This document shows, in pieces, positions 1-64,000 of a stretch of DNA of 64,000 nt. Numbering within the stretch: the first letter of the stretch is position 1; every line of letters begins with the position of its first letter. The notes below the pieces were generated by a model that worked only from the letters and a program-made list of their open reading frames with translations, ran no database searches and was not told where the DNA came from. The stretch is taken from NCBI RefSeq assembly GCF_003382365.1, contig NZ_QTSU01000001.1:2046001-2110000 (forward strand). The letters run 5' to 3'. Made by a program: the position numbers and the translations under genes. Source of the DNA: Lysobacter silvisoli. Its GTDB lineage: Bacteria; Pseudomonadota; Gammaproteobacteria; Xanthomonadales; Xanthomonadaceae.

Positions 1-1
1 G

Positions 2-118
2 GGCATGGCCGCGGTGCTGATCGCCTATTCGCTGGTCTACGTGATCGGCCTGATGCTGCAGATGCGCAAGCTGGCGCTGCAGGCTCCGGCCGACACCCAA
101 AACCCGCCCGAACCGTAG
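2..118 (+). CDS. C-terminus of an unidentified membrane protein (5' end outside window)
   Basis: An open frame enters from the left edge and stops at TAG 116-118, giving 38 C-terminal residues. The visible part is one hydrophobic helix (about 15 residues around AVLIAYSLVYVIGLML) followed by a short basic stretch (QMRKLAL) and a proline-rich tail ending NPPEP. This suggests a last transmembrane helix with a short cytoplasmic tail. Too little is visible to name a family. The frame is followed 9 bases later by a large inverted repeat that may act as its 3' end. Confidence 0.6.
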   Translation, partial: GMAAVLIAYSLVYVIGLMLQMRKLALQAPADTQNPPEP

Positions 119-126
119 CCGTTACT

Positions 127-238
127 CCGTCATTCCGGCGGAAGCCGGAACCCATTTTGACTTTGCATTTCGAAACGGCGGTGGTGTACGGAGCAAACTC
201 AGAAGCAAAATGGGTTCCGGCTTCCGCCGGAATGACGG
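127..238. repeat. Long perfect inverted repeat (32-bp arms)
   Basis: Arms at 127-158 and 207-238 are exact reverse complements, with a 48-base loop. The arm begins CCGTCATTCCGGCGGAAGCC and is itself partly palindromic (TTCCGGC/GCCGGAA). A variant of the same element lies at 21210-21306. It sits between the converging ends of the left-edge gene and the DUF2314 gene, so it could also end transcription. It looks like a dispersed intergenic palindrome and not part of a gene. Confidence 0.85.
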
Positions 239-272
239 TGTTGGTGTGCGCAACAGAACCGCGTGCGCCAGC

Positions 273-773
273 TCAGTCGCAGCTGAGCCCGAACCGGAGT
301 TTGAACGCCTCCGCCTGCTCCGGCGATTCCCGCGCGATCAAGGCGCAAGCGGTGAAGTTGCCGTGGGTGGCCTGGCGCTCGCTGTCGCGATAGGTCCAGT
401 CGACGATCTCCTCGCGCGCGAACGCGTAGCGCTCGCCCATGTGCACGCGATGGACGATGCGCGGCTTGTTGTCGATCACCGCCGAGTAACCCTCGCCCTC
501 GACCTGCAGGTCGCCCATCCAGAAGAACTCGGTGCGCTCGCCCTCCTTCACCCCGACCTTGACCGAGAAGCCGGTCAGGTGCGCAGGCGGTTCGCGCTGC
601 AGCGCCAGGAATTCGTCCAGGCCGGCGCGCGCCTTGGCGTAGGCGGCCTGCATCTTCGGATCTTCGGCGCGGGTCAGCGCCACCTCGTCGCGCTGCGCGC
701 GTTCGACCAACGTCTGCGCGTCCGCTGCGCCGAACGCGCACGCCAGCGCCATCGCGATTACGGTCTTGTGCAT
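273..773 (-). CDS. Secreted DUF2314 (YegJ-like) protein
   Basis: Predicted exported protein of 166 residues. I start it at the ATG at 773 because this gives a clean signal peptide (MHKTVIAMALACAFGAADA); an in-frame ATG 12 codons upstream would put a non-signal segment first. The mature part carries the DUF2314 pattern: a helix with KARAGLDEFLAL, a strand with EFFWMGDLQV, and a C-terminal segment ending in FTACALI. The molecular function of this family is unknown. The gene points toward the repeat at 127-238 and lies downstream of purK with about 70 bases between them, so it may be its own transcript or read through from purEK. Confidence 0.75.
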   Translation of the reverse strand: MHKTVIAMALACAFGAADAQTLVERAQRDEVALTRAEDPKMQAAYAKARAGLDEFLALQREPPAHLTGFSVKVGVKEGERTEFFWMGDLQVEGEGYSAVIDNKPRIVHRVHMGERYAFAREEIVDWTYRDSERQATHGNFTACALIARESPEQAEAFKLRFGLSCD

Positions 774-842
774 CCCTGCCCCCAGGTCGATGGCGCATGC
801 GTCGTGCACGCGCCCGGTAGCGCCCAGATTAGCAGCCGCCGG

Positions 843-1982
843 TCACCCCAGGCGTTCGATCACCGGCGCCACCTGGGCGTCGCGGCCCAATGCCTGCCCG
901 ACCCGCGCGAGCGCCGCGGCCAGCTCGTTCGCGCTGCCCGCGCGCAGGGTCGCGTGCCCGACCTTGCGGCCGGCGCGCGGGGACTTGCCGTAGTCGTGCC
1001 AATGGCCGCCGGCCTCGGCCAACACCGGTGCGGCGCCCGGCATCTGCCCGATCCAGTTGAGCATGCAGGCCGTGCCGAGCATGCGCGTGTCGCCCAGCGG
1101 CAGGCCCAGCACCGCGCGCAGGTGGTTCTGGAACTGCGAGGTCTCGCTGCCTTCGATGGTCCAGTGGCCGGAGTTATGCACGCGCGGCGCCAGCTCGTTG
1201 GCCAGCAGTTCGCCGTCGCGGCAGAACAGCTCCAGCGCGAACACGCCGACGTAGTCCAGCGCTTCGGCCAGCTTGCGCGCGTAGGCGTGGGCGGTGTCGG
1301 CCAGCGCCGCGTCGGTCTGCGCCGGCGCCAGGCTGGCCGAGAGCACGCCGTCCACATGCCAGTTCTCGGTCAGCGGCCAGGCGCGGAACTCGCCGTCGCG
1401 GCCGCGCACCGCCACCACCGACAACTCGCGTTCGAAACGCACGAAGCCTTCCAGGATCAAGCCCACCGTGGCCGCCTGCGCGCCCAGCGCGGCCCAGGCC
1501 GCATCGGCGTCGGCCGCGCTCTTGAGGCGGAACTGGCCCTTGCCGTCGTAGCCCAGGCGGCGGGTCTTGAGGATGCAGGGCGTGCCGATCGCAGCGATGG
1601 CCGCGTCCAGCGCTTCGCGCGTGGGCACGTCGGCGAACTGCGGCACCGGAATGCCGAGCTCGCGGAACAGGGTCTTCTCGGCCAGGCGGTCCTGGGCCAC
1701 GGCCAGCGCGCGCGGGCTGGGGAACACCGGCACGCGCTGCGCCAGCCATTGCGCCGACTCGGCCGGCACGTTCTCGAAATCGAAGGTGGCCACGTCCACC
1801 TTGGACGCGAACTCGGCCAGCGCGGCCTGGTCGGTGTAGTCGCCCACCACCATCGGCGCGAACTGCCCCGCGCAGGCGTCGCCCGCGGTGTCCAGCACCA
1901 GGAAGCGCAGGCCCAGCGGCGCGCCCGACAGCGCCAGCATGCGGGCCAGCTGCCCGCCTCCGAGGATGCCGACGGTGGTCAC
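843..1982 (-). CDS. purK: N5-carboxyaminoimidazole ribonucleotide synthetase
   Basis: ATP-grasp enzyme of de novo purine synthesis: it carboxylates AIR with bicarbonate and ATP to N5-CAIR in the cytoplasm. The protein is 379 residues, as usual for PurK, and starts with a Rossmann-like [12 protein letters not shown] motif. The ATP-grasp part includes [13 protein letters not shown] and a C-terminal [15 protein letters not shown] segment typical of the family. The start is GTG at 1982, which overlaps the purE stop (TGA 1981-1979) in a GTGA; the frame is open further upstream but that part lies inside purE. The overlap implies translational coupling with purE, whose product converts N5-CAIR. Confidence 0.95.
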
Positions 1983-2554
1983 TGCGCCGATCCCGAAACC
2001 GGCAGGCGCGGATCGTCGTTGGCCAGCACGTCGTCGGTCTGGCGCGTGCGGAACGCGGCCAGGGCCTGGCCGATGGCGGCGTGTTCCGGCGCCAGCAGCG
2101 CGGCGGCGAACAGTGCGGCATTGGCGGCACCGGCGTTGCCGATGGCGAAGGTGGCCACCGGAATGCCGGCCGGCATCTGCACGATCGACAGCAGCGAGTC
2201 CATGCCGTTGAGCGCCTTGGACTGCACCGGCACGCCCAGCACCGGCACCGCGGTCTTGGACGCCAGCATGCCCGGCAGGTGCGCGGCGCCGCCGGCGCCG
2301 GCGATGATCGCGCGCAGGCCGCGCTGCGCGGCGCTGGCGGCGTAATCGAACAGCACGTCCGGGGTGCGATGCGCCGAGACCACGCGTACCTCGTGCGGCA
2401 CGCCCAACGATTCCAGCCGCGCGGCCGCGTGCTGCATGGTCTCCCAGTCGGAGCGCGAGCCCATCACGATGCCGACCAGGGGGGCGGCGGGCGGGGTGGA
2501 ACCGGGCGTTGCAGAACCGGACTGGGGAATACCGGGCTGAGCAGGAGCGGACAT
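1979..2554 (-). CDS. purE: N5-carboxyaminoimidazole ribonucleotide mutase (class I PurE)
   Basis: Converts N5-CAIR to CAIR, the step after PurK. The protein has 191 residues with the family motifs [22 protein letters not shown] and [11 protein letters not shown]. About 28 residues rich in Ala, Pro, Gly and Ser precede the catalytic domain. The ATG at 2554 is preferred over a much longer upstream frame, because that extension would run into the divergent Trm112 gene. First gene of a purE-purK operon. Its 64-base divergent region with Trm112-nadC contains TAGAAT (minus strand, 2585-2580), a possible -10 element. Confidence 0.95.
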
Positions 2555-2618
2555 TGGTCGAGCCTTGGCGCAAAGACGTATTCTAACGCCCTGTCCCGTC
2601 GTATCGGCATCGCACCGT

Positions 2619-2888
2619 ATGGATCGCAAACTGTTGGACCTGCTCGTCTGCCCCGTCACCCGCCAGCCGCTGCTGCCGCTGGACAGCCGCGGCCTGCAGG
2701 CGCTGAACGCCGCCATCGCGGCCGGCGGCGTGGTCCGCGGCGACGGCGAAGCGCAGGCCCAGGCCCTGCGCGAGGCGCTGGTCACCCGCGACCGCAAGAC
2801 CGTCTACCGCATCGACGACGGCATCCCGGTGCTGCTGGCCGAAGAGGCCATCGCCACCGCCCAGCTCGACGGCTTCCCCGCCGCATGA
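2619..2888 (+). CDS. Trm112 family protein
   Basis: Small protein of 89 residues with a start [18 protein letters not shown] that matches the Trm112/YcaR family. In eukaryotes and archaea Trm112 activates methyltransferases; the bacterial role is less clear. Only one CPxT-type cysteine is seen (LVCPVT), so a complete four-cysteine zinc site is not evident. It is longer than the 60-residue E. coli version because of an inserted alanine-rich helix in the middle. The ATG at 2619 is chosen because an in-frame upstream ATG (2565) would overlap the promoter region. Its stop overlaps nadC in an ATGA. Confidence 0.85.
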
Positions 2889-3754
2889 GCGCGCCGGTCG
2901 CGCCGCCGCCGGCCGAGCAGGTCCAGGCCGACGTGGCCCGAGCCCTGGCCGAGGACCTGGGCAGCGGCGACGTTACCGCCTCGCTGCTGCCCGACACCGC
3001 CGACAGCGCCTACCTGCTGTGCAAGGAGCCGGCGGTGGTCTGCGGCCGGCCCTGGTTCGACGCCTGCCACCGCGCTCTGGACCCCGACGTGCGCATCGAT
3101 TGGCGCGTGGCCGAAGGCGACCAGGTCGCCGCCGGCACCGTGCTGGCCACGCTGCAGGGCCGTTCGCGCGCCCTGGTCAGCGCCGAGCGCGCCTCGCTGA
3201 ACTTCATGCAGACCCTGTCGGGCACCGCCACGGTCACTGCGGCCTACGTCGAGGCGGTGCGCGGCACCCGCACCCAGATCCTGGACACGCGCAAGACCCT
3301 GCCCGGCCTGCGCCTGGCGCAGAAGTACGCGGTGCGCGTGGGCGGCGGCGTCAATCACCGCATCGGCCTGTACGACACGGTGATGCTGAAGGAGAACCAC
3401 GTGCGCGCCGCCGGCTCGCTGACTGCGGCCATCCGCGCCGCGCGCGAACGCTACCCGGCGTTGCCGCTGATCGTGGAAGTGGAAACCCTGGCGCAGTTGC
3501 GCGAGGCCCTGGGCGAAGGCTGCGACCGCATCCTGATCGACGACTTCGACGCGGCGACCCGGCGCGAGGCGGTGGCCATCGCCGCCGGCGCGCCCTACGG
3601 CGGCAGGATTCCGCTGGAAGTCTCCGGCGGCGTCGACCTGGCCGGCTTGCGCGCTATCGCCGAGGATGGGGTGGATTGCATCTCCATCGGCGGACTGACC
3701 AAGCACGTGCGGGCGATCGATCTGTCGCTGAAGCTGGGGCCGCCGCCGGCTTGA
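2885..3754 (+). CDS. nadC: Nicotinate-nucleotide diphosphorylase (carboxylating), quinolinate phosphoribosyltransferase
   Basis: Makes nicotinate mononucleotide from quinolinate and PRPP in NAD synthesis. The 289-residue protein shows the N-terminal ALAEDLGSGDVT motif, RASLNFMQTLSGTAT, the substrate-binding TRKTLPGLR region, and HRIGLYDTVMLKENH. The C-terminal barrel ends with EVSGGVDL and SIGGLTKH, both typical of QAPRTase. It starts at ATG 2885 inside the Trm112 stop (ATGA), so the pair is probably translated together. It is followed by a palindromic repeat at 3821-3925 that may end the transcript. Confidence 0.96.
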   Translation: MSAPVAPPPAEQVQADVARALAEDLGSGDVTASLLPDTADSAYLLCKEPAVVCGRPWFDACHRALDPDVRIDWRVAEGDQVAAGTVLATLQGRSRALVSAERASLNFMQTLSGTATVTAAYVEAVRGTRTQILDTRKTLPGLRLAQKYAVRVGGGVNHRIGLYDTVMLKENHVRAAGSLTAAIRAARERYPALPLIVEVETLAQLREALGEGCDRILIDDFDAATRREAVAIAAGAPYGGRIPLEVSGGVDLAGLRAIAEDGVDCISIGGLTKHVRAIDLSLKLGPPPA

Positions 3755-3820
3755 GGCGTTGCCGGCGCGGCGCCGGTCGCGCTTGGATAGAGTGGCGACG
3801 CGACGCTGCGAGCCCGCTTG

Positions 3821-3925
3821 CCCTCACCCCAACCCCTCTCCCGCAAGCGGGAGAGGGGCTAAGCAACAGCGGCGGCGTCGGAGGTGTTCCCTCTCCCGCT
3901 TGCGGGAGAGGGCTAGGGTGAGGGG
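3821..3925. repeat. Paired palindromic repeat, CCCTCTCCCGC/GCGGGAGAGGG type
   Basis: Two copies of a small palindrome built on CTCTCCCGCAAGCGGGAGAG lie at about 3833-3857 and 3889-3912, in opposite orientation. The flanking CCCTCACCCC and GGGTGAGGGG extend them into one large inverted repeat. The block follows nadC and could act as a strong secondary-structure terminator. It resembles the dispersed intergenic palindromes of xanthomonads. Confidence 0.8.
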
Positions 3926-4378
3926 ATGAGCGCAGCGAATGCTCTTGATCCCCGCTCGGGTACCGAACTAGCCACGCCTATAGAAGACCCAGAGGGCGGC
4001 GCACAGGATGTGCGCCGTTTTTCGCTGGCACAGGGATGTGCCATCGAAAAATCCCGGCGCGCGCATCGATCTCGCAGGGGAGCTTTGGCGAAGCATTTTT
4101 CTTTGGTTACTTTCTTTTGAGGCTTATCAAAAGAAAGTGACCCGGCCGCTTGCGGACGGAAGCTGTTGCTGTTGCTTATGGAGCTAAAAGCAAATCCCTT
4201 CAATCCCCCTTTGTCAAAGGGGGAAGACAAGCAAAGGCGGAAGCAGAGGGAACGAGGGTTGCGACGTGGTTGCGGGGGCGCGGTCGCGGCTTACGCCGCT
4301 CCTACCCCAGAGCAGAAGCGTAGCTACCACCCGGGTTGGCATGACTGCGCTTGCGACCCGGGGCGCCGTTCCCGGCGC
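3926..4378. repeat. Repeat-rich intergenic region without a convincing gene
   Basis: Three repeat types are visible. The first, about 4093-4160, has CTTTCTTTTGAGGC facing TCAAAAGAAAGTGACCC, followed by a GGCCGCTTGCGGACGG segment. The second, at 4188-4224, carries CCCCCTTTGTCAAAGGGGG and belongs to the same family as the block at 43017-43130. The third, at 4281-4308, is a GTAG-type palindrome (GGTCGCGGCTTACGCCGC then TCCTACCCC). Short open frames here are repeat-derived and show no protein signature. Confidence 0.65.
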
Positions 4379-5182
4379 TCAGCGCAACAACACGAACGCC
4401 GCCAGCCCCGCCAGCACCACGCCCGCCAACACCAGCCAATGCCAAGCCGGTCGCGAGGGCTTCACTGGCACGCTGGCCGCTGCAGGCGCCGCCGCGCCCT
4501 CGCCCATCGGCGCATCTTGCAAGGAGCCCGTCAGCCGGAACCGCAACTGATCGAAGCCGATCTCGTCGCCGACCTGGGCGATCGCGCGCAGCACGCGGCG
4601 GCCGTTGACGGTGGTGCCGTTGGTCGAGCCCAGGTCCTCGATCTGCAGGCCGTCGTGGGTCGGAATCAGACGCGCGTGGTGGCGCGACAGGCCGGGCTGG
4701 TCGATCGGCAGGCCGCAGTCCGGCGCGCGCCCTACCACCGCCGCCGCCAGCAGCGGGAAGCTGCGGCCGAACAGGTCGCCGGATACGCCGCGCAGCACGT
4801 AGCGCGGCAGCACCGGGCGCACCGCGGTCACCCCGGGATCGTCGTTGGCCGAGGGCGGCAGCACGCCGGACACGCCGCCCTGGTGGCTGACCGCCGAAGG
4901 GCCCAGCGCGGCCAGGCGCGCACGCACCTCGTCGAAGCTGACGTCGTCGCCGGGGCGCAGCGCGATCAGGCCGGGCGCGACCGGGCGGCCGTTGACGCGC
5001 ACTTGCGCACCGGGCGGCACGTCCAGCATCACGCCCTGCGCGCTCACGTGCAGTTGACAGTGCTGGGGCATGACCCCAGGACGGTTGAGTACGATGGTGG
5101 ATTCGGGGTCGGAACCGACCCGGTTGACGCCTTGGCCCAGCAGCACCTGCGGGTGCTCGCCGTCCGGAAAGACCAGTTTCAT
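4379..5182 (-). CDS. Membrane-anchored protein with two FHA domains
   Basis: A 267-residue protein. Residues 1-95 form a first, more divergent FHA-like fold (VNRVGSDPESTIVL, then QHCQLHV). The second FHA domain, about residues 130-215, is canonical: VGRAPDCGLPI, SRHHARL and LGSTNGTTVNG. A single C-terminal helix (HWLVLAGVVLAGLAAFVLL) should anchor it with both FHA domains in the cytoplasm. FHA domains bind phosphothreonine peptides, so it may read Ser/Thr kinase signalling, but no kinase or phosphatase is nearby. The ATG at 5182 begins right at the first FHA strand; an upstream extension has no domain signal. Confidence 0.85.
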   Translation of the reverse strand: MKLVFPDGEHPQVLLGQGVNRVGSDPESTIVLNRPGVMPQHCQLHVSAQGVMLDVPPGAQVRVNGRPVAPGLIALRPGDDVSFDEVRARLAALGPSAVSHQGGVSGVLPPSANDDPGVTAVRPVLPRYVLRGVSGDLFGRSFPLLAAAVVGRAPDCGLPIDQPGLSRHHARLIPTHDGLQIEDLGSTNGTTVNGRRVLRAIAQVGDEIGFDQLRFRLTGSLQDAPMGEGAAAPAAASVPVKPSRPAWHWLVLAGVVLAGLAAFVLLR

Positions 5183-5263
5183 GCGATTTGCGTTTTCCCC
5201 TGTAGACCCACAGCGTAGGGCATAACCCCACCCCGTTGTGCACATGGAAGCCACATTCCCGCC

Positions 5264-5587
5264 ATGCCGACTTTGATTCTGTTAATGATCCTGGGTGCCG
5301 CCGTGGTGTCCTACTGGAGCGCCGGGCGCGCCGCGGCCGAGCGCGCCGAGGCCCTGGGCCGCGAAGCCTGCCGCCGCGCCGGGGTGCAGTGGCTGGACCA
5401 GAGCGTGCACGCCACCGGCCTGCGCCTGTGCCGCCACGACAACGGCTGGCTGGGGCTGGAGCGCAGCTTCCGCTTCGACTACTCCATCGATGGCGAAGAC
5501 CGCCACGCCGGCCGCCTGGTGCTGCGCGGGGACAAGCTGATCGCCTTCAGCGGGCCGGTGTCGCCGCCGCCTACGCAGTTGCATTGA
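5264..5587 (+). CDS. DUF3301 family membrane-anchored protein
   Basis: A 107-residue protein with an N-terminal hydrophobic segment (LILLMILGAAVVSYW) followed by AERAEALGREACRRAGVQWLDQSV and LCRHDNGWLGLERSFRFDYS. This pattern fits DUF3301, a family of small single-helix proteins of unknown function in gammaproteobacteria. The C-terminal half is probably a small beta domain facing the periplasm or cytoplasm; the sequence does not decide which. It is divergent from the FHA gene with 81 bases between the starts. Confidence 0.8.
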   Translation: MPTLILLMILGAAVVSYWSAGRAAAERAEALGREACRRAGVQWLDQSVHATGLRLCRHDNGWLGLERSFRFDYSIDGEDRHAGRLVLRGDKLIAFSGPVSPPPTQLH

Positions 5588-5595
5588 GCGGCCTT

Positions 5596-5812
5596 GGGGT
5601 AGAAGCTGCGCAAGCTGCGACCGCGAATTGCGGTAACGGCGCCTGTGCGGGCGCCTACGCCATGCGGATCGCGGCGCGCGCCGCATCTAGCGGAGAACCA
5701 AAGGTTCGCAATGGTTGCGGCTTCGCGGTCGCAGCTCGCGCAGCTCCTACCCGGGGCGGGCGGAGCGTTTGTCGTTAGAGGGTGGGGTCGCGGCTTACGC
5801 CGCTCCTACCCC
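5596..5812. repeat. Cluster of three GTAG-type palindromic (REP) elements
   Basis: Three copies lie in the gap between the DUF3301 and sspB 3' ends. 5596-5624 is GGGGTAGAAGCTGCGCAAGC followed by TGCGACCGCG. 5725-5756 is the opposite orientation (CGGTCGCAGCTCGCGCAGC then TCCTACCC). 5785-5812 is GGTCGCGGCTTACGCCGC then TCCTACCCC. Each is a stem with a GTAG head, the layout described for SMAG/REP elements of Stenotrophomonas. Converging genes on both sides suggest a terminator or structural role. Confidence 0.8.
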
Positions 5813-5826
5813 AAAGCGGTCGCGGG

Positions 5827-6327
5827 TTACTTCACCACGCGCAGGTGGCCGCCGCGGCGCGGCGTGGGGGTGTGCGGGCCGTCGTCGTCGCCGTCGGGCG
5901 CGGGGTCGTTGGGCACGGCGCTCAGCGGCGCCGGGCTGGGCGCGGCGACGTCGAAGTCCTCGTCGGCCTGATCGTGGCCGCCGTCGGTGGCGGTGGCCTC
6001 GTCCGGCAGGGCCATGCCCTGGCCGGTCTCGCGCGCATAGATCGCCAGCACCGCGCCCACCGGCACCGATACCGGGTGGCTGACGCCGCCGAAGCGGGCG
6101 CTGAAGCGGATGGTGTCGTTGCCCATCTCCAGGCGCGACACCGCGCGCTCGGCCACGTTGAGCACGATCTTTCCGTCCTTCACCGCATGCGAGGGCACCT
6201 GCACCATCGGCTGGGTGGCGTCCACCAGCAGGTGCGGGGTCATGCCGTTATCGGCGATCCACTCGTACAGCGCCCGCAACAGATACGGGCGGTGGCTGGT
6301 CATGCTGGGGGCGTTCTCATCGCTCAT
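5827..6327 (-). CDS. sspB: Stringent starvation protein B, ClpXP adaptor
   Basis: SspB delivers ssrA-tagged and other substrates to ClpXP. The 166-residue protein has the substrate-binding domain at about residues 9-110 (SHRPYLLRALYEWIADNGMTPHL, IRFSARFGGV). A long acidic, Asp/Pro-rich linker follows. The C-terminal GGHLRVVK is the ClpX-binding (XB) tail. An alternative start is the Met at residue 9 (MTSHRPYLL), which would match the usual N-terminus better. It follows sspA by 82 bases, in the standard sspA-sspB order. Confidence 0.95.
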   Translation of the reverse strand: MSDENAPSMTSHRPYLLRALYEWIADNGMTPHLLVDATQPMVQVPSHAVKDGKIVLNVAERAVSRLEMGNDTIRFSARFGGVSHPVSVPVGAVLAIYARETGQGMALPDEATATDGGHDQADEDFDVAAPSPAPLSAVPNDPAPDGDDDGPHTPTPRRGGHLRVVK

Positions 6328-6409
6328 GCCGGGCAGTTTAGCGCCTGGCCGCCTGGCACGCCGTGCCAGCCGTCCGCGATCCGGCCACGCCGGACCGCGC
6401 CTGGCGCGT

Positions 6410-7048
6410 TCAGCCCGGCAGTTCGCGCAGTTTGCGCTCTTGATCGGTGAGACTGCGGGTGAAGCCCGGATTGCGGAAGATGCGGTTGCCGTAATCCTCG
6501 ATTGCCTTGCCGTCCTTGGGCAGCGGCACGCCCAACGATTCCAGGCGCCAGATGATCGGCGCCATCGCGCAGTCGGCCAGGCTCATTTCCGGATTGAGGA
6601 AGAACTTGCTGGCCTTGAACAGCGGCACCGACGCGGTCAGCAGTTCCTTCAGGCGCTTGCGCGCGGCTTCGGCCTGGGCCTTGTTGCCCAACTGGATCGC
6701 CTGCACCTGCGGCACCCAATCGTGCTCCAGGCGCAGCGTGGCCAGGCGCAGGCGCGCGCGCGAAAGCGGGTCCACCGGCATCAGCGGCGGATGCGGATAA
6801 CGTTCGTCCAGGTATTCGCTGACCACGCTGGCCGCGTACAGCACCAGGTCGCGCTCGACCAGAGTCGGCACCGAATGATACGGATTGAGGTCGACCAGGT
6901 CCTCGGGCGGGTTCTGCGGATCCACCGCGATCAGGTCGTAGGTGACGCCCTTGGCCGCCAGCACCAGACGCACGCGATGGCACAGCACGCAGTCGGTGGA
7001 GGAAAACAGGGTCAGGGCATTACGCATACGTGGACTCGCCGCCATCAT
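6410..7048 (-). CDS. sspA: Stringent starvation protein A, glutathione S-transferase fold
   Basis: SspA binds RNA polymerase and affects transcription in stationary phase and acid stress. The 212-residue protein has a thioredoxin-like N-terminal part (TLFSSTDCVLCHRVRLVLAAKGV) and an all-helical C-terminal GST part. The cis-proline region is YHSVPTLVERDLVLY. Starts at 7048, 7045 or 7027 (MRNALTLF) are all possible. It lies downstream of petC with a strong stem-loop between them (7186-7209), so it can have its own promoter while keeping the common petABC-sspAB order. Confidence 0.93.
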   Translation of the reverse strand: MMAASPRMRNALTLFSSTDCVLCHRVRLVLAAKGVTYDLIAVDPQNPPEDLVDLNPYHSVPTLVERDLVLYAASVVSEYLDERYPHPPLMPVDPLSRARLRLATLRLEHDWVPQVQAIQLGNKAQAEAARKRLKELLTASVPLFKASKFFLNPEMSLADCAMAPIIWRLESLGVPLPKDGKAIEDYGNRIFRNPGFTRSLTDQERKLRELPG

Positions 7049-7185
7049 CGACCTCTCCAGCGACCGGAATCCGCCAGTCGCAAGACGCCCCCCACCCCGT
7101 GTGGGCGGTCGTCACGGTCCCCGAGCGTATGCGTTTTTCCCCCTTCCGCGAAAGTCTCCGGCGTCCTGGCCGGCCTAACGCGGAA

Positions 7186-7209
7186 GGCCCGCGCATCGCT
7201 GCGCGGGCC
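7186..7209 (-). terminator. Stem-loop after petC
   Basis: A perfect 10-bp stem GGCCCGCGCA/TGCGCGGGCC with a 4-base loop lies 14 bases beyond the petC stop codon. No clear U-tract follows on the minus strand, so termination strength is uncertain. It separates the bc1 operon from sspA. Confidence 0.5.
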
Positions 7210-7223
7210 CTGCGGATGACGCT

Positions 7224-8057
7224 TTAGTGCTCGACGTCTCGCCAGTACTCGGTCTTGAGCAGGTAGGCGAGGAAGGTGAGCACGGCCAGGAACAGGATCA
7301 CCCACACGCCCAGGCTCTGGCGCTTGAGGGCGGCCGGCTCGCCGGCGTACTCGAGGAAAGCGGTGATGTCGCGCACGGCCTGGTTGAAGCGCTCCGGCTC
7401 GACCGAGCCCGGCGTACCGGCCTTGAAGTGCGTGAAGCACTTGCCGTCGATCTCGCTGGTGCCGTGCGGGCAGGCCATGATCGGCTGGCCCTTGTCGTCC
7501 TTCTTCTCGCCGAACATGCCGTGCTCGGGCACCTTGGCGGTGAACTCCGGCGTCTGCGTGCCCTGCATCTGCCACAGCGGATTGGGCATGGAGGCGTTGG
7601 GGAACAGCGCGTTGTTCCAGCCCAGCGGACGCGACTCGTCCAGGTAGAACGACTTCAGGTAGGTATAGATCCAGTCGCTGCCGCGCACGCGCGCGATCAC
7701 GCTCAGGTCCGGCGGCATCTTGCCGAACCACTGGTTGGCGTGGTCGGCGGTGAGCGAGACCTGGATCTGCTCGCCGAACTTGGCGCCGGTGAAGTTGAGG
7801 TTGTTCATCACCTCGTCTTCGCTCAGGCCCAGGTCCTCGGCCATGCGCGAGTAACGCAGGTACTTGAGCGAGTGGCAGCCCGAGCAGTAGTTCATGTACA
7901 GCTGGGCGCCGCGCTGCAGCGACGCGCGGTCGCCCAGGTCGGTGCCCGCCTGCTGCAGGTTGCCGCCGCCGGAGGCGAAGGCGCTGGCCGAGACGAGCAG
8001 GCCGGCGACGAGGGTGGCGAGCTTCTTCACGATGTGGCTCTTCATCATCTTAGTCAT
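7224..8057 (-). CDS. petC: Ubiquinol-cytochrome c reductase, cytochrome c1 subunit
   Basis: Membrane-anchored c-type heme subunit of the bc1 complex, passing electrons from the Rieske protein to soluble cytochrome c. The 277-residue product has a signal peptide (KKLATLVAGLLVSASAFA) and the heme motif CSGCH at residues 58-62. A C-terminal anchor helix (VWVILFLAVLTFLAYLL) precedes the tail YWRDVEH. The candidate axial methionine lies in the PNPLWQMQG region. The start ATG at 8057 overlaps the petB stop by 8 bases; Met4 and Met5 are alternatives. Last gene of petABC. Confidence 0.96.
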   Translation of the reverse strand: MTKMMKSHIVKKLATLVAGLLVSASAFASGGGNLQQAGTDLGDRASLQRGAQLYMNYCSGCHSLKYLRYSRMAEDLGLSEDEVMNNLNFTGAKFGEQIQVSLTADHANQWFGKMPPDLSVIARVRGSDWIYTYLKSFYLDESRPLGWNNALFPNASMPNPLWQMQGTQTPEFTAKVPEHGMFGEKKDDKGQPIMACPHGTSEIDGKCFTHFKAGTPGSVEPERFNQAVRDITAFLEYAGEPAALKRQSLGVWVILFLAVLTFLAYLLKTEYWRDVEH

Positions 8058-9309
8058 GCATCGTCACCCGTTCCGGCACCGGCTTGGTCTTATCGATCTT
8101 GGTCCACACCGGCATGGTGATGAAGAACAGGAAGTAGAACGCGGTGAGCACGCGGCCGACGATGGTCTCGACCGGGTCGGTACCCGGACCGGCGCCGATC
8201 TTGCCCAGCCACACAAAGCTGAAAGCGAACAGCATCAGCAGGCCCTTGGAGAGCATGCCGCGGTAGCGGTAGGACTTGACCTTGGCGCGGTCCAGCCACG
8301 GCACCAGGAACAGGATCGCGATCGCCGCGAACATCACCAGCACGCCGCCGAGCTTGTTCGGCACCACGCGCAACATCGCGTAGTACGGGGTGTAGTACCA
8401 CACCGGCTTGATGTGCTCCGGCGTCACCAGGCGGTTGGCTTCGGTGAAGTTGTCGTGTTCCAGGAACCAGCCGCCGAAGGCCGGGGCGAAGAAGATGATG
8501 AAGGCCGCGATCATCAGCAGGAAGCCCACGCCCACCAGGTCCTTGACCGTGTAGTAGGGGTGGAACGGGATCGCGTCCTTGGGCTTGGTGGCATCCCAAC
8601 GGTTGCCCTTCGGGCCCTTCTTGATGTCCACGCCGTCGGGGTTGTTGGAACCCACCTCGTGCAGCGCGCCCAGGTGCAGCACGACCAGCAGCAGCAGCAC
8701 CAGCGGCAGCGCGATCACGTGCAGGGCGAAGAAGCGGTTGAGGGTGGCGTCGCCGGGCAGGTAGTCGCCCATGATCCACTCGGTCAGGCCGTTGCCGATC
8801 ACCGGGATCGCGCCGAACAGCGAGATGATCACCTTGGCGCCCCAGAACGACATCTGGCCCCAGGGCAGCACGTAGCCCATGAAGGCTTCGGCCATCAGCA
8901 CCAGGTAGATCAGCATGCCCAGGATCCACACCAGCTCGCGCGGCTTCTGGTAGGAGCCGTACAGCAGGCCGCGGAACATGTGCAGGTACACGACGATGAA
9001 GAACAGCGAGGCGCCGGTGCTGTGCATGTAGCGGATCAGCCAGCCCCACTCCACGTCGCGCATGATGTACTCGACCGATGCGAAGGCTTCAGCCGCCGAG
9101 GGCTTGAAGTGCATGGTCAGGAAGATGCCGGTCACGATCTGGTTGACCAGCACCAGCAGCGCCAGCGAACCGAAGTAGTACCAGACGTTGAAATTCTTCG
9201 GCGCGTAGTACTCGGTCATGTGCTTGCGGTAGGCCGGCATCATGCCGGGCGCGCGCGCGGTGACCCAATCGAAGACGTTGTTGGCGGTACGGGTGATGAT
9301 GTTGGACAT
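8050..9309 (-). CDS. petB: Ubiquinol-cytochrome c reductase, cytochrome b subunit
   Basis: Central diheme subunit of the bc1 complex with quinol oxidation and quinone reduction sites. The 419-residue protein has the eight-helix layout. Two pairs of heme histidines are visible in RYMHSTGASLFF/VVYLHMFRG and FFALHVIALPL/VVLHLGALHE. LPWGQMSFWGA marks the Qo region. The usual PEWY of the Qo site reads PVWY here (KPVWYYTPYYAML), a variant I believe is common in beta/gammaproteobacteria. It is 3 bases downstream of petA and overlaps petC. Confidence 0.97.
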   Translation of the reverse strand: MSNIITRTANNVFDWVTARAPGMMPAYRKHMTEYYAPKNFNVWYYFGSLALLVLVNQIVTGIFLTMHFKPSAAEAFASVEYIMRDVEWGWLIRYMHSTGASLFFIVVYLHMFRGLLYGSYQKPRELVWILGMLIYLVLMAEAFMGYVLPWGQMSFWGAKVIISLFGAIPVIGNGLTEWIMGDYLPGDATLNRFFALHVIALPLVLLLLVVLHLGALHEVGSNNPDGVDIKKGPKGNRWDATKPKDAIPFHPYYTVKDLVGVGFLLMIAAFIIFFAPAFGGWFLEHDNFTEANRLVTPEHIKPVWYYTPYYAMLRVVPNKLGGVLVMFAAIAILFLVPWLDRAKVKSYRYRGMLSKGLLMLFAFSFVWLGKIGAGPGTDPVETIVGRVLTAFYFLFFITMPVWTKIDKTKPVPERVTMHD

Positions 9310-9312
9310 GGC

Positions 9313-9927
9313 TTACGCCGCTCCCTTGGCCGGGTCGACGCCGATCACGATGGTGGTGTCGTTCTCGTAGTGGTGCGGCGGCACCAGCAGGTTGGTCGGC
9401 GCGGGCACGCCCTGGAACACGCGGCCGGCCATGTCGAAACGCGACTTGTGGCAGGGGCAGAAGTAGCCGCCCTTCCACTCCGGATCGAACGGCTCGGGGC
9501 GGATCTCGGCCTTCATTTCCGGCGAGCAGCCCAGGTGGGTGCACAGGCCGACCAGGACCGAGATGTCCGGCTTGATCGAGCGCGTTTCGCCCTTGATGTA
9601 GTCCGGCTGCTGGTCCTTGTTCTCGGACTTGGGATCGCGCAGGTGGCTGTCCAGGGTGGGCAGCGCCTGCAGCACGGCCTGGGAGCGCTTGACGATCCAG
9701 ATCGGCTGACCGCGCCATTCCACGATCAGGCGCTGGCCTTCGGCCAGACCGGTGATGTCCTGGGTCACCGGAGCGCCGGCGAGCTTGGCGCGCGCGCTGG
9801 GGTTCCAGGACTTGATGAAGGGCACCGCCGCAAAACCGGCTCCGACTGCACCGACCACTGCCGTGGTCGCCGTCAGGAACCGGCGGCGGCCCGTATTGAT
9901 AGGATCGTTGACCCCTTGGTTGGCCAT
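9313..9927 (-). CDS. petA: Ubiquinol-cytochrome c reductase, Rieske iron-sulfur subunit
   Basis: Carries the [2Fe-2S] cluster that takes electrons from quinol. The 204-residue protein starts at ATG 9927, six codons inside the longest frame. It has a Tat-type signal anchor (GRRRFLTATTAVVG, residues 13-26). The two Rieske boxes are CTHLGC (129-134) and CPCHKS (157-162). First gene of petABC, with 3 bases to petB. The region 9928-10124 upstream holds no gene and probably the promoter; no clear -35/-10 pair was found. Confidence 0.97.
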   Translation of the reverse strand: MANQGVNDPINTGRRRFLTATTAVVGAVGAGFAAVPFIKSWNPSARAKLAGAPVTQDITGLAEGQRLIVEWRGQPIWIVKRSQAVLQALPTLDSHLRDPKSENKDQQPDYIKGETRSIKPDISVLVGLCTHLGCSPEMKAEIRPEPFDPEWKGGYFCPCHKSRFDMAGRVFQGVPAPTNLLVPPHHYENDTTIVIGVDPAKGAA

Positions 9928-10124
9928 CCGGCACTCACTCCGCAAAGCTGTAATTCGAAGTTACGCCGCGCCAACCATGCCACTGGCGACGGCTCGCGGC
10001 TCAAAAGACGGGGAAGTGTAACGGAACCGTGAATGGCCCGACAATCCGCCACCCTTGCGGAACGCGGACCGTGTCCCCATTCCGCGGCGCCCGCCCGCGG
10101 CGGCGGGCCGGCCCGGCGTCCGGG

Positions 10125-11081
10125 TCAGCGCACCACGGCGGTGACGCCGCGATAGCGCTGCGCCAGCACCGCCACGCGCTGCACGTAGCGCTGGGTCTCG
10201 CTGTACGGCGGCACGCCGCGGTACTTGTCCACAGCGCCCTCGCCGGCGTTGTAGCCGGCCGCAGCCAGGGTCAGGTCGCCGTTGAAGCGCTTGAGCAACC
10301 AGGCCAGGTACTGCACGCCGCCCTGGATGTTCTGGCCGGCATCGAACGGGTTGGCCACGCCAAAGCGCCGCGCCGTGGCCGGCATCAGCTGCATCAGGCC
10401 CTGCGCGCCCACGCGCGAGAGCGCATTGGGGTTGTAGGCCGATTCGGCGTGGATGATCGCGCGCACCACCGCTTCCTCGACCCCGTGCTGGCGCGCGGCC
10501 GCGGCGATCTCGTCGCGGTAGGCGTCGGTGTTGAGGCGGATCGAGCCGAAATTGACCCCCGGCCGCGCCGCACAGGCGTAGCAGGTCTCCATGAAGCTGT
10601 AGCGGATGGTCCGCACCGCCGAGGCATTGGCCAGGCCTTGCGGCCGCTTGCTGGTGTAGTGGCGGACGCCGTCCTTGATATAGGAGTAGACCTGTCCCTG
10701 GACCAGGCGCGAGGCCGGCGCGGACGGCGGCGGCGCCACGCTGGCGACGGCCGGCGCCGCAACGGCGGGCGCGGGCGCGGCGGCCGGGGCGGACATGAAG
10801 GTGGCCGGCGGATTGGCGTGGATCGAGGCCGGCGAGCCCGCGACCGGGTTGGCCGGGGTGGCGGCGCCGGACGCGGCCGGTGCGGCCGGCGGCACGTAGG
10901 GCGCCGCGCGGCGGGGGCTGGGGCTGTACTGGCTGACCACGGTGCACTTGGCCCCGGGCACGCGCTTGCTGACGTAGCTGCGGTCGCCGGCGGCGGTCTC
11001 GCAACGGTATAGGGTGCCCGCCACGGCCGGCGCCATGGCCAGCAGGCAGATCGTCCCCAGCAGCAGTGAGCCCCCCCTCAT
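10125..11081 (-). CDS. Secreted lytic transglycosylase (SLT family) with DUF4124-like N-terminus
   Basis: A 318-residue exported protein that probably cleaves peptidoglycan glycan strands. The signal peptide is GGSLLLGTICLLAMAPAVAG. It is followed by a short DUF4124-like segment (TLYRCETAAGDRSYVSKR) and a Pro/Ala-rich linker to about residue 120. The SLT domain at about 190-318 has the catalytic glutamate E213 in IIHAESAYNP, then GLMQLMPATA and AAGYNAGEGAV. The gene is divergent from miaB with 151 bases between starts. It may serve wall turnover or insertion of envelope complexes; no partner is adjacent. Confidence 0.9.
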   Translation of the reverse strand: MRGGSLLLGTICLLAMAPAVAGTLYRCETAAGDRSYVSKRVPGAKCTVVSQYSPSPRRAAPYVPPAAPAASGAATPANPVAGSPASIHANPPATFMSAPAAAPAPAVAAPAVASVAPPPSAPASRLVQGQVYSYIKDGVRHYTSKRPQGLANASAVRTIRYSFMETCYACAARPGVNFGSIRLNTDAYRDEIAAAARQHGVEEAVVRAIIHAESAYNPNALSRVGAQGLMQLMPATARRFGVANPFDAGQNIQGGVQYLAWLLKRFNGDLTLAAAGYNAGEGAVDKYRGVPPYSETQRYVQRVAVLAQRYRGVTAVVR

Positions 11082-11232
11082 GGCGGCGAGTGTCCCCCTT
11101 TCGCGCGGCCCTTGCCAAGTCCTTGATTCGAAAACGTGACGACGGCCCGCGGGCGGCCGCTAGCGGCTAAACTGTCGCCCCTGCTCCACCCCTCCGGCGC
11201 GGATTAACCGCCGCCCTCCCCGGACCTAGGCC

Positions 11233-12642
11233 ATGACCGACCTGCACCCCCTGCCCACGGCGCCCGCCGCCGGCGCCGCCCAGCCCTCGCGGCCGGGCGC
11301 CAAGAAATTGTTCATCGAGACCCACGGTTGCCAGATGAACGAGTACGACTCGGCCAAGATGGCCGACGTGCTCGCCGCCAGCGACGGCCTCGAACTGACC
11401 CAGGACGCGTCCGAAGCCGACGTGATCCTGATCAACACCTGCTCGATCCGCGAAAAGGCGCAGGAGAAGGTGTTCAGCCAGCTCGGCCGCTGGAAGCAGC
11501 ACAAGCAGGGCGAACGCCAGGTCATCATCGGCGTCGGCGGCTGCGTGGCCTCGCAGGAAGGCGCGGCCATCGTCAAGCGCGCGCCCTACGTGGACCTGGT
11601 GTTCGGCCCGCAGACCCTGCACCGTCTGCCCGAGCTGATCCGCGCCAAGCGCGAAACCGGGCAGCCGCAGGTCGACATCAGCTTCCCCGAGATCGAGAAG
11701 TTCGACCGCCTGCCCGAGCCGCGCGCCGAAGGCCCCAGCGCCTTCGTCTCGATCATGGAAGGCTGCTCCAAGTACTGCTCGTTCTGCGTGGTGCCCTACA
11801 CCCGCGGCGAGGAAGTCAGCCGCCCGTTCGAGGACGTGCTGGTGGAAGTGGCGCAGCTGGCCGGCCAGGGCGTGCGCGAGATCAACCTGCTGGGGCAGAA
11901 CGTCAATGCGTATCGCGGCCCTTACGGAGAGGGTGAGATCGCAGATTTGGGTCTGCTGATCCGCACCATCGCCGAAATCGACGGCGTAGACCGCATCCGC
12001 TTCACCACCTCGCATCCGCTGGAGTTCAGCGACTCGCTGGTGGAGGCCTATCGCGACGTGCCGCAGCTGGCCGACTACCTGCACCTGCCGGTGCAGGCGG
12101 GCAGCGACCGCGTGTTGGCGGCGATGAAGCGCGGCTACACCGCGCTGGAGTTCAAGCAGAAGATCCGCAAGCTGCGCGCGGTGCGGCCGAACATCTCGAT
12201 CTCCTCGGACTTCATCGTCGGTTTCCCGGGCGAGACCGAGGCCGACTTCGACAAGACCATGAAGCTGATCGAGGACGTGGGCTTCGACCAGTCGTTCTCC
12301 TTCATCTATTCGCGCCGCCCCGGCACCCCGGCCGCCGACCTGGAAGACAGCGTGTCCAGCGAGGAAAAGCACGCGCGCCTGTCGCGCCTGCAGGCGGCGA
12401 TCAACGCCAACGCGGCCAGGATCTCGCAGGCCATGGTCGGCAGCGTGCAACGCATCCTGGTCGAGGGGCCTTCGCGCAAGAACCCGAACGAGCTCACCGG
12501 CAAGACCGAGAACATGCGTTCGGTGAACTTCCCCGCGCCGCCGCGCCTGGTCGGCCAGTTCGTCGACGTGGTCATCACCGAAGCCCTGTCCAACTCGCTG
12601 CGCGGCCGGGTGCTGACCGGCCAGGACCAGGACGCGGCTTAA
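11233..12642 (+). CDS. miaB: tRNA-2-methylthio-N6-dimethylallyladenosine synthase
   Basis: Radical SAM methylthiotransferase that converts i6A37 to ms2i6A37 in tRNA. The 469-residue protein has the UPF0004 cysteines C33, C70 and C104 for one [4Fe-4S] cluster. The radical SAM motif CSKYCSFC is at C178/C182/C185. A C-terminal TRAM region begins near [10 protein letters not shown]. About 20 extra Ala/Pro residues precede the first domain. In many gammaproteobacteria miaB lies next to phoH-ybeY; here those genes are 9.3 kb downstream on the same strand. Confidence 0.97.
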
Positions 12643-12656
12643 ACACGGAGCTCCGC

Positions 12657-13154
12657 ATGGATCGCGACTTCCACATCCGCGAAATCGGCCCGGACGAGTT
12701 CGACCGGGTCTGGCCGATCTTCCACGAAGTGCTGGCGCGCGGGGAAAGCTACAACTACCCCGCCGAGCTGTCGCTGGAACGTGCGCGCGAGATGTGGACC
12801 GCGCCGCCCTACCGCTGCTTCATCGCCGAGGGCGACGACGGCGACATCCTGGGCTGCTACAAGCTCGGCCCCAACTACGCCGGCCGCGGCGACCACATCG
12901 CCAACGGCAGCTACATGGTGGCCGAACGCTACTGGGGCCAGGGCGTGGGTTCGGCGCTGTGCGAGCACTCGCTGGCGCAGGCGCGCCAGGCCGGCTTTGC
13001 CGCCATGCAGTTCAACTACGTGGTCAGCAGCAACGCGGCCGCGGTGCATCTGTGGCTCAAGCACGGCTTCCAGATCGTCGGCCAGATTCCCGGCGCGTTC
13101 CGCCACGTGCAGCTGGGCCTGGTGGATGTGTACGTGATGCACCGCCTGCTGTAA
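12657..13154 (+). CDS. GNAT family N-acetyltransferase
   Basis: A 165-residue acetyltransferase of the GNAT fold. The acetyl-CoA binding region reads GSYMVAERYWGQGVGSALCEHSL at about residues 84-106, with the (Q/R)GxG(A/S) element QGVGSA. The following segment (NYVVSSNAAAVHLWLKHGF) is the usual family helix-strand. The substrate cannot be inferred. It starts 14 bases after the miaB stop, so it is probably cotranscribed with miaB. Confidence 0.9.
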   Translation: MDRDFHIREIGPDEFDRVWPIFHEVLARGESYNYPAELSLERAREMWTAPPYRCFIAEGDDGDILGCYKLGPNYAGRGDHIANGSYMVAERYWGQGVGSALCEHSLAQARQAGFAAMQFNYVVSSNAAAVHLWLKHGFQIVGQIPGAFRHVQLGLVDVYVMHRLL

Positions 13155-13335
13155 GCGCGCTTCCGATCCCTTCCCCGACGCGAACGCCGCCCGCCGGTAT
13201 CCGCCGGGTGAACCGGGCCTGTCCGTCCAGTTAACTAAAAATAAACAATCTGCCGGGGCCAGGCATGCTGCAGCGTGCGCGGGTGCTAGAACACGCTCAC
13301 CCCACGCCCCTCCGCCGGTTTAAGGAAGAAGCGCC

Positions 13336-13809
13336 ATGAGCAAGCACACGCTGCTGTCGATCGGACTGTGGCTGGCCCTCGCCTCCGGCTCCGCCTGGGC
13401 GGCCACCGGTACGGTGGTGCAATACCCCAACGGCACTTGGGGCTGCGTGGACCAGCACGGCAATCCGATTCCGGCCGGCGCCAACGGACGCTGGGAAGGC
13501 AAGCCGGTCGTGGGCACGCCCTGCAGCCCGGCCCGGTTCGTCGTCGCCGACGGCATCGAACCCCCCGCCGGCGCGACCGGCCGCCCCGTGCGCGCGCAAG
13601 CCGATGCGGACATTCGCGCCGCCGCTACCGGTCAGACCGCGCAGGCGCAGCCGCAAGCCGGCGCCGAGCGCATGGGCGCGCGCGCTCAGGAGTATGCCGG
13701 CGCGTCGTTCGACGCCAAGGGCGTCAGCGGCCCGATCGCCGAGCCGGCGGCCAAGAGCATCAGCGAAAAAGGCTTGAACGACGCCGTCAAATCGCATCGC
13801 GGCCGCTGA
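13336..13809 (+). CDS. Small secreted protein of unknown function
   Basis: A 157-residue protein with a signal peptide (MSKHTLLSIGLWLALASGSAWA). The mature N-terminus has a repeated aromatic/glycine pattern and two cysteines (YPNGTWGCVD, VVGTPCSPARF) that could form one disulfide. The second half is Ala/Gln-rich and probably disordered. A good ribosome-binding site, AAGGAAGAAG, precedes the ATG. The upstream stretch TTAACTAAAAATAAACAAT (about 13233-13251) is unusually AT-rich and may hold the promoter. No known family recognised. Confidence 0.7.
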   Translation: MSKHTLLSIGLWLALASGSAWAATGTVVQYPNGTWGCVDQHGNPIPAGANGRWEGKPVVGTPCSPARFVVADGIEPPAGATGRPVRAQADADIRAAATGQTAQAQPQAGAERMGARAQEYAGASFDAKGVSGPIAEPAAKSISEKGLNDAVKSHRGR

Positions 13810-13817
13810 CCGCGCAA

Positions 13818-13843
13818 GCGGACGCTGCATAGGCGGCGTCCGC
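13818..13843. terminator. Stem-loop between converging genes
   Basis: GCGGACGC (13818-13825) pairs with GCGTCCGC (13836-13843) over a 10-base loop. It lies between the 3' ends of the small secreted protein and the DUF1501 gene, so it could serve both. There is no U-tract, so this is a structural guess. Confidence 0.4.
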
Positions 13844-13873
13844 CCGCGTTGCGGCTATCGCTGCGCCGCCGCG

Positions 13874-15265
13874 CTAGGCCATGAAACCCAGGTTGCGCGT
13901 GGCGAAGTTGCCCAGGTTGGGGAAGATCAGGTTCAGTTCCGAATCGCCCACGCCGAACCAGCGCGCCAGCGTGGCCGCGTACTGGTCCACCGAGGTGGTC
14001 GGAATGATCTGGCCCCAGCCCGCGTCGTCCGGGCCGTCGTTCTGCAGCGTGGGCATGGTGCCGTAGTAGCGCCCGCCGCGGACCGCGCCGCCGACGACCA
14101 GGTGGTGGCTGCCCCAACCGTGGTCGGAGCCGTCGCCGTTGGACGACAAGGTGCGGCCGAAATCCGAGGCGGTGAACGCGGTGACGCTGTCGGCCAGGCC
14201 CAGTTCCGTGGTGGCCTGGTGGAAGGCGGTCATGGCCTGCGACAGCTGCGACAGCAGCACCGGCTGCTCGGCCAGCAGGCGGTCGTGGTGGTCGTAACCG
14301 CCGGCCGAGACGAAGTACACCTGCCGCTTGAGCCCGAGCACGCCGCGCACCTTGATCAGCCGCGCGACCATCTTCAACTGACGGCCCAGTTCGTTGTTCG
14401 GGAACGGCGTGGCCAGCGGCGCCGAGGATTCCAGCGCGGTGGAGACGGCGTCGGCATTCTCGCGCGCGCGCCGGAACGCGTCGGCGTAGCTGCGCTCGAA
14501 GGCGTGCGACTGGCTGCCCTGCTGCATCAGCGCCAGCATCCGCCGCCGGGTCTCGCCGTCCCATTCGAAATAACTGAAGGTGCGCGGGCCTTCGTTGCCG
14601 ATCACGTACTGATTGCCGTTCTGGCCGCGGTGCAACAGGCTTTCGAAGTTCAGCGCGATGTTCATCGGAATGAACGCACCGGGATTGGCGTCGTGCAGCA
14701 GGTCGGCGATGCGCCCGCCCCAGCCCAGGCCGTTGCCGTCCACGCGCGAGATCTGCCAATAGGCCTGCTGGTCGTTGTGCGAGAACAGCTGCGGCGGCAC
14801 CTCGGCGCCGCCGGCGCGGTATTGCGCGCGCGTGACCGGCCGGATCAGGGTGCCGACGTTGCCCAGCACGGCCGCGCGGCCGTTGTTGAACAGCCCCTGC
14901 AGGCCGCTCATGCCGATGCTGTCGTTGTCGGAGGTGCAGGCCTGCAGGCCGTAGTCGGCGCCGTCGGAGGCGCCGCCGCCGGCTTGCGGCGTCAGCGCCA
15001 GCAGCTTCGTGCGCGGCACGGCCAGGGTCGCGCGCGCGCTGGCGTAGCGGCCGTAGTGCGGGTCGCTGCGCGGGATCACCATGTTCAGGCCGTCGTTGCC
15101 GCCGAACAGGAACACGCAGACCAAGGCCTTGTAGTCGTTGAAGGCGTTGGGGCCGTAGCTGCGGGTGGCCGCTTCGAGCAGGCCCAGGTTGCCGCGTGCC
15201 GAATACAGGCCGGCGCCGCCCAGGGCCGCCGCGATGGCGCTGCTGAGAAATTGCCGACGCTTCAT
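13874..15265 (-). CDS. DUF1501 family exported protein
   Basis: A 463-residue protein with a Tat-like signal (MKRRQFLSSAIAAALGGAG) and DUF1501 hallmarks: VCVFLFGGNDGLNMVIPR near the N-terminus, NDQQAYWQ, and TASDFGRTLSSNGDGSDHGWG with GGAVRGG near the C-terminus. The fold is related to alkaline phosphatases/sulfatases, but the function is unknown. It overlaps the DUF1800 gene by an ATGA, and the two families are commonly encoded together, which suggests one exported complex or pathway. Confidence 0.9.
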   Translation of the reverse strand: MKRRQFLSSAIAAALGGAGLYSARGNLGLLEAATRSYGPNAFNDYKALVCVFLFGGNDGLNMVIPRSDPHYGRYASARATLAVPRTKLLALTPQAGGGASDGADYGLQACTSDNDSIGMSGLQGLFNNGRAAVLGNVGTLIRPVTRAQYRAGGAEVPPQLFSHNDQQAYWQISRVDGNGLGWGGRIADLLHDANPGAFIPMNIALNFESLLHRGQNGNQYVIGNEGPRTFSYFEWDGETRRRMLALMQQGSQSHAFERSYADAFRRARENADAVSTALESSAPLATPFPNNELGRQLKMVARLIKVRGVLGLKRQVYFVSAGGYDHHDRLLAEQPVLLSQLSQAMTAFHQATTELGLADSVTAFTASDFGRTLSSNGDGSDHGWGSHHLVVGGAVRGGRYYGTMPTLQNDGPDDAGWGQIIPTTSVDQYAATLARWFGVGDSELNLIFPNLGNFATRNLGFMA

Positions 15266-17067
15266 TTCTGCACCACGTATTCAGGCGAATTGACGATGAG
15301 GTAGAGCATTTCCTGCACCCGCACCCGGCGATCTTCCTCGGTGGCGGCCGGCATCTCGTTCAGGCGCGCCAGCAGTTCGCTGCGCATGCGCGTGGACATC
15401 TGCCCGGACAGGAACAGGACGTTGTAGCGGTTGATCAGGTCGGTGGGCCGGGTCGCGAACGGCATCTCGGCGCTGAGGTCGACCGAGATCTCGTGCTCGC
15501 TCAAATCCGGCGCGCCCAGCCAGACCTCGTAGATCTTGTTGCCCAGGTAGCCTTCGGTGCTGGGCAGCATGAAGTCGGTGGCCAGCTGCATTTCCGGCGC
15601 GACCAGACCCAGCTGGGTGGGCTCGCCGATCGGCGAATAGGTCGGGCTGAAGAAGTTGAACACCGATGGCGCCGACTGCGGCGCCTGGCCCATGCCGTAG
15701 CCGATAGTCCAGAACTCGTCCATGAAGCCCGAGCGCGAACGCGCCTTCATCGCGCGCCACAGGTGGGTCAGGCGCAGCAACGGCTCGCGCACCTTGCCGA
15801 AATGGCTGGGGCGGTAGGCCGCATCGCGCGCTTCCGGATCGAGCAGGATCGCCTTGATCACCGCCTTCATGTCGCCGCGCACGCCCTGGCCGTTGTTGTC
15901 GAAACGCGCGGCCACGCGCGCCACGTAGGACGGGCTGGGATTGCTGGTGACCAGGCGCTGGATCAGCTGCTTGCCGATGAAGGGGCCGACATTGGGGTGG
16001 TTGAAGATGTTGTCCAGCGCCGCGTCCAGGTCGGCCGGCCCGGTGCCGCCGGCCGGCAGCACGCCGCCGGCCAGGCTCACGCCGGGGTACACCAGCAGTT
16101 GCTTGGACTGGGCCGAGGCGTAGTAGGCCGCATGGTTCTGCATCGGCCGGGTCCAGGCCGGCGCGTCGGAGTCGTAGTAGTAGCACTCGAACTCGCGGCA
16201 GCCGTCGAAGGTCCAGCCGGTGAACACGTGGGCGAAGCCCTTCACCGTTTCCTGACCGTAGGTCGGGATCGGACGGCCGTTGCCGTCCAGCATCGGCGTG
16301 CCGTCGGGGTTCAGACGCACCAGGCCCACGCTGAACAACTGCATGATCTCGCGCGCGTAGTTCTCGTCCGGACGGATGTTGCGCGCGGCGTCGGGCTTCT
16401 GGTTCTGCATCATCGACAGGAACAGGCCCATCGTCGGGTGCAGGGTCACCTTCTTCAGCAGGTCGCGGTAGTTGCCGAAGGCGCCGCGCGCCAGGGTGTC
16501 GTAGTAGTCGGTGACGCCGTGCGGGGCGTTGCCGAGCAGGTCGGAGTTGGCGTCGGAGATCACCAGGATTTCGCTGAGCGCGAAGGCCACGCGCTGGCGC
16601 AGTTGGTCGCGGTGCTGCAGCTGCGGATCGAACGGATCCCGGCCGCCGAGCGCGTGCACGAACCAGGCATCCAGGCGCCAGTCGCGGCGCACGTCCTGGC
16701 CGGTGGCCGCGCTGGCCGCGGTGAGGAAGCGCAGCTGCGAGGACACCGGGAACGACACCTGTTCGTCGATCCAGCCTTCGTAGCCCAGCTGCTGGACGCG
16801 GGTGATGTCGTCCCAGGTCGGGCCGAAGGTGCCCTGGGCCAGGAAATGCGCGGCCGCCGCGTCTTCGATCAACAACTGCGCCGGCATCGGGCCGGACTTG
16901 GACGGAGGCGGTTTGCTCGCGCTGGCCGCCGCGCCGGACGCGGTCGGCGGCGGCGTCGGCAGTCGCAGCCAACGCTGCGGCAGCAATACCACGCCCAGTA
17001 CCAGCAGCAGCAACCACAGGCGCGGCTTGACGCTCGCCCATGCCATGCGCAACGCCGTCCCCTTCAT
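15262..17067 (-). CDS. DUF1800 family exported protein
   Basis: A 601-residue protein with one N-terminal hydrophobic segment (LWLLLLVLGVVLLP), probably a signal or anchor. A Pro/Ser/Ala linker follows. The DUF1800 core starts at about residue 68 (AAHFLAQGTFGPTWDDI) and contains VTDYYDTLARGAFGNYRDLLKKVT, ENYAREIMQLFSVGL and HPNVGPFIGKQLIQRLV. The biochemical role is unknown. It is the upstream partner of DUF1501 (4-base overlap). Its own upstream neighbour is the ABC permease end, 144 bases away. Confidence 0.9.
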   Translation of the reverse strand: MKGTALRMAWASVKPRLWLLLLVLGVVLLPQRWLRLPTPPPTASGAAASASKPPPSKSGPMPAQLLIEDAAAAHFLAQGTFGPTWDDITRVQQLGYEGWIDEQVSFPVSSQLRFLTAASAATGQDVRRDWRLDAWFVHALGGRDPFDPQLQHRDQLRQRVAFALSEILVISDANSDLLGNAPHGVTDYYDTLARGAFGNYRDLLKKVTLHPTMGLFLSMMQNQKPDAARNIRPDENYAREIMQLFSVGLVRLNPDGTPMLDGNGRPIPTYGQETVKGFAHVFTGWTFDGCREFECYYYDSDAPAWTRPMQNHAAYYASAQSKQLLVYPGVSLAGGVLPAGGTGPADLDAALDNIFNHPNVGPFIGKQLIQRLVTSNPSPSYVARVAARFDNNGQGVRGDMKAVIKAILLDPEARDAAYRPSHFGKVREPLLRLTHLWRAMKARSRSGFMDEFWTIGYGMGQAPQSAPSVFNFFSPTYSPIGEPTQLGLVAPEMQLATDFMLPSTEGYLGNKIYEVWLGAPDLSEHEISVDLSAEMPFATRPTDLINRYNVLFLSGQMSTRMRSELLARLNEMPAATEEDRRVRVQEMLYLIVNSPEYVVQK

Positions 17068-17211
17068 ACCGCCCCCTGTTCATCCGTGGGACGGGATGCT
17101 AGCGCGCGCGCTTCATACGATTCTTGATAGGCCGCACAGTAATCGATAGTGCGGGCGACGGACTCGTATTGACATACGCAGCCGGATCGAAGACCGGATT
17201 GCTCCGGGCTT

Positions 17212-18315
17212 TCAGTCCAGGCGCTTGCGGAAGCGCAGGATCGCCAGCGTCATCATCACCGCGGTGAACGCCACCAGCGCGAGCACGTCCGGCCACAGCT
17301 CCCACAGGCTCGCGCCGCGCAGCATGACCCCGCGGATCAAGCGCAGGAAGTGGGTCAGCGGCAGCAGCTCGGCCAGCCACTGCACCACCCGCGGCATGCC
17401 GGCGAAGGGGAACATGAAACCCGACAGCAGGATCGAGGGCAGAAACACGAAGAAGGTCATCTGCATGGCCTGGAACTGCGACTGCGCTTTGGTCGAGATC
17501 ATCAGGCCCAGGGTCAGGTTGGCCAGGATCAGCAGCACCGCGGCCAGGTACACGTCCAGGGCGCTGCCCTGGATCGGCACCTGGAACAGGGTCAGCCCCA
17601 GCGCCAGCACCACCGTGGTCTGGACCAGGCCGATCACCGCATAAGGCAGCACCTTGCCGATCATCAGTTCGGCGCGGGTGATCGGGGTGGCGATCAGCAG
17701 TTCCATGTTGCCGCGTTCGCGCTCGCGCACGATGGCCACGCCGGTGAACAGCACCATGGTCATGGTCAGGATCACCCCGATCAGGCCGGGCACGATGTTC
17801 ACCGCCGAGCGCCGCTCCGGGTTGTAGAACGCGACCACGCCGATCGGCGCGTCGGCGCCGGGCACGATCTTGCGCTGCGCCGCGGCCGCGCTGTCCAGCG
17901 GCAGCTGCGCCAATTGCACCGCCGCGCTCTGGACCACGGTGTCGCTGCCGTCCACCAGCACCTGCACCGCCTCGCGGCCCTCGACCCGGCGGCGCTCGAA
18001 GTCCGGCGGCACCACCACGCCCACGCTGATTTCGCCGCGGCGCAGCCGGGCCATCAGTTCCTGCGGCGTGCGCGCCTCCACTGTCGGCTCGATCACGCCG
18101 GTGGCGATCATGTCCATGACCAGCGCGCGCGAACCGGCGGTGCCGGCCTGATCGGCGATGCCGGCCGACAGGCCGCGCAGGTTGAGGTTGATCGCGTAGC
18201 CGAACAGCACCAGCTGCATCACCGGGATACCCACGATCATGGCCAGGGTGATGCGGTCGCGGCGCAGCTGGCGCAGCTCCTTGATCACCACGGCCCAGAG
18301 CCGGCGCAGGGTCAT
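17212..18315 (-). CDS. ABC-2 type transporter permease (YbhS/YbhR type)
   Basis: A 367-residue inner-membrane permease. There is an N-terminal helix (LAMIVGIPVMQLVLFGYAI), then a periplasmic domain of about 150 residues, then five C-terminal helices starting near IVPGLIGVILTMTMVLF. The segment ERERGNMELLIATPI is characteristic of the ABC-2 efflux permeases. Start at ATG 18315 overlaps the ATPase stop (ATGA). The E. coli ybh system has two permeases; only one is present here, so it probably forms a homodimer. Confidence 0.9.
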   Translation of the reverse strand: MTLRRLWAVVIKELRQLRRDRITLAMIVGIPVMQLVLFGYAINLNLRGLSAGIADQAGTAGSRALVMDMIATGVIEPTVEARTPQELMARLRRGEISVGVVVPPDFERRRVEGREAVQVLVDGSDTVVQSAAVQLAQLPLDSAAAAQRKIVPGADAPIGVVAFYNPERRSAVNIVPGLIGVILTMTMVLFTGVAIVRERERGNMELLIATPITRAELMIGKVLPYAVIGLVQTTVVLALGLTLFQVPIQGSALDVYLAAVLLILANLTLGLMISTKAQSQFQAMQMTFFVFLPSILLSGFMFPFAGMPRVVQWLAELLPLTHFLRLIRGVMLRGASLWELWPDVLALVAFTAVMMTLAILRFRKRLD

Positions 18316-19283
18316 GCGGCACGCTCCTGCGCGGCGCCGCCGCCCTGCTCGCGCCCGCGGGTGGCGGCGACGAATACGTCTTCCAGGTTGGGCTGCGAGG
18401 CGCCGACCTCGGCCTGCAGGCCGGCCTGCGCCAGCGCCTGGCGGGCCTGCGCGGCGACGTCGCCGCCGGCCGCGGACAGCACGCGCAGGTCGTTGCCGAT
18501 CTGGGCCACGCTGAGCACGCCGGGCAGTCGCAGCAGCGCGCGCTGGGCCTGGCGCGGCTGTTGCGCGCGCACTTCCAGGGTGCGGCCGGCCAGCGCTCCG
18601 GTGAGTTCGGCCGGCGTGCCGTCGGCCACCAGAACGCCGCGGTCCAGGATCGCCAGGCGGTGGCAGCGCTCGGCCTCGTCCATATAGTGGGTGGAGACCA
18701 GGAGGGTGGTGCCGGCATCGGCCAGTTCGAACAGCTTTTCCCAGAAATCGCGGCGCGACTCGGGATCGACCGCGCTGGTGGGTTCGTCCAGGAACAGCAG
18801 TTCGGGCTGGTGGATCACCGCGCCGGCCAGCGCCAGGCGCTGCTTCTGGCCGCCGCTCATGGTGCCGGCCAATTGCTTCTGCCGGTCTTCGAAGCGGTAC
18901 TGGGCGATGAGTTCGTCGATGCGGCTTGCGGCTTGCGCCTTGGGGATGTCCTGTACCGCGGCCAGGAACTCCAGGTTCTCGCGCACGCTGAGGTCTTCGA
19001 ACAGCGAGAACTTCTGGGTCATGTAGCCGATGCGCCGGCGCAAGGCTTCGGCTTGTTCGGGAATGCGCAGGCCCAGCACCTCGATCTCGCCGGCGCTGGG
19101 CGTGAGCAGGCCGCAGAGCATGCGGATGGTGGTCGACTTGCCCGAGCCGTTCGGGCCCAGGAAGCCGTAGACGCAGGCACGCGGCACCGTCAGGTCGACC
19201 GAGTCCACCGCGAGCAGTTCGCCGAAGCGCTTGCTCAGGCCGCGCGCGCGGATCGCCGGGGCCTGCTCGCCGCCGGCGTTCAT
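18312..19283 (-). CDS. ABC transporter ATP-binding protein (YbhF type)
   Basis: A 323-residue ATPase with one nucleotide-binding domain. Walker A is GPNGSGKS, the signature SGGQKQR, Walker B LLFLDEPTS, followed by the H-loop VSTHY. A C-terminal extension of about 90 residues (from GRTLEVRAQQP) is typical of drug-efflux ABC-2 ATPases. E. coli YbhF has two fused NBDs; this one is single. Start at 19283 lies in an ATGA with the HlyD gene, and its own stop lies in an ATGA with the permease gene. Confidence 0.92.
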   Translation of the reverse strand: MNAGGEQAPAIRARGLSKRFGELLAVDSVDLTVPRACVYGFLGPNGSGKSTTIRMLCGLLTPSAGEIEVLGLRIPEQAEALRRRIGYMTQKFSLFEDLSVRENLEFLAAVQDIPKAQAASRIDELIAQYRFEDRQKQLAGTMSGGQKQRLALAGAVIHQPELLFLDEPTSAVDPESRRDFWEKLFELADAGTTLLVSTHYMDEAERCHRLAILDRGVLVADGTPAELTGALAGRTLEVRAQQPRQAQRALLRLPGVLSVAQIGNDLRVLSAAGGDVAAQARQALAQAGLQAEVGASQPNLEDVFVAATRGREQGGGAAQERAA

Positions 19284-20272
19284 GGCGCGGCCGCCGCGAA
19301 CTCGACCCGCACCGGCAGGCCGGCCGGCAGCTGCGCGGCATCGGCGCCGGTGAGGGTCACTTCGGCCAGGTAGCTCAGGCGCGCGGCGTCCTTGCCGGTC
19401 AACGCGTAATAGGGCGTGAAGCTGGGATCGCTGCGAATCATGCGCACGCGCCCGGGCAGCGCCTGCTCGCGTCCGTCGATGTAGACGCGCGCGTTCTGGC
19501 CCACGCGCACGCTGGCGCGGATCGGCTCGGGCACGTACACGCGTGCATAGGGCGCATCGCCCACCAGCATGATCGCCAGCGGCGCGCCCAGCGGGGCCTG
19601 GTCGCCGAGCCTGTACGGCAGGCTGTCGACGGTGCCGGCGCGCGGCGCCACCACGTCCAGCTTCTGCAGGGTGACCGCCTGCGCGGCGGCCTGCGCCTGC
19701 GCCGCGGCCAGCGCCGAGCGGCCCTGCGCGAGCTGTTCGCTGCGGGTGCCGTGTTCCAGTTCCAGCAGCGCCGCTTGTGCCGCGCGCACCTGCGCGTCGG
19801 CGTTGCCGGCGGCGGCGCGCGCGCGGTCCACGTCGGAGGCGGCGACCAGGCGCTGCCGGCCCAGCGGCTGCAGGCGCGCGTAGTAGGCGCGCGCATCGGC
19901 GGCCTGGGCCTGGGCGGCGTTGAGGCTGGCGCGCGCCTGGGCGATGGCCTCGCTGCGCGGGCCGGCCTGCAGTTCGGCCAGCGCCTCGTCGGCCTGGCGC
20001 GCCTGCGCCTGCAACGCGTCCAACTGCGAGCGCGTGCGCGCGACTTCCAACTGCAGCAGCGGCGTACCGGCGGCCACGCGCTGGCCTTCGCGCACGTCGA
20101 TGCGCACCAGTTTTTCCGCGGCCGGGGCTGGCAGGGTGATGCGGTCCCACTCCAGCGTGCCCAAGGCCTGCGGGCGGTCTTCGCCGCAGGCGCCCAACAG
20201 CAGCGCCAGCGACGCGGGGAGGATCCAGTGCGAGCGAGACATGGCGGCGCTCCGCTTGTGCATGCGTTTCAT
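19280..20272 (-). CDS. HlyD-family periplasmic adaptor, predicted lipoprotein (YbhG type)
   Basis: A 330-residue membrane-fusion protein that should link the ABC permease to an outer-membrane channel. The N-terminus has a lipoprotein signal ending LLLGAC. A biotinyl-lipoyl half-motif is followed by a long alanine/glutamine-rich coiled coil (about residues 70-200) and a beta-barrel region with VYVPEPIRASVRVGQ. The ATG at 20272 (MKRMHKRSAAMSRSHW) is preferred since upstream sequence overlaps tetR. A third start at MSRSHW (10 codons on) is also possible. Confidence 0.88.
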   Translation of the reverse strand: MKRMHKRSAAMSRSHWILPASLALLLGACGEDRPQALGTLEWDRITLPAPAAEKLVRIDVREGQRVAAGTPLLQLEVARTRSQLDALQAQARQADEALAELQAGPRSEAIAQARASLNAAQAQAADARAYYARLQPLGRQRLVAASDVDRARAAAGNADAQVRAAQAALLELEHGTRSEQLAQGRSALAAAQAQAAAQAVTLQKLDVVAPRAGTVDSLPYRLGDQAPLGAPLAIMLVGDAPYARVYVPEPIRASVRVGQNARVYIDGREQALPGRVRMIRSDPSFTPYYALTGKDAARLSYLAEVTLTGADAAQLPAGLPVRVEFAAAAP

Positions 20273-20282
20273 GGAGGTGTCC

Positions 20283-20963
20283 TCAGCCGCAGCCCAGGCC
20301 GCGGTCGAGCAAGGCGATGGTGTGTTCGCGCAACGCGGCGCCATCGAAGGTTTCCACCCCGAACACGCGCTGCCAGACCGGCGCACCGGCGATCGGGAAC
20401 AGGGTCAGGCCGACCAGCGACACCACCAGGAAGCGCGGGTCCAGGTCCGGGTTGAGCTGGCCGTCGCGCTGCGCCTGGGCGAAGCGCTGGGCCAGCATTT
20501 GCGGCAGTTGCGGGCCGATCTGGTCGACCAGCAGATCGCGCAGCGCGCCGCCTTCGCACAGCACTTCGCGCACCCACAGCGACGGGAACCAGGGGTGCTG
20601 GGCGACGGTGTCGCCGATGCCGCGGACGAAAGCCGCGACCGTCTGCGCCATGTCGCCGCCCGCGGCGGCCAGCGGCTCGCGCAGGATCGCGATGGCCGGC
20701 AGGATCCGCTCCTGGATCGCCGCCTCCAGCAGCCGGTCCTTGTCGCCGAAGTAGTAATGCACCAACGCCGGGTTGACCCCGGCTTCAACCGCGATGCTGC
20801 GCAGCGCGGTAGCGGCGATGCCCTGCCGGGTGTAGCAGGCGATGGCCGCGTCGAGCATGCGCGAGCGCAGATCGGGGCCGTCGGCGGCGGGGCGGCCGGG
20901 GGCGCGCTTGGCGGCCGCGGTCTTGCGCGGGCGGCGGGGTTTCGGGGGCGCTTCGGAGGTCAT
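20283..20963 (-). CDS. TetR family repressor of the efflux operon
   Basis: A 226-residue regulator. A basic, Pro/Lys/Arg-rich N-terminal tail of about 30 residues comes first. The helix-turn-helix domain at about 31-80 reads MLDAAIACYTRQGIAATALR then NPALVHYYFGDKDRL, the classic TetR signature. It starts the operon and ends 10 bases before the HlyD gene. By analogy with the E. coli ybiH(cecR)-ybhGFSR operon it should repress its own operon and respond to an efflux substrate. Candidate operator at 20971-20992. Confidence 0.9.
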   Translation of the reverse strand: MTSEAPPKPRRPRKTAAAKRAPGRPAADGPDLRSRMLDAAIACYTRQGIAATALRSIAVEAGVNPALVHYYFGDKDRLLEAAIQERILPAIAILREPLAAAGGDMAQTVAAFVRGIGDTVAQHPWFPSLWVREVLCEGGALRDLLVDQIGPQLPQMLAQRFAQAQRDGQLNPDLDPRFLVVSLVGLTLFPIAGAPVWQRVFGVETFDGAALREHTIALLDRGLGCG

Positions 20964-20970
20964 GAGGCAT

Positions 20971-20992
20971 ATTTAATTCAATGTTTAATTAG
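20971..20992 (-). promoter_or_regulatory. Candidate TetR operator / AT-rich promoter
   Basis: Immediately upstream of the tetR start is an AT-rich stretch with two copies of TTTAATT 12 bases apart (ATTTAATTCAATG then TTTAATTAGAT). In this GC-rich setting it stands out and is well placed to overlap the promoter. Direct evidence of binding is lacking. Confidence 0.4.
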
Positions 20993-21209
20993 ATCGCAAG
21001 AGCGAGCCGACGGACGGTAGGGGCCGCGGGGCTCGGCATGGGCACGATCCGGCGCCGGATAGCCGAGATGTCGCAGCCCCCTAGACCGGCTGCGTTCGTG
21101 GCAACAGGGCCGGCGGACGGAGCTGACGGAGTCGGCTCGGCGTCCAACGCCGAAACGACGGTTCCGACGCAATGCCGCTTCCGCACCTATTTCCAATGTC
21201 CCCACACCC

Positions 21210-21306
21210 GTCATTCCGGCGAAGGCCGGAACCCATTGGGCAGGTGCTCACCGCCGCGAGCGCGTGGCGCGCATCGAAATAGGTACCGGCTTTCGCCGGA
21301 ATGACG
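21210..21306. repeat. Inverted repeat of the CGTCATTCCGGCGAA family
   Basis: The left arm starts CGTCATTCCGGCGAAGGCCG at 21210. The right arm, ending at 21306, is CCGGCTTTCGCCGGAATGACG with an imperfect match (about 3 mismatches over 26 bases). It is the same family as 127-238, with a loop of about 45 bases. Confidence 0.8.
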
Positions 21307-21662
21307 ATGGGGTTGTATGCGCGCTAGCGAAACAGCCCGGGCGACGCGGTGGCTCGCGCTCCGGTGGGTCGCGACGAACTCGTCCGTTGCGTTTCGCCGC
21401 AATCAGGCGGCGCATGAAACGCCGCGATTCCAGCGCGCGCCAGGCCGTGTACTCACGCCGCCGTCCCGGCCCTTGGAGCAACGCCTGGATTCGCCGGACG
21501 CAGGACCGCCTGACGATGCCCGCCCTGCGGCGGTTAGCCGCACACGAAGCGCGCGGGCTACGCGCATCGGCAGCCGAATTCGCGCCATCGCCGCAAACGC
21601 GCGCAACCTGCAACGCAGTGGTCTAATCGCCGCAACACCCCAGCCGCCTCGCGCTATCCCCC
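21307..21662. other. Intergenic region, nothing recognised
   Basis: About 350 bases between the inverted repeat and the small membrane protein gene. Several overlapping open frames exist on both strands, but they are arginine/alanine-rich, lack ribosome-binding sites and show no motif. A 70-codon frame at 21414-21626 (+) is the most gene-like and still unconvincing. Confidence 0.5.
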
Positions 21663-21896
21663 ATGCCCGCCCCGTCCGCCTCCCCTTCCCTGCTAGCGCG
21701 CGGCGCGCTGGGCTTCTGGTTCCTGGGGCTAGGCGCGCTGGGCCTGCTGCGCGGCGCGATGCGCGCGTTCCGCCATGGCGCGTTCGCGGCCGACGGCACG
21801 ACCTGGATCTGGCTGATCGGCTCGGCCTTGCTCGCCGACTACGGCGCGTGGGCGGTGCTGCGCGCCTGGCGCAGCGGCCGCACGCGCGCGGACTGA
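21663..21896 (+). CDS. Small membrane protein, two predicted helices
   Basis: A 77-residue protein with hydrophobic helices at about residues 11-32 (LARGALGFWFLGLGALGLL) and 46-64 (WIWLIGSALLADYGAWAVL). A basic tail (RAWRSGRTRAD) suggests a cytoplasmic C-terminus. No family recognised. It lies 68 bases upstream of phoH on the same strand and may be cotranscribed. Confidence 0.55.
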   Translation: MPAPSASPSLLARGALGFWFLGLGALGLLRGAMRAFRHGAFAADGTTWIWLIGSALLADYGAWAVLRAWRSGRTRAD

Positions 21897-21964
21897 ACGG
21901 CGCACGCGCCGGGCTTTGCCAAACCGCGCGCGCAGGCGCAAGCTGACACACCCGCCGCGATGCT

Positions 21965-22981
21965 ATGCCGCGGCCCATGGAAGACGCTCCCCCGATGTCC
22001 GCACGCACCACCTCCGAATTCGTCCTGGAACCGGCCGAAACCGAACGCCTGGCCAACCTCAGCGGCCCGTTCGACGGCCATCTGCGCCAAATCGAACTGC
22101 GCCTGGGCGTGGAAATCGCCAACCGCGGCAACGTGTTCCGCGTGGTCGGCCCGACCGCGGCCGTGAACAAGGCCGAAAGGCTGCTGCGCCAGCTGTGGAA
22201 GGACGCGGCCGAAGAAACGCTGGACGAAGGCGCGATCCACCTGGCCTTGGCCGAAGCGCAGGCCGACGGCCTGGTCAACGCCGACATCGAACCGCAGGAA
22301 GTGGCGATCCGGGTCAAGCGCGGCACCATCCGCGGGCGCGGCGCCAACCAGGCCAAGTACCTGCACGCCATCGCCACCCACGACATCAATTTCGGCATCG
22401 GCCCGGCCGGTACCGGCAAGACCTTCCTGGCCGTGGCCTCGGCGGTGGAAGCGCTGAACGAGTCGCGCGTGCAGCGCCTGATCCTGGTGCGCCCGGCGGT
22501 GGAAGCCGGCGAGAAGCTGGGTTTCCTGCCCGGCGACCTGACCCAGAAGGTCGACCCCTACCTGCGCCCGCTCTACGACGCCCTGTACGAAATGCTCGGC
22601 GTGGAGAAGGTGGTCAAGCTGCTGGAAAAGAACGTGATCGAGATCGCGCCGCTGGCCTACATGCGCGGACGCACGCTTAACGATGCCTATGTGATTCTGG
22701 ACGAAGCGCAGAACACCACGATCGAGCAGATGAAGATGTTCCTGACCCGCATCGGCTACGGCAGCACCGCGGTGGTCACCGGCGACCTCACCCAGATCGA
22801 CCTGCCGCGCCACGTGAAGTCGGGCCTAAAGGACGCGCTGGACGTGCTGCGCAACGTCGACGGCATCAGCTTCACCTTCTTCGAGGCGCGCGACGTGGTC
22901 CGCCATCCGCTGGTGGCGCGCATCGTCACCGCCTACGACGCGCGCGACGCCGAGACCGCGCAGACCGGCCCCAACGCCTGA
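21965..22981 (+). CDS. ybeZ: PhoH-like ATPase (YbeZ)
   Basis: A 338-residue P-loop NTPase linked to RNA metabolism and to YbeY. The N-terminal KH-like region (about 40-75) precedes the PhoH domain. Walker A is GPAGTGKT (146-153), Walker B VILDEAQN, followed by TGDLTQIDLP. Starts at 21965, 21977 (MEDAPPM) or 21995 (MSARTT) are possible. It precedes ybeY by 10 bases, the conserved ybeZ-ybeY pair that cooperates in 16S rRNA maturation and ribosome quality control. Confidence 0.94.
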   Translation: MPRPMEDAPPMSARTTSEFVLEPAETERLANLSGPFDGHLRQIELRLGVEIANRGNVFRVVGPTAAVNKAERLLRQLWKDAAEETLDEGAIHLALAEAQADGLVNADIEPQEVAIRVKRGTIRGRGANQAKYLHAIATHDINFGIGPAGTGKTFLAVASAVEALNESRVQRLILVRPAVEAGEKLGFLPGDLTQKVDPYLRPLYDALYEMLGVEKVVKLLEKNVIEIAPLAYMRGRTLNDAYVILDEAQNTTIEQMKMFLTRIGYGSTAVVTGDLTQIDLPRHVKSGLKDALDVLRNVDGISFTFFEARDVVRHPLVARIVTAYDARDAETAQTGPNA

Positions 22982-22991
22982 GCCCGCGCCC

Positions 22992-23474
22992 ATGACCCGA
23001 GGCCCCGTCCGCCTGGATGTCGCGATCAACTACGCGGTGCCGCGCACCGGCATCCCCGCCGCGGTGAGCTTCCGCAAATGGGTGGCCGCCGCGCTGGACA
23101 GCCGCATCCGCGAGGCCGACCTGGCGATCCGCGTCGTCGGCAGCAAGGAAGGCCGCGCGCTCAACCGCCATTACCGCGGCCGCGACTACGCCACCAACGT
23201 GCTCAGCTTCCCCGCCGAAATCCCCGAAGGCCTGCCCAAGGGCGTGAAGTTTCCGCTGCTGGGCGACCTGGTGATCTGCGCGCCGGTGGTGGCGCGCGAG
23301 GCGCGCGAACAGAAAAAGCCGCTGGTCGCGCATTACGCCCACCTCACCGTGCATGGCGCCCTGCACCTGCTGGGCTGGGACCACGAAGACGAACGCGAAG
23401 CCGAGTGCATGGAGCAGTTGGAACGCGAGATTCTGGCGGGGCTGGGGATCGCGGATCCGTATCTGGAAGACTGA
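22992..23474 (+). CDS. ybeY: Endoribonuclease YbeY
   Basis: A 160-residue zinc-dependent endoribonuclease needed for 16S rRNA 3' maturation. The metal motif HGALHLLGWDH has the three histidines H121, H125 and H131. NVLSFPAE and LLGDLVICAPVV are family signatures. In E. coli ybeX (corC) and lnt follow; here the next genes are unrelated and corC lies 13.2 kb downstream. Confidence 0.95.
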   Translation: MTRGPVRLDVAINYAVPRTGIPAAVSFRKWVAAALDSRIREADLAIRVVGSKEGRALNRHYRGRDYATNVLSFPAEIPEGLPKGVKFPLLGDLVICAPVVAREAREQKKPLVAHYAHLTVHGALHLLGWDHEDEREAECMEQLEREILAGLGIADPYLED

Positions 23475-23824
23475 CTCATCGGGCCAGATGCCTGATCTCG
23501 GGAAGCGCGATGCCGATCAAACGGGAAGGGCGTTTCCTCCTAAGCCACGACTTGGCCCATACCAGCTGCCTGGGCATCGAATCTTCGATGCTCTCCGGGA
23601 CTGCGTCGACGAGATCAATCGCCGAGGGCTACGTGGAGCCTTCGGCTCGCCCGCGTTCGGATTCCACGAGACCGGTCTCAACAGCCGCCTGCGGCCGCGT
23701 GTCGAACGACGCGGGGCGGCGGCTCGCGAGCCGCCTGCCCAAGCTCAAGTTCGCATACGTGCAAGGTCCGGTGACCGGCCTGGCCTAGCAGCGTCCGCGA
23801 TGACGGTGTCGCCGCGACCTAGGT
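23475..23824. other. Intergenic region, nothing recognised
   Basis: About 350 bases between the converging ends of ybeY and the M16 peptidase gene. A 92-codon frame from 23510 to 23788 (+) exists, but has no ribosome-binding site, no motif and a serine/arginine-rich composition. Its lower codon-position bias may indicate decayed sequence. Confidence 0.5.
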
Positions 23825-26560
23825 TCATTCCGCCTGCGCCCGCACCACCTCGCCGAAGTTCAGTTCGCGCACGCCGGCTTCGATCTTCTTCAGGTCGCCG
23901 ACCACGATCCACACCAGCTCGTCGGGCTGGACGACCTTGCCGGCGCGCGCCAGCGCGTCCGGGTCCAACGCGCGCAGGCGCTGGGCGTAATCGTAGTAAT
24001 ACTCCGGCGCGCGGCCGGTGTTGGCGATGTCGCCGCCGGCGGCGATCAGCGAGTCCAGGGTCTCGAAACGCCCGGGCAGGCGCGCGACCTGGCTGCGCAT
24101 GATGCTTTCGTACTCCTCGCCGGCCAGCGGACGCGCGCCGGCGACGCCGCGGATCTCCTTCAACACCTCGACCATCGACTCCTTGGTCTTGTCGGTCTGC
24201 ACCGGCGCGATCACGGTGAACGCGCGCGGGCCGCGCGCGCCGGACAGGCCGCCGGAGGTGCCGTAGGACCAGTGCTTTTCCAGGCGCAGGTTGCGGTTGA
24301 GGCGCGAGGTGGCCATGCCGCCGAAGTTGCGCATCACCGTTTCCAGCGCCAGGTCCTGGTCGCTGGCACCGGTGGGCCCCAGGTGCGCGGCCAGGATCAC
24401 CGACTGCGGCGCATCGGGCTTGTCGATCAGCACCACCTTGCCGCGGCCGGGCGACTGCGTTGCGCTCAGCGACTTCTGCGGCGCGGCGCCGCCCTGCCAG
24501 TTGCCGAAGCTGCGTTCCAATTCGGGCTTGAGCGCGTCCATGGTCACGTCGCCGGCGACGATCAGGGTCGCGTTGGACGGCACGAACCAGCGTGCGTGCC
24601 ACGACTGCAGGGCTGAACGCGGCAGCGCGGCGACGGACGCCTCCTTGCCCAGGCTGCCGCCGGCATTGCCGTAGGCATGGCCGGGGCCGAACAGCAGCGG
24701 CGGCAGCGTGCGCGTGGCCGCGCCGGCGGGGCTGGCGCGCTGCTGCTCGATCGCGGCCAGCTGCTGCTTGCGCTGGATCTCGACCATGTCGGCCGGGAAC
24801 GCGGGGTTGCGCGCCACGTCGGCCAGCAAGGCCAGCGACCCGCCCAGGTTCGGGCGCAGCGCGGTCAGGTAGACCAGCGACTGATCCAGGCTGTTGCCCA
24901 CGCCCAGGGTCGCGCCCAAGGCGTCGCGCTCGTCGACCAAGCGGAAGGTGTCGCGGCTGGTGGTGCCCTTCAACAGCAAATCGAGGGCGAAGCGCGAGGT
25001 GCCGGGCGCATCGGCCGGATCGGCGCTGGCACCCGCATCCACCGCCAGCGCCACGTTGACCAGCGGTGCCGAGTGGCGCTCCAGCAACATGACCTTGAGG
25101 CCGTTGGACAGCGTGGTGCGCTGGACCTTGGGGAAATCGACCTGCGGCGGCGCGCCCAGTGCGGGCAGCTGGCTGCGGTCGAAACCGTCGCGACCGGCGC
25201 TGAGCTGCGGGAACGGCGCCACGGTCAGGGTCGCGTGGTGGCGGCCCAGCCATTCGCGCGCGGCCGACTGCACCTGGGCCGGGCTCAGGCCGGCCAGATC
25301 GTTCAGCCGCTTGAGGTAGGCCTCCGGATCGCCGAAATAGGTTTCGCTTTCGGCCAGCACGTCGGAACGGCCGCCGAAGCCGCCCAGGCGCTGGCTGTTG
25401 CGCGCGAAGTCGGCCAGGTAGCGGCTGCGCGCACGCTGCAATTCCGCCGCGGCCGGGCCCTGCGCGAGCAGCTTGGCCAGGGTGGCGTCCAGTTCGCGCT
25501 CGGCTTGGAGCGGATCGGCGCCGGGTTTGACGTCGACGGTGACCACGAAGGTGCTGGTCAGCTGCTTGTCCCAGACCGAAGCCGAGACGTCGGTGGCCAG
25601 TTGGGTATCGAACACCAGGCGCTTGCTCAGCGGCGCGCTCTCGCTGCCGGCCAGCACGCTGGCGAACAGCTCCATCGCGTGCACGTCGCGCTCGCCCATC
25701 GGCGGCAGGTGCCAGACCCGGTAGATGCGGTGCTGCGGCACGCGGTCCTGCACGGTGTCGCGCAGGTCCTGCTCCAGCGCCGGCACCCAGGTCTGGATGC
25801 GCGGCAGCGGCGGGCCGGGCGGAATCGCGGCGAAGTACTTGCTCGCCAGCGCGCGCGCCTGCTCTACCGTGATGTCGCCGGCCAGCGACAGCACCGCGTT
25901 GTTGGGGCCGTAATAGGTCGCGTACCACTGTTTGATGTCGTCGAGCTTGGCCGCCTGCAGGTCTTCCATGCTGCCGATGGTCGACCAGCTGTACGGATGC
26001 GAGTACGGATAGATCAGCTGCACCAGGCGGTCGAACACGCGGCCGTAAGGCTGGTTCTCGCCCTGGCGCTTCTCGTTCTGGACCACGCCGCGCTCGCGCT
26101 CGAGCATCTCCTGGTTGATGTTGCCGGCCAGGAAGCCCATGCGGTCGGCTTCCAGGTACAAGGTGCGCTCCAGGCCCGACACCGGCACGTCCTCGAAGAA
26201 GTTGGTGCGGTCGGTGTTGGTGGTGCCGTTGCGGTTGTTCGCGCCCAGGTCGTCCATCGCCTCGCGGAAGCCGTGCGGGTAGTTCTGGCTGCCGTTGAAG
26301 AAGAAGTGCTCGAACAGGTGGGCGAATCCGGTGCGGCCGCGGCGCTCGTCGCGCGAGCCCACGTGGTACCAGACGTTGACCGCCACCAGCGGCACGCTGT
26401 GGTCCTCGTGCACCAGCACGGTCAGGCCGTTGGGCAGCACGATCTTCTCGTGTTTGATGCGCAGGCTTTCCGGCGCGGGCACGGCCGGAGCGGGCGACGC
26501 GGCCCAGGCGGGCACGGACAGGATGGCCAGGGACAGCAGCAAGGGGGCGATTGCGCGCAT
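23825..26560 (-). CDS. Periplasmic M16 family zinc peptidase, two tandem M16 units
   Basis: A 911-residue exported peptidase with signal peptide MRAIAPLLLSLAILSVPAWA. The N-terminal unit has the inverted zinc motif HLFEH (H81, E84, H85); the third ligand is probably E163 in VVQNEKRQ. The C-terminal unit, starting near residue 470 (VDFPKVQRTTLSNGLKV), has a degenerate site and should form the second half of the clamshell. M16 enzymes degrade peptides held inside the chamber. It could feed the peptide transporters encoded later in the window. Confidence 0.92.
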   Translation of the reverse strand: MRAIAPLLLSLAILSVPAWAASPAPAVPAPESLRIKHEKIVLPNGLTVLVHEDHSVPLVAVNVWYHVGSRDERRGRTGFAHLFEHFFFNGSQNYPHGFREAMDDLGANNRNGTTNTDRTNFFEDVPVSGLERTLYLEADRMGFLAGNINQEMLERERGVVQNEKRQGENQPYGRVFDRLVQLIYPYSHPYSWSTIGSMEDLQAAKLDDIKQWYATYYGPNNAVLSLAGDITVEQARALASKYFAAIPPGPPLPRIQTWVPALEQDLRDTVQDRVPQHRIYRVWHLPPMGERDVHAMELFASVLAGSESAPLSKRLVFDTQLATDVSASVWDKQLTSTFVVTVDVKPGADPLQAERELDATLAKLLAQGPAAAELQRARSRYLADFARNSQRLGGFGGRSDVLAESETYFGDPEAYLKRLNDLAGLSPAQVQSAAREWLGRHHATLTVAPFPQLSAGRDGFDRSQLPALGAPPQVDFPKVQRTTLSNGLKVMLLERHSAPLVNVALAVDAGASADPADAPGTSRFALDLLLKGTTSRDTFRLVDERDALGATLGVGNSLDQSLVYLTALRPNLGGSLALLADVARNPAFPADMVEIQRKQQLAAIEQQRASPAGAATRTLPPLLFGPGHAYGNAGGSLGKEASVAALPRSALQSWHARWFVPSNATLIVAGDVTMDALKPELERSFGNWQGGAAPQKSLSATQSPGRGKVVLIDKPDAPQSVILAAHLGPTGASDQDLALETVMRNFGGMATSRLNRNLRLEKHWSYGTSGGLSGARGPRAFTVIAPVQTDKTKESMVEVLKEIRGVAGARPLAGEEYESIMRSQVARLPGRFETLDSLIAAGGDIANTGRAPEYYYDYAQRLRALDPDALARAGKVVQPDELVWIVVGDLKKIEAGVRELNFGEVVRAQAE

Positions 26561-26916
26561 GGTCGGTTCCGGTGCAGGCCGCGCAAGGGCGGCGCGAAGG
26601 GCGGCGGAGCGCCACGCCGGCGGCCGCGCGATGCGCGCGCGACCGTCGTGACTGTCCCCGAGGCCACCCTAGCAGCGGCGAACGGCGGCCGGCCTGGGCC
26701 AAAGGGCATGGCCCGCGCGGGCTGCGTGGCAGGCGGCGGCCGCCACCGTTCCCCGGACGCCAGCCGGCCCACCCTTGGAACCCGGCGTTCCGATGCCGCG
26801 CCGAACCACGCCGCTGTTGCGACGGCAACGGAAGCGGCGCGCGCCAGATTGCGCCGCAACGGCAACGACAGCAGCGATGGGCCCCTGCCCCGCTACCGCA
26901 AACAGGCGGCCAGCGC
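26561..26916. other. Intergenic region, nothing recognised
   Basis: About 355 GC-rich bases between the start of the M16 peptidase gene and the end of the next gene upstream. It must contain the M16 promoter, but I see no clear -35/-10 pair, no repeat of the known families and no convincing small gene. Confidence 0.5.
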
Positions 26917-27405
26917 CTAAAGGCAGTCGACCAAGCCGTCGTACAAGCTGCGTCCGGTACCCGGCAGCACCGCGTAGAGCGGGCGCTCGCCGGCCAGGGC
27001 GCCGAGCAGCGCCTGCACATTGGTGCCGGGCGCCAGCGGCGAACGGCAACGCCAGTGCTGGAAACGCGCGGCGACCTTGCCGGTGGCCGGATCGACGCTC
27101 TCGTTGCTGGCGGCGAACAGCCACAGGCACTGGCCCAGCACCCCGCTGAAGCGATCCACCGAACAGCGGAAGCGCAGCGACTGGATGTTGGAGTAATCGC
27201 CCTCGCAGAAAGTATCGCCGCAAATCTCGTCGAAATTCTCGCGCAGGCCGTGCTGCAGGCCGTACCAGGCCTTTATCTCCGCTTCGCTGCTCAAATGGCT
27301 GGCCGCGTCGACGTACTCGGCGGCGGCAACGCTCGAGACCCACAGCAGTGCCGCGGCGCAAACCGCCGCCGCCAGCGACCGACGTCCGTTGTTGGAAATA
27401 CGCAT
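26917..27405 (-). CDS. Secreted cysteine-containing protein of unknown function
   Basis: A 162-residue protein, start ATG 27405 chosen for its strong ribosome-binding site (GGGAGAAGGAA) and signal peptide (RRSLAAAVCAAALLWVSSVAAA). The mature protein has six cysteines, including the close pair CGDTFCEGDYSN and CSVDRFSGVLGQC, and ends VDCL, so it is probably disulfide-bonded in the periplasm or outside. FCEGDYSNIQSLRFRCSV recalls small secreted proteins found in Lysobacter and relatives, but no named family was recognised. It follows pilE by 204 bases. Confidence 0.7.
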   Translation of the reverse strand: MRISNNGRRSLAAAVCAAALLWVSSVAAAEYVDAASHLSSEAEIKAWYGLQHGLRENFDEICGDTFCEGDYSNIQSLRFRCSVDRFSGVLGQCLWLFAASNESVDPATGKVAARFQHWRCRSPLAPGTNVQALLGALAGERPLYAVLPGTGRSLYDGLVDCL

Positions 27406-27609
27406 GAGTTCCTTCTCCCTGAAGCGGTGGCGCTCCGCGATCCGGAGCGGAACCAGATTGCGCGCCTGCGCCGGCCCCGTGCATCGGCGCGATGCCCGAC
27501 GCCGTGTCGGGATTTTCCTAGCGGTATCCAAACGCCCTGTGCGCGACGTCGCGCGTACGCAACGACGAAGTCCGCTGGGCTTGTTCCTTGCATGCCCTAG
27601 AGAGGCCAA

Positions 27610-28038
27610 TCACCAGCAATAGCCGGCGCCCGAACTGCCCGTCGCGCCCTTGACCCCCGCTTGGTTCAAAGACAAGGTCGCGCAAGCGGTATCGTCGGCT
27701 TGCGCGCCGGCCGGCGCGGCCTCCAGGACGAAGCTGTTGGCGGTTTCGCCGGACACGCGCAAGCTGTAGGCAGGGGTGCCGCTGCGCGGCGAACGCAAAT
27801 CCGCCGCCGACAAGCTGGCGGTGAAGCCGACATAGCTATTGCCCTGGGTGTGGAAACGCTCGGCGCGCTGCGCCAGCTCCAGCAGGTCGGCCTTGGCCTG
27901 ACCGCGCCGCGACTTGCGCACGCTGTCCAGGTAGGCCGGATAGGCGATGCCGACCAGGATGCCGACGATGGCCACCGCCACCATCAGCTCGATCAGGGTG
28001 AATCCGCGCGCGGCCCGTGTCCGCATCGATCCGCTCAT
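27610..28038 (-). CDS. pilE: Type IV pilin-like protein PilE
   Basis: A 142-residue prepilin with the short leader MSGSMRTRAARG and the processing site G/FTLIELM, with E5 present. The hydrophobic helix MVAVAIVGILVGIAYPAYLDSVRKSRRGQAKADL is followed by a globular C-terminal part with a cysteine pair (TACATL and YCW at the end). The start ATG 28038 overlaps the pilY1 stop in an ATGA. It is the last gene of the operon, as in Xanthomonas, and is likely a minor pilin that helps prime pilus assembly. Confidence 0.92.
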   Translation of the reverse strand: MSGSMRTRAARGFTLIELMVAVAIVGILVGIAYPAYLDSVRKSRRGQAKADLLELAQRAERFHTQGNSYVGFTASLSAADLRSPRSGTPAYSLRVSGETANSFVLEAAPAGAQADDTACATLSLNQAGVKGATGSSGAGYCW

Positions 28039-31000
28039 CGCACCTGCCTCCAGGACTGCCGCCCGCAGGGCCGGTCCATATAGACCTGCCCCTCCAGCGT
28101 CAACTGGCAGCGGGGGATCTGATTCGGATCGGTCGGACCGGCGCCCGGCGTGCCCTGGCAAGCCGGATCGGTACTGCCGGTCGCGCATTCCCTCGGCTGC
28201 GGCGGCGGCTTGAGCAGATAGATGTCGGTGGAGCGGTCGGGCGCGCCGGTGTCGTCGGCACCGGAGTACGCGCCGCAGCCTCCACTGGGGCAGGCCGCGT
28301 CGCCACCTGGCTTGCGCAGGCCGTCGAATGCGCCGGCACCGGAATACATGTCCAGCCCGTAGCGCCAGTTACGCACGCCGGGCTTGCAGTCGTCGCCCTG
28401 CACTTCGAAGCTGGTGAAGAACACCTTGCCGCTTTGCAGCCGGGGCACGCCGATGAACCGCTCGCCGTTGCCGGTGGCGCCGACCTTCAAATCGAGGAAC
28501 CAGCCGTCGTTGCCGCTGGACACCTGGCTCACGCTGCGGCTGCTGTTGCCGGCGGCGTCGGCGGTCTGCGCCTGCAGCGCTTGCTCGCCCAGGCTGGCGC
28601 GGCCGGCGATACGCGCAGTGCAGTCGGCAGCGGCACAGCGATCGTAGACCGCGTACAGGCTCTGCACCGGGGGATTGGCGGGGAGCGATTCGTCGCCGGA
28701 AGCGAAATAGCGTCCGGTACCGAAATACACGGCCACGCCGCCGCCGGGTCCGCTGGCGACGTCCAGCCCGCCGGTGATCGGCTGGGCATTGCCGTTGGCA
28801 TCCTTCGCGCTGAACAGAGGCTGCCCCCCCAGCGCAATGTTCCAGGACGCGGCGTTGGCCGCCGACAGATCGAATTTCCACAGATTGCCCTGCAGGTCGC
28901 CGCCATACACGGTGTCGACCAGCCCGTCGCTGTTGTATCGCGCCAAGGCCACCAGATTGATCAAGCCGTTGCGCTGTGCGTAAGCGCTCGCGGCCGGCTT
29001 GAGGCGGGCCAGCACCTCGCCGGTGTTGGCGTCCACCGCGAACAGCACCGGCGCGCCGGCATAGGAATTGGCGCCGTTGCCGAACAACGCGATCCAGCGC
29101 GGTCCGGAGGGCCCGGACACCGGCACGATCAGCGGCCGGCCGAACACATGGCCCAGATCGTCCAACACCGCGTGGCTGCCGTCGGTGCCGCGCAACTCCC
29201 ATAGCACCGAGGCATCGCCGAAGCGGTCCGGATCGGTTACATCCAGCGCCGAGACCGAGCGTCCGCCCGCTCCGGCGCCGGCTACCAGCAAGGTCCGCCA
29301 GTTGCCATCGGCGGCGGCGGGCACGTCCGCGCTGACGATCTCGCCGTCCATCGTGTACGCGTGCCGGTAGTTGGGGTTGGCCAGTTGCCCCATGCGTTCG
29401 CGCGCCGTCGAGGGAATGTAGGCGAAGCGCTCGCCGCCGCCGGCCGCGGTGGCGTCGAAGGCGTGCAGCATGCCGTCGTTGGCGCCCGCATATGCCGTGG
29501 TTTTGTTGGCGTTCTTGCCCTGAAGAAAGGCCTTGTAGCTCTTGCCCAGTGCGGACTTCCAGGCCGGCGACGCCGCACCGTCCCAGGCGCCGTAGCCGTA
29601 GTCGTCGCCCGCGGACACGATCTCGACCGAGGAATTGACGATGTCGCCCAGCAGCGCGCTGCGCACGCGGAACGGCGCCGCATTGAGCCCGCCGCGCAGA
29701 TAGTCGACCAGATTGGCGTCGCTCTGTCCCTTCAGCCAGAGCTCGTCGAGCAGGCCCAAGCCCAGGCGCGCGCGCGCGGTGGACGCGGGCGCATAGCCGG
29801 CCAGATTGGAGGCGGTGAACTCGCGTGCCGCCACCATCGTGTGCACGCTGCCGTTGCCGCCCAATACCGTGGATGCCATGGTGGTGCGGATATTGCGACT
29901 GCCGGCCGAGCGCCCGGCCAGGCGAGTGGCGGCGCTCCAGCGCTGCGGACCGCGGGTGCCGTCGGCATTGAGCTCGTAGGCGGCGAGATCGCCGGTCCAG
30001 TCGGCGGAATTGTCCGGCACCCGGAACGAGGATTGCAGGGTGAACGAGGAGCCCGTCGCCAGGCGCGCGCCGGACGAGCTGCCGCCGCTGGTAGGCGCGC
30101 TGCCCAGCGCCTTGCCGATCAGCGCGCGCAACTGCGACTTGAGCTTGGCCGGATTGCGCGCCATCAGGTAGTTGTCGGGCTGGCCATCGCCGTCGGTGTC
30201 CCAGTCCGGGCGGCCGTCGCCGTTGGCGTCGGCGGCGCCGTACTTGGCCGCATACCACAATGGGCTGGGCAGCGAACCGCTGGCCGCGCCGGTCACGGCG
30301 AAACGCTCGACGCTGGGCTGGCGCCAGGCGTTGTTCACCGGACCGGTCATGCGGTAGTTGGTCCCGTTCGGCGTGGCGTTGGTCAGGAGATTGAAGCCTG
30401 CGCCGGCCGCGCAGCCGTTGCAGGGCGGTGCGCTGCCGGCGTTCGGCGGCGGTGGGCGATATACCGCACGATAGGTGCCGTCGCGGTTGCCGCCGAACAC
30501 ACCGAAGCCGACGTAGAGCGGATCGCCGCTGGAGACACCGATCAGCTCCGTGCGCACGAGCACTTCGTTGGCTCCCACGATGGGCCGGTTATTGGACCCG
30601 CTACAAGCTGCCGATGCGCTGCCCCAACAGATGTCGGCGCCATCGAAAGCGGCATTGGTGTCGGCGTTGCAGGCCGCTCCGACGCAATAGGTCAGCATGT
30701 AGACGAAGTCGCGGTCGTTGGATTCGCCCTCGGGCGCGCCATCCCAGCTGAACATGAAGCTACCCGCGCTGCCGTCCGCGGCCACGTCGCGCCCATAGGT
30801 CACGCCATTGGCTGCGGGCTGCGCTCCGGCCAGCGTATCGCCGAGCTGGCAAGTTTTCTCATAAGAGGCGTCGGGATAGGCCACGCAGTATGGCGTCAGG
30901 CTCAAGGTACCGCCGCCGGCTTTGATCTCGATCTTGGGCAGCGAGTCGGCCAACGCGACGGCATAGGTGGTCACGTCGACTTTGACCGTCGCGGGCTTGC

Positions 31001-32744
31001 CCGGCAGGCCCGGCCGCAAATCGGTGGAGCTGGCGGCCTTGGCCAGGCCTCCGATCAGATAGCTGCCTTCGCGGTTGGGCGTGTCGTCGCAGATGCCGCG
31101 CACGTAGGACAGATTGTTGATCAGGGTCGAGCTGCAGACGAAGCGGTGCGAGTAAGCCAGGTTGCCGGTCATGCTGGCATCGTTCGGCGCCTGGGCGCCG
31201 AAACCGACGAAGTAGCGTTTGCCGTTGATGCCCTCATCCGAGCCCAGGGCATCGGTGGCCGCGGCCGCGGCCTGCAGGCCAGGCACCGCCGGCACGGCAT
31301 TGCCGTCGTAGGTATTGGTGCCGCTGGACAAAATCATCACGCTGCAATCGGCGCAATACGGGTTGCCACCGCCGTACTGGCTGGCCGGAGCGGCAGCGCC
31401 GTATGGATCGCGCCAGGCCGGCCGTGGACCGCCGCTGATGTCGTTACCGGGATTGGCGACGAAGGCAGCTGTGGCCGTTGTCTGTCCCGCTAGATAGCGC
31501 AGCGCCTCGGCGTACATCTCGCCGATGGGATTGCCCCAGGGCGTGCAAGCGTAGCCGCTGCCGGGATCGGTGATGGTACTTGAGCCGATGTCGGTGCGGT
31601 TCGTCGCCCCCCAGCCGCCGCAGTCGCCGGCCCAACTGGTACCGTTCCACGCGGTGTTGCTGCCGTTCCAGGCAACGAGGCGGAAGCGGTTCAAGGTGTT
31701 GACGATGCCCTCGTTGCCCGCGGCTTGATTGCAGAAGGTACCGTCCGACAGCCGCACCTCGTCGCCCACGGCGCAGGCGGCGGGATTGCTGCCATTGCCG
31801 GCAAAGCGGCCGATGTTCTTGCGCAGCACGCCGCCGGCGCGCGGCGCGCTGTAGCTGCCCGACACCAGACCGAAACGCAGGCGTCCGGACTCGCCGAATT
31901 CCTGCAGCAGGCCCACAGGCTTGAAGCTGGTGCCGTAACGCTGGCAGAAGCTCTCGCGCGAAGCATCGCTGGCCAGGGCCGGATCGCACACGCGCACGCG
32001 CACGGTGAAGTCGGTGATCGTCGTCGGGCGGTCGCCGTTGCCTTCCGACACGCCGCTGGCCCCGGTCTGGGCGATGCATTGGGTGAACTCGGTGACGCCC
32101 CAACTGGGGAAGCGCCCTTGCGCCACGCGCATCAAAGGCGCACTGGCGGCATCGAGGCTGACGTTGCAGAACGTCATCGACTTGCCGGAGGCGGCAATGC
32201 CCACGTATTGCTGCAGGTCGTCGCCGGTGTAGATCTTGGACCAGGCGTGCATGTCGCTGGGGATGTGGGCGCGCTCCAGCACGGTATCCGTGGCGGTGTC
32301 GGTGGTGCGCATGCCGCCGTACAGCACGTAACGCAGCACGTCCAGGCGGCTCATCGTGATCCAGTTGAGGAAATTTCCGCTCCAGGCGCTGCCGCCGCAC
32401 TTGTGATCGGTATTGCGCTCGGGCTTGGCCTTGAATACGCCGGAGGCATAGACGTAACAAAGGAAGGGGTCGAAGTAGCCTTCGTAATCGATGCGGTTGT
32501 TGTAGGTATTGTCGACCACGCCATCGCCGCTGATGTCGGTGTAGTCGGTGTAGGCCTTGTCGAACAACTGTTCGTCGCGCGAGGCCACCAGCATCATCAG
32601 CGGCGGTGCGTTGCCGCCCAGATATAGGGGCTGGTCGGCGAGCGTATAGTCGCCGACCGCCGCGGCGCCGGGCTGGCTACGGTCCAGCAAGACCACGCCC
32701 AGCAGCAAGACGGCGGCGACGCGGCACAGGGTCCAAGGGCTCAT
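28035..32744 (-). CDS. pilY1: PilY1-type pilus tip adhesin/assembly protein
   Basis: A 1569-residue secreted protein with a signal peptide (VAAVLLLGVVLLDRSQPGAAA). The C-terminal third (about residues 1000-1480) matches the PilC/PilY1 beta-propeller, with a calcium-type loop near residue 1268 (YNSDGLVDTVYGGD). Further Asp-rich loops are near residue 75 (DISGDGVVDN) and at about 840 (DANGDGRPDWDTDGDG). The middle has a vWA-like segment (CSVMILSSGTNTYDG), but without a clear DxSxS metal site. It acts with the minor pilins at the pilus tip in assembly, adhesion and retraction control. Confidence 0.94.
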   Translation of the reverse strand: MSPWTLCRVAAVLLLGVVLLDRSQPGAAAVGDYTLADQPLYLGGNAPPLMMLVASRDEQLFDKAYTDYTDISGDGVVDNTYNNRIDYEGYFDPFLCYVYASGVFKAKPERNTDHKCGGSAWSGNFLNWITMSRLDVLRYVLYGGMRTTDTATDTVLERAHIPSDMHAWSKIYTGDDLQQYVGIAASGKSMTFCNVSLDAASAPLMRVAQGRFPSWGVTEFTQCIAQTGASGVSEGNGDRPTTITDFTVRVRVCDPALASDASRESFCQRYGTSFKPVGLLQEFGESGRLRFGLVSGSYSAPRAGGVLRKNIGRFAGNGSNPAACAVGDEVRLSDGTFCNQAAGNEGIVNTLNRFRLVAWNGSNTAWNGTSWAGDCGGWGATNRTDIGSSTITDPGSGYACTPWGNPIGEMYAEALRYLAGQTTATAAFVANPGNDISGGPRPAWRDPYGAAAPASQYGGGNPYCADCSVMILSSGTNTYDGNAVPAVPGLQAAAAATDALGSDEGINGKRYFVGFGAQAPNDASMTGNLAYSHRFVCSSTLINNLSYVRGICDDTPNREGSYLIGGLAKAASSTDLRPGLPGKPATVKVDVTTYAVALADSLPKIEIKAGGGTLSLTPYCVAYPDASYEKTCQLGDTLAGAQPAANGVTYGRDVAADGSAGSFMFSWDGAPEGESNDRDFVYMLTYCVGAACNADTNAAFDGADICWGSASAACSGSNNRPIVGANEVLVRTELIGVSSGDPLYVGFGVFGGNRDGTYRAVYRPPPPNAGSAPPCNGCAAGAGFNLLTNATPNGTNYRMTGPVNNAWRQPSVERFAVTGAASGSLPSPLWYAAKYGAADANGDGRPDWDTDGDGQPDNYLMARNPAKLKSQLRALIGKALGSAPTSGGSSSGARLATGSSFTLQSSFRVPDNSADWTGDLAAYELNADGTRGPQRWSAATRLAGRSAGSRNIRTTMASTVLGGNGSVHTMVAAREFTASNLAGYAPASTARARLGLGLLDELWLKGQSDANLVDYLRGGLNAAPFRVRSALLGDIVNSSVEIVSAGDDYGYGAWDGAASPAWKSALGKSYKAFLQGKNANKTTAYAGANDGMLHAFDATAAGGGERFAYIPSTARERMGQLANPNYRHAYTMDGEIVSADVPAAADGNWRTLLVAGAGAGGRSVSALDVTDPDRFGDASVLWELRGTDGSHAVLDDLGHVFGRPLIVPVSGPSGPRWIALFGNGANSYAGAPVLFAVDANTGEVLARLKPAASAYAQRNGLINLVALARYNSDGLVDTVYGGDLQGNLWKFDLSAANAASWNIALGGQPLFSAKDANGNAQPITGGLDVASGPGGGVAVYFGTGRYFASGDESLPANPPVQSLYAVYDRCAAADCTARIAGRASLGEQALQAQTADAAGNSSRSVSQVSSGNDGWFLDLKVGATGNGERFIGVPRLQSGKVFFTSFEVQGDDCKPGVRNWRYGLDMYSGAGAFDGLRKPGGDAACPSGGCGAYSGADDTGAPDRSTDIYLLKPPPQPRECATGSTDPACQGTPGAGPTDPNQIPRCQLTLEGQVYMDRPCGRQSWRQVR

Positions 32745-32758
32745 GCGGGCAGCGTCCG

Positions 32759-33259
32759 TCAGGGAATGTAGATGGTGTCGACGACCGCGATCGAGGCCGG
32801 ATCGGCATCGCGATCGCCGGCCAGGGCGGTGACGCGGTAAGCGTCATCGGTGGTGTCGTTCTTGCGCCCGCCCGCCTTGAGGCTGCTGGGCATGCCGCCG
32901 GGACAGCCATCGATGCGCTGGGTGCGCACCGCACGCGCGTCGCGGTTGCTGGCCGGGTCCGACCACCGCGTGGGATCGAAGCGGCTGCAGGTTTCGTCGT
33001 CGGCCACGTAGCGCGCGCTGGCACTGAACAGGCCGGACTGCACCTCCGACTCGCGCTGCCGCGCCAGGGCTTCGGCGTTCTGGAAGGCGACGTTGACCCG
33101 GTTGTAGTTCGCCGACATGCGCTCCTGCAGGCCGGTGACCTGCATGCCGACGATGCCCAACAAGGCCAGCAGGATCAGCATGATCATGGCCACGTAGAGC
33201 ACGGCGCCGCGCTGCTGGGCGCGGCTGGGAGGACGGCGGCGGACGGCGGCGGCTCGCAT
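32759..33259 (-). CDS. pilX: Minor pilin assembly protein PilX
   Basis: A 166-residue protein with a basic leader (RRRPPSRAQQRG) and the PilX N-terminal helix AVLYVAMIMLILLALLGIVG followed by LQERMSANY. It lacks the E5 of typical pilins, as PilX proteins do. Two cysteines (DDETCSR, DGCPGG) may form a disulfide. It lies 14 bases upstream of pilY1 and 10 bases after pilW. Confidence 0.9.
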   Translation of the reverse strand: MRAAAVRRRPPSRAQQRGAVLYVAMIMLILLALLGIVGMQVTGLQERMSANYNRVNVAFQNAEALARQRESEVQSGLFSASARYVADDETCSRFDPTRWSDPASNRDARAVRTQRIDGCPGGMPSSLKAGGRKNDTTDDAYRVTALAGDRDADPASIAVVDTIYIP

Positions 33260-33269
33260 GTTCGGCTCC

Positions 33270-34487
33270 TCAGTTGCCGTAGAGGCGGTTACGCAGGGCC
33301 ACGCTGGATTCGTAGACGCTGCGGTAGCGGCCGTCGGCCGGCGGGGTCACTCGCACGCCCAACACCTGCAACGCGGGCATGGCCGTCTGCGCGACCACGC
33401 CCGCGCGCTCGGTGCTGCGGCTGAGGAACGCCACCTGGACCAGGCCCACGCGCCGCCAAACGCGCTTGTCGCTACCGGTCTGCACCGCCTGCGCGACGTT
33501 CTGCCGCGCGACATAGCCGGTGGGCGGTTGATCCGGGCTGGTCTGCAAGTCCTGGCCGTAGATCAGCTGCATGTTTTCGATGCCCTCCACCAACGGCTCC
33601 GGCGCGCCGCCGACCAGGCCGAGCGCACCGCTGCCGGGCGCCGCGGTGTAACGCGCCCGGTACAGGGTCGGTTCGCCGCCATCGGGACTGAGCGCGACGT
33701 AATAGACCTCGCTCTCGGCGCGATACAGGGTGCTGCCTTCCAGCGTTTCGGTAGTCAGATCGCTGCGGTTGAGGCCGGCGCCGGCGACGGTCAACGTGGT
33801 GCGGCTGCCGCCGCGCGCGACCGAGGTGGCCTGGAACGGAATCGCGCGCTGGCAGTTGCCGACCGCGAACAGGCCCGGCGCGTCGACGCCGCCGCTGGCC
33901 ACCAGGCCGTCCCAGCTGGCGGTTTCCACGCTGAGTTCGTTGCCCAGGCTGGACACCACCGTGGCGCCTTCGGCGGAGAAGTAGCGCAACACCACCACGT
34001 CGCTGCCGGCCATCGGCGCCGGCGACAAGGCGCTGACATAGGCCGGCAGGGCCGGCGAGCCCGACCAGGTCGCCGCCGCCGGCAGGGTCAGCGCGCCGCC
34101 GGGCGCGGTGTTGGCGGCTTCGAAGCCCTGGATGGCGGTGTGGAAATGCAGTTGCTCCGGCGTGGTCTCCAACTGGGCCTCGGTCGGCCAGGTCTGCGCG
34201 GCGAACGCGGAACGGAAGCCGCGGTTGGACAGGGACAACAGCCGGCTCTGGTCGGCCACGCAGCCCATATGCCCGGCCATGCGCAGATCGCGCTGCAGGT
34301 AGTCCATGGCGAAGCGGCTGTTTTCCTGCACTCGCGCCAGCCCTTCGGACAGTTTGTAGGTGATGCGCGAGGCGTCGAACACCTGCAACAGGCCGATCAT
34401 CAGGAAGGTCCCCAGGGCCAGGGCCACCATCAGCTCCACCATGCTGAAGCCGGCGGCGTGCGACCGGAACACGTGGGCACGATTCAT
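33270..34487 (-). CDS. pilW: Minor pilin assembly protein PilW
   Basis: A 405-residue minor pilin. The leader MNRAHVFRSHAAG ends at the site G/FSMVELMVALALG. The helix and the RVQENSRFAMDYLQRDLRMAGHMGC segment are typical of PilW. The large C-terminal beta domain has few distinctive motifs. ATG 34487 overlaps the pilV stop (ATGA). Together with PilV, PilX and FimT it should form the initiation complex carrying PilY1. Confidence 0.92.
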   Translation of the reverse strand: MNRAHVFRSHAAGFSMVELMVALALGTFLMIGLLQVFDASRITYKLSEGLARVQENSRFAMDYLQRDLRMAGHMGCVADQSRLLSLSNRGFRSAFAAQTWPTEAQLETTPEQLHFHTAIQGFEAANTAPGGALTLPAAATWSGSPALPAYVSALSPAPMAGSDVVVLRYFSAEGATVVSSLGNELSVETASWDGLVASGGVDAPGLFAVGNCQRAIPFQATSVARGGSRTTLTVAGAGLNRSDLTTETLEGSTLYRAESEVYYVALSPDGGEPTLYRARYTAAPGSGALGLVGGAPEPLVEGIENMQLIYGQDLQTSPDQPPTGYVARQNVAQAVQTGSDKRVWRRVGLVQVAFLSRSTERAGVVAQTAMPALQVLGVRVTPPADGRYRSVYESSVALRNRLYGN

Positions 34488-34963
34488 AGCCGGGTTCCGA
34501 TGCTGACGCTGCCGTTGCTGTTGGCGCCGACCTCGCCCACCGCGCCGCGCGCGTCGGACCAGCGGATCGTCACCGTCATCTGCGGGCCGGCCAGCACCAC
34601 GTCGGCGTTGGCGCCGCCGCCCAGCGTGGCGCGCACCTGGCAGCGCCAGCGCGCCATCGACGCGGCCGGCGTCACCACCGCCACCGGGCGCGAGCAGTCG
34701 CTGCCGGTCACGCCGCCGAAACTGCCCGCGGTGATCGCGGTGTACTGGGCGGCATAGCTGCGGTTGGCGCGGGCCTGATCGAGCAGGTCGTAGGCCAGGT
34801 TGGTGGCCTGGGTGCGCAGGTTCGCGCTTTGCGCGTAGCGCACGCTCAAGGTCTGCAGCATGGCGAATCCGAGCAGGCCCAGTGCGATCACCACCAGCGC
34901 GATCAGCACCTCGAGCAAGGTGAAGCCCGCGGCGGCGGCACGACGGCGCGGCGGCGCGCTCAT
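34484..34963 (-). CDS. pilV: Minor pilin PilV
   Basis: A 159-residue minor pilin with leader MSAPPRRRAAAAG and processing site G/FTLLEVLIALVVIALGLLG, the PilV form of the motif. AMLQTLSVRYAQSANLRTQA follows as expected. ATG 34963 overlaps the fimT stop (ATGA); an upstream in-frame ATG lies inside fimT. Confidence 0.92.
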   Translation of the reverse strand: MSAPPRRRAAAAGFTLLEVLIALVVIALGLLGFAMLQTLSVRYAQSANLRTQATNLAYDLLDQARANRSYAAQYTAITAGSFGGVTGSDCSRPVAVVTPAASMARWRCQVRATLGGGANADVVLAGPQMTVTIRWSDARGAVGEVGANSNGSVSIGTRL

Positions 34964-35487
34964 GGGCAGGCCGCCCGTCGCAAGCGCAACTGTCCGGTAG
35001 CTGCCAACACGATCCGGCGCACCTGCTCGGCGCCGCTCTGGCATTGCTGAGGCTGCAATACGAACTCGCGCGCATTGCCATCGGCCACGCGGCCGCGCGC
35101 GTCGAAGCGGAACTGGGTGGCGCTGCCGGCGTTGGCGCTGGCGCTGAGGTCGACCTGCGCCGGCGCGGGCACGTAGCGCATCACCTCATCGCCAGCGGGC
35201 GCGCCGTCCGCGTTGCGATCGGTCCATACGATCCAGCCCTTGCTCCAGTCGCCGCCGCAGCGCAGTCCGTCCTCGCTGGTGCACACGCGTCCGCCTTGCG
35301 GGCTGCGCAGCGCCTCGCTGCGGGCCAGGCTCATGGTGGCGATCAGTTCGTTGGCCGAGGTCGCCACGCGGTTGGAACGCAGGCTGTCCTGGAAACTCGG
35401 CCAGGCCCAGGCCAACAGTATCGCGACGATCGAAATCGCGATCAGCAGTTCCACCAGCGTGAAGCCTTGCGATCGCTGCGCATGCAT
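34960..35487 (-). CDS. fimT: FimT/GspH-type minor pilin
   Basis: A 175-residue minor pilin with leader MHAQRSQG and site G/FTLVELLIAISIVAILLAW. The GspH/FimT core includes SLARSEALRSPQGGRVC and DWSKGWIVWTDRNADG. FimT proteins can bind DNA and take part in natural transformation in related bacteria; this one has a basic C-terminal tail (RRIVLAATGQLRLRRA), consistent with that but not proof. First gene of the minor pilin operon. Confidence 0.9.
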   Translation of the reverse strand: MHAQRSQGFTLVELLIAISIVAILLAWAWPSFQDSLRSNRVATSANELIATMSLARSEALRSPQGGRVCTSEDGLRCGGDWSKGWIVWTDRNADGAPAGDEVMRYVPAPAQVDLSASANAGSATQFRFDARGRVADGNAREFVLQPQQCQSGAEQVRRIVLAATGQLRLRRAACP

Positions 35488-35978
35488 GCCCTGTCTCCTT
35501 GCGGAATCGGGCGAATGCTAACCACGCTACCGCCGACGCCCGCATGTTTATGCGGACGAATGGCGCTCGATACGGGACGAGCGGAATGCGCCTCACTTTA
35601 GTTGATGACGCTTGCTGTAATTCACTGCACAAAAGCGCACAAGACACGGATTTTTCCGTGGTTTTCCTACTTTCAGTGCCTGATCGGTGCCCTGTGGTCT
35701 GGCATATGGATGCCATAGGCATATCCGGTACGCGTTCGTTGTGATCGAAGCGTGCTGCATTCGGTTTTGCGGCGCGCGCAAGGCCACGGATGGCTTCGTT
35801 TTGTCCGACAGGAGCGCATGCAGACTATCGGCCGTCATCGTCACGCCCACTCGATGGCCGCCCCGCGATGCCGCAACGGCGTTCCGCGGCGTTTCCCGAC
35901 ACAGGCGCGCGTTGTTTTCCTACGGCCAGCGCACCGCGGCCGGATGACACTGGCCGCCTGCCCGCAACGGAGTACGCC
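35488..35978. promoter_or_regulatory. Divergent promoter region between two GspH-type pilin genes
   Basis: About 490 bases, less GC-rich than the flanks between about 35580 and 35780. Two exact palindromes stand out: CACGGA-TTTT-TCCGTG at 35645-35660, and TGGCAT-ATGG-ATGCCA at 35700-35715. They may be operators or a stem-loop. No gene is convincing here; an 85-codon minus frame at 35593-35850 lacks a ribosome-binding site. Direct evidence of promoters was not found. Confidence 0.5.
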
Positions 35979-36506
35979 ATGCATCGGACGCGTGGAATCA
36001 CCCTGATCGAAGCCGTCATCGCGCTGTTCCTGGCCGCCACGCTGATCGCGTTGGCCGTGCCCACCTTCGCCCGCAGCCTGCAACGCGCGCGCATCGGCCA
36101 GGTGCAGATGGCGATGAGCGAGAGTTTCATGACCTCCGCCCGCACCGCCGTCGGTGGCGGCTGCGCGACGGTGCTATGCCCCTTGGCGGGCGAGGGTTGC
36201 GCCGACAACGCGGACTGGAGCCGGGGCTGGATGGTCTACGCCGACGTCGACGGCGACCGCAGCTACAGCCGCGCGGACGTGTTGGTACAGCGCACGCCGC
36301 CGTTGCGCGGGCTGCGCCTGCGCAGCACCGATGGCCGCCGCCGCGTGGTGTTCCAGACCGACGGCGGCAACGAAGGCAGCAACCTCACCTTCACGGTCTG
36401 CGCCGAAGGCGGCGGCGAGGCCGGATCGCTGGTCCTGTCCAACGCCGGCCGCTTCCGGCTGGCGCCGCCGAGCCCGGACCAGCGCCGGAGTTGCGAGGAC
36501 GCCTGA
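35979..36506 (+). CDS. GspH/FimT-type pseudopilin, divergent from the pilin operon
   Basis: A 175-residue prepilin-like protein. The leader MHRTRG is followed by the site G/ITLIEAVIALFLAATLIAL, with Ile at +1 instead of Phe and E5 present. Its core resembles FimT (DWSRGWMVYADVDGD), with two cysteine pairs (GGCATVLC, GEGC). It is a divergent paralogue of fimT. ATG 35979 gives a six-residue leader; an extension upstream would give no leader. Confidence 0.85.
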   Translation: MHRTRGITLIEAVIALFLAATLIALAVPTFARSLQRARIGQVQMAMSESFMTSARTAVGGGCATVLCPLAGEGCADNADWSRGWMVYADVDGDRSYSRADVLVQRTPPLRGLRLRSTDGRRRVVFQTDGGNEGSNLTFTVCAEGGGEAGSLVLSNAGRFRLAPPSPDQRRSCEDA

Positions 36507-36671
36507 GCCGGCGCGGCGGCGCAGCGCCGCTAGGCCGCGCTCACGCCTGCGGGGAGCGGCGATGGCCGCCGAACGGCGCCCAGACGCCTCTGGGCGGCCC
36601 CTTCCGCGGCCTTCCATACGGGGTTCCGGGTTAGACTGGCCGCCTCGCCCCTCCCCCGAGGGGCGCTTAGC

Positions 36672-37544
36672 ATGCATCGAATGTCCGAGGACGACAGTAG
36701 TAACCACACCGAACAACCCGAGAAACGGCGCTCCTGGCTGGAGCGGATCAGCTCGGCGCTCTCCGGCGAGCCCACCACTCGGGAAGACCTGGTCGAACTG
36801 CTGCGCGACGCCCAGGCCGACGGCCTGATCGCCGCAGACACCCTGCGCATGATGGAAGGCGCCATCGCGGTGTCGGACCTGACCGTGGGCGACGTGATGA
36901 TCCCGCGCTCGCAGATGGTGGTGTTGCCGGCCGACGGCAAGTTCCTGGACCTGATGAAGCGCGTGGTCGAGTCCGGCCATTCGCGCTTCCCGGTACACGG
37001 CGACGACAAGGACGAGATCCTGGGCGTGCTGCTGGCCAAGGACCTGCTGCGCGGGGTGGTCGCCGACAACGGCCCCGGCAGCATCCACGAGCTGCTGCGC
37101 CCGGCGGTGCTGATCCCCGAATCCAAGCGCCTGGACGTGTTGCTGCGCGAGTTCCGCCAGTCGCGCAACCACATGGCCATCGTCATCGACGAGCACGGCG
37201 GCGTGGCCGGCCTGCTGACCATCGAGGACGTGCTGGAGCAGATCGTCGGCGAGATCGACGACGAGCACGACGACGCCGAAGACCCCAACGCGCTGATCGC
37301 CGCGCAGGCCGACGGCCAGTACGTGGTGGACGCGCTGACCCCCATCGCCGACTTCAACGAGCGCTTCGGCGCCGACTTCGACGACGACGAGTACGACACC
37401 ATCGGCGGCCTGGTCACCGCGGCCATCGGCCATCTGCCCGAAGCCGGCGAGGAACTGACCCTGGGCCGCTTCGTGTTCCGCGTGGCCAGCGCCGACGCGC
37501 GCCGCGTGCACGCCTTCCACGTCGGCGTGCTCAGCGCCGACTGA
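36672..37544 (+). CDS. corC: CorC/HlyC-type protein (YbeX), CBS and transporter-associated domains
   Basis: A 290-residue cytoplasmic protein without membrane helices. The CBS pair (about 70-195) includes VGDVMIPRSQMVVL and MAIVIDEHGGVAGLLTIEDVLEQIVGEI. The transporter-associated (CorC_HlyC) domain follows at about 205-285. In E. coli YbeX/CorC is linked to Mg2+/Co2+ efflux and ribosome maintenance. The acidic patch DDEHDDAEDP lies between the domains. Start at 36672 or 36681 (MSEDDS). It is 155 bases ahead of the DUF4105 gene. Confidence 0.92.
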   Translation: MHRMSEDDSSNHTEQPEKRRSWLERISSALSGEPTTREDLVELLRDAQADGLIAADTLRMMEGAIAVSDLTVGDVMIPRSQMVVLPADGKFLDLMKRVVESGHSRFPVHGDDKDEILGVLLAKDLLRGVVADNGPGSIHELLRPAVLIPESKRLDVLLREFRQSRNHMAIVIDEHGGVAGLLTIEDVLEQIVGEIDDEHDDAEDPNALIAAQADGQYVVDALTPIADFNERFGADFDDDEYDTIGGLVTAAIGHLPEAGEELTLGRFVFRVASADARRVHAFHVGVLSAD

Positions 37545-37558
37545 GCGGCGCCGTCCCT

Positions 37559-37587
37559 GGGGTAGGAGCGGCGTAAGCCGCGATCGC
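37559..37587 (+). repeat. GTAG-type palindromic (REP) element after corC
   Basis: GGGGTAGGAGCGGCGTAAGC followed by CGCGATCGC: a short stem with GTAG head, same family as those at 4281, 5596-5812 and 40079-40590. It lies 14 bases after the corC stop. Confidence 0.75.
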
Positions 37588-37699
37588 CTGCCCGATACGC
37601 TGCCCAGCCTCGAGCGCCAGCGCATGGCCATCGAGGCCGAGCGCCGCGCCTGCTGTCGCCACACCCCACGCATGTGCCGTCATCCGGCCGCCGCTTAGA

Positions 37700-39016
37700 A
37701 TGGCCCGTCCCCAAGACCGGCCGCCCGCCTTGAATCCGATCCGCCGTGCCACGCCCCGCTCCGCCGTCCTGCTCGCGCTGTGGCTGTGTGCCGCCCTCGC
37801 CTTCCTGACCGCGCCTGCCCTGGCCGCAGCGCAGACCGCGCAAACCGCGTCAGCCGATACGACGGGTACCGCCGCGCCCGCGCAAACGCCGTCTGCGAGC
37901 GCGGCGCCCGCCACCACCGTCCCGCGCATCGGCGTGGCCACCATGCAGCCCGGCGAGATCTTCTGGGAACGCTTCGGACACGACGCCCTGGTGGTGCTGG
38001 ACCCGGGCACCGGCGCGGCCATCTCCTACAACTTCGGCTTCTTCGATCCCGAGGAACCGGACTTCGTCGGCCGCTTCATGCGCAACGACATGCGCTACCG
38101 CCTGGCTGCGCTGCCGTTCGAGCAGGACCTGGCGCTGTACCGCGAGGAAGGCCGCGGCGTGTCGATCCAGTGGCTGGACCTGGACGACGATCAGGCGCGC
38201 ACGCTGGCCGCGTCGCTGGCCGAGAACGCCAAGCCCGAGAACGCCTATTACCGCTACCAGTACTTCGACGACAACTGCTCCACCCGCGTGCGCGACGCCA
38301 TCGACCGCGCCCTGGGCGGAGCGCTGCGCCGGCAGATCGAAGGCCGTTCGCGCGGCAACACCCTGCGCGGCGAAGCGGTGCGGCTGGCCTCGCCGGCGCC
38401 GTGGATGTGGCTGGGCTTCGACATCGGCCTGGGCGCGGCGGCCGACAAGCCGCTGCCGGTCTGGGGCGAGGCCTACGTGCCCATGCGCCTGGCCGCGGCG
38501 CTGCGCGAAGTCAAGAACACCCAGGGGCGGCCGCTGGTGCTGTCGGAGCAGGAGATCCTGCCCCACCGCATCGCCCCCGAGCCGGCCGAAACGCGGCGCA
38601 ACTGGGTGCGCTGGGCCGCCTTCGGCGTGGTCCTGGGCTTGGCCCTGGCCGGCCTGGGCCGGCGCCGTCCGCGCGTGCTCGCGGCGCTGGCGCTGGCGCT
38701 GTGGACCCTGTGCGGCATCCTGGCCGCGCTGATGCTGTTCATCTGGTTCGGCACCGGCCACACCTATGGCTGGGGCAACCAGAACCTGCTGTTGTTCAAC
38801 CCGCTGTGCTGGCTGCTGTGGCTGGGCGGCTGGCGCATCCTGCGCGGCCGCGAGGCCGGCCCCTGGTTCCAGCGGCTGCTGCTGACGGTGGCCGCCTGCG
38901 CGGTGCTGGCGCTGTTCCTGCACGGCCTGCCGACCCAGCCGCAGCGCAACGCGCACTGGATCGCGCTGATGCTGCCGCTGCACCTGGGCCTGCTGCTGGG
39001 CCTGCGCAAGCGCTGA
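37700..39016 (+). CDS. DUF4105 / Lnb-like membrane protein, candidate lipoprotein N-acyltransferase
   Basis: A 438-residue protein. After a signal sequence (PRSAVLLALWLCAALAFLTAPALA) comes a periplasmic DUF4105 domain, about residues 75-310. It has a conserved-looking histidine H94 (FWERFGHDALVVL) and cysteine C193 in YQYFDDNCSTRVRD. The C-terminal third has five hydrophobic helices (about 313-330, 336-360, 369-385, 393-410, 418-434). This matches the periplasmic-domain plus five-helix layout of Lnb, the lipoprotein N-acyltransferase described in Bacteroides. It lies after corC, where E. coli has lnt. Its enzymatic role here is an inference. Confidence 0.8.
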   Translation: MARPQDRPPALNPIRRATPRSAVLLALWLCAALAFLTAPALAAAQTAQTASADTTGTAAPAQTPSASAAPATTVPRIGVATMQPGEIFWERFGHDALVVLDPGTGAAISYNFGFFDPEEPDFVGRFMRNDMRYRLAALPFEQDLALYREEGRGVSIQWLDLDDDQARTLAASLAENAKPENAYYRYQYFDDNCSTRVRDAIDRALGGALRRQIEGRSRGNTLRGEAVRLASPAPWMWLGFDIGLGAAADKPLPVWGEAYVPMRLAAALREVKNTQGRPLVLSEQEILPHRIAPEPAETRRNWVRWAAFGVVLGLALAGLGRRRPRVLAALALALWTLCGILAALMLFIWFGTGHTYGWGNQNLLLFNPLCWLLWLGGWRILRGREAGPWFQRLLLTVAACAVLALFLHGLPTQPQRNAHWIALMLPLHLGLLLGLRKR

Positions 39017-39057
39017 ATGCCCGCTGCGGCTTGCCGCGACGGGCGCGCACGGGCACG

Positions 39058-40059
39058 ATGCGCGCAATGAAGGATCCCAGCCTGCCCCAGTGCGTGATCA
39101 ACTGCGCCGCCTACGACCGCAACGGCGTGCGCCGCGACATCAGCCTGGACCGGATCAGCGACGTGCTCGCGGTCGACGACGGCAGCTTCGTCTGGGTTGG
39201 CCTGTACGAGCCCGACGAGGGCATCCTGGAAAAATTGCAGGAAGAGTTCTGCCTGCACGATCTGGCCATCGAGGACGCGCATAACGCGCACCAGCGGCCC
39301 AAGATCGAAAGCTACGGCAATTCGCTGTTCATCGTGGTCCACACCGCGCAGACCGTGGACAGCCACATCCGCTTCGGCGAGACCCACCTGTTCGTTGGCC
39401 CGCGCTACCTGGTGACCGTGCGTCACGGCGCGTCCAGCAGCTACGCCGCCGCGCGCACGCGCCTGGAGCGCGAGTCCGAGGAACTGCGCCACGGACCGGC
39501 CTCGGCGCTGTACGTGGTGCTGGACATGGTGGTGGACAACTTCACCCCGATCGTCGACGAGTTCAGCCAGGAGCTCAACGCCCTGGAAAAGGACGTGTTC
39601 GCCGAGGACTTCCGCAAGGGCACGGTGGAGAAGCTGTACGACCTCAAGCGCGAGCTGACCCGGCTGCGCATGGCGGTGGCGCCGCTGCAGGACATCCTGG
39701 GCCAGCTGGCGCGCTCGCGCAGTTCGCTGATCGACGAGGAAAGCCAGCTCTACTTCCGCGACGTGCTCGACCACGCCGTGCGCATCAACGAAACCACCGA
39801 CACCCTGCGCGAAATGCTGACCGCGGCGATGAGCGTGAACCTGTCGCTGGTGACCATCCGCCAGGGCGAGGTGGTCAAGCGCCTGGCCGGCTGGGCCGCG
39901 CTGCTGGCCGCGCCGACCCTGATCGCCAGTTGGTACGGCATGAACTTCAAGCACATGCCGGAACTGGCGGGCGAGCACAGCTACTGGATCATGATCGGCG
40001 CCACCATCACCGTCTGCGTGGTGCTGTTCGGCTTCCTGCGCCGGGCGAAGTGGCTGTAG
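39058..40059 (+). CDS. corA: CorA-family divalent metal ion transporter
   Basis: A 333-residue inner-membrane channel for Mg2+/Co2+ type ions. The large N-terminal cytoplasmic domain includes HDLAIEDAHNAHQRPKIE and VGPRYLVTVRHG. The helix LAGWAALLAAPTLIASWYGMN ends with the signature GMN, then FKHMPEL, and a second helix (YWIMIGATITVCVVLFGFL) precedes the tail RRAKWL. Start at 39058 or at 39067 (MKDPSLP). The last 14 codons and stop are duplicated 264 bases downstream (see 40012-40548). Confidence 0.95.
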   Translation: MRAMKDPSLPQCVINCAAYDRNGVRRDISLDRISDVLAVDDGSFVWVGLYEPDEGILEKLQEEFCLHDLAIEDAHNAHQRPKIESYGNSLFIVVHTAQTVDSHIRFGETHLFVGPRYLVTVRHGASSSYAAARTRLERESEELRHGPASALYVVLDMVVDNFTPIVDEFSQELNALEKDVFAEDFRKGTVEKLYDLKRELTRLRMAVAPLQDILGQLARSRSSLIDEESQLYFRDVLDHAVRINETTDTLREMLTAAMSVNLSLVTIRQGEVVKRLAGWAALLAAPTLIASWYGMNFKHMPELAGEHSYWIMIGATITVCVVLFGFLRRAKWL

Positions 40060-40548
40060 CCGCGACGCAGCCCGCTTTGGGGAGGAGCGGCGCCAGCCGC
40101 GACCGCGCAAATACGCAAGCCGGCGTGTGCCGGATAGGCACGATGCACTTACATGCTCAGGCGCCGGCGAGAACGTCGACCCAGGCGCGTGCCGACGCCC
40201 CCAAGATCACGGTCGCGGCTCACGCCGCTCCTACCCCACAGCACGGCTTGTCCGCCTTCCGTGGGAGCGACGTGAGTCTGCGTGGTGCTGTTCGGCTTCC
40301 TGCGCCGGGCGAAGTGGCTGTAGCCGCCACGCACGCAGCCCGCTTTGGGGTAGGAGCGGCGCAAGCCGCGACCGCGGCAATACGCGGGCCGGCGTGTGCA
40401 GGATGGGCACGATGCACGCACATGTTCAGGCGTTGGCGAGAACGTCGACCCAGGCGCGTGCCGACGCCCCCCAAGATCACGGTCGCGGCTGACGCCGCTC
40501 CTACCCCACAGCAGGGCATGTCCGCCTTCTGTGGGAGCGACGTGAGTC
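40012..40548 (+). repeat. Tandem duplication (about 264-270 bp) that includes the corA 3' end
   Basis: Copy 1 runs about 40012-40278 and copy 2 about 40276-40548. Both start GTCTGCGTGGTGCTGTTCGG and include the corA tail with its TAG. They run on through the same palindromes and end at GTGGGAGCGACGTGAGTC. The offset is 264 bases at the left end and 270 at the right, so a few indels and roughly ten percent substitutions have accumulated. Only a GTC-sized overlap is seen at the junction. Confidence 0.85.
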
Positions 40549-40590
40549 GCGATGGAACCTCGGGACTAGATCGCGGCTCATGCCGCTCCC
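40079..40590. repeat. Array of GTAG-type and related palindromes
   Basis: Elements of the GGGGTAGGAGCGGCG/CGCCGCTCCTACCCC type lie at about 40079-40107 (head GGAG), 40210-40237, 40347-40376, 40480-40507 and 40570-40590 (degenerate). The first four form two inverted pairs, one per copy of the tandem duplication. A second palindrome type, GTGGGAGCGACGTGAGTCGC, is at 40531-40550, with a partial copy at 40261-40278. The region 40060-40739 has no gene; the cstA promoter should be near its right end. Confidence 0.75.
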
Positions 40591-40739
40591 GCAGAGACAG
40601 CAAAGCGCGGCCGTCCGCCCTGCTGAACAGCCCCAGGCACCACACCGTACGACCAAAGTACTAGCCGCTATGCGGCGCTGCGCATTGACCCCGGGCGGAC
40701 CCAGGGGCGACGCTGCTACGGTCCATACGGAGGCGCGTC

Positions 40740-42800
40740 ATGAAAGGTCTGTCCTGGCTCGGTTGGGGCCTGCTCGCGGTGTTGGCGGCGTTCTGCCTGG
40801 GAACGATCGCGCTGAACCGCGGCGAGTCGATCAGCGCGATGTGGCTGGTGGTCGCGGCGGTGTGCACCTTCACCGTGGCCTACCGCTTCTACGGGCGCTA
40901 CATCGCCCAGCGCGCGCTGATGGTCGACGGCCGCCGCGCCACCCCGGCCTGGCGCCGCAACGACGGCCTGGACTACGTGCCCACCGAGAAGAGCGTGGTG
41001 TTCGGCCACCACTTCGCCGCGATCGCCGGTGCCGGCCCGCTGGTGGGCCCGGTGCTGGCCGCGCAGATGGGTTACCTGCCCGGCACCTTGTGGATCCTGT
41101 TCGGCGTGGTCATGGCCGGCGCGGTCCAGGACATGCTGGTGCTGTTCTTCTCCACCCGCCGCGACGGCCGCTCGCTGGGCGAGATGATCCGCGCCGAGAT
41201 GGGCCCGGCCGCGGGCGTGATCTCGATGATCGGCATCCTGATGATCATGGTGATCCTGCTGGCGGTGCTGGCGCTGGTCGTGGTCAAGGCGCTGGCGGAA
41301 AGCCCCTGGGGCACCTTCACCGTGGCCATGACCATTCCCATCGCGATCCTGATGGGCGTGTACCTGCGCTACTTCCGCCCGGGCCGCATCCTGGAGGTCT
41401 CGATCATCGGCTTCGTCCTGCTGCTGCTGGCGATCTGGCTGGGCGGCCAGGTCGCCGCGCACCCGACCTGGGGCGAGGTCTTCCACCTCAAGGGCACCAC
41501 CCTGGCCTGGCTGATGATCGGCTACGGCTTCATCGCCTCGGTGCTGCCGGTGTGGTTCCTGCTGGCGCCGCGCGACTACCTGTCCACCTTCCTCAAGATC
41601 GGCACCGTGCTGGTGCTGGCGCTGGCCATCGTGATCGCCGCGCCGCATCTGCAGATGCCGGCCATCACGCCCTTCGTCGACGGCACCGGTCCGGTGTTCT
41701 CGGGCAAGCTGTTCCCGTTCCTGTTCATCACCATCGCCTGCGGCGCGGTGTCGGGCTTCCACTCGCTGATTTCCTCCGGCACCACGCCCAAGATGATCTC
41801 CAGCGAAGCCGACGTGCGCCTGGTCGGCTACGGCGGCATGCTGATGGAGGCCTTCGTCGCGATCATGGCGCTGATCGCCGCCTGCGTGCTGCAGCCGGGC
41901 GTGTACTTCGCGATGAACGCGCCGGCCGCGCTGATCGGCACCACCGCCGAGTCCGCGGCCACCGCGATCTCCAACTGGGGCTTCGTCGTCACCCCGGACA
42001 TGCTGACCATGACCGCCAAGGAGATCGGCGAGAGCACCATCCTCTCGCGCACCGGCGGCGCGCCGACGCTGGCGGTGGGCATGGCCCAGATCCTGCACGG
42101 GCTGATTCCGGGCGACGGCATGATGGCGTTCTGGTACCACTACGCGATCCTGTTCGAAGCGCTGTTCATCCTGACCACGATCGACGCCGGCACGCGCGTG
42201 GCCCGCTTCATGATCCAGGAACTGATCGGCCTGGCCTACGCACCGTTCCAGCGCACCGACAGCTGGGTGGCCAATATCGGCAGCACCTTGCTGGCGGTGG
42301 CCATGTGGGGCTACTTCCTGTACCAGGGCGTGGTCGATCCGCTGGGCGGCATCAACACCCTGTGGCCGCTGTTCGGCATCGCCAACCAGATGCTGGCGGG
42401 CATGGCGCTGGTGTTCTGCACCGTGGTGATGGTGAAGATGAAGCGCGAGAAGTACCTGTGGATCCCGCTGATCCCCACCGCCTGGCTGCTGGTATGCACG
42501 CTGACCGCGGGCTGGCAGAAGCTGTTCGATCCCAACCCCAAGATCGGCTTCATCGCCAATGCGCGCAAGTTCGCCGACGCGGCCGCGCGCGGCGAGGTGC
42601 TGGCGCCGGCCAAGTCGGTGGAGGAAATGCAGCGGGTGGTGTTCAACAACTACGTCGACGCCGGCCTGACCGCGCTGTTCGTGGCGGTGGTGATCGCCAC
42701 GGTGTTCTTCGGCCTGCGCGCGGCGTTCGCGGCGCGACGCAATCCGGTCGCCACCGCCAAGGAGAGCGACTATGTCGCGCTGGAAACGCTGGCTCGCTGA
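40740..42800 (+). CDS. cstA: CstA-family transporter (carbon starvation protein A; peptide/pyruvate uptake)
   Basis: A 686-residue polytopic membrane protein with about 16-18 helices. CstA family signatures are [21 protein letters not shown] and the segment [32 protein letters not shown] also fits. CstA and BtsT of E. coli take up peptides and pyruvate under carbon limitation. It ends inside the next gene (29-base overlap with ybdD), the usual cstA-ybdD arrangement. Cra or CRP control cannot be read from the sequence. Confidence 0.95.
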
Positions 42801-43008
42801 AGCGGCCGCGCTGACGGTTCGCGGCTTGCGCGCGTGGTGGCGCGCGGCCGCGCAGACCGCGCGCCTGGCCATCGGCATCCCCGATTACGACGTATACGTG
42901 GAACACATGCGCCGCACCCATCCGGAGCTACCGCCGATGGATCGGGACGCGTTCTTCCACGAGCGCATGATGGCGCGTTACGGCAAGGGCCGGTCGCGCT
43001 GTTGTTGA
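42772..43008 (+). CDS. YbdD/YjiX family small protein (DUF466)
   Basis: A 78-residue protein with the family pattern: basic amphipathic N-terminus ([20 protein letters not shown]), then [19 protein letters not shown] and [15 protein letters not shown]. It ends SRCC, as these proteins often do. It overlaps the end of cstA by 29 bases. Partners of this kind are needed for transport by CstA/BtsT in E. coli; this is known of the family and not shown here. Confidence 0.9.
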
Positions 43009-43016
43009 TGCGCTTT

Positions 43017-43130
43017 TGCCTCCCCCTTTGGAAAAGGGGGATTGAGGGGGATTTGCTTTGCTGCGCGCCACGCCATTGCGACCTGAAAGCAAATCCTCCC
43101 CAACCCTCCTTTTTCAAAGGAGGGAGCTAA
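43017..43130. repeat. Paired palindromes of the AAATCCCCCT/AGGGGGATTT family
   Basis: CCCCCTTTGGAAAAGGGGGA (from about 43022) is followed by TTGAGGGGGATTTGCTTT. A second, related palindrome is at about 43103-43126 (CCCTCCTTTTTCAAAGGAGGG), preceded by AAGCAAATCC. A related copy lies at 4188-4224. It lies between ybdD and a terminator. Confidence 0.75.
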
Positions 43131-43134
43131 AAGC

Positions 43135-43161
43135 AAAGGGCCGCCCATGAGGCGGCCCTTT
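43135..43161. terminator. Bidirectional terminator between ybdD and the S9 peptidase
   Basis: Perfect 11-bp stem AAAGGGCCGCC/GGCGGCCCTTT with a 5-base loop. A-rich and T-rich ends flank it, giving a short U-run on both strands (CCCTTTGC on +, CCCTTTGC on -). It lies between converging genes. Confidence 0.75.
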
Positions 43162-43193
43162 GCATGTCGGCGGCGGCCCCTCAGGACCACCGC

Positions 43194-45272
<2,079 letters not shown>

Positions 45273-45424
45273 AGGAGCTCCGGGCGGGACCAAAACGCCG
45301 ATGGTAGGGGCCGGGCGGCGCGCCCGCAAAGGCCGGCGGTCATCCCCGCGCCGGGGCCGGCGGCCGCGCCGGCGCCGCTATACTCCGTCGATTGTCCCGA
45401 AAGCCCTCCTTCCGGAGCCCCGTA

Positions 45425-47155
45425 GTGACCGTACCCGCTACCGCATCATCGCCGGCTTCCGGCGAGTTCTTCGGCCATCCCAAGGGCCTGTACGTCTGCT
45501 TCTTCACCGAAATGTGGGAGCGCTTCTCCTTCTACGGCATGAAGGCGCTGCTGCTGCTGTACCTGCTGAAGTACCACCTGTTCACCGACGACGCCGGCTA
45601 CGACCTGCTCGGCGCCTACGGCGGCCTGGTCTACGCCATGCCGGTGATCGGCGGCCTGCTCGCCGACCGCTACCTGGGCATGCGCAAAGCGGTGGTGCTG
45701 GGCGGCGTGCTGCTGGTGCTGGGCCATTTGGGCATGGCCTTCGAGGGTCACGCCGCCACCCGCCTGGCCGACGGTACGGTCCAGCGCGACGAGGGCGCGC
45801 TGCAGATCTTCTACCTGTCGCTGGCGCTGATCATCATGGGCGTGGGCTTCCTCAAGCCCAACATCTCCACCATCGTCGGCAAGCTCTACCCCGAGAACGA
45901 CCCGCGCCGCGATTCGGGCTTCACCCTGTTCTACGCCGGCATCAACGTGGGCGCGATGTTCGCCAGCCTGATCTGCGCGTTCCTGGGCGAGACCTACGGC
46001 TGGAAGTACGGCTTCGGCGCCGCCGGCGTGGGCATGGTGGCCGGCCTGATCATGTTCATCTGGGGCCAGAAGTACCTGCACGGCCATGCCGAACCGGCCA
46101 ACCCCGCGCTGCTGCGCGAGCGCATCGCCGGCCTGCCGCGCGAGTGGTGGATCTACCTGGGCTCGTTCGCCGGCGTGGCCGTGGTCTGGCTGCTGATCCA
46201 GCGCACCGACACCGTGCACGGCGCCATGCACCTGATCGCCGCCGGCTTCGGCCTGTGGTTCGTGTACTTCCTGGTCACCCAATGCGACAAGGTGCAGCGC
46301 GAACAGATGATCTCGCTGCTGCTGATGATCATCGGCGTGCTGGTGTTCTTCACCCTGTACGAGCAGACCTACGGCAGCTGGATCACCTTCAGCGACCGCC
46401 TGCTGACCAAGGACATGTTCCCCAGCCTCAGCGGAGTCAGCGCCAGCGCCCTGCCGTGGTCGCTGTTCCTGCTGGCGGCCAGCCCGTTCCTGATGATCGC
46501 CGCGCTCAAGGCCAGCGATCGCGGCAACGCCGGCCTGGCCCGGACCATGGTCGTGCTGCTGGGCCTGGGCCTGGCCGTGGCCTGCTTCCACGACGTGGTG
46601 CTCAAGCCGCAGACCGCCGGTTCGCTGACCTTCCTGGGTTCGTTCTTCATCATCGTGCTGTCGCCGATCTTCGCCTGGCTGTGGCCGTGGCTGGAGCGGC
46701 GCGGGCTCAATCCCAGCAAGCCGGCCAAGATCGCCATCGGCCTGATCGTGGCGGGCCTGGCCTTCGTGCCGCTGATGCTGGCCGCGCAGGCCACCGCCGG
46801 TGGCGCGATGGCCAGCGTGTGGTGGCTGGTGCTGGCCTACTTCGTGCTCGAGGTCGGCGAGATGTGCCTGTCGCCGATCGGCCTGTCCGCGGTCACCCAG
46901 CTGTCGGTGGCGCGCGTGGTCGGCCTGATGATGGGCGGCTTCTGGCTGGCCACGGCCTACTCGGAAGTGCTGGCCGCGCAGTTCGGCAAGCTGGCCTCGC
47001 TGGACCTGCCCGAGGGCGCCGCGGTCGATTTCGCCGTGGCCAGCGCCAAGTACGGCGAGTTGTTCCAGCTGATGATGTGGATCGGCATCGGCTCGGGCGT
47101 GCTGTACTTCCTGATCTCGCCGTTGCTGCGCCGGTGGATGCACGGGGTGAAGTGA
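45425..47155 (+). CDS. POT/PTR family proton-dependent oligopeptide transporter
   Basis: A 576-residue transporter with about 14 helices. The family motif ExxERF(S/Y)(F/Y)YG is EMWERFSFYG. The second motif, about residues 160-180 (NDPRRDSGFTLFYAGINVGA), is also present. GTG at 45425 is preferred as start (CGGAG upstream); a TTG 11 codons earlier is the alternative. A TATACT at 45379-45384 may be a -10 element. It should import di/tripeptides released by the neighbouring secreted peptidases. Confidence 0.95.
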   Translation: MTVPATASSPASGEFFGHPKGLYVCFFTEMWERFSFYGMKALLLLYLLKYHLFTDDAGYDLLGAYGGLVYAMPVIGGLLADRYLGMRKAVVLGGVLLVLGHLGMAFEGHAATRLADGTVQRDEGALQIFYLSLALIIMGVGFLKPNISTIVGKLYPENDPRRDSGFTLFYAGINVGAMFASLICAFLGETYGWKYGFGAAGVGMVAGLIMFIWGQKYLHGHAEPANPALLRERIAGLPREWWIYLGSFAGVAVVWLLIQRTDTVHGAMHLIAAGFGLWFVYFLVTQCDKVQREQMISLLLMIIGVLVFFTLYEQTYGSWITFSDRLLTKDMFPSLSGVSASALPWSLFLLAASPFLMIAALKASDRGNAGLARTMVVLLGLGLAVACFHDVVLKPQTAGSLTFLGSFFIIVLSPIFAWLWPWLERRGLNPSKPAKIAIGLIVAGLAFVPLMLAAQATAGGAMASVWWLVLAYFVLEVGEMCLSPIGLSAVTQLSVARVVGLMMGGFWLATAYSEVLAAQFGKLASLDLPEGAAVDFAVASAKYGELFQLMMWIGIGSGVLYFLISPLLRRWMHGVK

Positions 47156-47175
47156 GGCCCGGCACCGTCGAACAG

Positions 47176-47207
47176 AGAAAGGGCGCCTTGCGGCGCCCTT
47201 TCTTTTT
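47176..47207 (+). terminator. Rho-independent terminator after the POT gene
   Basis: A 12-bp stem AGAAAGGGCGCC/GGCGCCCTTTCT with loop TTGC, followed by TTTTT. It lies 20 bases after the stop codon. Confidence 0.92.
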
Positions 47208-47363
47208 GCGTGGTCTCCTGCGGCCGGTTTGTGCTCGCGGTCACCCTTCCTATGCCCGCGAGGATTTGCCGTGCACTTGGCTCGCCGTTCGACCCGTGCC
47301 TAAGCTCGAAGCGCCGGCCGCCGGCCGGCGTCTTATGGATTCAGGGGAACTCAAGGAGGAAAC

Positions 47364-47999
47364 ATGCAACTGCGCATCATCGTGGCCGCACTGGCGGTCT
47401 GCGGCAGCCTTACCGGGTGCGACGTATCCGGCACGGTCGGCGTGACCCGCCAGGAAGTGGACGGCCCAACGGGCCATAGCGAAACCACCACCGTCACCGG
47501 CAGCATCACCTTCACCCGCAAGGGCGGCGCCAGCAGCAACCGCTTCGCGGCTTTCAGCGGCAGCAGCGGCGTCGACGTGTCCGACATCGCGATCGACATC
47601 ACCGGCCAGCGCACCGCCGTGCTCGACGGCTTCGGTACCGGCACCTTGCTGGTCAAGCAGGGCGGCAGCGTGATCGGATCGACGCCCTTCCAGTACGCGG
47701 TGGCCGATTCGATGGCGGTGGTCGCCGACCCGGCGACGGTCAACGCCTGGCTGGCCAACTTCCCGACGGCAGACGGCTACGACGTGGAATTGCCCGACAT
47801 CGGTACCGTCGATACGGAACAAGGCACGGCCTCGCTCACCGTCGAAACCTTGTACGGCACGACCGTGGTGTCCACCGGCAGCACGTCCTGGACTTCCAGC
47901 GCCGGCAGCGGCTGCACGCCGCCGGGCGGGAACGACGGCAATCCGATTCCCGAGCAGCCGATCGAACTGCCGGGCGAAGGCGGCGTTTGCAATCCCTGA
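47364..47999 (+). CDS. Predicted lipoprotein of unknown function
   Basis: A 211-residue protein with a lipoprotein signal (RIIVAALAVCGSLTGC) and a strong ribosome-binding site (AAGGAGGAAAC). The mature part is Thr/Ser/Gly-rich with alternating hydrophobic strands, so probably beta-structured. A cysteine near the end (SGCTPPGG, GGVCNP) and a Pro-rich tail (NPIPEQPIELPGEGG) are notable. No family recognised. It is flanked by two strong terminators and so is likely its own transcript. Confidence 0.75.
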   Translation: MQLRIIVAALAVCGSLTGCDVSGTVGVTRQEVDGPTGHSETTTVTGSITFTRKGGASSNRFAAFSGSSGVDVSDIAIDITGQRTAVLDGFGTGTLLVKQGGSVIGSTPFQYAVADSMAVVADPATVNAWLANFPTADGYDVELPDIGTVDTEQGTASLTVETLYGTTVVSTGSTSWTSSAGSGCTPPGGNDGNPIPEQPIELPGEGGVCNP

Positions 48000-48073
48000 T
48001 CGCCGACGGCGGCAGCCCGCAGGGTGCCGCCCTGGCAGCGTGAAGCAATGCCACGCAGCTAGCGACGAAAACG

Positions 48074-48105
48074 CGCGAGGGCCGGCTTCGCAGCCGGCCC
48101 TCGCG
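48074..48105. terminator. Bidirectional terminator between the lipoprotein and an S9 peptidase
   Basis: Perfect 14-bp stem CGCGAGGGCCGGCT/AGCCGGCCCTCGCG with loop TCGC. It lies between converging genes; no strong U-run on either strand. Confidence 0.65.
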
Positions 48106-48156
48106 TGACTCGATACCTGGCTGGAACGACCGGCTTCCGCGCCGTTCGCCCGTTCC

Positions 48157-50142
48157 TTACTTCGCGGCAGCCGGTTTGCCCGCCGGCGCCGCCGCGGTCT
48201 GGCCGCCGAGGTGGCGGCTCAGGAAGGCCAGCAAACGCGTGTAGTACTCGCGCCGGTGCGCCTCGGTATAGAAGCCGTGGCCCTCGGTGTCGTAGTACAG
48301 GGTCTCGACCGGCGTGCCGGCCTTGATCAGCGCGCGCTCCATGCCCTTGCTGTGCTCGATCGGCGCGCGCTCGTCCTCACCGCCCGCGGCCAGGAACACC
48401 GGCACCTTGATCCGGTCGGCCAGGCGGTTGGGCGATACCGCGGCGAGCTTGGCCGGATCGCCGATCCACTCGCGCAGGTAGGTCTCGCCGGAACCGCGGC
48501 GCTGGATGTCGCCGGTCTTGAACATGGCCGGCAAGTCGTAGACGCCGACATAGCCGGCGGCGCACTTGTACAGGCCCTGCTCCTTGGCCACGCCCATCAG
48601 CGCCGCGTAAGCGCCATAGCTGGCGCCGTAGATGCAGATGCGATCCTTGTCGGCGACGCCCTGCTGGATCGCCCAGCGGGTCGCGTCGGTCAGATCGTCC
48701 TGCATCTTGCCGCCCCACTCGCCCGCGCCGGCGTCGGTGAAGGCACGGCCGTAGCCGCCGGAGCCGCGGAAATCCAGCTGCAGCACCGCATAACCCGCCG
48801 CCGCCAGCATCTGCGAATCGTCGTCGAAGCTCCAGGACTCGCGGATGCCGAACGGCCCGCCGTGCGGCAGCACCACCATCGGCAGGTTCTTGCCCGCGCT
48901 GCCGTTGGGCACGGTCAGATAACCGTGTAGTTCCAGGCCGTCGCGGGCCTTGAGCGCGATGCCGCGCTTGTCGGCCATTTCCGCCGGATCGAACCAATCG
49001 CGCCGGCTGAGCAGATGGCTGGCTTTTTTGGCCACCGTGTCGAACAGGAAGAAATCGCCCGGGCTGCGCGCGCTGGAGGTTTCGATCAGGGCCAGACGGC
49101 CGTCGCTGCTGCTCGAGGTGATGCGCACCGCGTCGCCGCCGAACGCCGCCTCCAGGCTGCGGTAGAGCTTGGCCTCCGGCGCGCTGTCGTCGAAGAAGCG
49201 CGTAGTGCGCTTGCCGTCGATGAAGAACGCGCCCACCGGCACCGACGTGCCGTTGCGATAGATGTAGCCACTGGGATCGACCTTGGCGTCGCGCAGGATC
49301 TCCTTGCGGGTCTTGCTGGCGATGTCGTAGGCCACGATCGCATCCGGGCCGCTCTTGCGCTCGGCGGTGAAATAGGCCGTCTTGTCGTCGGCAGAGAAAC
49401 CCACCGGAATTTCCAGGCCCTGATCGTTCTCGGCGCCGATCATCTCCCACTCGGCGCCGTCGCCGGCTCGGTAGTACAGCTTGCGTACGTTGTCGGTGCC
49501 GTAGCCCAGCGCGAAGCGGACCACGCCCTGGTTGTCGGTGACGAAATCGGCGTTGCGCACCGGCGCGCGCGCGAGCTGCTGGCGGCGGCCGCTAATCACG
49601 TCCAACCGGTCGGCGCGGGTGAACGGATCGTCGGTGAACGGCGACACCGAGATCACGATGTTCTTGTCGTCCGCGGGCAGGTCGTCGACCAGGAAGGCCG
49701 CGATCTGTTCGACCTTCTTGGGCTGGATCTTGGTGCCGAGGCCGGCGCCCTGCACGCTCTGTCCGACCAGCAGACCGGGCTGGGTACCGTCGGCATTGAT
49801 CGCGTACAGATTGCCGTCCAGCAACGGCTGGTCCAGCGAGCCGATCTTGCGCGACATGCTGATGACCACGCGCTCCGGGCTCACCCACCAGAAGCCGGCG
49901 ACATGGGTGTTCTTTTCCAGCCGGAAGTTGGCCGTGACCTTGTTGTCGGAGCGGCGGATGATCGCCAGCGCCGTCTTGTCCTCGAATGGGACCGTGGCCG
50001 CCAGGTAGTCGCCGTTGGGCGACAGCTTCACGTCGTTGAACTGGTCTTTCTTGATGTAGGCGTCGACGTTGACCGCCGCCAACGCGGGCACAACCAGCAT
50101 CAGCCCGGCGGCGAGGGCCGCGGCGCATCCCAACTTCTTCAT
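48157..50142 (-). CDS. Secreted S9 family prolyl oligopeptidase-type peptidase
   Basis: A 661-residue exported serine peptidase. ATG 50142 is preceded by AGGGGGAAG and gives a signal peptide (KKLGCAAALAAGLMLVVPALA). The beta-propeller part has KLSPNGDYLAATVP and SPERVVISMSR. The hydrolase domain has the nucleophile in YGASYGAY (S about 508), the aspartate in GGEDERAPIEHS (about 588) and the histidine in TEGHGFY (about 621). The tail is Ala/Lys/Pro-rich (TAAAPAGKPAAAK). It is a paralogue of the next upstream gene, with a terminator-like stem between. Confidence 0.92.
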   Translation of the reverse strand: MKKLGCAAALAAGLMLVVPALAAVNVDAYIKKDQFNDVKLSPNGDYLAATVPFEDKTALAIIRRSDNKVTANFRLEKNTHVAGFWWVSPERVVISMSRKIGSLDQPLLDGNLYAINADGTQPGLLVGQSVQGAGLGTKIQPKKVEQIAAFLVDDLPADDKNIVISVSPFTDDPFTRADRLDVISGRRQQLARAPVRNADFVTDNQGVVRFALGYGTDNVRKLYYRAGDGAEWEMIGAENDQGLEIPVGFSADDKTAYFTAERKSGPDAIVAYDIASKTRKEILRDAKVDPSGYIYRNGTSVPVGAFFIDGKRTTRFFDDSAPEAKLYRSLEAAFGGDAVRITSSSSDGRLALIETSSARSPGDFFLFDTVAKKASHLLSRRDWFDPAEMADKRGIALKARDGLELHGYLTVPNGSAGKNLPMVVLPHGGPFGIRESWSFDDDSQMLAAAGYAVLQLDFRGSGGYGRAFTDAGAGEWGGKMQDDLTDATRWAIQQGVADKDRICIYGASYGAYAALMGVAKEQGLYKCAAGYVGVYDLPAMFKTGDIQRRGSGETYLREWIGDPAKLAAVSPNRLADRIKVPVFLAAGGEDERAPIEHSKGMERALIKAGTPVETLYYDTEGHGFYTEAHRREYYTRLLAFLSRHLGGQTAAAPAGKPAAAK

Positions 50143-50198
50143 TCTTCCCCCTGACTCCACTACTTACGTGCCGTAAGGCACCCAGGCCCCCCAAACGG

Positions 50199-50224
50199 CT
50201 GCGGCCACCCGAAGGTGGCCGCAG
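50199..50224 (-). terminator. Stem-loop between two S9 peptidase genes
   Basis: Perfect 11-bp stem CTGCGGCCACC/GGTGGCCGCAG with loop CGAA, lying 28 bases after the stop of the upstream peptidase gene (minus strand). It may limit read-through between the two paralogues. No clear U-tract. Confidence 0.6.
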
Positions 50225-50252
50225 ATTACCGCTTCCCAAGGGCGGGCGAAAC

Positions 50253-52259
50253 TCAGTTCGCCTTGCTCGCGCTGCCCACGTTGACCTTGCCGCCGATGTG
50301 GCGGTCGAAGAAGTTCAGCATCTCGGTGTAGAGGCGCTGGTTGTTCTCTTCCTTGTAGAAGCCGTGCATTTCGCCGGACTGGATGATCATGCCTTCCGGC
50401 GGGTTGCCGGCGGCGATCAGGGCCTTGTTCATGTTCTCGGTGTTCTCCGGCGGGCAGCGCGGGTCGCGGGCGCCGGCGGCCAGGTAGACCGGGATCTTGA
50501 ACTTGTCGGCGTGCTTGACCGGCGACATGGCGTCCTGCTCGGCCTTGGTCTTGCCGAAGGCGCGGGCCATGTAGCGGCGGCCCGATTCGCGCTCGGAGGT
50601 GTCGCTCTTGGTCAGCTGCACGTCCATGTCGTAGGCGCCGACGTAGCCGAACGCGCACTTGAACAGCTTCTGGTCGATGGTCGGCGCCATCAGCGAGGCG
50701 TAGCCGCCGAAGCTGCCGCCGTAGATGCACACCCGGTTGCCGTCGGCGTAGCCCTGGTCGATGGTCCACTTGGTGGCGTCGATGATGTCGTACATGATGC
50801 CGGTGCCCCAGGTGCCGTAACCCTTGTCCTGGAACGCCTTGCCGAAGCCGCCCGAGCCGCGGTAGTTGATCTGCATCACCAGGTAGCCGCGGCTGGCCAG
50901 CAGCTGGGTTTCCCAGTTGAACGCCCAGTCGTCGCGCGGGCCCATCGGGCCGCCGTGGACGTTGACGATCATCGGCAGGTTCTTGCCGTCCGAGCCGTTG
51001 GGGATGGTCAGGTAGCCGTGAATCTTCAAGCCGTCGCGCGTGGTCAGCGAGAACGGCTTGACCGTGGCCATCTTCTTCGGGTCCAGCCACTTGCGGCCCT
51101 GCATCAGAAAGCGGGCCTTGCCGGTGTCGCGGTCGTACAGGTACAGCTCGCCGGGGTTCTTGTCGCTGACCACCGAGACCACGATCTTCTTGCCGTCCTT
51201 GGTGGCGCTGGAAAAGCGCACCAGCTGGCCCGGGAAGGCGCCGGCCAGGGAGGCGTAGATCTCGGCATCGGCGTGCTTGTCGTCGACCATGGTCACGCGC
51301 GGCGCTCCGGCCTCGGTGATCACGCCCAGGATGTTCTCGCCGTCGGCCGAGGTGATGTAGCCGGCCGGGTCGGAGACCGGGTCTTCGAACAGGGTGTTGA
51401 AGTTGCCGGTGGCCGGGTCGATGGTGCCCAGCGCCTCGGGCTTCTTGCCGTCGCTCTGGTTGGCGTAGATCAGGCCATCGGTGGAGGTGCCGATCACGCT
51501 CAGGTGCTTGCCCGAGCTCTTGGAGCTGTTGACCAGGGTCCACTTGCCGTCGTCGCCGCGGCGGTACAGCTCGTTCTGGCTGTCGAAATTGCCCTGCGCG
51601 TCCTCGTCGTCGTAGCAGATCGCGAAGCGCGGCGCCTTGCTGGCGTCCAGGGCGATTTCGCAGTTCTCGCGCGGCGCGCGCGCCAGCGACTTGCGCCGGC
51701 CGGTCAGGGTGTCGAACAGCACCAGCTCGGTGCCCACGCCTTCGCTGGAGCGCGGCGAGGTCACGGTCATGATCACGTTGACGTCGTCGTCGGGCAGGGT
51801 GTCGAGCAGCTGGAAGCGCTCGTTGCCGACCTGCTTGCCGCGCTGGGTGGCGTCGCGGGTGCCGTAGAACACCAGCGGGCGCGGCTGGCTGCCGTCGGCA
51901 TTGACGCCGTACCACTCGCCGGTGCCGAAGGGCTGCGCGTAGCGGCCCAGCTTGCGCACCGAATTGAAGATCAGGCGCTCCGGGCTGACCCACTCGAACT
52001 GACCCACGCTCTTCTCGTCGGGCAGCTGGTTGACCTTGACCAGGCTCAGGTCCTTGGTGCGCAGCACGGTCAGCACGTCCTGATCGCCGCGGTCCACGGT
52101 CATCGCCAGGTACTCGCCGGTGGGCGAGATCTTGGCGCCGCTGTAAGTCGGGTGGCGGACGAAATCGGCGATGGTGGGCGCGCCCGCAGGCGTGTCCGCC
52201 GCGTGTGCCGAGGCCGCGCACAGCGCAAGGCCCAGCACCGCGAGGTGCAGCTTCTTCAT
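50253..52259 (-). CDS. Secreted S9 family peptidase, paralogue of the adjacent gene
   Basis: A 668-residue exported serine peptidase with signal peptide KKLHLAVLGLALCAASAHA. The propeller part includes KISPTGEYLAMTVD and VSPERLIFNSVRK, very close in pattern to the neighbour. The hydrolase domain has GGSFGGY (S about 517), GARDPRCPPEN (D about 599) and GEMHGFY (H about 631). It lies 95 bases after rfbD on the same strand but has its own AGGGGAT ribosome-binding site. Functional split from the paralogue (for instance substrate size) cannot be read here. Confidence 0.92.
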   Translation of the reverse strand: MKKLHLAVLGLALCAASAHAADTPAGAPTIADFVRHPTYSGAKISPTGEYLAMTVDRGDQDVLTVLRTKDLSLVKVNQLPDEKSVGQFEWVSPERLIFNSVRKLGRYAQPFGTGEWYGVNADGSQPRPLVFYGTRDATQRGKQVGNERFQLLDTLPDDDVNVIMTVTSPRSSEGVGTELVLFDTLTGRRKSLARAPRENCEIALDASKAPRFAICYDDEDAQGNFDSQNELYRRGDDGKWTLVNSSKSSGKHLSVIGTSTDGLIYANQSDGKKPEALGTIDPATGNFNTLFEDPVSDPAGYITSADGENILGVITEAGAPRVTMVDDKHADAEIYASLAGAFPGQLVRFSSATKDGKKIVVSVVSDKNPGELYLYDRDTGKARFLMQGRKWLDPKKMATVKPFSLTTRDGLKIHGYLTIPNGSDGKNLPMIVNVHGGPMGPRDDWAFNWETQLLASRGYLVMQINYRGSGGFGKAFQDKGYGTWGTGIMYDIIDATKWTIDQGYADGNRVCIYGGSFGGYASLMAPTIDQKLFKCAFGYVGAYDMDVQLTKSDTSERESGRRYMARAFGKTKAEQDAMSPVKHADKFKIPVYLAAGARDPRCPPENTENMNKALIAAGNPPEGMIIQSGEMHGFYKEENNQRLYTEMLNFFDRHIGGKVNVGSASKAN

Positions 52260-52353
52260 GAAGTTATCCCCTAAAACGACGCGAAAAATACGGCTCGCGC
52301 CTAGCCTACCTCATCCAACGGTTTGGGGCATCCGGCCCCCTACCGTCACCGGA

Positions 52354-53262
52354 TCAGGCGCCAGGCTTTGCCGAGTCTGGCGCCAGGGTTGCGTCCAGGG
52401 CATCGCGCCAATCGGGGAAACGCAGGCCGTAATCGGCCTGCAGGCGCGCGGTGTCGAGCACGGAGTACGCGGGGCGCTGCGCGCACGTGGGGTAATCGGC
52501 GGTGGTGATGGGGTGCACCGTCGGCCGGCGCGGGATCAGGCCCAAGGCATAGGCGCGGTCGAAGATGGCTTCGGCGAAACCGTGCCAGGTGGTTTCGCCC
52601 GCGGCCACCAGGTGGCGCACCGCCGGCGCGGCGATGCCCTGGCGCAGGATTTGCGCGCTGGCGTCGGCGATCAGCCAGGCCGGCGTCGGGCAGCCGCGCT
52701 GGTCGGCGACCACGCGCAGTTCGTCGCGCTCCGCGCCCAGGCGCAGCATGGTGCGCAGGAAGTTGCCGCCATGGGTGGCGTAGACCCAGGCGGTGCGCAG
52801 GATCAGGTGACGCGCGCCGCTGGCCGCGATTTCCTGTTCGCCGGCCAGCTTGCTGGCGCCGTATACGCCCAGCGGCGCGGTCGGGTCGTCCTCGCGGTAG
52901 GGGCGCGTGCCGCTGCCGTCGAAAACGTAGTCGGTGGAGTAATGCAGCAGCGCCGCGCCGCGCGCGGCGCAGGCGCGCGCCAGCCGGCCCGGCCCTTCGG
53001 CATTGGCGCGGAACGCGGCCTCGCGCTCGTCTTCGGCACGGTCCACCGCGGTGTAGGCGGTGGCGTTGACCACCACGTTCGGCGCGACCCGCGCGAGCAA
53101 GGGTTCGATCGCGTCGAAGTCGGTCAGATCCAGTCGCTCGCAGGCGCTGCCGTCGCCCAGCTCGCCGCTGCGCGTGGTCACGGTCAGCTCGCCCAGCGGC
53201 GCCAGGCTGCGGCGCAGTTCGTGGCCGACCTGGCCGTTGCCGCCGAGCAGCAGCAGCCTCAC
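52354..53262 (-). CDS. rfbD: dTDP-4-dehydrorhamnose reductase
   Basis: Last step in dTDP-L-rhamnose synthesis, using NAD(P)H. The 302-residue SDR-type protein has the nucleotide-binding motif LLLGGNGQVGHELRR, the catalytic YGASKLAGE (Tyr, Lys), and STDYVFDG. The GTG start at 53262 overlaps the rfbC stop (GTGA). Last gene of rfbBACD. Confidence 0.94.
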   Translation of the reverse strand: MRLLLLGGNGQVGHELRRSLAPLGELTVTTRSGELGDGSACERLDLTDFDAIEPLLARVAPNVVVNATAYTAVDRAEDEREAAFRANAEGPGRLARACAARGAALLHYSTDYVFDGSGTRPYREDDPTAPLGVYGASKLAGEQEIAASGARHLILRTAWVYATHGGNFLRTMLRLGAERDELRVVADQRGCPTPAWLIADASAQILRQGIAAPAVRHLVAAGETTWHGFAEAIFDRAYALGLIPRRPTVHPITTADYPTCAQRPAYSVLDTARLQADYGLRFPDWRDALDATLAPDSAKPGA

Positions 53263-53816
53263 GGCGCGTATACCGGCAGGCGGTCCTCGCTTACCTCGGC
53301 CAGCAGCGGCGCGCGCGCATCCTTGTCCGACAGCGAAGGCTCGCTGACCGGCCAGTCGATCGCCAGCGCCGGGTCGTCCCAGCGGATGCCGGCATCGGCC
53401 TTGGCGTCGTAGGTGGCGGTGCACAGGTAGGTGAACACCGCGCGTTCGCTGAGCACGCAGAAGCCGTGGGCGAAACCTTCCGGTATCCAGAAATGGCGCT
53501 TGTTCTCGGCGCTGAGCAGCACCGCGGTCCAGCGGCCGTAATGCGGCGAACCGCGACGGATGTCCACCGCCACGTCCCAGACCTCGCCCTCGATCACCGA
53601 CACGTACTTGCCCTGCGGATTGGGCCATTGGTAGTGCAGTCCGCGCAGCACGCCGCGCGCCGACGAGGACACGTTGCCCTGGACGAAGTTAGGGCTCAGG
53701 CCGTGCGCGGCCAGCTTGTCGCGGTTGAACGACTCGAAGAAGTAACCGCGCGCATCGCCGAACACCTGCGGTTCGATCACCACGCAGCCCGGCAGGTCGG
53801 TTTCGATCAGCTTCAC
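53259..53816 (-). CDS. rfbC: dTDP-4-dehydrorhamnose 3,5-epimerase
   Basis: Epimerises C3 and C5 of the 4-keto sugar. The 185-residue cupin-type protein has [10 protein letters not shown], the catalytic-histidine segment [10 protein letters not shown], and the tyrosine region [12 protein letters not shown]. Starts within the rfbA stop (ATGA). Confidence 0.95.
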
Positions 53817-54697
53817 GGCACGAACCCGCGCTTGGCCAGGCCCAGCAAGTATTGGCCGTAGCCGTTCTTGGCCAGCGGCGCGGCCAGTTCGGTCAGGCGG
53901 TCGGCGTCGATCCAGCCGTTATTCCAGGCGATTTCCTCGGGGCAGCAGATGCGCAAGCCCTGGCGCGCCTCGATGGTTTCGATGAAGTTCGACGCTTCCA
54001 GCAGCGACTGGTGGGTGCCGGTGTCGAGCCAGGCGTAGCCGCGGCCGAGCTGCTCCAGGTGCAGCGAGCCCTCGTCCAGGTAACGCCGGTTGAGATCGGT
54101 GATCTCCAGCTCGCCGCGCGGCGAGGGCTTGAGCTCGGCGGCGAAATCGCTGGCGCGGCCGTCGTAGAAATACAGGCCGGTGACCGCGTAGTTGGAACGC
54201 GGCTGCGCGGGCTTCTCTTCCAGCCCGATCACCCGGCCTTCGCCGTCGAATTCGGCGACGCCGTAGCGCTCGGGATCGTTGACCCAGTAGCCGAACACCG
54301 TGGCGCCCTGCTCGCGTTCGTCGGCGCGCTTGAGCATGGCCGTGAGGCCAGGCCCGTGGAAGATGTTGTCGCCCAGCACCAGGCAGCTGGGGCCGCCGGC
54401 GAGGAACTCGCGGCCGATCAGGAAGGCCTGCGCCAGCCCGTCGGGGCTGGGCTGCGCGGCGTACTCGATGTTCATGCCCCAGCGCGAGCCGTCGCCGAGC
54501 AGGTGGCGGAACAGCGCCTGCTCGTGCGGGGTGTTGATGATCAGCACGTCGCGGATGCCCGCCAGCATCAGCACGCTGAGCGGGTAATAGATCATCGGCT
54601 TGTCGTACACCGGCAACAGCTGCTTGCTGATCGCCTGGGTGATCGGATACAGCCGGGTGCCGGAGCCGCCGGCCAGGATGATGCCCTTACGGTTCAT
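53813..54697 (-). CDS. rfbA: Glucose-1-phosphate thymidylyltransferase
   Basis: Makes dTDP-glucose from dTTP and glucose-1-phosphate, first step of the pathway. The 294-residue protein starts [18 protein letters not shown], the nucleotide-binding signature, and contains [18 protein letters not shown] and [19 protein letters not shown]. It starts 9 bases after the rfbB stop. Confidence 0.97.
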
Positions 54698-54706
54698 GGA
54701 AAGTCC

Positions 54707-55759
54707 TCAGGCCTGGCCGATGCGCTCGAGACGGTAGCTGCCGTCCAGCACGCGTTGCACCCAAGGCTGGTGCTCCAAATACCAGTCCACGGTACGCGCC
54801 ATGCCCTGCTCGAAGGTCACGGTCGGCGCCCAGCCCAGTTCGCCCTGCAGCTTGGACGCGTCGATCGCGTAGCGGCGGTCGTGGCCCGGGCGGTCCTTGA
54901 CGTAGGTGATCAGCGATTCGCGCGCGCGGCCGTCGGCCAGCGGGCGGCGTTCGTCCAGCAGCTTGCAGATGGTCTTGACCACCACGATGTTCTGACGCTC
55001 GGCGTCGCCGCCGACGTTGTAGGTCTCGCCCAGGCGGCCGGCTTCGAGCACGCGGCGGATCGCGGCGCAGTGGTCGCCCACGTACAGCCAGTCGCGCACG
55101 TTGAGGCCGTCGCCGTAGACCGGCAGCGGCTCGCCGGCCAGGGCCTTGGCGATGATCAGCGGGATCAGCTTTTCCGGGAACTGGTAGGGGCCGTAGTTGT
55201 TCGAGCAGTTGGTGGTCAGCACCGGCAGCCCGTAGGTGTGGTGGAAGGCGCGGACCAGATGGTCGGACGCGGCCTTCGATGCCGAGTACGGCGAGTTCGG
55301 CGCGTAGGGCGTGGTTTCGCTGAACTTGCCGCTGTCGCCGAGGCTGCCGTAGACCTCGTCGGTGGACACGTGCAGGAAGCGGAACGCGTCCCGGCCGGGC
55401 GCATCCAGCGACTTCCAGTAGTCGCGGCTGCATTCCAGCAGGCTCAGCGTGCCGACCACGTTGGTGTGGACGAAGGCGGCCGGGCCGTCGATGGAACGGT
55501 CGACGTGGCTTTCGGCAGCGAAGTTGATCACCGCATCGGGGCGGTGCTCGGCGAGCAGGCGCGAGACCAGCGCGGCGTCGCCGATGTCGCCCTGCACGAA
55601 CACGTGGCGCGCATCGCCGTCCAGCACGGACAGGGTGTCGAGGTTGCCGGCGTAAGTCAGCGCGTCCAGGTTCACCACCTTGACGCCGCGCTGCACCGCT
55701 TCGAGTACGAAATTACCGCCAATGAAACCGGCGCCGCCGGTGACCAACCAAGTAGACAC
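54707..55759 (-). CDS. rfbB: dTDP-glucose 4,6-dehydratase
   Basis: Oxidises and dehydrates dTDP-glucose to the 4-keto-6-deoxy sugar. The 350-residue SDR enzyme has TGGAGFIGGNFV, the FAAESHVDRSI motif, and the catalytic YSASKAASDH. First gene of rfbBACD. The L-rhamnose donor feeds LPS, exopolysaccharide or glycosylation; no glycosyltransferase is in the window. Confidence 0.97.
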   Translation of the reverse strand: MSTWLVTGGAGFIGGNFVLEAVQRGVKVVNLDALTYAGNLDTLSVLDGDARHVFVQGDIGDAALVSRLLAEHRPDAVINFAAESHVDRSIDGPAAFVHTNVVGTLSLLECSRDYWKSLDAPGRDAFRFLHVSTDEVYGSLGDSGKFSETTPYAPNSPYSASKAASDHLVRAFHHTYGLPVLTTNCSNNYGPYQFPEKLIPLIIAKALAGEPLPVYGDGLNVRDWLYVGDHCAAIRRVLEAGRLGETYNVGGDAERQNIVVVKTICKLLDERRPLADGRARESLITYVKDRPGHDRRYAIDASKLQGELGWAPTVTFEQGMARTVDWYLEHQPWVQRVLDGSYRLERIGQA

Positions 55760-56180
55760 TCAGACACTCCCTGAAAGAAGAACCATGCGTACGTGCGCCG
55801 CCGCGGCCCGCACTCCTTGTGGCGGGCGCCGGGACGATACGACAGCCAAGCTGAAAGCCGCCGTCACGCCCCGCCCGGCCGCGCCTGCTGCGCCACCGGG
55901 TCGTGCAACCGCATGATTCTAATACTTTCGTTAAGACGATTAGGGTTGCGACCCGAGCCCTGACACAGGGCATTGGGCCAGCAAAAACCGTCTCGTTCAG
56001 GCAGTGGGGATCACGCAAACCCTTGTCTGCAAAGGCAGATTGCGCCTCGCCTCAGTGGAAAAGGCGTGCCATTCTGAACAGCACGGTCGCGGTACGGACC
56101 AGACCGATGGCACGAGCTGGGCCGCAGTCGGCCGACGGATCGTGATTGGGTTCACACCGCAGGCGTGCCAGCGGCGAGAT
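55760..56180. other. Intergenic region upstream of rfbB
   Basis: About 420 bases between the rfbB start and the CoA-transferase stop, so it must carry the rfb promoter. The stretch 55916-55945 is AT-richer (minus strand TAGAATCATG), and TAGAAT there could be a -10 element. Small hairpins such as GCCCT-GACAC-AGGGC (about 55960-55974) are present. No gene or JUMPstart-like element seen. Confidence 0.45.
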
Positions 56181-57377
56181 TCAGCCCTGCGCGTCCCGCG
56201 CCGCCACCGCCGCCTTCACCGCCTCGGTGTCCTGCCCCAGCATCGGCGCGGCGAACGGCGCCGGCCCCGGGGTGCGGCCGAATTTGATCGACTGCGCCAC
56301 CGCGCGGTAGCGGCCGACCTGCGGGTGCTCCAGCGTGCCGACGATGCCTTCGGCCAGCACCTGCGGATGCTCGAACATGTCCTCGATGCGGCGCGCGGCC
56401 GCGCACGGCACCTCGTCGCCGAACAAGGCCTCCCATTCCGGCGCGCCGCGTTGCGCCAGCGCCTGGTGCAGGCGCGGCACGATCTCGGCCGCGTGTTCGG
56501 CGCGCTTGCGCACGCTGTCGTAGCGCGGATCGGCGGCCAGCGCGTCCAACCCGGTCTTGGCGCACAGCGCCTTCCAGAAGCGCGGGGTGTTGGCGGAGAT
56601 GTAGATGTGGCCGTCACGGGTGGGATGGATGCCGGTGACGCCGCCCGAACGCATGTCGCGGCCGATGTCCAGCGACTCGCCTTCGGCCCAGATCATCCGC
56701 GCCGATTGCATGGTCAGCGCGCTGCGCAGCAGCGACACGCCCACGAACTGGCCCAGGCCGCTGCGCTCGCGTTCGTACAGCGCCGAGGACACGCCCGCGG
56801 CCAGCAAGGCGGCGGTGTAGTAGTCCACGACCGAGCCGTAAATGATTTCCGGCGGCCCGCCGCGGCGTCCCTGCAGTGCGCACATGCCGGTCATGGTCTG
56901 CAGCACCTGGTCGTAGCCGGCCTTGTCCTTCATCGGGCCGGTCTCGCCATAGCCGGTCACCGCGCAATAGATCAGGCGCGGATTGATCAGCTGCAGGCGT
57001 TCGAAATCGATGCCCAGCCGCGGCGGCACGCCGGGGCGGAAGTTGTGCACCAGCACGTCGGCGTCGCGGACCAGGCGCAGCAGCACGGCGTGGTCGGCGG
57101 CCTGCTTGAGGTCCAGCACGATGCCGCGCTTGCTGCGGTTCACGCCCAGGAAGGCGCGGCTTTCGCTGGGCAGGGTCGAAGGGTATTGGCGCAGGTTGTC
57201 GCCGTCGGGCGGCTCGATCTTGATCACCTCCGCGCCCTGGTCGGCCAGCAGCGCACAGCCGTAGGGGCCGGCGATGTAGGCGCTGAGGTCGAGCACGCGC
57301 ACGCCGGCCAGCGGACCGCCGGGACTGCGCGCGGCGGCGGGCTCAGGCGGAAAGGCGTCCATACGCTGCGCGTCCAT
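56181..57377 (-). CDS. Class III (CaiB/BaiF family) CoA transferase
   Basis: A 398-residue CoA transferase. The N-terminal signature is VRVLDLSAYIAGPYGCALLADQGAEVIKIEPP. The candidate catalytic aspartate is D156 in AGYDQVLQ, at the place of D169 of formyl-CoA transferase. GGVTGIHPTRDGHIYI is typical of the second half. The substrate is not inferable. It follows the GH127 gene by 108 bases and may be the last gene of that operon, or a separate unit. Confidence 0.88.
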   Translation of the reverse strand: MDAQRMDAFPPEPAAARSPGGPLAGVRVLDLSAYIAGPYGCALLADQGAEVIKIEPPDGDNLRQYPSTLPSESRAFLGVNRSKRGIVLDLKQAADHAVLLRLVRDADVLVHNFRPGVPPRLGIDFERLQLINPRLIYCAVTGYGETGPMKDKAGYDQVLQTMTGMCALQGRRGGPPEIIYGSVVDYYTAALLAAGVSSALYERERSGLGQFVGVSLLRSALTMQSARMIWAEGESLDIGRDMRSGGVTGIHPTRDGHIYISANTPRFWKALCAKTGLDALAADPRYDSVRKRAEHAAEIVPRLHQALAQRGAPEWEALFGDEVPCAAARRIEDMFEHPQVLAEGIVGTLEHPQVGRYRAVAQSIKFGRTPGPAPFAAPMLGQDTEAVKAAVAARDAQG

Positions 57378-57485
57378 GAGGTTCCTGACGGGGGTCTGCG
57401 GTCACTGTGCGCCGCGCTGCGGCAAAGAAACAGGCAGGCGGCATAGGTTCTGACGCCACAAAATCTTGCTTGGTGCCGCCGCGAT

Positions 57486-59333
57486 TCACGGCGACGGCTC
57501 CGGCGCCAGGCCCATCCAGGTCAGGCGCCAGGCGCCGTCGACGCGGCCGCCGGCGGCGTAATACGGCGCGAACACCAGCGGCTCGCGCCGCAGCGGCCGC
57601 AGCACCAGGGTCGGCAGGCCGTCCAGCGGTTCGCCCGGCGCCAGCCAGTCGCGCTGCGGCAGGGCCGGCAGCTTCAGCGTTTCCTCGGTCTTGTAACCGT
57701 CGATCAGCGTGGTGGCGTAAACCAGCGGGCCGTAGGTGAGGCCCAAGTATTCGTAGCGCAACACTTGCTGCTGCACCTGACTGCCGTCGGGCGCGCGCGA
57801 CTCCTGCACGTTGCGGTTGAGCGCGCGGTGGGTGCGCGGGGCCATCGGGAATTCGGCCAGCACTTCATCGCCGTCGCGCCAGACGCGTTCCAGCACCCAT
57901 TCGCTGCCGGGTGCCGCGGCGGCGGCGCCCTCACCCGCCATGGCGACGCTCGCACCCTCGGCCCACGACGGCACGCGCAGCTTCAGCGCGAAGCGGGCCG
58001 GGCCGTCCACGCCGATGCGCAGGCGCACGCGGCCGTCGAAGGGGTAGTCGGTGATCTGCTGCAGACGCACGCGTCCCGCGCCGGGCAGATCCAGCATCGC
58101 CTCGCCCGGCCCGTACACGCGCACGGCGACCGTGGCCTCGCCCTCGCAGGCATAGGCGATCGCCGGCAACTCCTCCAGCGCCATCGCGCCGCTGGATTTG
58201 CAGCAGCGCCAATACGTGGTGTGCACGCGGCGCCCGTTGGGGAACACGTAGTAGCACCAGTCCTCGCCATTGGGGGCCTGCGCGGCGAGCAGGTCGTTGT
58301 AGGCGGAGCGCTCGATCTCCTCGGCGTACACTGGCTCGCCGGTGATGGCCAGCAGTTCGCGGTTGAGCTGGATCCAGGCCAGAGTCGAGCAGGTTTCCAC
58401 GTAGCCCTGCGGATTGAACGCGCCCGGCGCGTTGAACACCTCGCGCGAGCGATGGGCGACGCCGCCCCAAGGTCCGCCGCCCAAGGTGAGGTGGCGTTCG
58501 CGGATGCTGCGCCACAAACCCAGCACCGCCTCGCGGTAGGCGGGCACGCCGGTCGCGCGGTGCAGCTTGGCCAGGCCGACCAGATTCCAGGCCAGTTGGT
58601 AGGCCTTGCCCGTCGCGATCTCGGCCGCGTCGGCGCCGGCCAGCGCGCGCGGCAGCAGCGCCAGTTCGGGGTGGCGGTCGGCCTGGACCAGGACGTTCAG
58701 CCCCAGATCCAGGTAGCGCCGCTCGCCGGTGGCGAAGTAGAGCTCGGCCGCGGGGTCCATCAGCACCGTCGCCGACAGGCCGTGGTGGTTGCCCAGATCG
58801 GTGATGTCGATGCCCTGGTCCAGCGCCTGCGCGCACAGCTCGCCGATGCGGCGCGCGGCCTGCAGATAGCGCGGTTCGGGGAAGTGGCGGTGGATCTCCA
58901 GAAACCCCAGGATCAGATACGCGTGGGTCCAGATGTCCCAGGTGCGCACGCTGGGCGCGCCGTCCCAGCTCACCGGCTTGGGCGGCTGCTTGCGCATGAA
59001 GCGGCGCTCGGGGGCGTAGGTGCCCAGGTAGCCGTCGTCTTCCTGGGTCGAGACCAGGAAATCGGCGACGCGGCGCAGGCGCGCCAGCAGCGCGGCGTCG
59101 CCGGAGCGCGCGGCGGCCTTGGCCGCGGCGACCATCCATTTGCCGGCGTGCTCGCCGTACCAGTCGCCTTCGCGATTGGCCGCGCGCGCGGCCGGTGCGA
59201 ACAACGCGATCGCGGGGCTGGTTTCGTCGACGATGAAATGCGACAGGCGGCCATTGAGGTTGGCCGACAGCGCTTCGCCGAGCAGACCCTGCAGCTGCAC
59301 GTCCACGCGCGGTTCGTACTTGGAATCGGTCAT
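57486..59333 (-). CDS. GH127 family glycoside hydrolase, beta-L-arabinofuranosidase type (DUF1680)
   Basis: A 615-residue enzyme with no signal peptide, so cytoplasmic. The (alpha/alpha)6 part starts with SHFIVDETSPAIALFAPA and contains YGEHAGKWMVAAAKAA and DDGYLGTY. The zinc/thiolate site of GH127 is seen as E313-T-C315 (YVETCSTLAW) and C377-C378 (YWRCCKSSG), matching the ExC and CC pattern of HypBA1. It is expected to remove L-arabinofuranose or a similar sugar from imported glycans. The stop lies 108 bases before the CoA-transferase gene, the start 4 bases after the GH-like/SUMF gene. Confidence 0.88.
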   Translation of the reverse strand: MTDSKYEPRVDVQLQGLLGEALSANLNGRLSHFIVDETSPAIALFAPAARAANREGDWYGEHAGKWMVAAAKAAARSGDAALLARLRRVADFLVSTQEDDGYLGTYAPERRFMRKQPPKPVSWDGAPSVRTWDIWTHAYLILGFLEIHRHFPEPRYLQAARRIGELCAQALDQGIDITDLGNHHGLSATVLMDPAAELYFATGERRYLDLGLNVLVQADRHPELALLPRALAGADAAEIATGKAYQLAWNLVGLAKLHRATGVPAYREAVLGLWRSIRERHLTLGGGPWGGVAHRSREVFNAPGAFNPQGYVETCSTLAWIQLNRELLAITGEPVYAEEIERSAYNDLLAAQAPNGEDWCYYVFPNGRRVHTTYWRCCKSSGAMALEELPAIAYACEGEATVAVRVYGPGEAMLDLPGAGRVRLQQITDYPFDGRVRLRIGVDGPARFALKLRVPSWAEGASVAMAGEGAAAAAPGSEWVLERVWRDGDEVLAEFPMAPRTHRALNRNVQESRAPDGSQVQQQVLRYEYLGLTYGPLVYATTLIDGYKTEETLKLPALPQRDWLAPGEPLDGLPTLVLRPLRREPLVFAPYYAAGGRVDGAWRLTWMGLAPEPSP

Positions 59334-59337
59334 GCGC

Positions 59338-61527
59338 TCAGCCCGCGTCCACGACGCAGCGGAAGCCGATGCAGCCCGAGCGGTCCTTGCTCGGCGCCAT
59401 CAGCAGGTACTTGCCGTGCTGGTCCAGGCGATAGGCCTGGGGGAAATACCAGTGCGAGGTCTGCGGCTGGTAGCTGCTGCCGCCGCGCAGGATCGCCGCG
59501 CGCGTGTGCTCGTCGTGGTACTCGTCGGTCCACTGCCAGACGTTGCCGACCAGGTCGAGCACGCCGTAGGGGCTGGCGCCTTGCGGGTGCGCGTCGACGT
59601 CGTCGGGCGCGCGCAGGCGGCGGCCGCGGTTGGGCGCGGGCACCGCGTCGGCGCGCCAGTCGTCGCCCCAGGGGTAGCGGCGGCCGTCGCCGCCCTGCGC
59701 GGCGTACTGCCATTCCCATTCGCGCGGCAGGCGCTTGCCGGCCCAGTGCGCATAGGCGCGCGCGTCCTCGATCGAGACCCAGGTCACCGGCTTGCGCTCC
59801 CAGCCCGGCGGCGGCGCCCCGTCGACCCAGTCGCGCAGGTAGTTGTGGGCGTCGCGCGGGCGGTAGCCGCTGGCCTGGACGAAGCGCAGGTACTGCGCGT
59901 GGGTCACCGGCGTGCGGTCGATATGGAACGGCGTCATGCGCATGCGCCGGCGGTGATGGCGGCGCGCGCTGGGCTCCCAGGGGTATTGCACGTCCACGCC
60001 GTCCCAGGTCTGGCCCTCGATCTCGACGCCGCCGACGATGAAATCGAAATCGCCACCGGGGACCGCGATCATGTCCTCCGGCGCTTCGGCCGCGGGCGCG
60101 GTACGCTCGATCGGCAACAACTGCTGCGGCAGCGCGCGCCATTGCGCGGAGTAGTCGCGCAGCGGCGTGGCCGCCTGCGCGGCCATGCGCGCGAGCAGAT
60201 CGTCCAGGCCTGCGAGCGTGGCGCCGGGCGCCAGCGCGGCGACCGCGCCGAAGCCGCGGCCTTCCAACGCGAACTCGAACACCGCGCGCTCGCCGTCCAG
60301 CCGCGGCGACAGCGGCACGCCGTTCCAGACGTCGTAGTAGCGCGCGCCGTCCGTATGCGGCACCGACAGCTGCTCGCCGCCTACCTCGTACTCGTTGCGG
60401 TTCACCAGCGTCCACAGGGTGACGCCCTCGCGCGGGAAGCGGCTGGCGAACACGCCGGCCTGCAGAGTGCGCTCGTAGGGTCGCCAATCGGGGCTGACCA
60501 TGCAGGCGGCGAAGCCGCGCTCGATCGCGGCGATGCGGCGCAGCGATTCGGCGTCGCGCGGCGTGAGCTGGTTCCACAGCCCCCAGATGTTCTCCCAGGC
60601 GTTGTAGCCCACGCCGTTGAAGAAGATGTACTGCAGGTCGTGGTTGCGGTCGCGGCCCCAGCGGTTCTCGTAGTTGATCATGTGGCGCGGTTCCAGCCAC
60701 TTGAACTTGGCCACCGGCGGCACGACTTCGTTGGGCGCCTTCTTGCCCCAGCTCTGCACGTTCCAGATCAGGGCCTCCTCGGCGCTGATCGTGGATTCGG
60801 GCTGCAGCACCACCGGGTGGCCCAGCGCGTCGCAGGCGTCGAAGAACGCGCGCGGCACGCCGTTGTAGGTGTCGCCGTTGATGCCGTCGGCGCCGACGGC
60901 GACCACCAGCTCGGCGATGGACTCCCAATCCTGGCGGCCGTCGTCGCGGGTGCCGTTGTCCCAGGGCATGGTCGGCAGCAGCACGCGCACGCCGCGACGG
61001 TGGAAGTCGGCGATCGCGCCGCGCAGGCCCTCCAGGCCGCCGGGCAGGTCGCCGGCCAGGTCGAACTGGTTGCGGTCGTCGATGCCGATGTTCGGGTAGA
61101 CGTGCCAGATCAGCACGCTGTCGATGCCGCCGTAGCGGCGCTCCAGGTCGTCCAGGTAACGGTCCACGGTGTAGCGGCCGGCGACGGGATCGTAGAAGTA
61201 GCGGTCCTCGGCCATCATCTGCGCATGGACGAAGTTGCGCTGCGCCCACTGCAGTTCGGGGCGGCGGTAATGGCGGTCGTCGTAGCCGATGCGGATCAGG
61301 TGCTCGCGGCGCCAATCCACCAGCTCGGCGATCCAGTCGTCGACGCTGCCGTCCACGTCCATCTTCCAATGGCCGATCTCGGCGAAGGGCCAGCCCGGCG
61401 CCTTGCCCGGCAGCGGCAGGTAGCGCTGCGTGGTCACGTGCGAAAACTTGTACTCGTGGCGGACCACGCGGCGTTCGTCGCCGTCGTCGCGCCGCGTGTC
61501 GTGGGGGGAATCGGGCGTGGGGCTCAT
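59338..61527 (-). CDS. Fusion of a GH-like TIM-barrel domain and an FGE-sulfatase (SUMF1) domain
   Basis: A 729-residue cytoplasmic protein (no signal). Residues 1-430 look like a TIM-barrel hydrolase: SVLIWHVYPNIGID, GVRVLLPTMPWDNG, VGADGINGDTYNGVP near residue 215, and LQPESTISAEE near 242, followed by a beta-rich stretch. Residues 480-729 are an FGE-sulfatase domain (EDMIAVPGGDF, PVTHAQYLRFVQ, LPREWEWQYAA, DLVGNVWQWTDEY, LRGGSSYQPQ, GCIGFRCVV). The two cysteines used by formylglycine-generating enzyme (YCYRYRC in human FGE) are absent, so sulfatase activation is unlikely. It probably acts in sugar metabolism with GH127. The family of the N-terminal part was not recognised. Confidence 0.78.
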   Translation of the reverse strand: MSPTPDSPHDTRRDDGDERRVVRHEYKFSHVTTQRYLPLPGKAPGWPFAEIGHWKMDVDGSVDDWIAELVDWRREHLIRIGYDDRHYRRPELQWAQRNFVHAQMMAEDRYFYDPVAGRYTVDRYLDDLERRYGGIDSVLIWHVYPNIGIDDRNQFDLAGDLPGGLEGLRGAIADFHRRGVRVLLPTMPWDNGTRDDGRQDWESIAELVVAVGADGINGDTYNGVPRAFFDACDALGHPVVLQPESTISAEEALIWNVQSWGKKAPNEVVPPVAKFKWLEPRHMINYENRWGRDRNHDLQYIFFNGVGYNAWENIWGLWNQLTPRDAESLRRIAAIERGFAACMVSPDWRPYERTLQAGVFASRFPREGVTLWTLVNRNEYEVGGEQLSVPHTDGARYYDVWNGVPLSPRLDGERAVFEFALEGRGFGAVAALAPGATLAGLDDLLARMAAQAATPLRDYSAQWRALPQQLLPIERTAPAAEAPEDMIAVPGGDFDFIVGGVEIEGQTWDGVDVQYPWEPSARRHHRRRMRMTPFHIDRTPVTHAQYLRFVQASGYRPRDAHNYLRDWVDGAPPPGWERKPVTWVSIEDARAYAHWAGKRLPREWEWQYAAQGGDGRRYPWGDDWRADAVPAPNRGRRLRAPDDVDAHPQGASPYGVLDLVGNVWQWTDEYHDEHTRAAILRGGSSYQPQTSHWYFPQAYRLDQHGKYLLMAPSKDRSGCIGFRCVVDAG

Positions 61528-61560
61528 GGCAGGGTTCGCAGGGGAGGTGTCGGTAAGGAC

Positions 61561-62451
61561 TCAGGCCGTGGCGGCGGCGAGCAAGGCATCGACCTCGGCG
61601 CGGCTGGGCACGCTGGTCTGCGCACCGGCGCGGGTGCAGGCCAGGGCCGAGGCCGCACTGGCGCGGCGCAGCGCCGCAGCGCCGTCCTCGCCCGCGGCCA
61701 GCGCCGCCGCCAGTGTGCCGCAGAACGTGTCGCCGGCGGCGGTGGTGTCCACGGCGACCACGGCGAACGCGTCCTGGCGCCAGCGGCGGCCGTTCAGGCG
61801 TGCGCAGCAGCCGCGTGCGCCCAGGGTCACGATCACGTTGGGCACGTCCAGGCGGTCCAGCGCGGCATCCACGTCGCCATCGACGCCGGTCAGCACGGCC
61901 AGTTCGCCTTCGTTGACGACCAGCACGTCGACCGCGGCCAGCAGTTCGGCGGGCAGGCGCTGCGCGGGCGCGGCGTTGAGCACGACCTGCACGCCGGCCG
62001 CGCGCGCGGCCCGGGCCCAGGCCGTAACGGTCGGCAACGGCGTTTCCAACTGCAACAACAGATGGCTGACGCCCTCCAGTGCGGGCAGATGCTCGGGACG
62101 CAGCGCGGCGTTGGCGCCGGGGGCCACGGTGATCGCGTTCTCCCCCGCGTCGGACACGCAGATGAAGGCGGTGCCGGTGGCGCCGCGCACGCGCAAGGCG
62201 TGCAGGCGCACACCGGCATCGCGCAGCGAGGCTTCGATGGCGGCGCCGTGGCCGTCGTCGCCGAACGCGGCCAGCAACCGGGTGGGCGCGCCGCCCGCAT
62301 GCGCGCAGGCCACCGCCTGGTTGGCGCCCTTGCCGCCGGGATAGGTGGCGAAGTCGTAGCCGAGCACCGTTTCGCCGGGCGCCGGCACATGCGCGGCGCG
62401 GACCACGAAATCCAGATTGGCCGAGCCGGCCACCAGCACCGCGCCGCTCAT
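61561..62451 (-). CDS. rbsK: Ribokinase-like PfkB family sugar kinase
   Basis: A 296-residue kinase. The N-terminal PfkB motif is YPGGKGANQAVA. The C-terminal motif is DTTAAGDTFCG, with catalytic Asp. Together with AGSANLDFV it fits ribokinase best. In this operon it may phosphorylate another pentose released by the upstream hydrolases, for example arabinose, but this is not decided. ATG 62451 lies after the serine hydrolase in an ATGA. Confidence 0.88.
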   Translation of the reverse strand: MSGAVLVAGSANLDFVVRAAHVPAPGETVLGYDFATYPGGKGANQAVACAHAGGAPTRLLAAFGDDGHGAAIEASLRDAGVRLHALRVRGATGTAFICVSDAGENAITVAPGANAALRPEHLPALEGVSHLLLQLETPLPTVTAWARAARAAGVQVVLNAAPAQRLPAELLAAVDVLVVNEGELAVLTGVDGDVDAALDRLDVPNVIVTLGARGCCARLNGRRWRQDAFAVVAVDTTAAGDTFCGTLAAALAAGEDGAAALRRASAASALACTRAGAQTSVPSRAEVDALLAAATA

Positions 62452-63761
62452 GGCGTCAGCCCCTGGTAGACCAGCGCGTAGTAGCGCTTGGCCAGGCGCG
62501 GCAGGTCGGCGCGGTCCTCGCGCGGCAGGTGCTGCAGCATCAGGATCGCGAGCATCCGCTCCTGCGGGTCGATCGTGTAGCTGGTGGACGCGGCGCCGGA
62601 CCAGCCGAACTGGCCGACCGACCCGAGCTGGCCGCGTCGCGCGGGGTCCAGCACCACGTAGCCGCCCAGACCGAAGCCCTCGGCGTCGCTGTATTGGTTC
62701 ACCGGCGGGTCCAGCATGGTCAGGTGGTTGCGCAGCATCAGCTCGACGGTCTTGCGGCCCAGCACCGTGTGGCCGTCGAGCCGACCGCCGTTCAACAGCA
62801 TCTGGCAGAAACGCGCGTAATCGCCGGCGGTGGAGTACAAGCCGCCGGCGCCGCTGGGGTAGGCGTTGAGCGGCGCGCCGGGTTCGCGCGCGCTGGGACC
62901 GTCGTCCAGGCGCAGCTTGCCGTCCGCGCCCATCGTGGTGATGTCGACCACGCGCGAGCGCTGCGCCGCGGGCACGTTGAAGCCGGTGTCGCGCATGCCC
63001 AGCGGCGCGAACAGGCGCTGTTGCAGGAAGGCCTCGAAGCTCTGCCCGCTGCGGACTTCCACCAGTCGCGCCAGCACTTCGGTGGCCGCACCGTCGTAGC
63101 CGAAACGGGTGCCCGGATCGGCGGCCAGCGGCGCGCGGCTCAGGCGCTCTACGAAGCCACGCAGATCGCGGGCGCCATGCGGGTCCGCGAGCGTCTGCGC
63201 GCGTCCTGCGGCCTCGTCGCCAGGCCGGCCAGCAGGAAATCCAGCGGTGTGGGTAAGCAGATGGCGCAGCGTGATCGGCCGCTGCGCGGGACGCGCCACG
63301 GCGCCGCCGGCCAGCACCTGCGGGGCCTCGAATTCGGGCAAGTAGCGCGAGACCGGATCGTCCAGCGTGAGCCTGCCCTCCTCCAGCAGCATCAGCACCG
63401 CCACCGAGGTCACGGTCTTGCTCATCGAGTAGATGCGGAAGATGTCGTCGCGCCGCAAGGGTTCGCTGCGCGCCAGATCGCGATAGCCGTAGGCGCTCCA
63501 GTCGACGACGCGGCCGTTGCGCGCGATCAGGACCACGCCGCCCAGGTAGCCGTCGGCACCGGTGGCCTCGCGCATGAACGCGTGCAGCCGCTGCAGGCGC
63601 TGCGCGGAGTAGCCTTGCCGTTCCGGCGCGGCGACCGGCAAGGACGCACCCTCGCCCGCTCGCGCCGCCGGTCCGGCGCAGGCCAGGGCCAGCAGCGTCA
63701 GGAAAAAAACGCCGCTGCGGACACGGGAATCCGCAGCGGCCAGTCGAGGGTGATGCGCCAC
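62448..63761 (-). CDS. Secreted serine hydrolase of the beta-lactamase/PBP-related (class C, EstB-like) family
   Basis: A 437-residue exported protein with signal peptide SGVFFLTLLALACAGPAARA. The catalytic SxxK is SMSK in FRIYSMSKTVTSVAVL. The second motif (YxN) is probably YDG/YSD-like and a third-motif HxG-type segment lies near FGWSGAAST. LRHLLTHTAGFP and FGYDGAATEVLARLVE are typical of the family. It could be an esterase, amidase or peptidase; a true beta-lactamase is not implied. Its stop lies in an ATGA with the kinase gene. Confidence 0.85.
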   Translation of the reverse strand: MAHHPRLAAADSRVRSGVFFLTLLALACAGPAARAGEGASLPVAAPERQGYSAQRLQRLHAFMREATGADGYLGGVVLIARNGRVVDWSAYGYRDLARSEPLRRDDIFRIYSMSKTVTSVAVLMLLEEGRLTLDDPVSRYLPEFEAPQVLAGGAVARPAQRPITLRHLLTHTAGFPAGRPGDEAAGRAQTLADPHGARDLRGFVERLSRAPLAADPGTRFGYDGAATEVLARLVEVRSGQSFEAFLQQRLFAPLGMRDTGFNVPAAQRSRVVDITTMGADGKLRLDDGPSAREPGAPLNAYPSGAGGLYSTAGDYARFCQMLLNGGRLDGHTVLGRKTVELMLRNHLTMLDPPVNQYSDAEGFGLGGYVVLDPARRGQLGSVGQFGWSGAASTSYTIDPQERMLAILMLQHLPREDRADLPRLAKRYYALVYQGLTP

Positions 63762-63771
63762 GTCGTACGTT

Positions 63772-64000
63772 TCAGAACTTGATCGTGTGGGTGAGCGAGA
63801 TGGTGCGGCCGCGGCCGGCCCAGTAGTTCTGGAAGCCGCCCGGCGGCTGCGACCAGCTCAGGATGTACTGCTTGTCCAGCAGGTTCTCGATGCCGAGCGA
63901 GAACTTGCCCCAGCGCTCGGTCTCGTAGTTGAAGCCCAGGTCGAACAGGGTGTAGCCCTCGGTCTTCTCGGTGAAGCTGAAACGCTGGCCGTCGAAGGGT
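63772..64000 (-). CDS. TonB-dependent receptor, C-terminal part (5' end outside window)
   Basis: The last 75 residues of an outer-membrane receptor: strand FDLGFNYETERWGKFSLGIENLLDKQYILS, then NYWAGRGRTISLTHTIKF. The NLLDKQY signature and the terminal Phe are typical of TonB-dependent receptor barrels. It ends 10 bases before the serine hydrolase gene, which suggests one operon. Siderophore or glycan specificity cannot be told from this end. Confidence 0.88.
   Translation of the reverse strand, partial: PFDGQRFSFTEKTEGYTLFDLGFNYETERWGKFSLGIENLLDKQYILSWSQPPGGFQNYWAGRGRTISLTHTIKF

Follow-up and report, generated by a model that had tools for sequence, protein, structure and literature searches.

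A conserved nine-gene cluster of Lysobacter silvisoli with a possible role in the catabolism of a carboxylated, ester-decorated furanoside

TonB-receptor utilization loci of the CUT/PUL type resemble the locus described here in bringing together a receptor, an exported esterase, an inner-membrane transporter, intracellular glycosidases, a kinase and a local regulator. The yegTUV genes of E. coli provide a transporter, an ADP-ribosylglycohydrolase-family enzyme and a PfkB kinase, all controlled by one regulator that has just a single target in the genome (PMC10819704). For individual components, a Cys3-Glu zinc site has been described in cysteine glycosidases (PMC10850190), the roles of the binding residues of the symporter SiaT are documented (PMC5931594), and enzymes of family PF03328 are known for broad specificity (PMC6689899).

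The locus of Lysobacter silvisoli lies at the right end of the window, i.e. the 64,000-nucleotide stretch of DNA analysed. When the sequence was extended past it, a leftward cluster of nine genes became apparent that reaches window-scale position 70670 and comprises, in this order, genes for a CitE-type lyase, a symporter, a LysR regulator, a TonB-dependent receptor, an exported serine hydrolase (SerH), a sugar kinase, a fusion protein (FUS), a GH127-family glycosidase and a CoA-transferase, all on the minus strand. The initial annotation had named the six genes from the receptor to the CoA-transferase, each of which was upheld by open reading frames and Pfam matches, and the five gaps it gave between them (10, -4, 33, 4 and 108 bases) proved exact. 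The cluster extends past the receptor, where the genes for LysR, the sodium symporter and the CitE-type lyase follow, and the annotation's suggestion to look upstream for a transporter and a regulator was borne out just beyond the window. The CoA-transferase is a member of the cluster despite the 108-base gap in front of its gene.

Transcription of the cluster may be less simple than its spacing suggests. The window contains the C-terminal end of the receptor gene (63772-64000, continuing past the window; PF00593/PF07715, 95 bits), whose start is at about 66045 (ATG) or at 66153 (GTG) on the window scale. Right after the receptor stop, within the first codons of SerH, there is a strong terminator-like 12-bp hairpin with a T tail (63711-63740, minus strand), and 53 of 69 relatives carry a comparable hairpin behind the receptor gene, as opposed to 4 of 69 controls. 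Because of this conserved hairpin the single transcript that had been considered likely is unproven. The regulator gene (66314-67195; PF03466) and a predicted LysR-type operator site (66232-66248, minus strand) are both located beyond the window. The site has a single exact occurrence and is specific to the cluster, while matches with up to three mismatches amount to 31+33 versus 29+37 in the reversed control. A wider LysR regulon was considered as a clue to the substrate and dismissed, given the one exact site and the control-level number of mismatch matches.

The cluster is a real conserved unit. Its nine-gene order is kept in most of the 80 genome loci compared, and of 149 genomes of the host family the 22 that encode FUS are exactly those that encode GH127, in agreement with the proposal that the genes form one system. 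In Sphingomonas, Opitutae, Paraglaciecola and Neomarinimicrobiota the gene set is retained but reshuffled with respect to order and strand. Carriers are soil and water bacteria of several phyla, and many of the hosts are root or soil isolates. Since FUS served as the probe for finding the loci, its own constancy is not independent evidence.

Several components are exchanged for non-homologous ones between lineages. The exported esterase, nearly always present, belongs to one of three families: PF00144; PF00756, as in Burkholderiales, Opitutae, Paraglaciecola and Neomarinimicrobiota; or PF00135, as in Sphingomonas (L064). In locus L075 no esterase was found inside the cluster. The regulator is either of the LysR or of the LacI type. 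The initial annotation had held that the idea of a system fails if related genomes carry the fusion protein without GH127. Four loci of this kind were found (L063, L073, L074 and L081), yet each of them has a gene of the ADP-ribosylglycohydrolase family (ARH; PF03747) in place of GH127, which we read as substitution and not as refutation. This exchange is based on three lineages; in L126, GH127 and PF03747 domains are joined in a single protein. Moreover, L065 harbors a GH13 gene within the cluster. In the divergent loci of Opitutae, CitE also adjoins a CoA-transferase, whose identity amounts to only about 28%. In Neomarinimicrobiota, genes for citrate lyase CitF and CitD-CitE are found beside FUS; in L081/L132 this CitF/CitE pair is encoded on the opposite strand, and no such pair accompanies the second FUS copy (L133) of that assembly.

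FUS (59338-61527) is a two-part protein that has apparently not been described before. In a predicted model, residues of about 58-432 form an alpha-amylase/GH27-like barrel with a beta domain, which in a fold search matched neopullulanase 1j0j (Z 17.0, 4.2 A, 311 residues) and many GH13 chains with Z values of 14-17 over about 300 residues, GH27 alpha-galactosidases being close behind. The model has a pLDDT of about 75, and a loop beside the putative active site (residues 245-283) is poorly modelled. Against Pfam, the N-terminal part gave no PF00128 match and only one hit to an unrelated family, below the cut-off. In GH13 and clan GH-H the catalytic pair consists of an aspartate at strand 4 and a glutamate at strand 5. 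D219, E244, E287 and E312 of FUS are invariant in 81 sequences; D219 and E244, which the model places at the ends of strands 4 and 5, are candidates for such a pair. Fold and conserved carboxylates together suggest that FUS may act as a glycosidase.

Residues 484-725, the only part of FUS with an FGE-sulfatase match (PF03781, 129 bits), constitute an FGE-like domain that also retrieved FGE and SUMF2 in Foldseek. Its SHWYFPQAYRLDQHGKYLLMAP stretch hardly varies between Lysobacter and Verrucomicrobia. Both copper cysteines of Streptomyces coelicolor FGE align with residues S691 and P696 of FUS, which are invariant across 43 sequences. Lacking these cysteines, the domain is not a sulfatase activator of the known type. 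Sulfoxide synthase chemistry of the EgtB/SenA type was likewise rejected, as the scores against SenA (73 bits; cut-off 420) and EgtB (64 bits; cut-off 360) were far too low, matched the FGE-like domain only, and no DinB domain is present. A full-length search of 398 genomes of the phylum returned four true relatives among the matches listed, own genome included, the others being FGE domains. With the N-terminal part, Verrucomicrobiota yielded weak matches of 30-36%, mostly to proteins of 1300 aa, among them one with a low-scoring DUF6259 domain. Within the papers searched, nothing relevant was found on the gene combination, on DUF6259 or on GH127 with FGE, which agrees with the earlier remark that the combination matches no familiar locus.

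GH127 (57486-59333; PF07944/PF20736) scores above the cut-off for both its catalytic (130 bits) and its middle domain (64 bits). The zinc-site residues E313, C315, C377 and C378, located in YVETCS and RCCK stretches and including the cysteine expected to be the nucleophile, are conserved in 75 proteins, and 6ex6 and the arabinofuranosidase 4qjy are its closest solved relatives. The PfkB sugar kinase (61561-62451; PF00294, 177 bits) is closest to ribokinases of solved structure and scores 263.9 bits against ribokinase model TIGR02152, under the cut-off of 299.65 bits. SerH (62448-63761; PF00144 (Beta-lactamase), 244 bits) is a family VIII-type carboxylesterase with conserved S112xxK115, Y222 and W386xG (W386-G388) motifs. 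Its best solved relatives are esterases, and by inspection its N-terminus is signal-peptide-like. The same kind of inspection revealed no signal peptide in the intracellular enzymes, in line with the cytoplasmic location originally assigned to them.

The remaining three proteins point to an acid. The type III CoA-transferase (56181-57377; PF02515 (CoA_transf_3), 396 bits) has its catalytic Asp156 in a conserved GYDQVLQ stretch, and human succinate-hydroxymethylglutarate CoA-transferase (SUGCT) is among its nearest solved relatives. Those of the CitE-type lyase (69822-70670, beyond the window; PF03328, 147 bits) include malyl-CoA lyase. The SiaT-like sodium symporter (67276-69825, beyond the window; PF00474) resembles SiaT more closely than it does SMCT1, a monocarboxylate transporter. 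It retains S395 and R471, equivalents of the carboxylate-binding Ser60 and Arg135 of SiaT, in 74 of 74 sequences; S398, serine in most of them, corresponds to Thr63, and N393 and N417 occupy the positions of the glycerol-tail binders Thr58 and Gln82. The role first assigned to the cluster, uptake and internal breakdown of a glycan or glycoside, is too narrow, because the CoA-transferase and the lyase are equally conserved and suggest an organic-acid half of the system.

Gene content, co-occurrence, exchanges of parts, motifs and folds are what the analysis shows. From them we propose, with a probability of about 0.5, that the nine genes make up a catabolic system, complete in itself, whose substrate is a small furanoside bearing a carboxylate and an ester; this substrate, the activity of FUS and the following order of steps are inferred. 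The receptor would carry the compound across the outer membrane, and in the periplasm the exported esterase would strip it of an acyl group. The acidic glycoside may then be taken in by the symporter, with the arginine and serines accommodating the carboxylate. In the cytoplasm GH127, or the ADP-ribosylglycohydrolase-family enzyme of other lineages, would take off the furanosyl unit, and the amylase-like barrel of FUS would cut a second, probably alpha-type, glycosidic bond, while the FGE-like domain might bind the substrate or act as a lid. The released pentose is predicted to be phosphorylated by the ribokinase-like kinase. A 3-hydroxy-acid of the malate, citramalate, hydroxymethylglutarate or citrate type would be left, receive CoA from the CoA-transferase and be split into acetyl-CoA and a keto acid by the lyase, with LysR presumably governing the cluster via its one site. 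Owing to the broad specificity of PF03328 enzymes the acid of this cluster is not assignable. Arsenosugars, rhamnogalacturonan II fragments, hydroxymethylglutaryl glycosides, citrate esters and agrocinopine-like compounds were weighed as substrates, and none was singled out.

The cluster might instead be an organic-acid operon with CoA-transferase and lyase as its core. In that case the esterase would act outside the cell on a variety of glycosides to release a hydroxy-acid, for instance hydroxymethylglutarate or citramalate, which the symporter would import, and glycosidases and kinase would merely clear the attached sugars. The likeness to SUGCT, the ability of a CitE-like enzyme to split HMG-CoA and citramalyl-CoA (PMC6689899), the retained carboxylate site and the exported esterase of nearly all loci fit this model. 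We nevertheless regard it as unlikely, for the symporter has more in common with SiaT than with SMCT1, and GH127 (or ARH), FUS and the kinase match the acid genes in constancy and hence do not look accessory. Less probable still is a plant cell-wall system directed at beta-L-arabinofuranosides or the aceric acid of rhamnogalacturonan II, with a classical GH127 and the other genes devoted to side-chain fragments. Intact catalytic residues, the kinship of GH127 to 6ex6 and 4qjy and the root or soil origin of many hosts are compatible with it; the score of GH127 against the aceric acid hydrolase model NF049879 (85 bits; cut-off 950), the lack of any further rhamnogalacturonan II enzyme among the cluster genes and the presence of the cluster in Paraglaciecola and a Neomarinimicrobiota assembly speak against it, and the ribokinase-like kinase and the CoA-transferase/lyase would be left unexplained.

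The Pfam name of its C-terminal domain might suggest that FUS activates sulfatases in a sulfated-glycan system, but this is contradicted by the invariant Ser691 and Pro696 in place of the copper cysteines and by the absence of a sulfatase among the cluster proteins, and we consider it scarcely credible. Equally improbable is that the genes are unrelated neighbors which have simply remained adjacent. Gene order is indeed widely common to close Xanthomonadales; however, the rearranged loci of distant lineages refute this explanation, and the functional substitutions and the patchy presence within the family also speak against it. Tentative and rather doubtful is the further notion that FUS founds a new bifunctional family, in which a non-Pfam amylase-like barrel would act on an unusual acidic furanoside and the FGE-like domain would have a chemistry of its own, and the cluster would define an unrecognized, widespread compound of the environment that consists of pentofuranose, second sugar and 3-hydroxy-acid.

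That a nine-gene set with interchangeable parts is kept in several phyla implies that its substrate is a common compound in nature, which, as far as found in the literature, has apparently never been linked to a degradation pathway. As the set predicts its chemistry (furanose, ester, carboxylate, 3-hydroxy-acid), the compound is searchable, and the LysR site offers a ready reporter for the hunt for an inducer. FUS is of interest in its own right, since its glycosidase-like domain belongs to no Pfam family and its second domain is a clear case of an FGE fold in other use.

Compared with TonB-receptor utilization loci, in which receptor, transporter and intracellular enzymes are co-regulated, the cluster has the gene set and a single operator-like site and may be co-regulated as well, the set being interrupted by the conserved hairpin. 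It differs from them by the addition of a CoA-transferase, a CitE-type lyase and a fusion enzyme that falls into none of the described families, and by having no surface endo-acting enzyme. With yegTUV it shares transporter, ARH-family enzyme, PfkB kinase, one regulator and enzyme functions that are likewise unassigned, whereas receptor, esterase, FUS, GH127, CoA-transferase and lyase are missing from the E. coli system. The zinc-site glutamate and three cysteines of GH127 are those of the GH127/GH146 cysteine glycosidases HypBA1 and BT1003, but the enzyme is cytoplasmic, paired with FUS and well under the aceric acid hydrolase cut-off. As in the itaconate, citramalate and malate pathways (for example RipABC and Rv2498c), a CoA-transferase would feed a PF03328 lyase; by contrast, the cluster contains no MaoC-type hydratase and is tied to glycoside uptake. 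Finally, its symporter keeps the equivalents of Ser60 and Arg135 of SiaT (5nv9), with Thr63 replaced by serine in most sequences, and departs from SiaT by asparagines in place of Thr58 and Gln82 and by an extra exported N-terminal domain.

The leftward cluster is a real unit of nine genes, encoding in order a CitE-type lyase, a sodium symporter, a LysR regulator, a TonB receptor, the exported family VIII-type esterase SerH, a PfkB kinase, the fusion protein FUS, GH127 and a CoA-transferase. Its five genes from receptor to GH127 lie at exactly the spacings given in the initial annotation, which had also proposed looking beyond the window for the rest of the receptor, a transporter and a regulator. 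In the 32 kb that come after the window (bases 2046001–2110000) on contig 1 all three are present, as the remainder of the receptor gene, the LysR gene and the gene of a sodium:solute symporter with an additional exported N-terminal domain, together with the CitE/HpcH-type lyase gene, all leftward. The next gene after the CoA-transferase, 421 bases off, is dTDP-glucose dehydratase-like (55759–54707) and outside the conserved set; judged by inspection of translations, dTDP-rhamnose synthesis genes occupy 52354–55759 directly downstream. Past the window (81948–96002 on its scale; locus L003), inspection suggests a contractile tail or injection-system gene cluster with a sheath-like 702-aa protein and genes after it.

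With FUS as probe, 84,980 species genomes yielded 121 relatives, and 80 loci were retained; the constancy of FUS itself is therefore not independent evidence. Most share the gene order, and occurrence, uncorrected for contig ends, was 76 for receptor and CoA-transferase, 74 for GH127, 73 for symporter and kinase, 69 for LysR, 68 for CitE and 59 for SerH. FUS and the cluster GH127 occur in the identical 22 of 149 genomes of a family sample, neither being found in any other; part of this agreement comes from the two adjacent genes being inherited together. Stronger evidence for a unit is that the set persists in other orders and strands in distant lineages, namely Sphingomonas (L064, L075), Opitutae (L063, L065, L070, L077), Paraglaciecola (L073, L074) and a Neomarinimicrobiota assembly (L081).

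Judged from sequence, parts are exchanged while the predicted pathway steps stay. FUS without GH127, which had been named as a case against a joint system, does occur in L063, L073, L074 and L081, all the GH127-less loci with sufficient flank, but each carries an ADP-ribosylglycohydrolase-family gene instead. That gene is absent from Opitutae clusters having GH127, and in L126 (3404–7006) both domains form a single 1200-aa protein. Adjoining genes there encode a PfkB kinase, a class II aldolase, a transporter resembling ureide permeases and a FUS variant of 916 aa that is exported. Where SerH is missing, a PF00756 esterase (Burkholderiales, Opitutae, Paraglaciecola), related hydrolases (Neomarinimicrobiota) or PF00135 (Sphingomonas L064) takes its place; no esterase was found within the L075 cluster. 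LacI replaces LysR in Opitutae, and an ABC transporter replaces the symporter in Neomarinimicrobiota. The Opitutae CoA-transferase is only ~28% identical yet still adjoins CitE, and in L132 CitF and a CitD-CitE fusion adjoin FUS on the opposite strand. L132 and L133, similar contigs of one Neomarinimicrobiota assembly, both encode FUS, an ABC transporter and a pair of ADP-ribosylglycohydrolases, but citrate lyase genes lie beside FUS in only one of them. An exported GH13 alpha-amylase-family gene lies between LacI and FUS in one Opitutae locus (L065, 8378–9892), and mannosylglycerate-hydrolase-like and GlcNAc 2-epimerase family genes lie near a Paraglaciecola cluster (L073, 519–3156).

The zinc-site glutamate and three cysteines of GH127, for which a cysteine-glycosidase mechanism is described (PMC10850190), are kept in 75 sequences. 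SerH keeps all three family VIII motifs, and its nearest solved structures are esterases. The kinase is nearest to ribokinases, scoring under the curated ribokinase cut-off. Between FUS and GH127, some seven loci (L042, 10464–13037; L019, L031, L039, L041, L043 and L068) carry an extra gene for a ~850-aa protein with ThuA and cytochrome c domains at its two ends and, by inspection, a long quinoprotein propeller-like middle, which hints at optional sugar oxidation.

The C-terminal part of FUS has the FGE fold. An FGE of known mechanism is ruled out because Ser691 and Pro696, both invariant, take the alignment positions of the two cysteines that bind copper in bacterial FGE. A Pfam search with the N-terminal part gave no meaningful match. 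AlphaFold models (mean pLDDT 77 for the whole protein, 74 for the domain alone) predict a barrel with a beta domain C-terminal to it; loop 245–283 is poorly modelled. Top structural matches of the barrel are GH13 enzymes (neopullulanase 1j0j: Z 17.0, 311 residues, 4.2 Å), closely followed by GH27-type alpha-galactosidases. All 81 aligned sequences share D219 and E244, which lie where strands 4 and 5 end, as well as E287 and E312. From these findings we infer that the N-terminal part is a glycosidase. Large Verrucomicrobial proteins (L127, 9420–13247, and L111–L125; mostly ~1300 aa), one bearing a DUF6259 domain, are 30–36% similar to the barrel and may form a wider superfamily with it.

Among solved structures the symporter is closest to the sialic acid transporter SiaT (254 bits), in which Ser60, Thr63 and Arg135 hold the substrate carboxylate (PMC5931594). 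At these positions the symporter has S395, S398 and R471, the first and last of them in 74/74 rows, which points to an acidic imported compound; the residues binding the glycerol tail differ. Relatives of the CoA-transferase include human succinate-hydroxymethylglutarate CoA-transferase. A lyase-family enzyme cleaves (R)-HMG-CoA and (S)-citramalyl-CoA, with the caution that specificity in this family is not readable from sequence (PMC6689899).

Between LysR and receptor lies a LysR-type CTA-N11-TAG operator-like site, CTAGTCTCTGAACATAG, kept in >40 relatives. The genome holds no second exact copy, and looser matches do not outnumber those in a reversed control. The single transcript considered likely in the initial annotation is not established because a 12-bp hairpin and its T tail (63711–63740) lie on the coding strand past the stop codon of the receptor gene. 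A strong hairpin occurs at this junction in 53/69 relatives versus 4/69 controls taken inside genes, its structure kept and its sequence diverged. It is perhaps an attenuator or processing site that would leave receptor in excess of enzymes.

No published description of the gene combination was found among the open-access papers searched, which is not proof of novelty because most subscription papers fall outside this scope. The analysis shows directly the cluster's genes, their co-occurrence and substitutions, and the motifs, folds and operator-like site; substrate, order of steps, FUS activity and a role for the FGE-like domain we can only infer. The cluster appears to work like a TonB-linked utilisation locus, to which, in this case, a CoA-dependent organic-acid pathway is joined.
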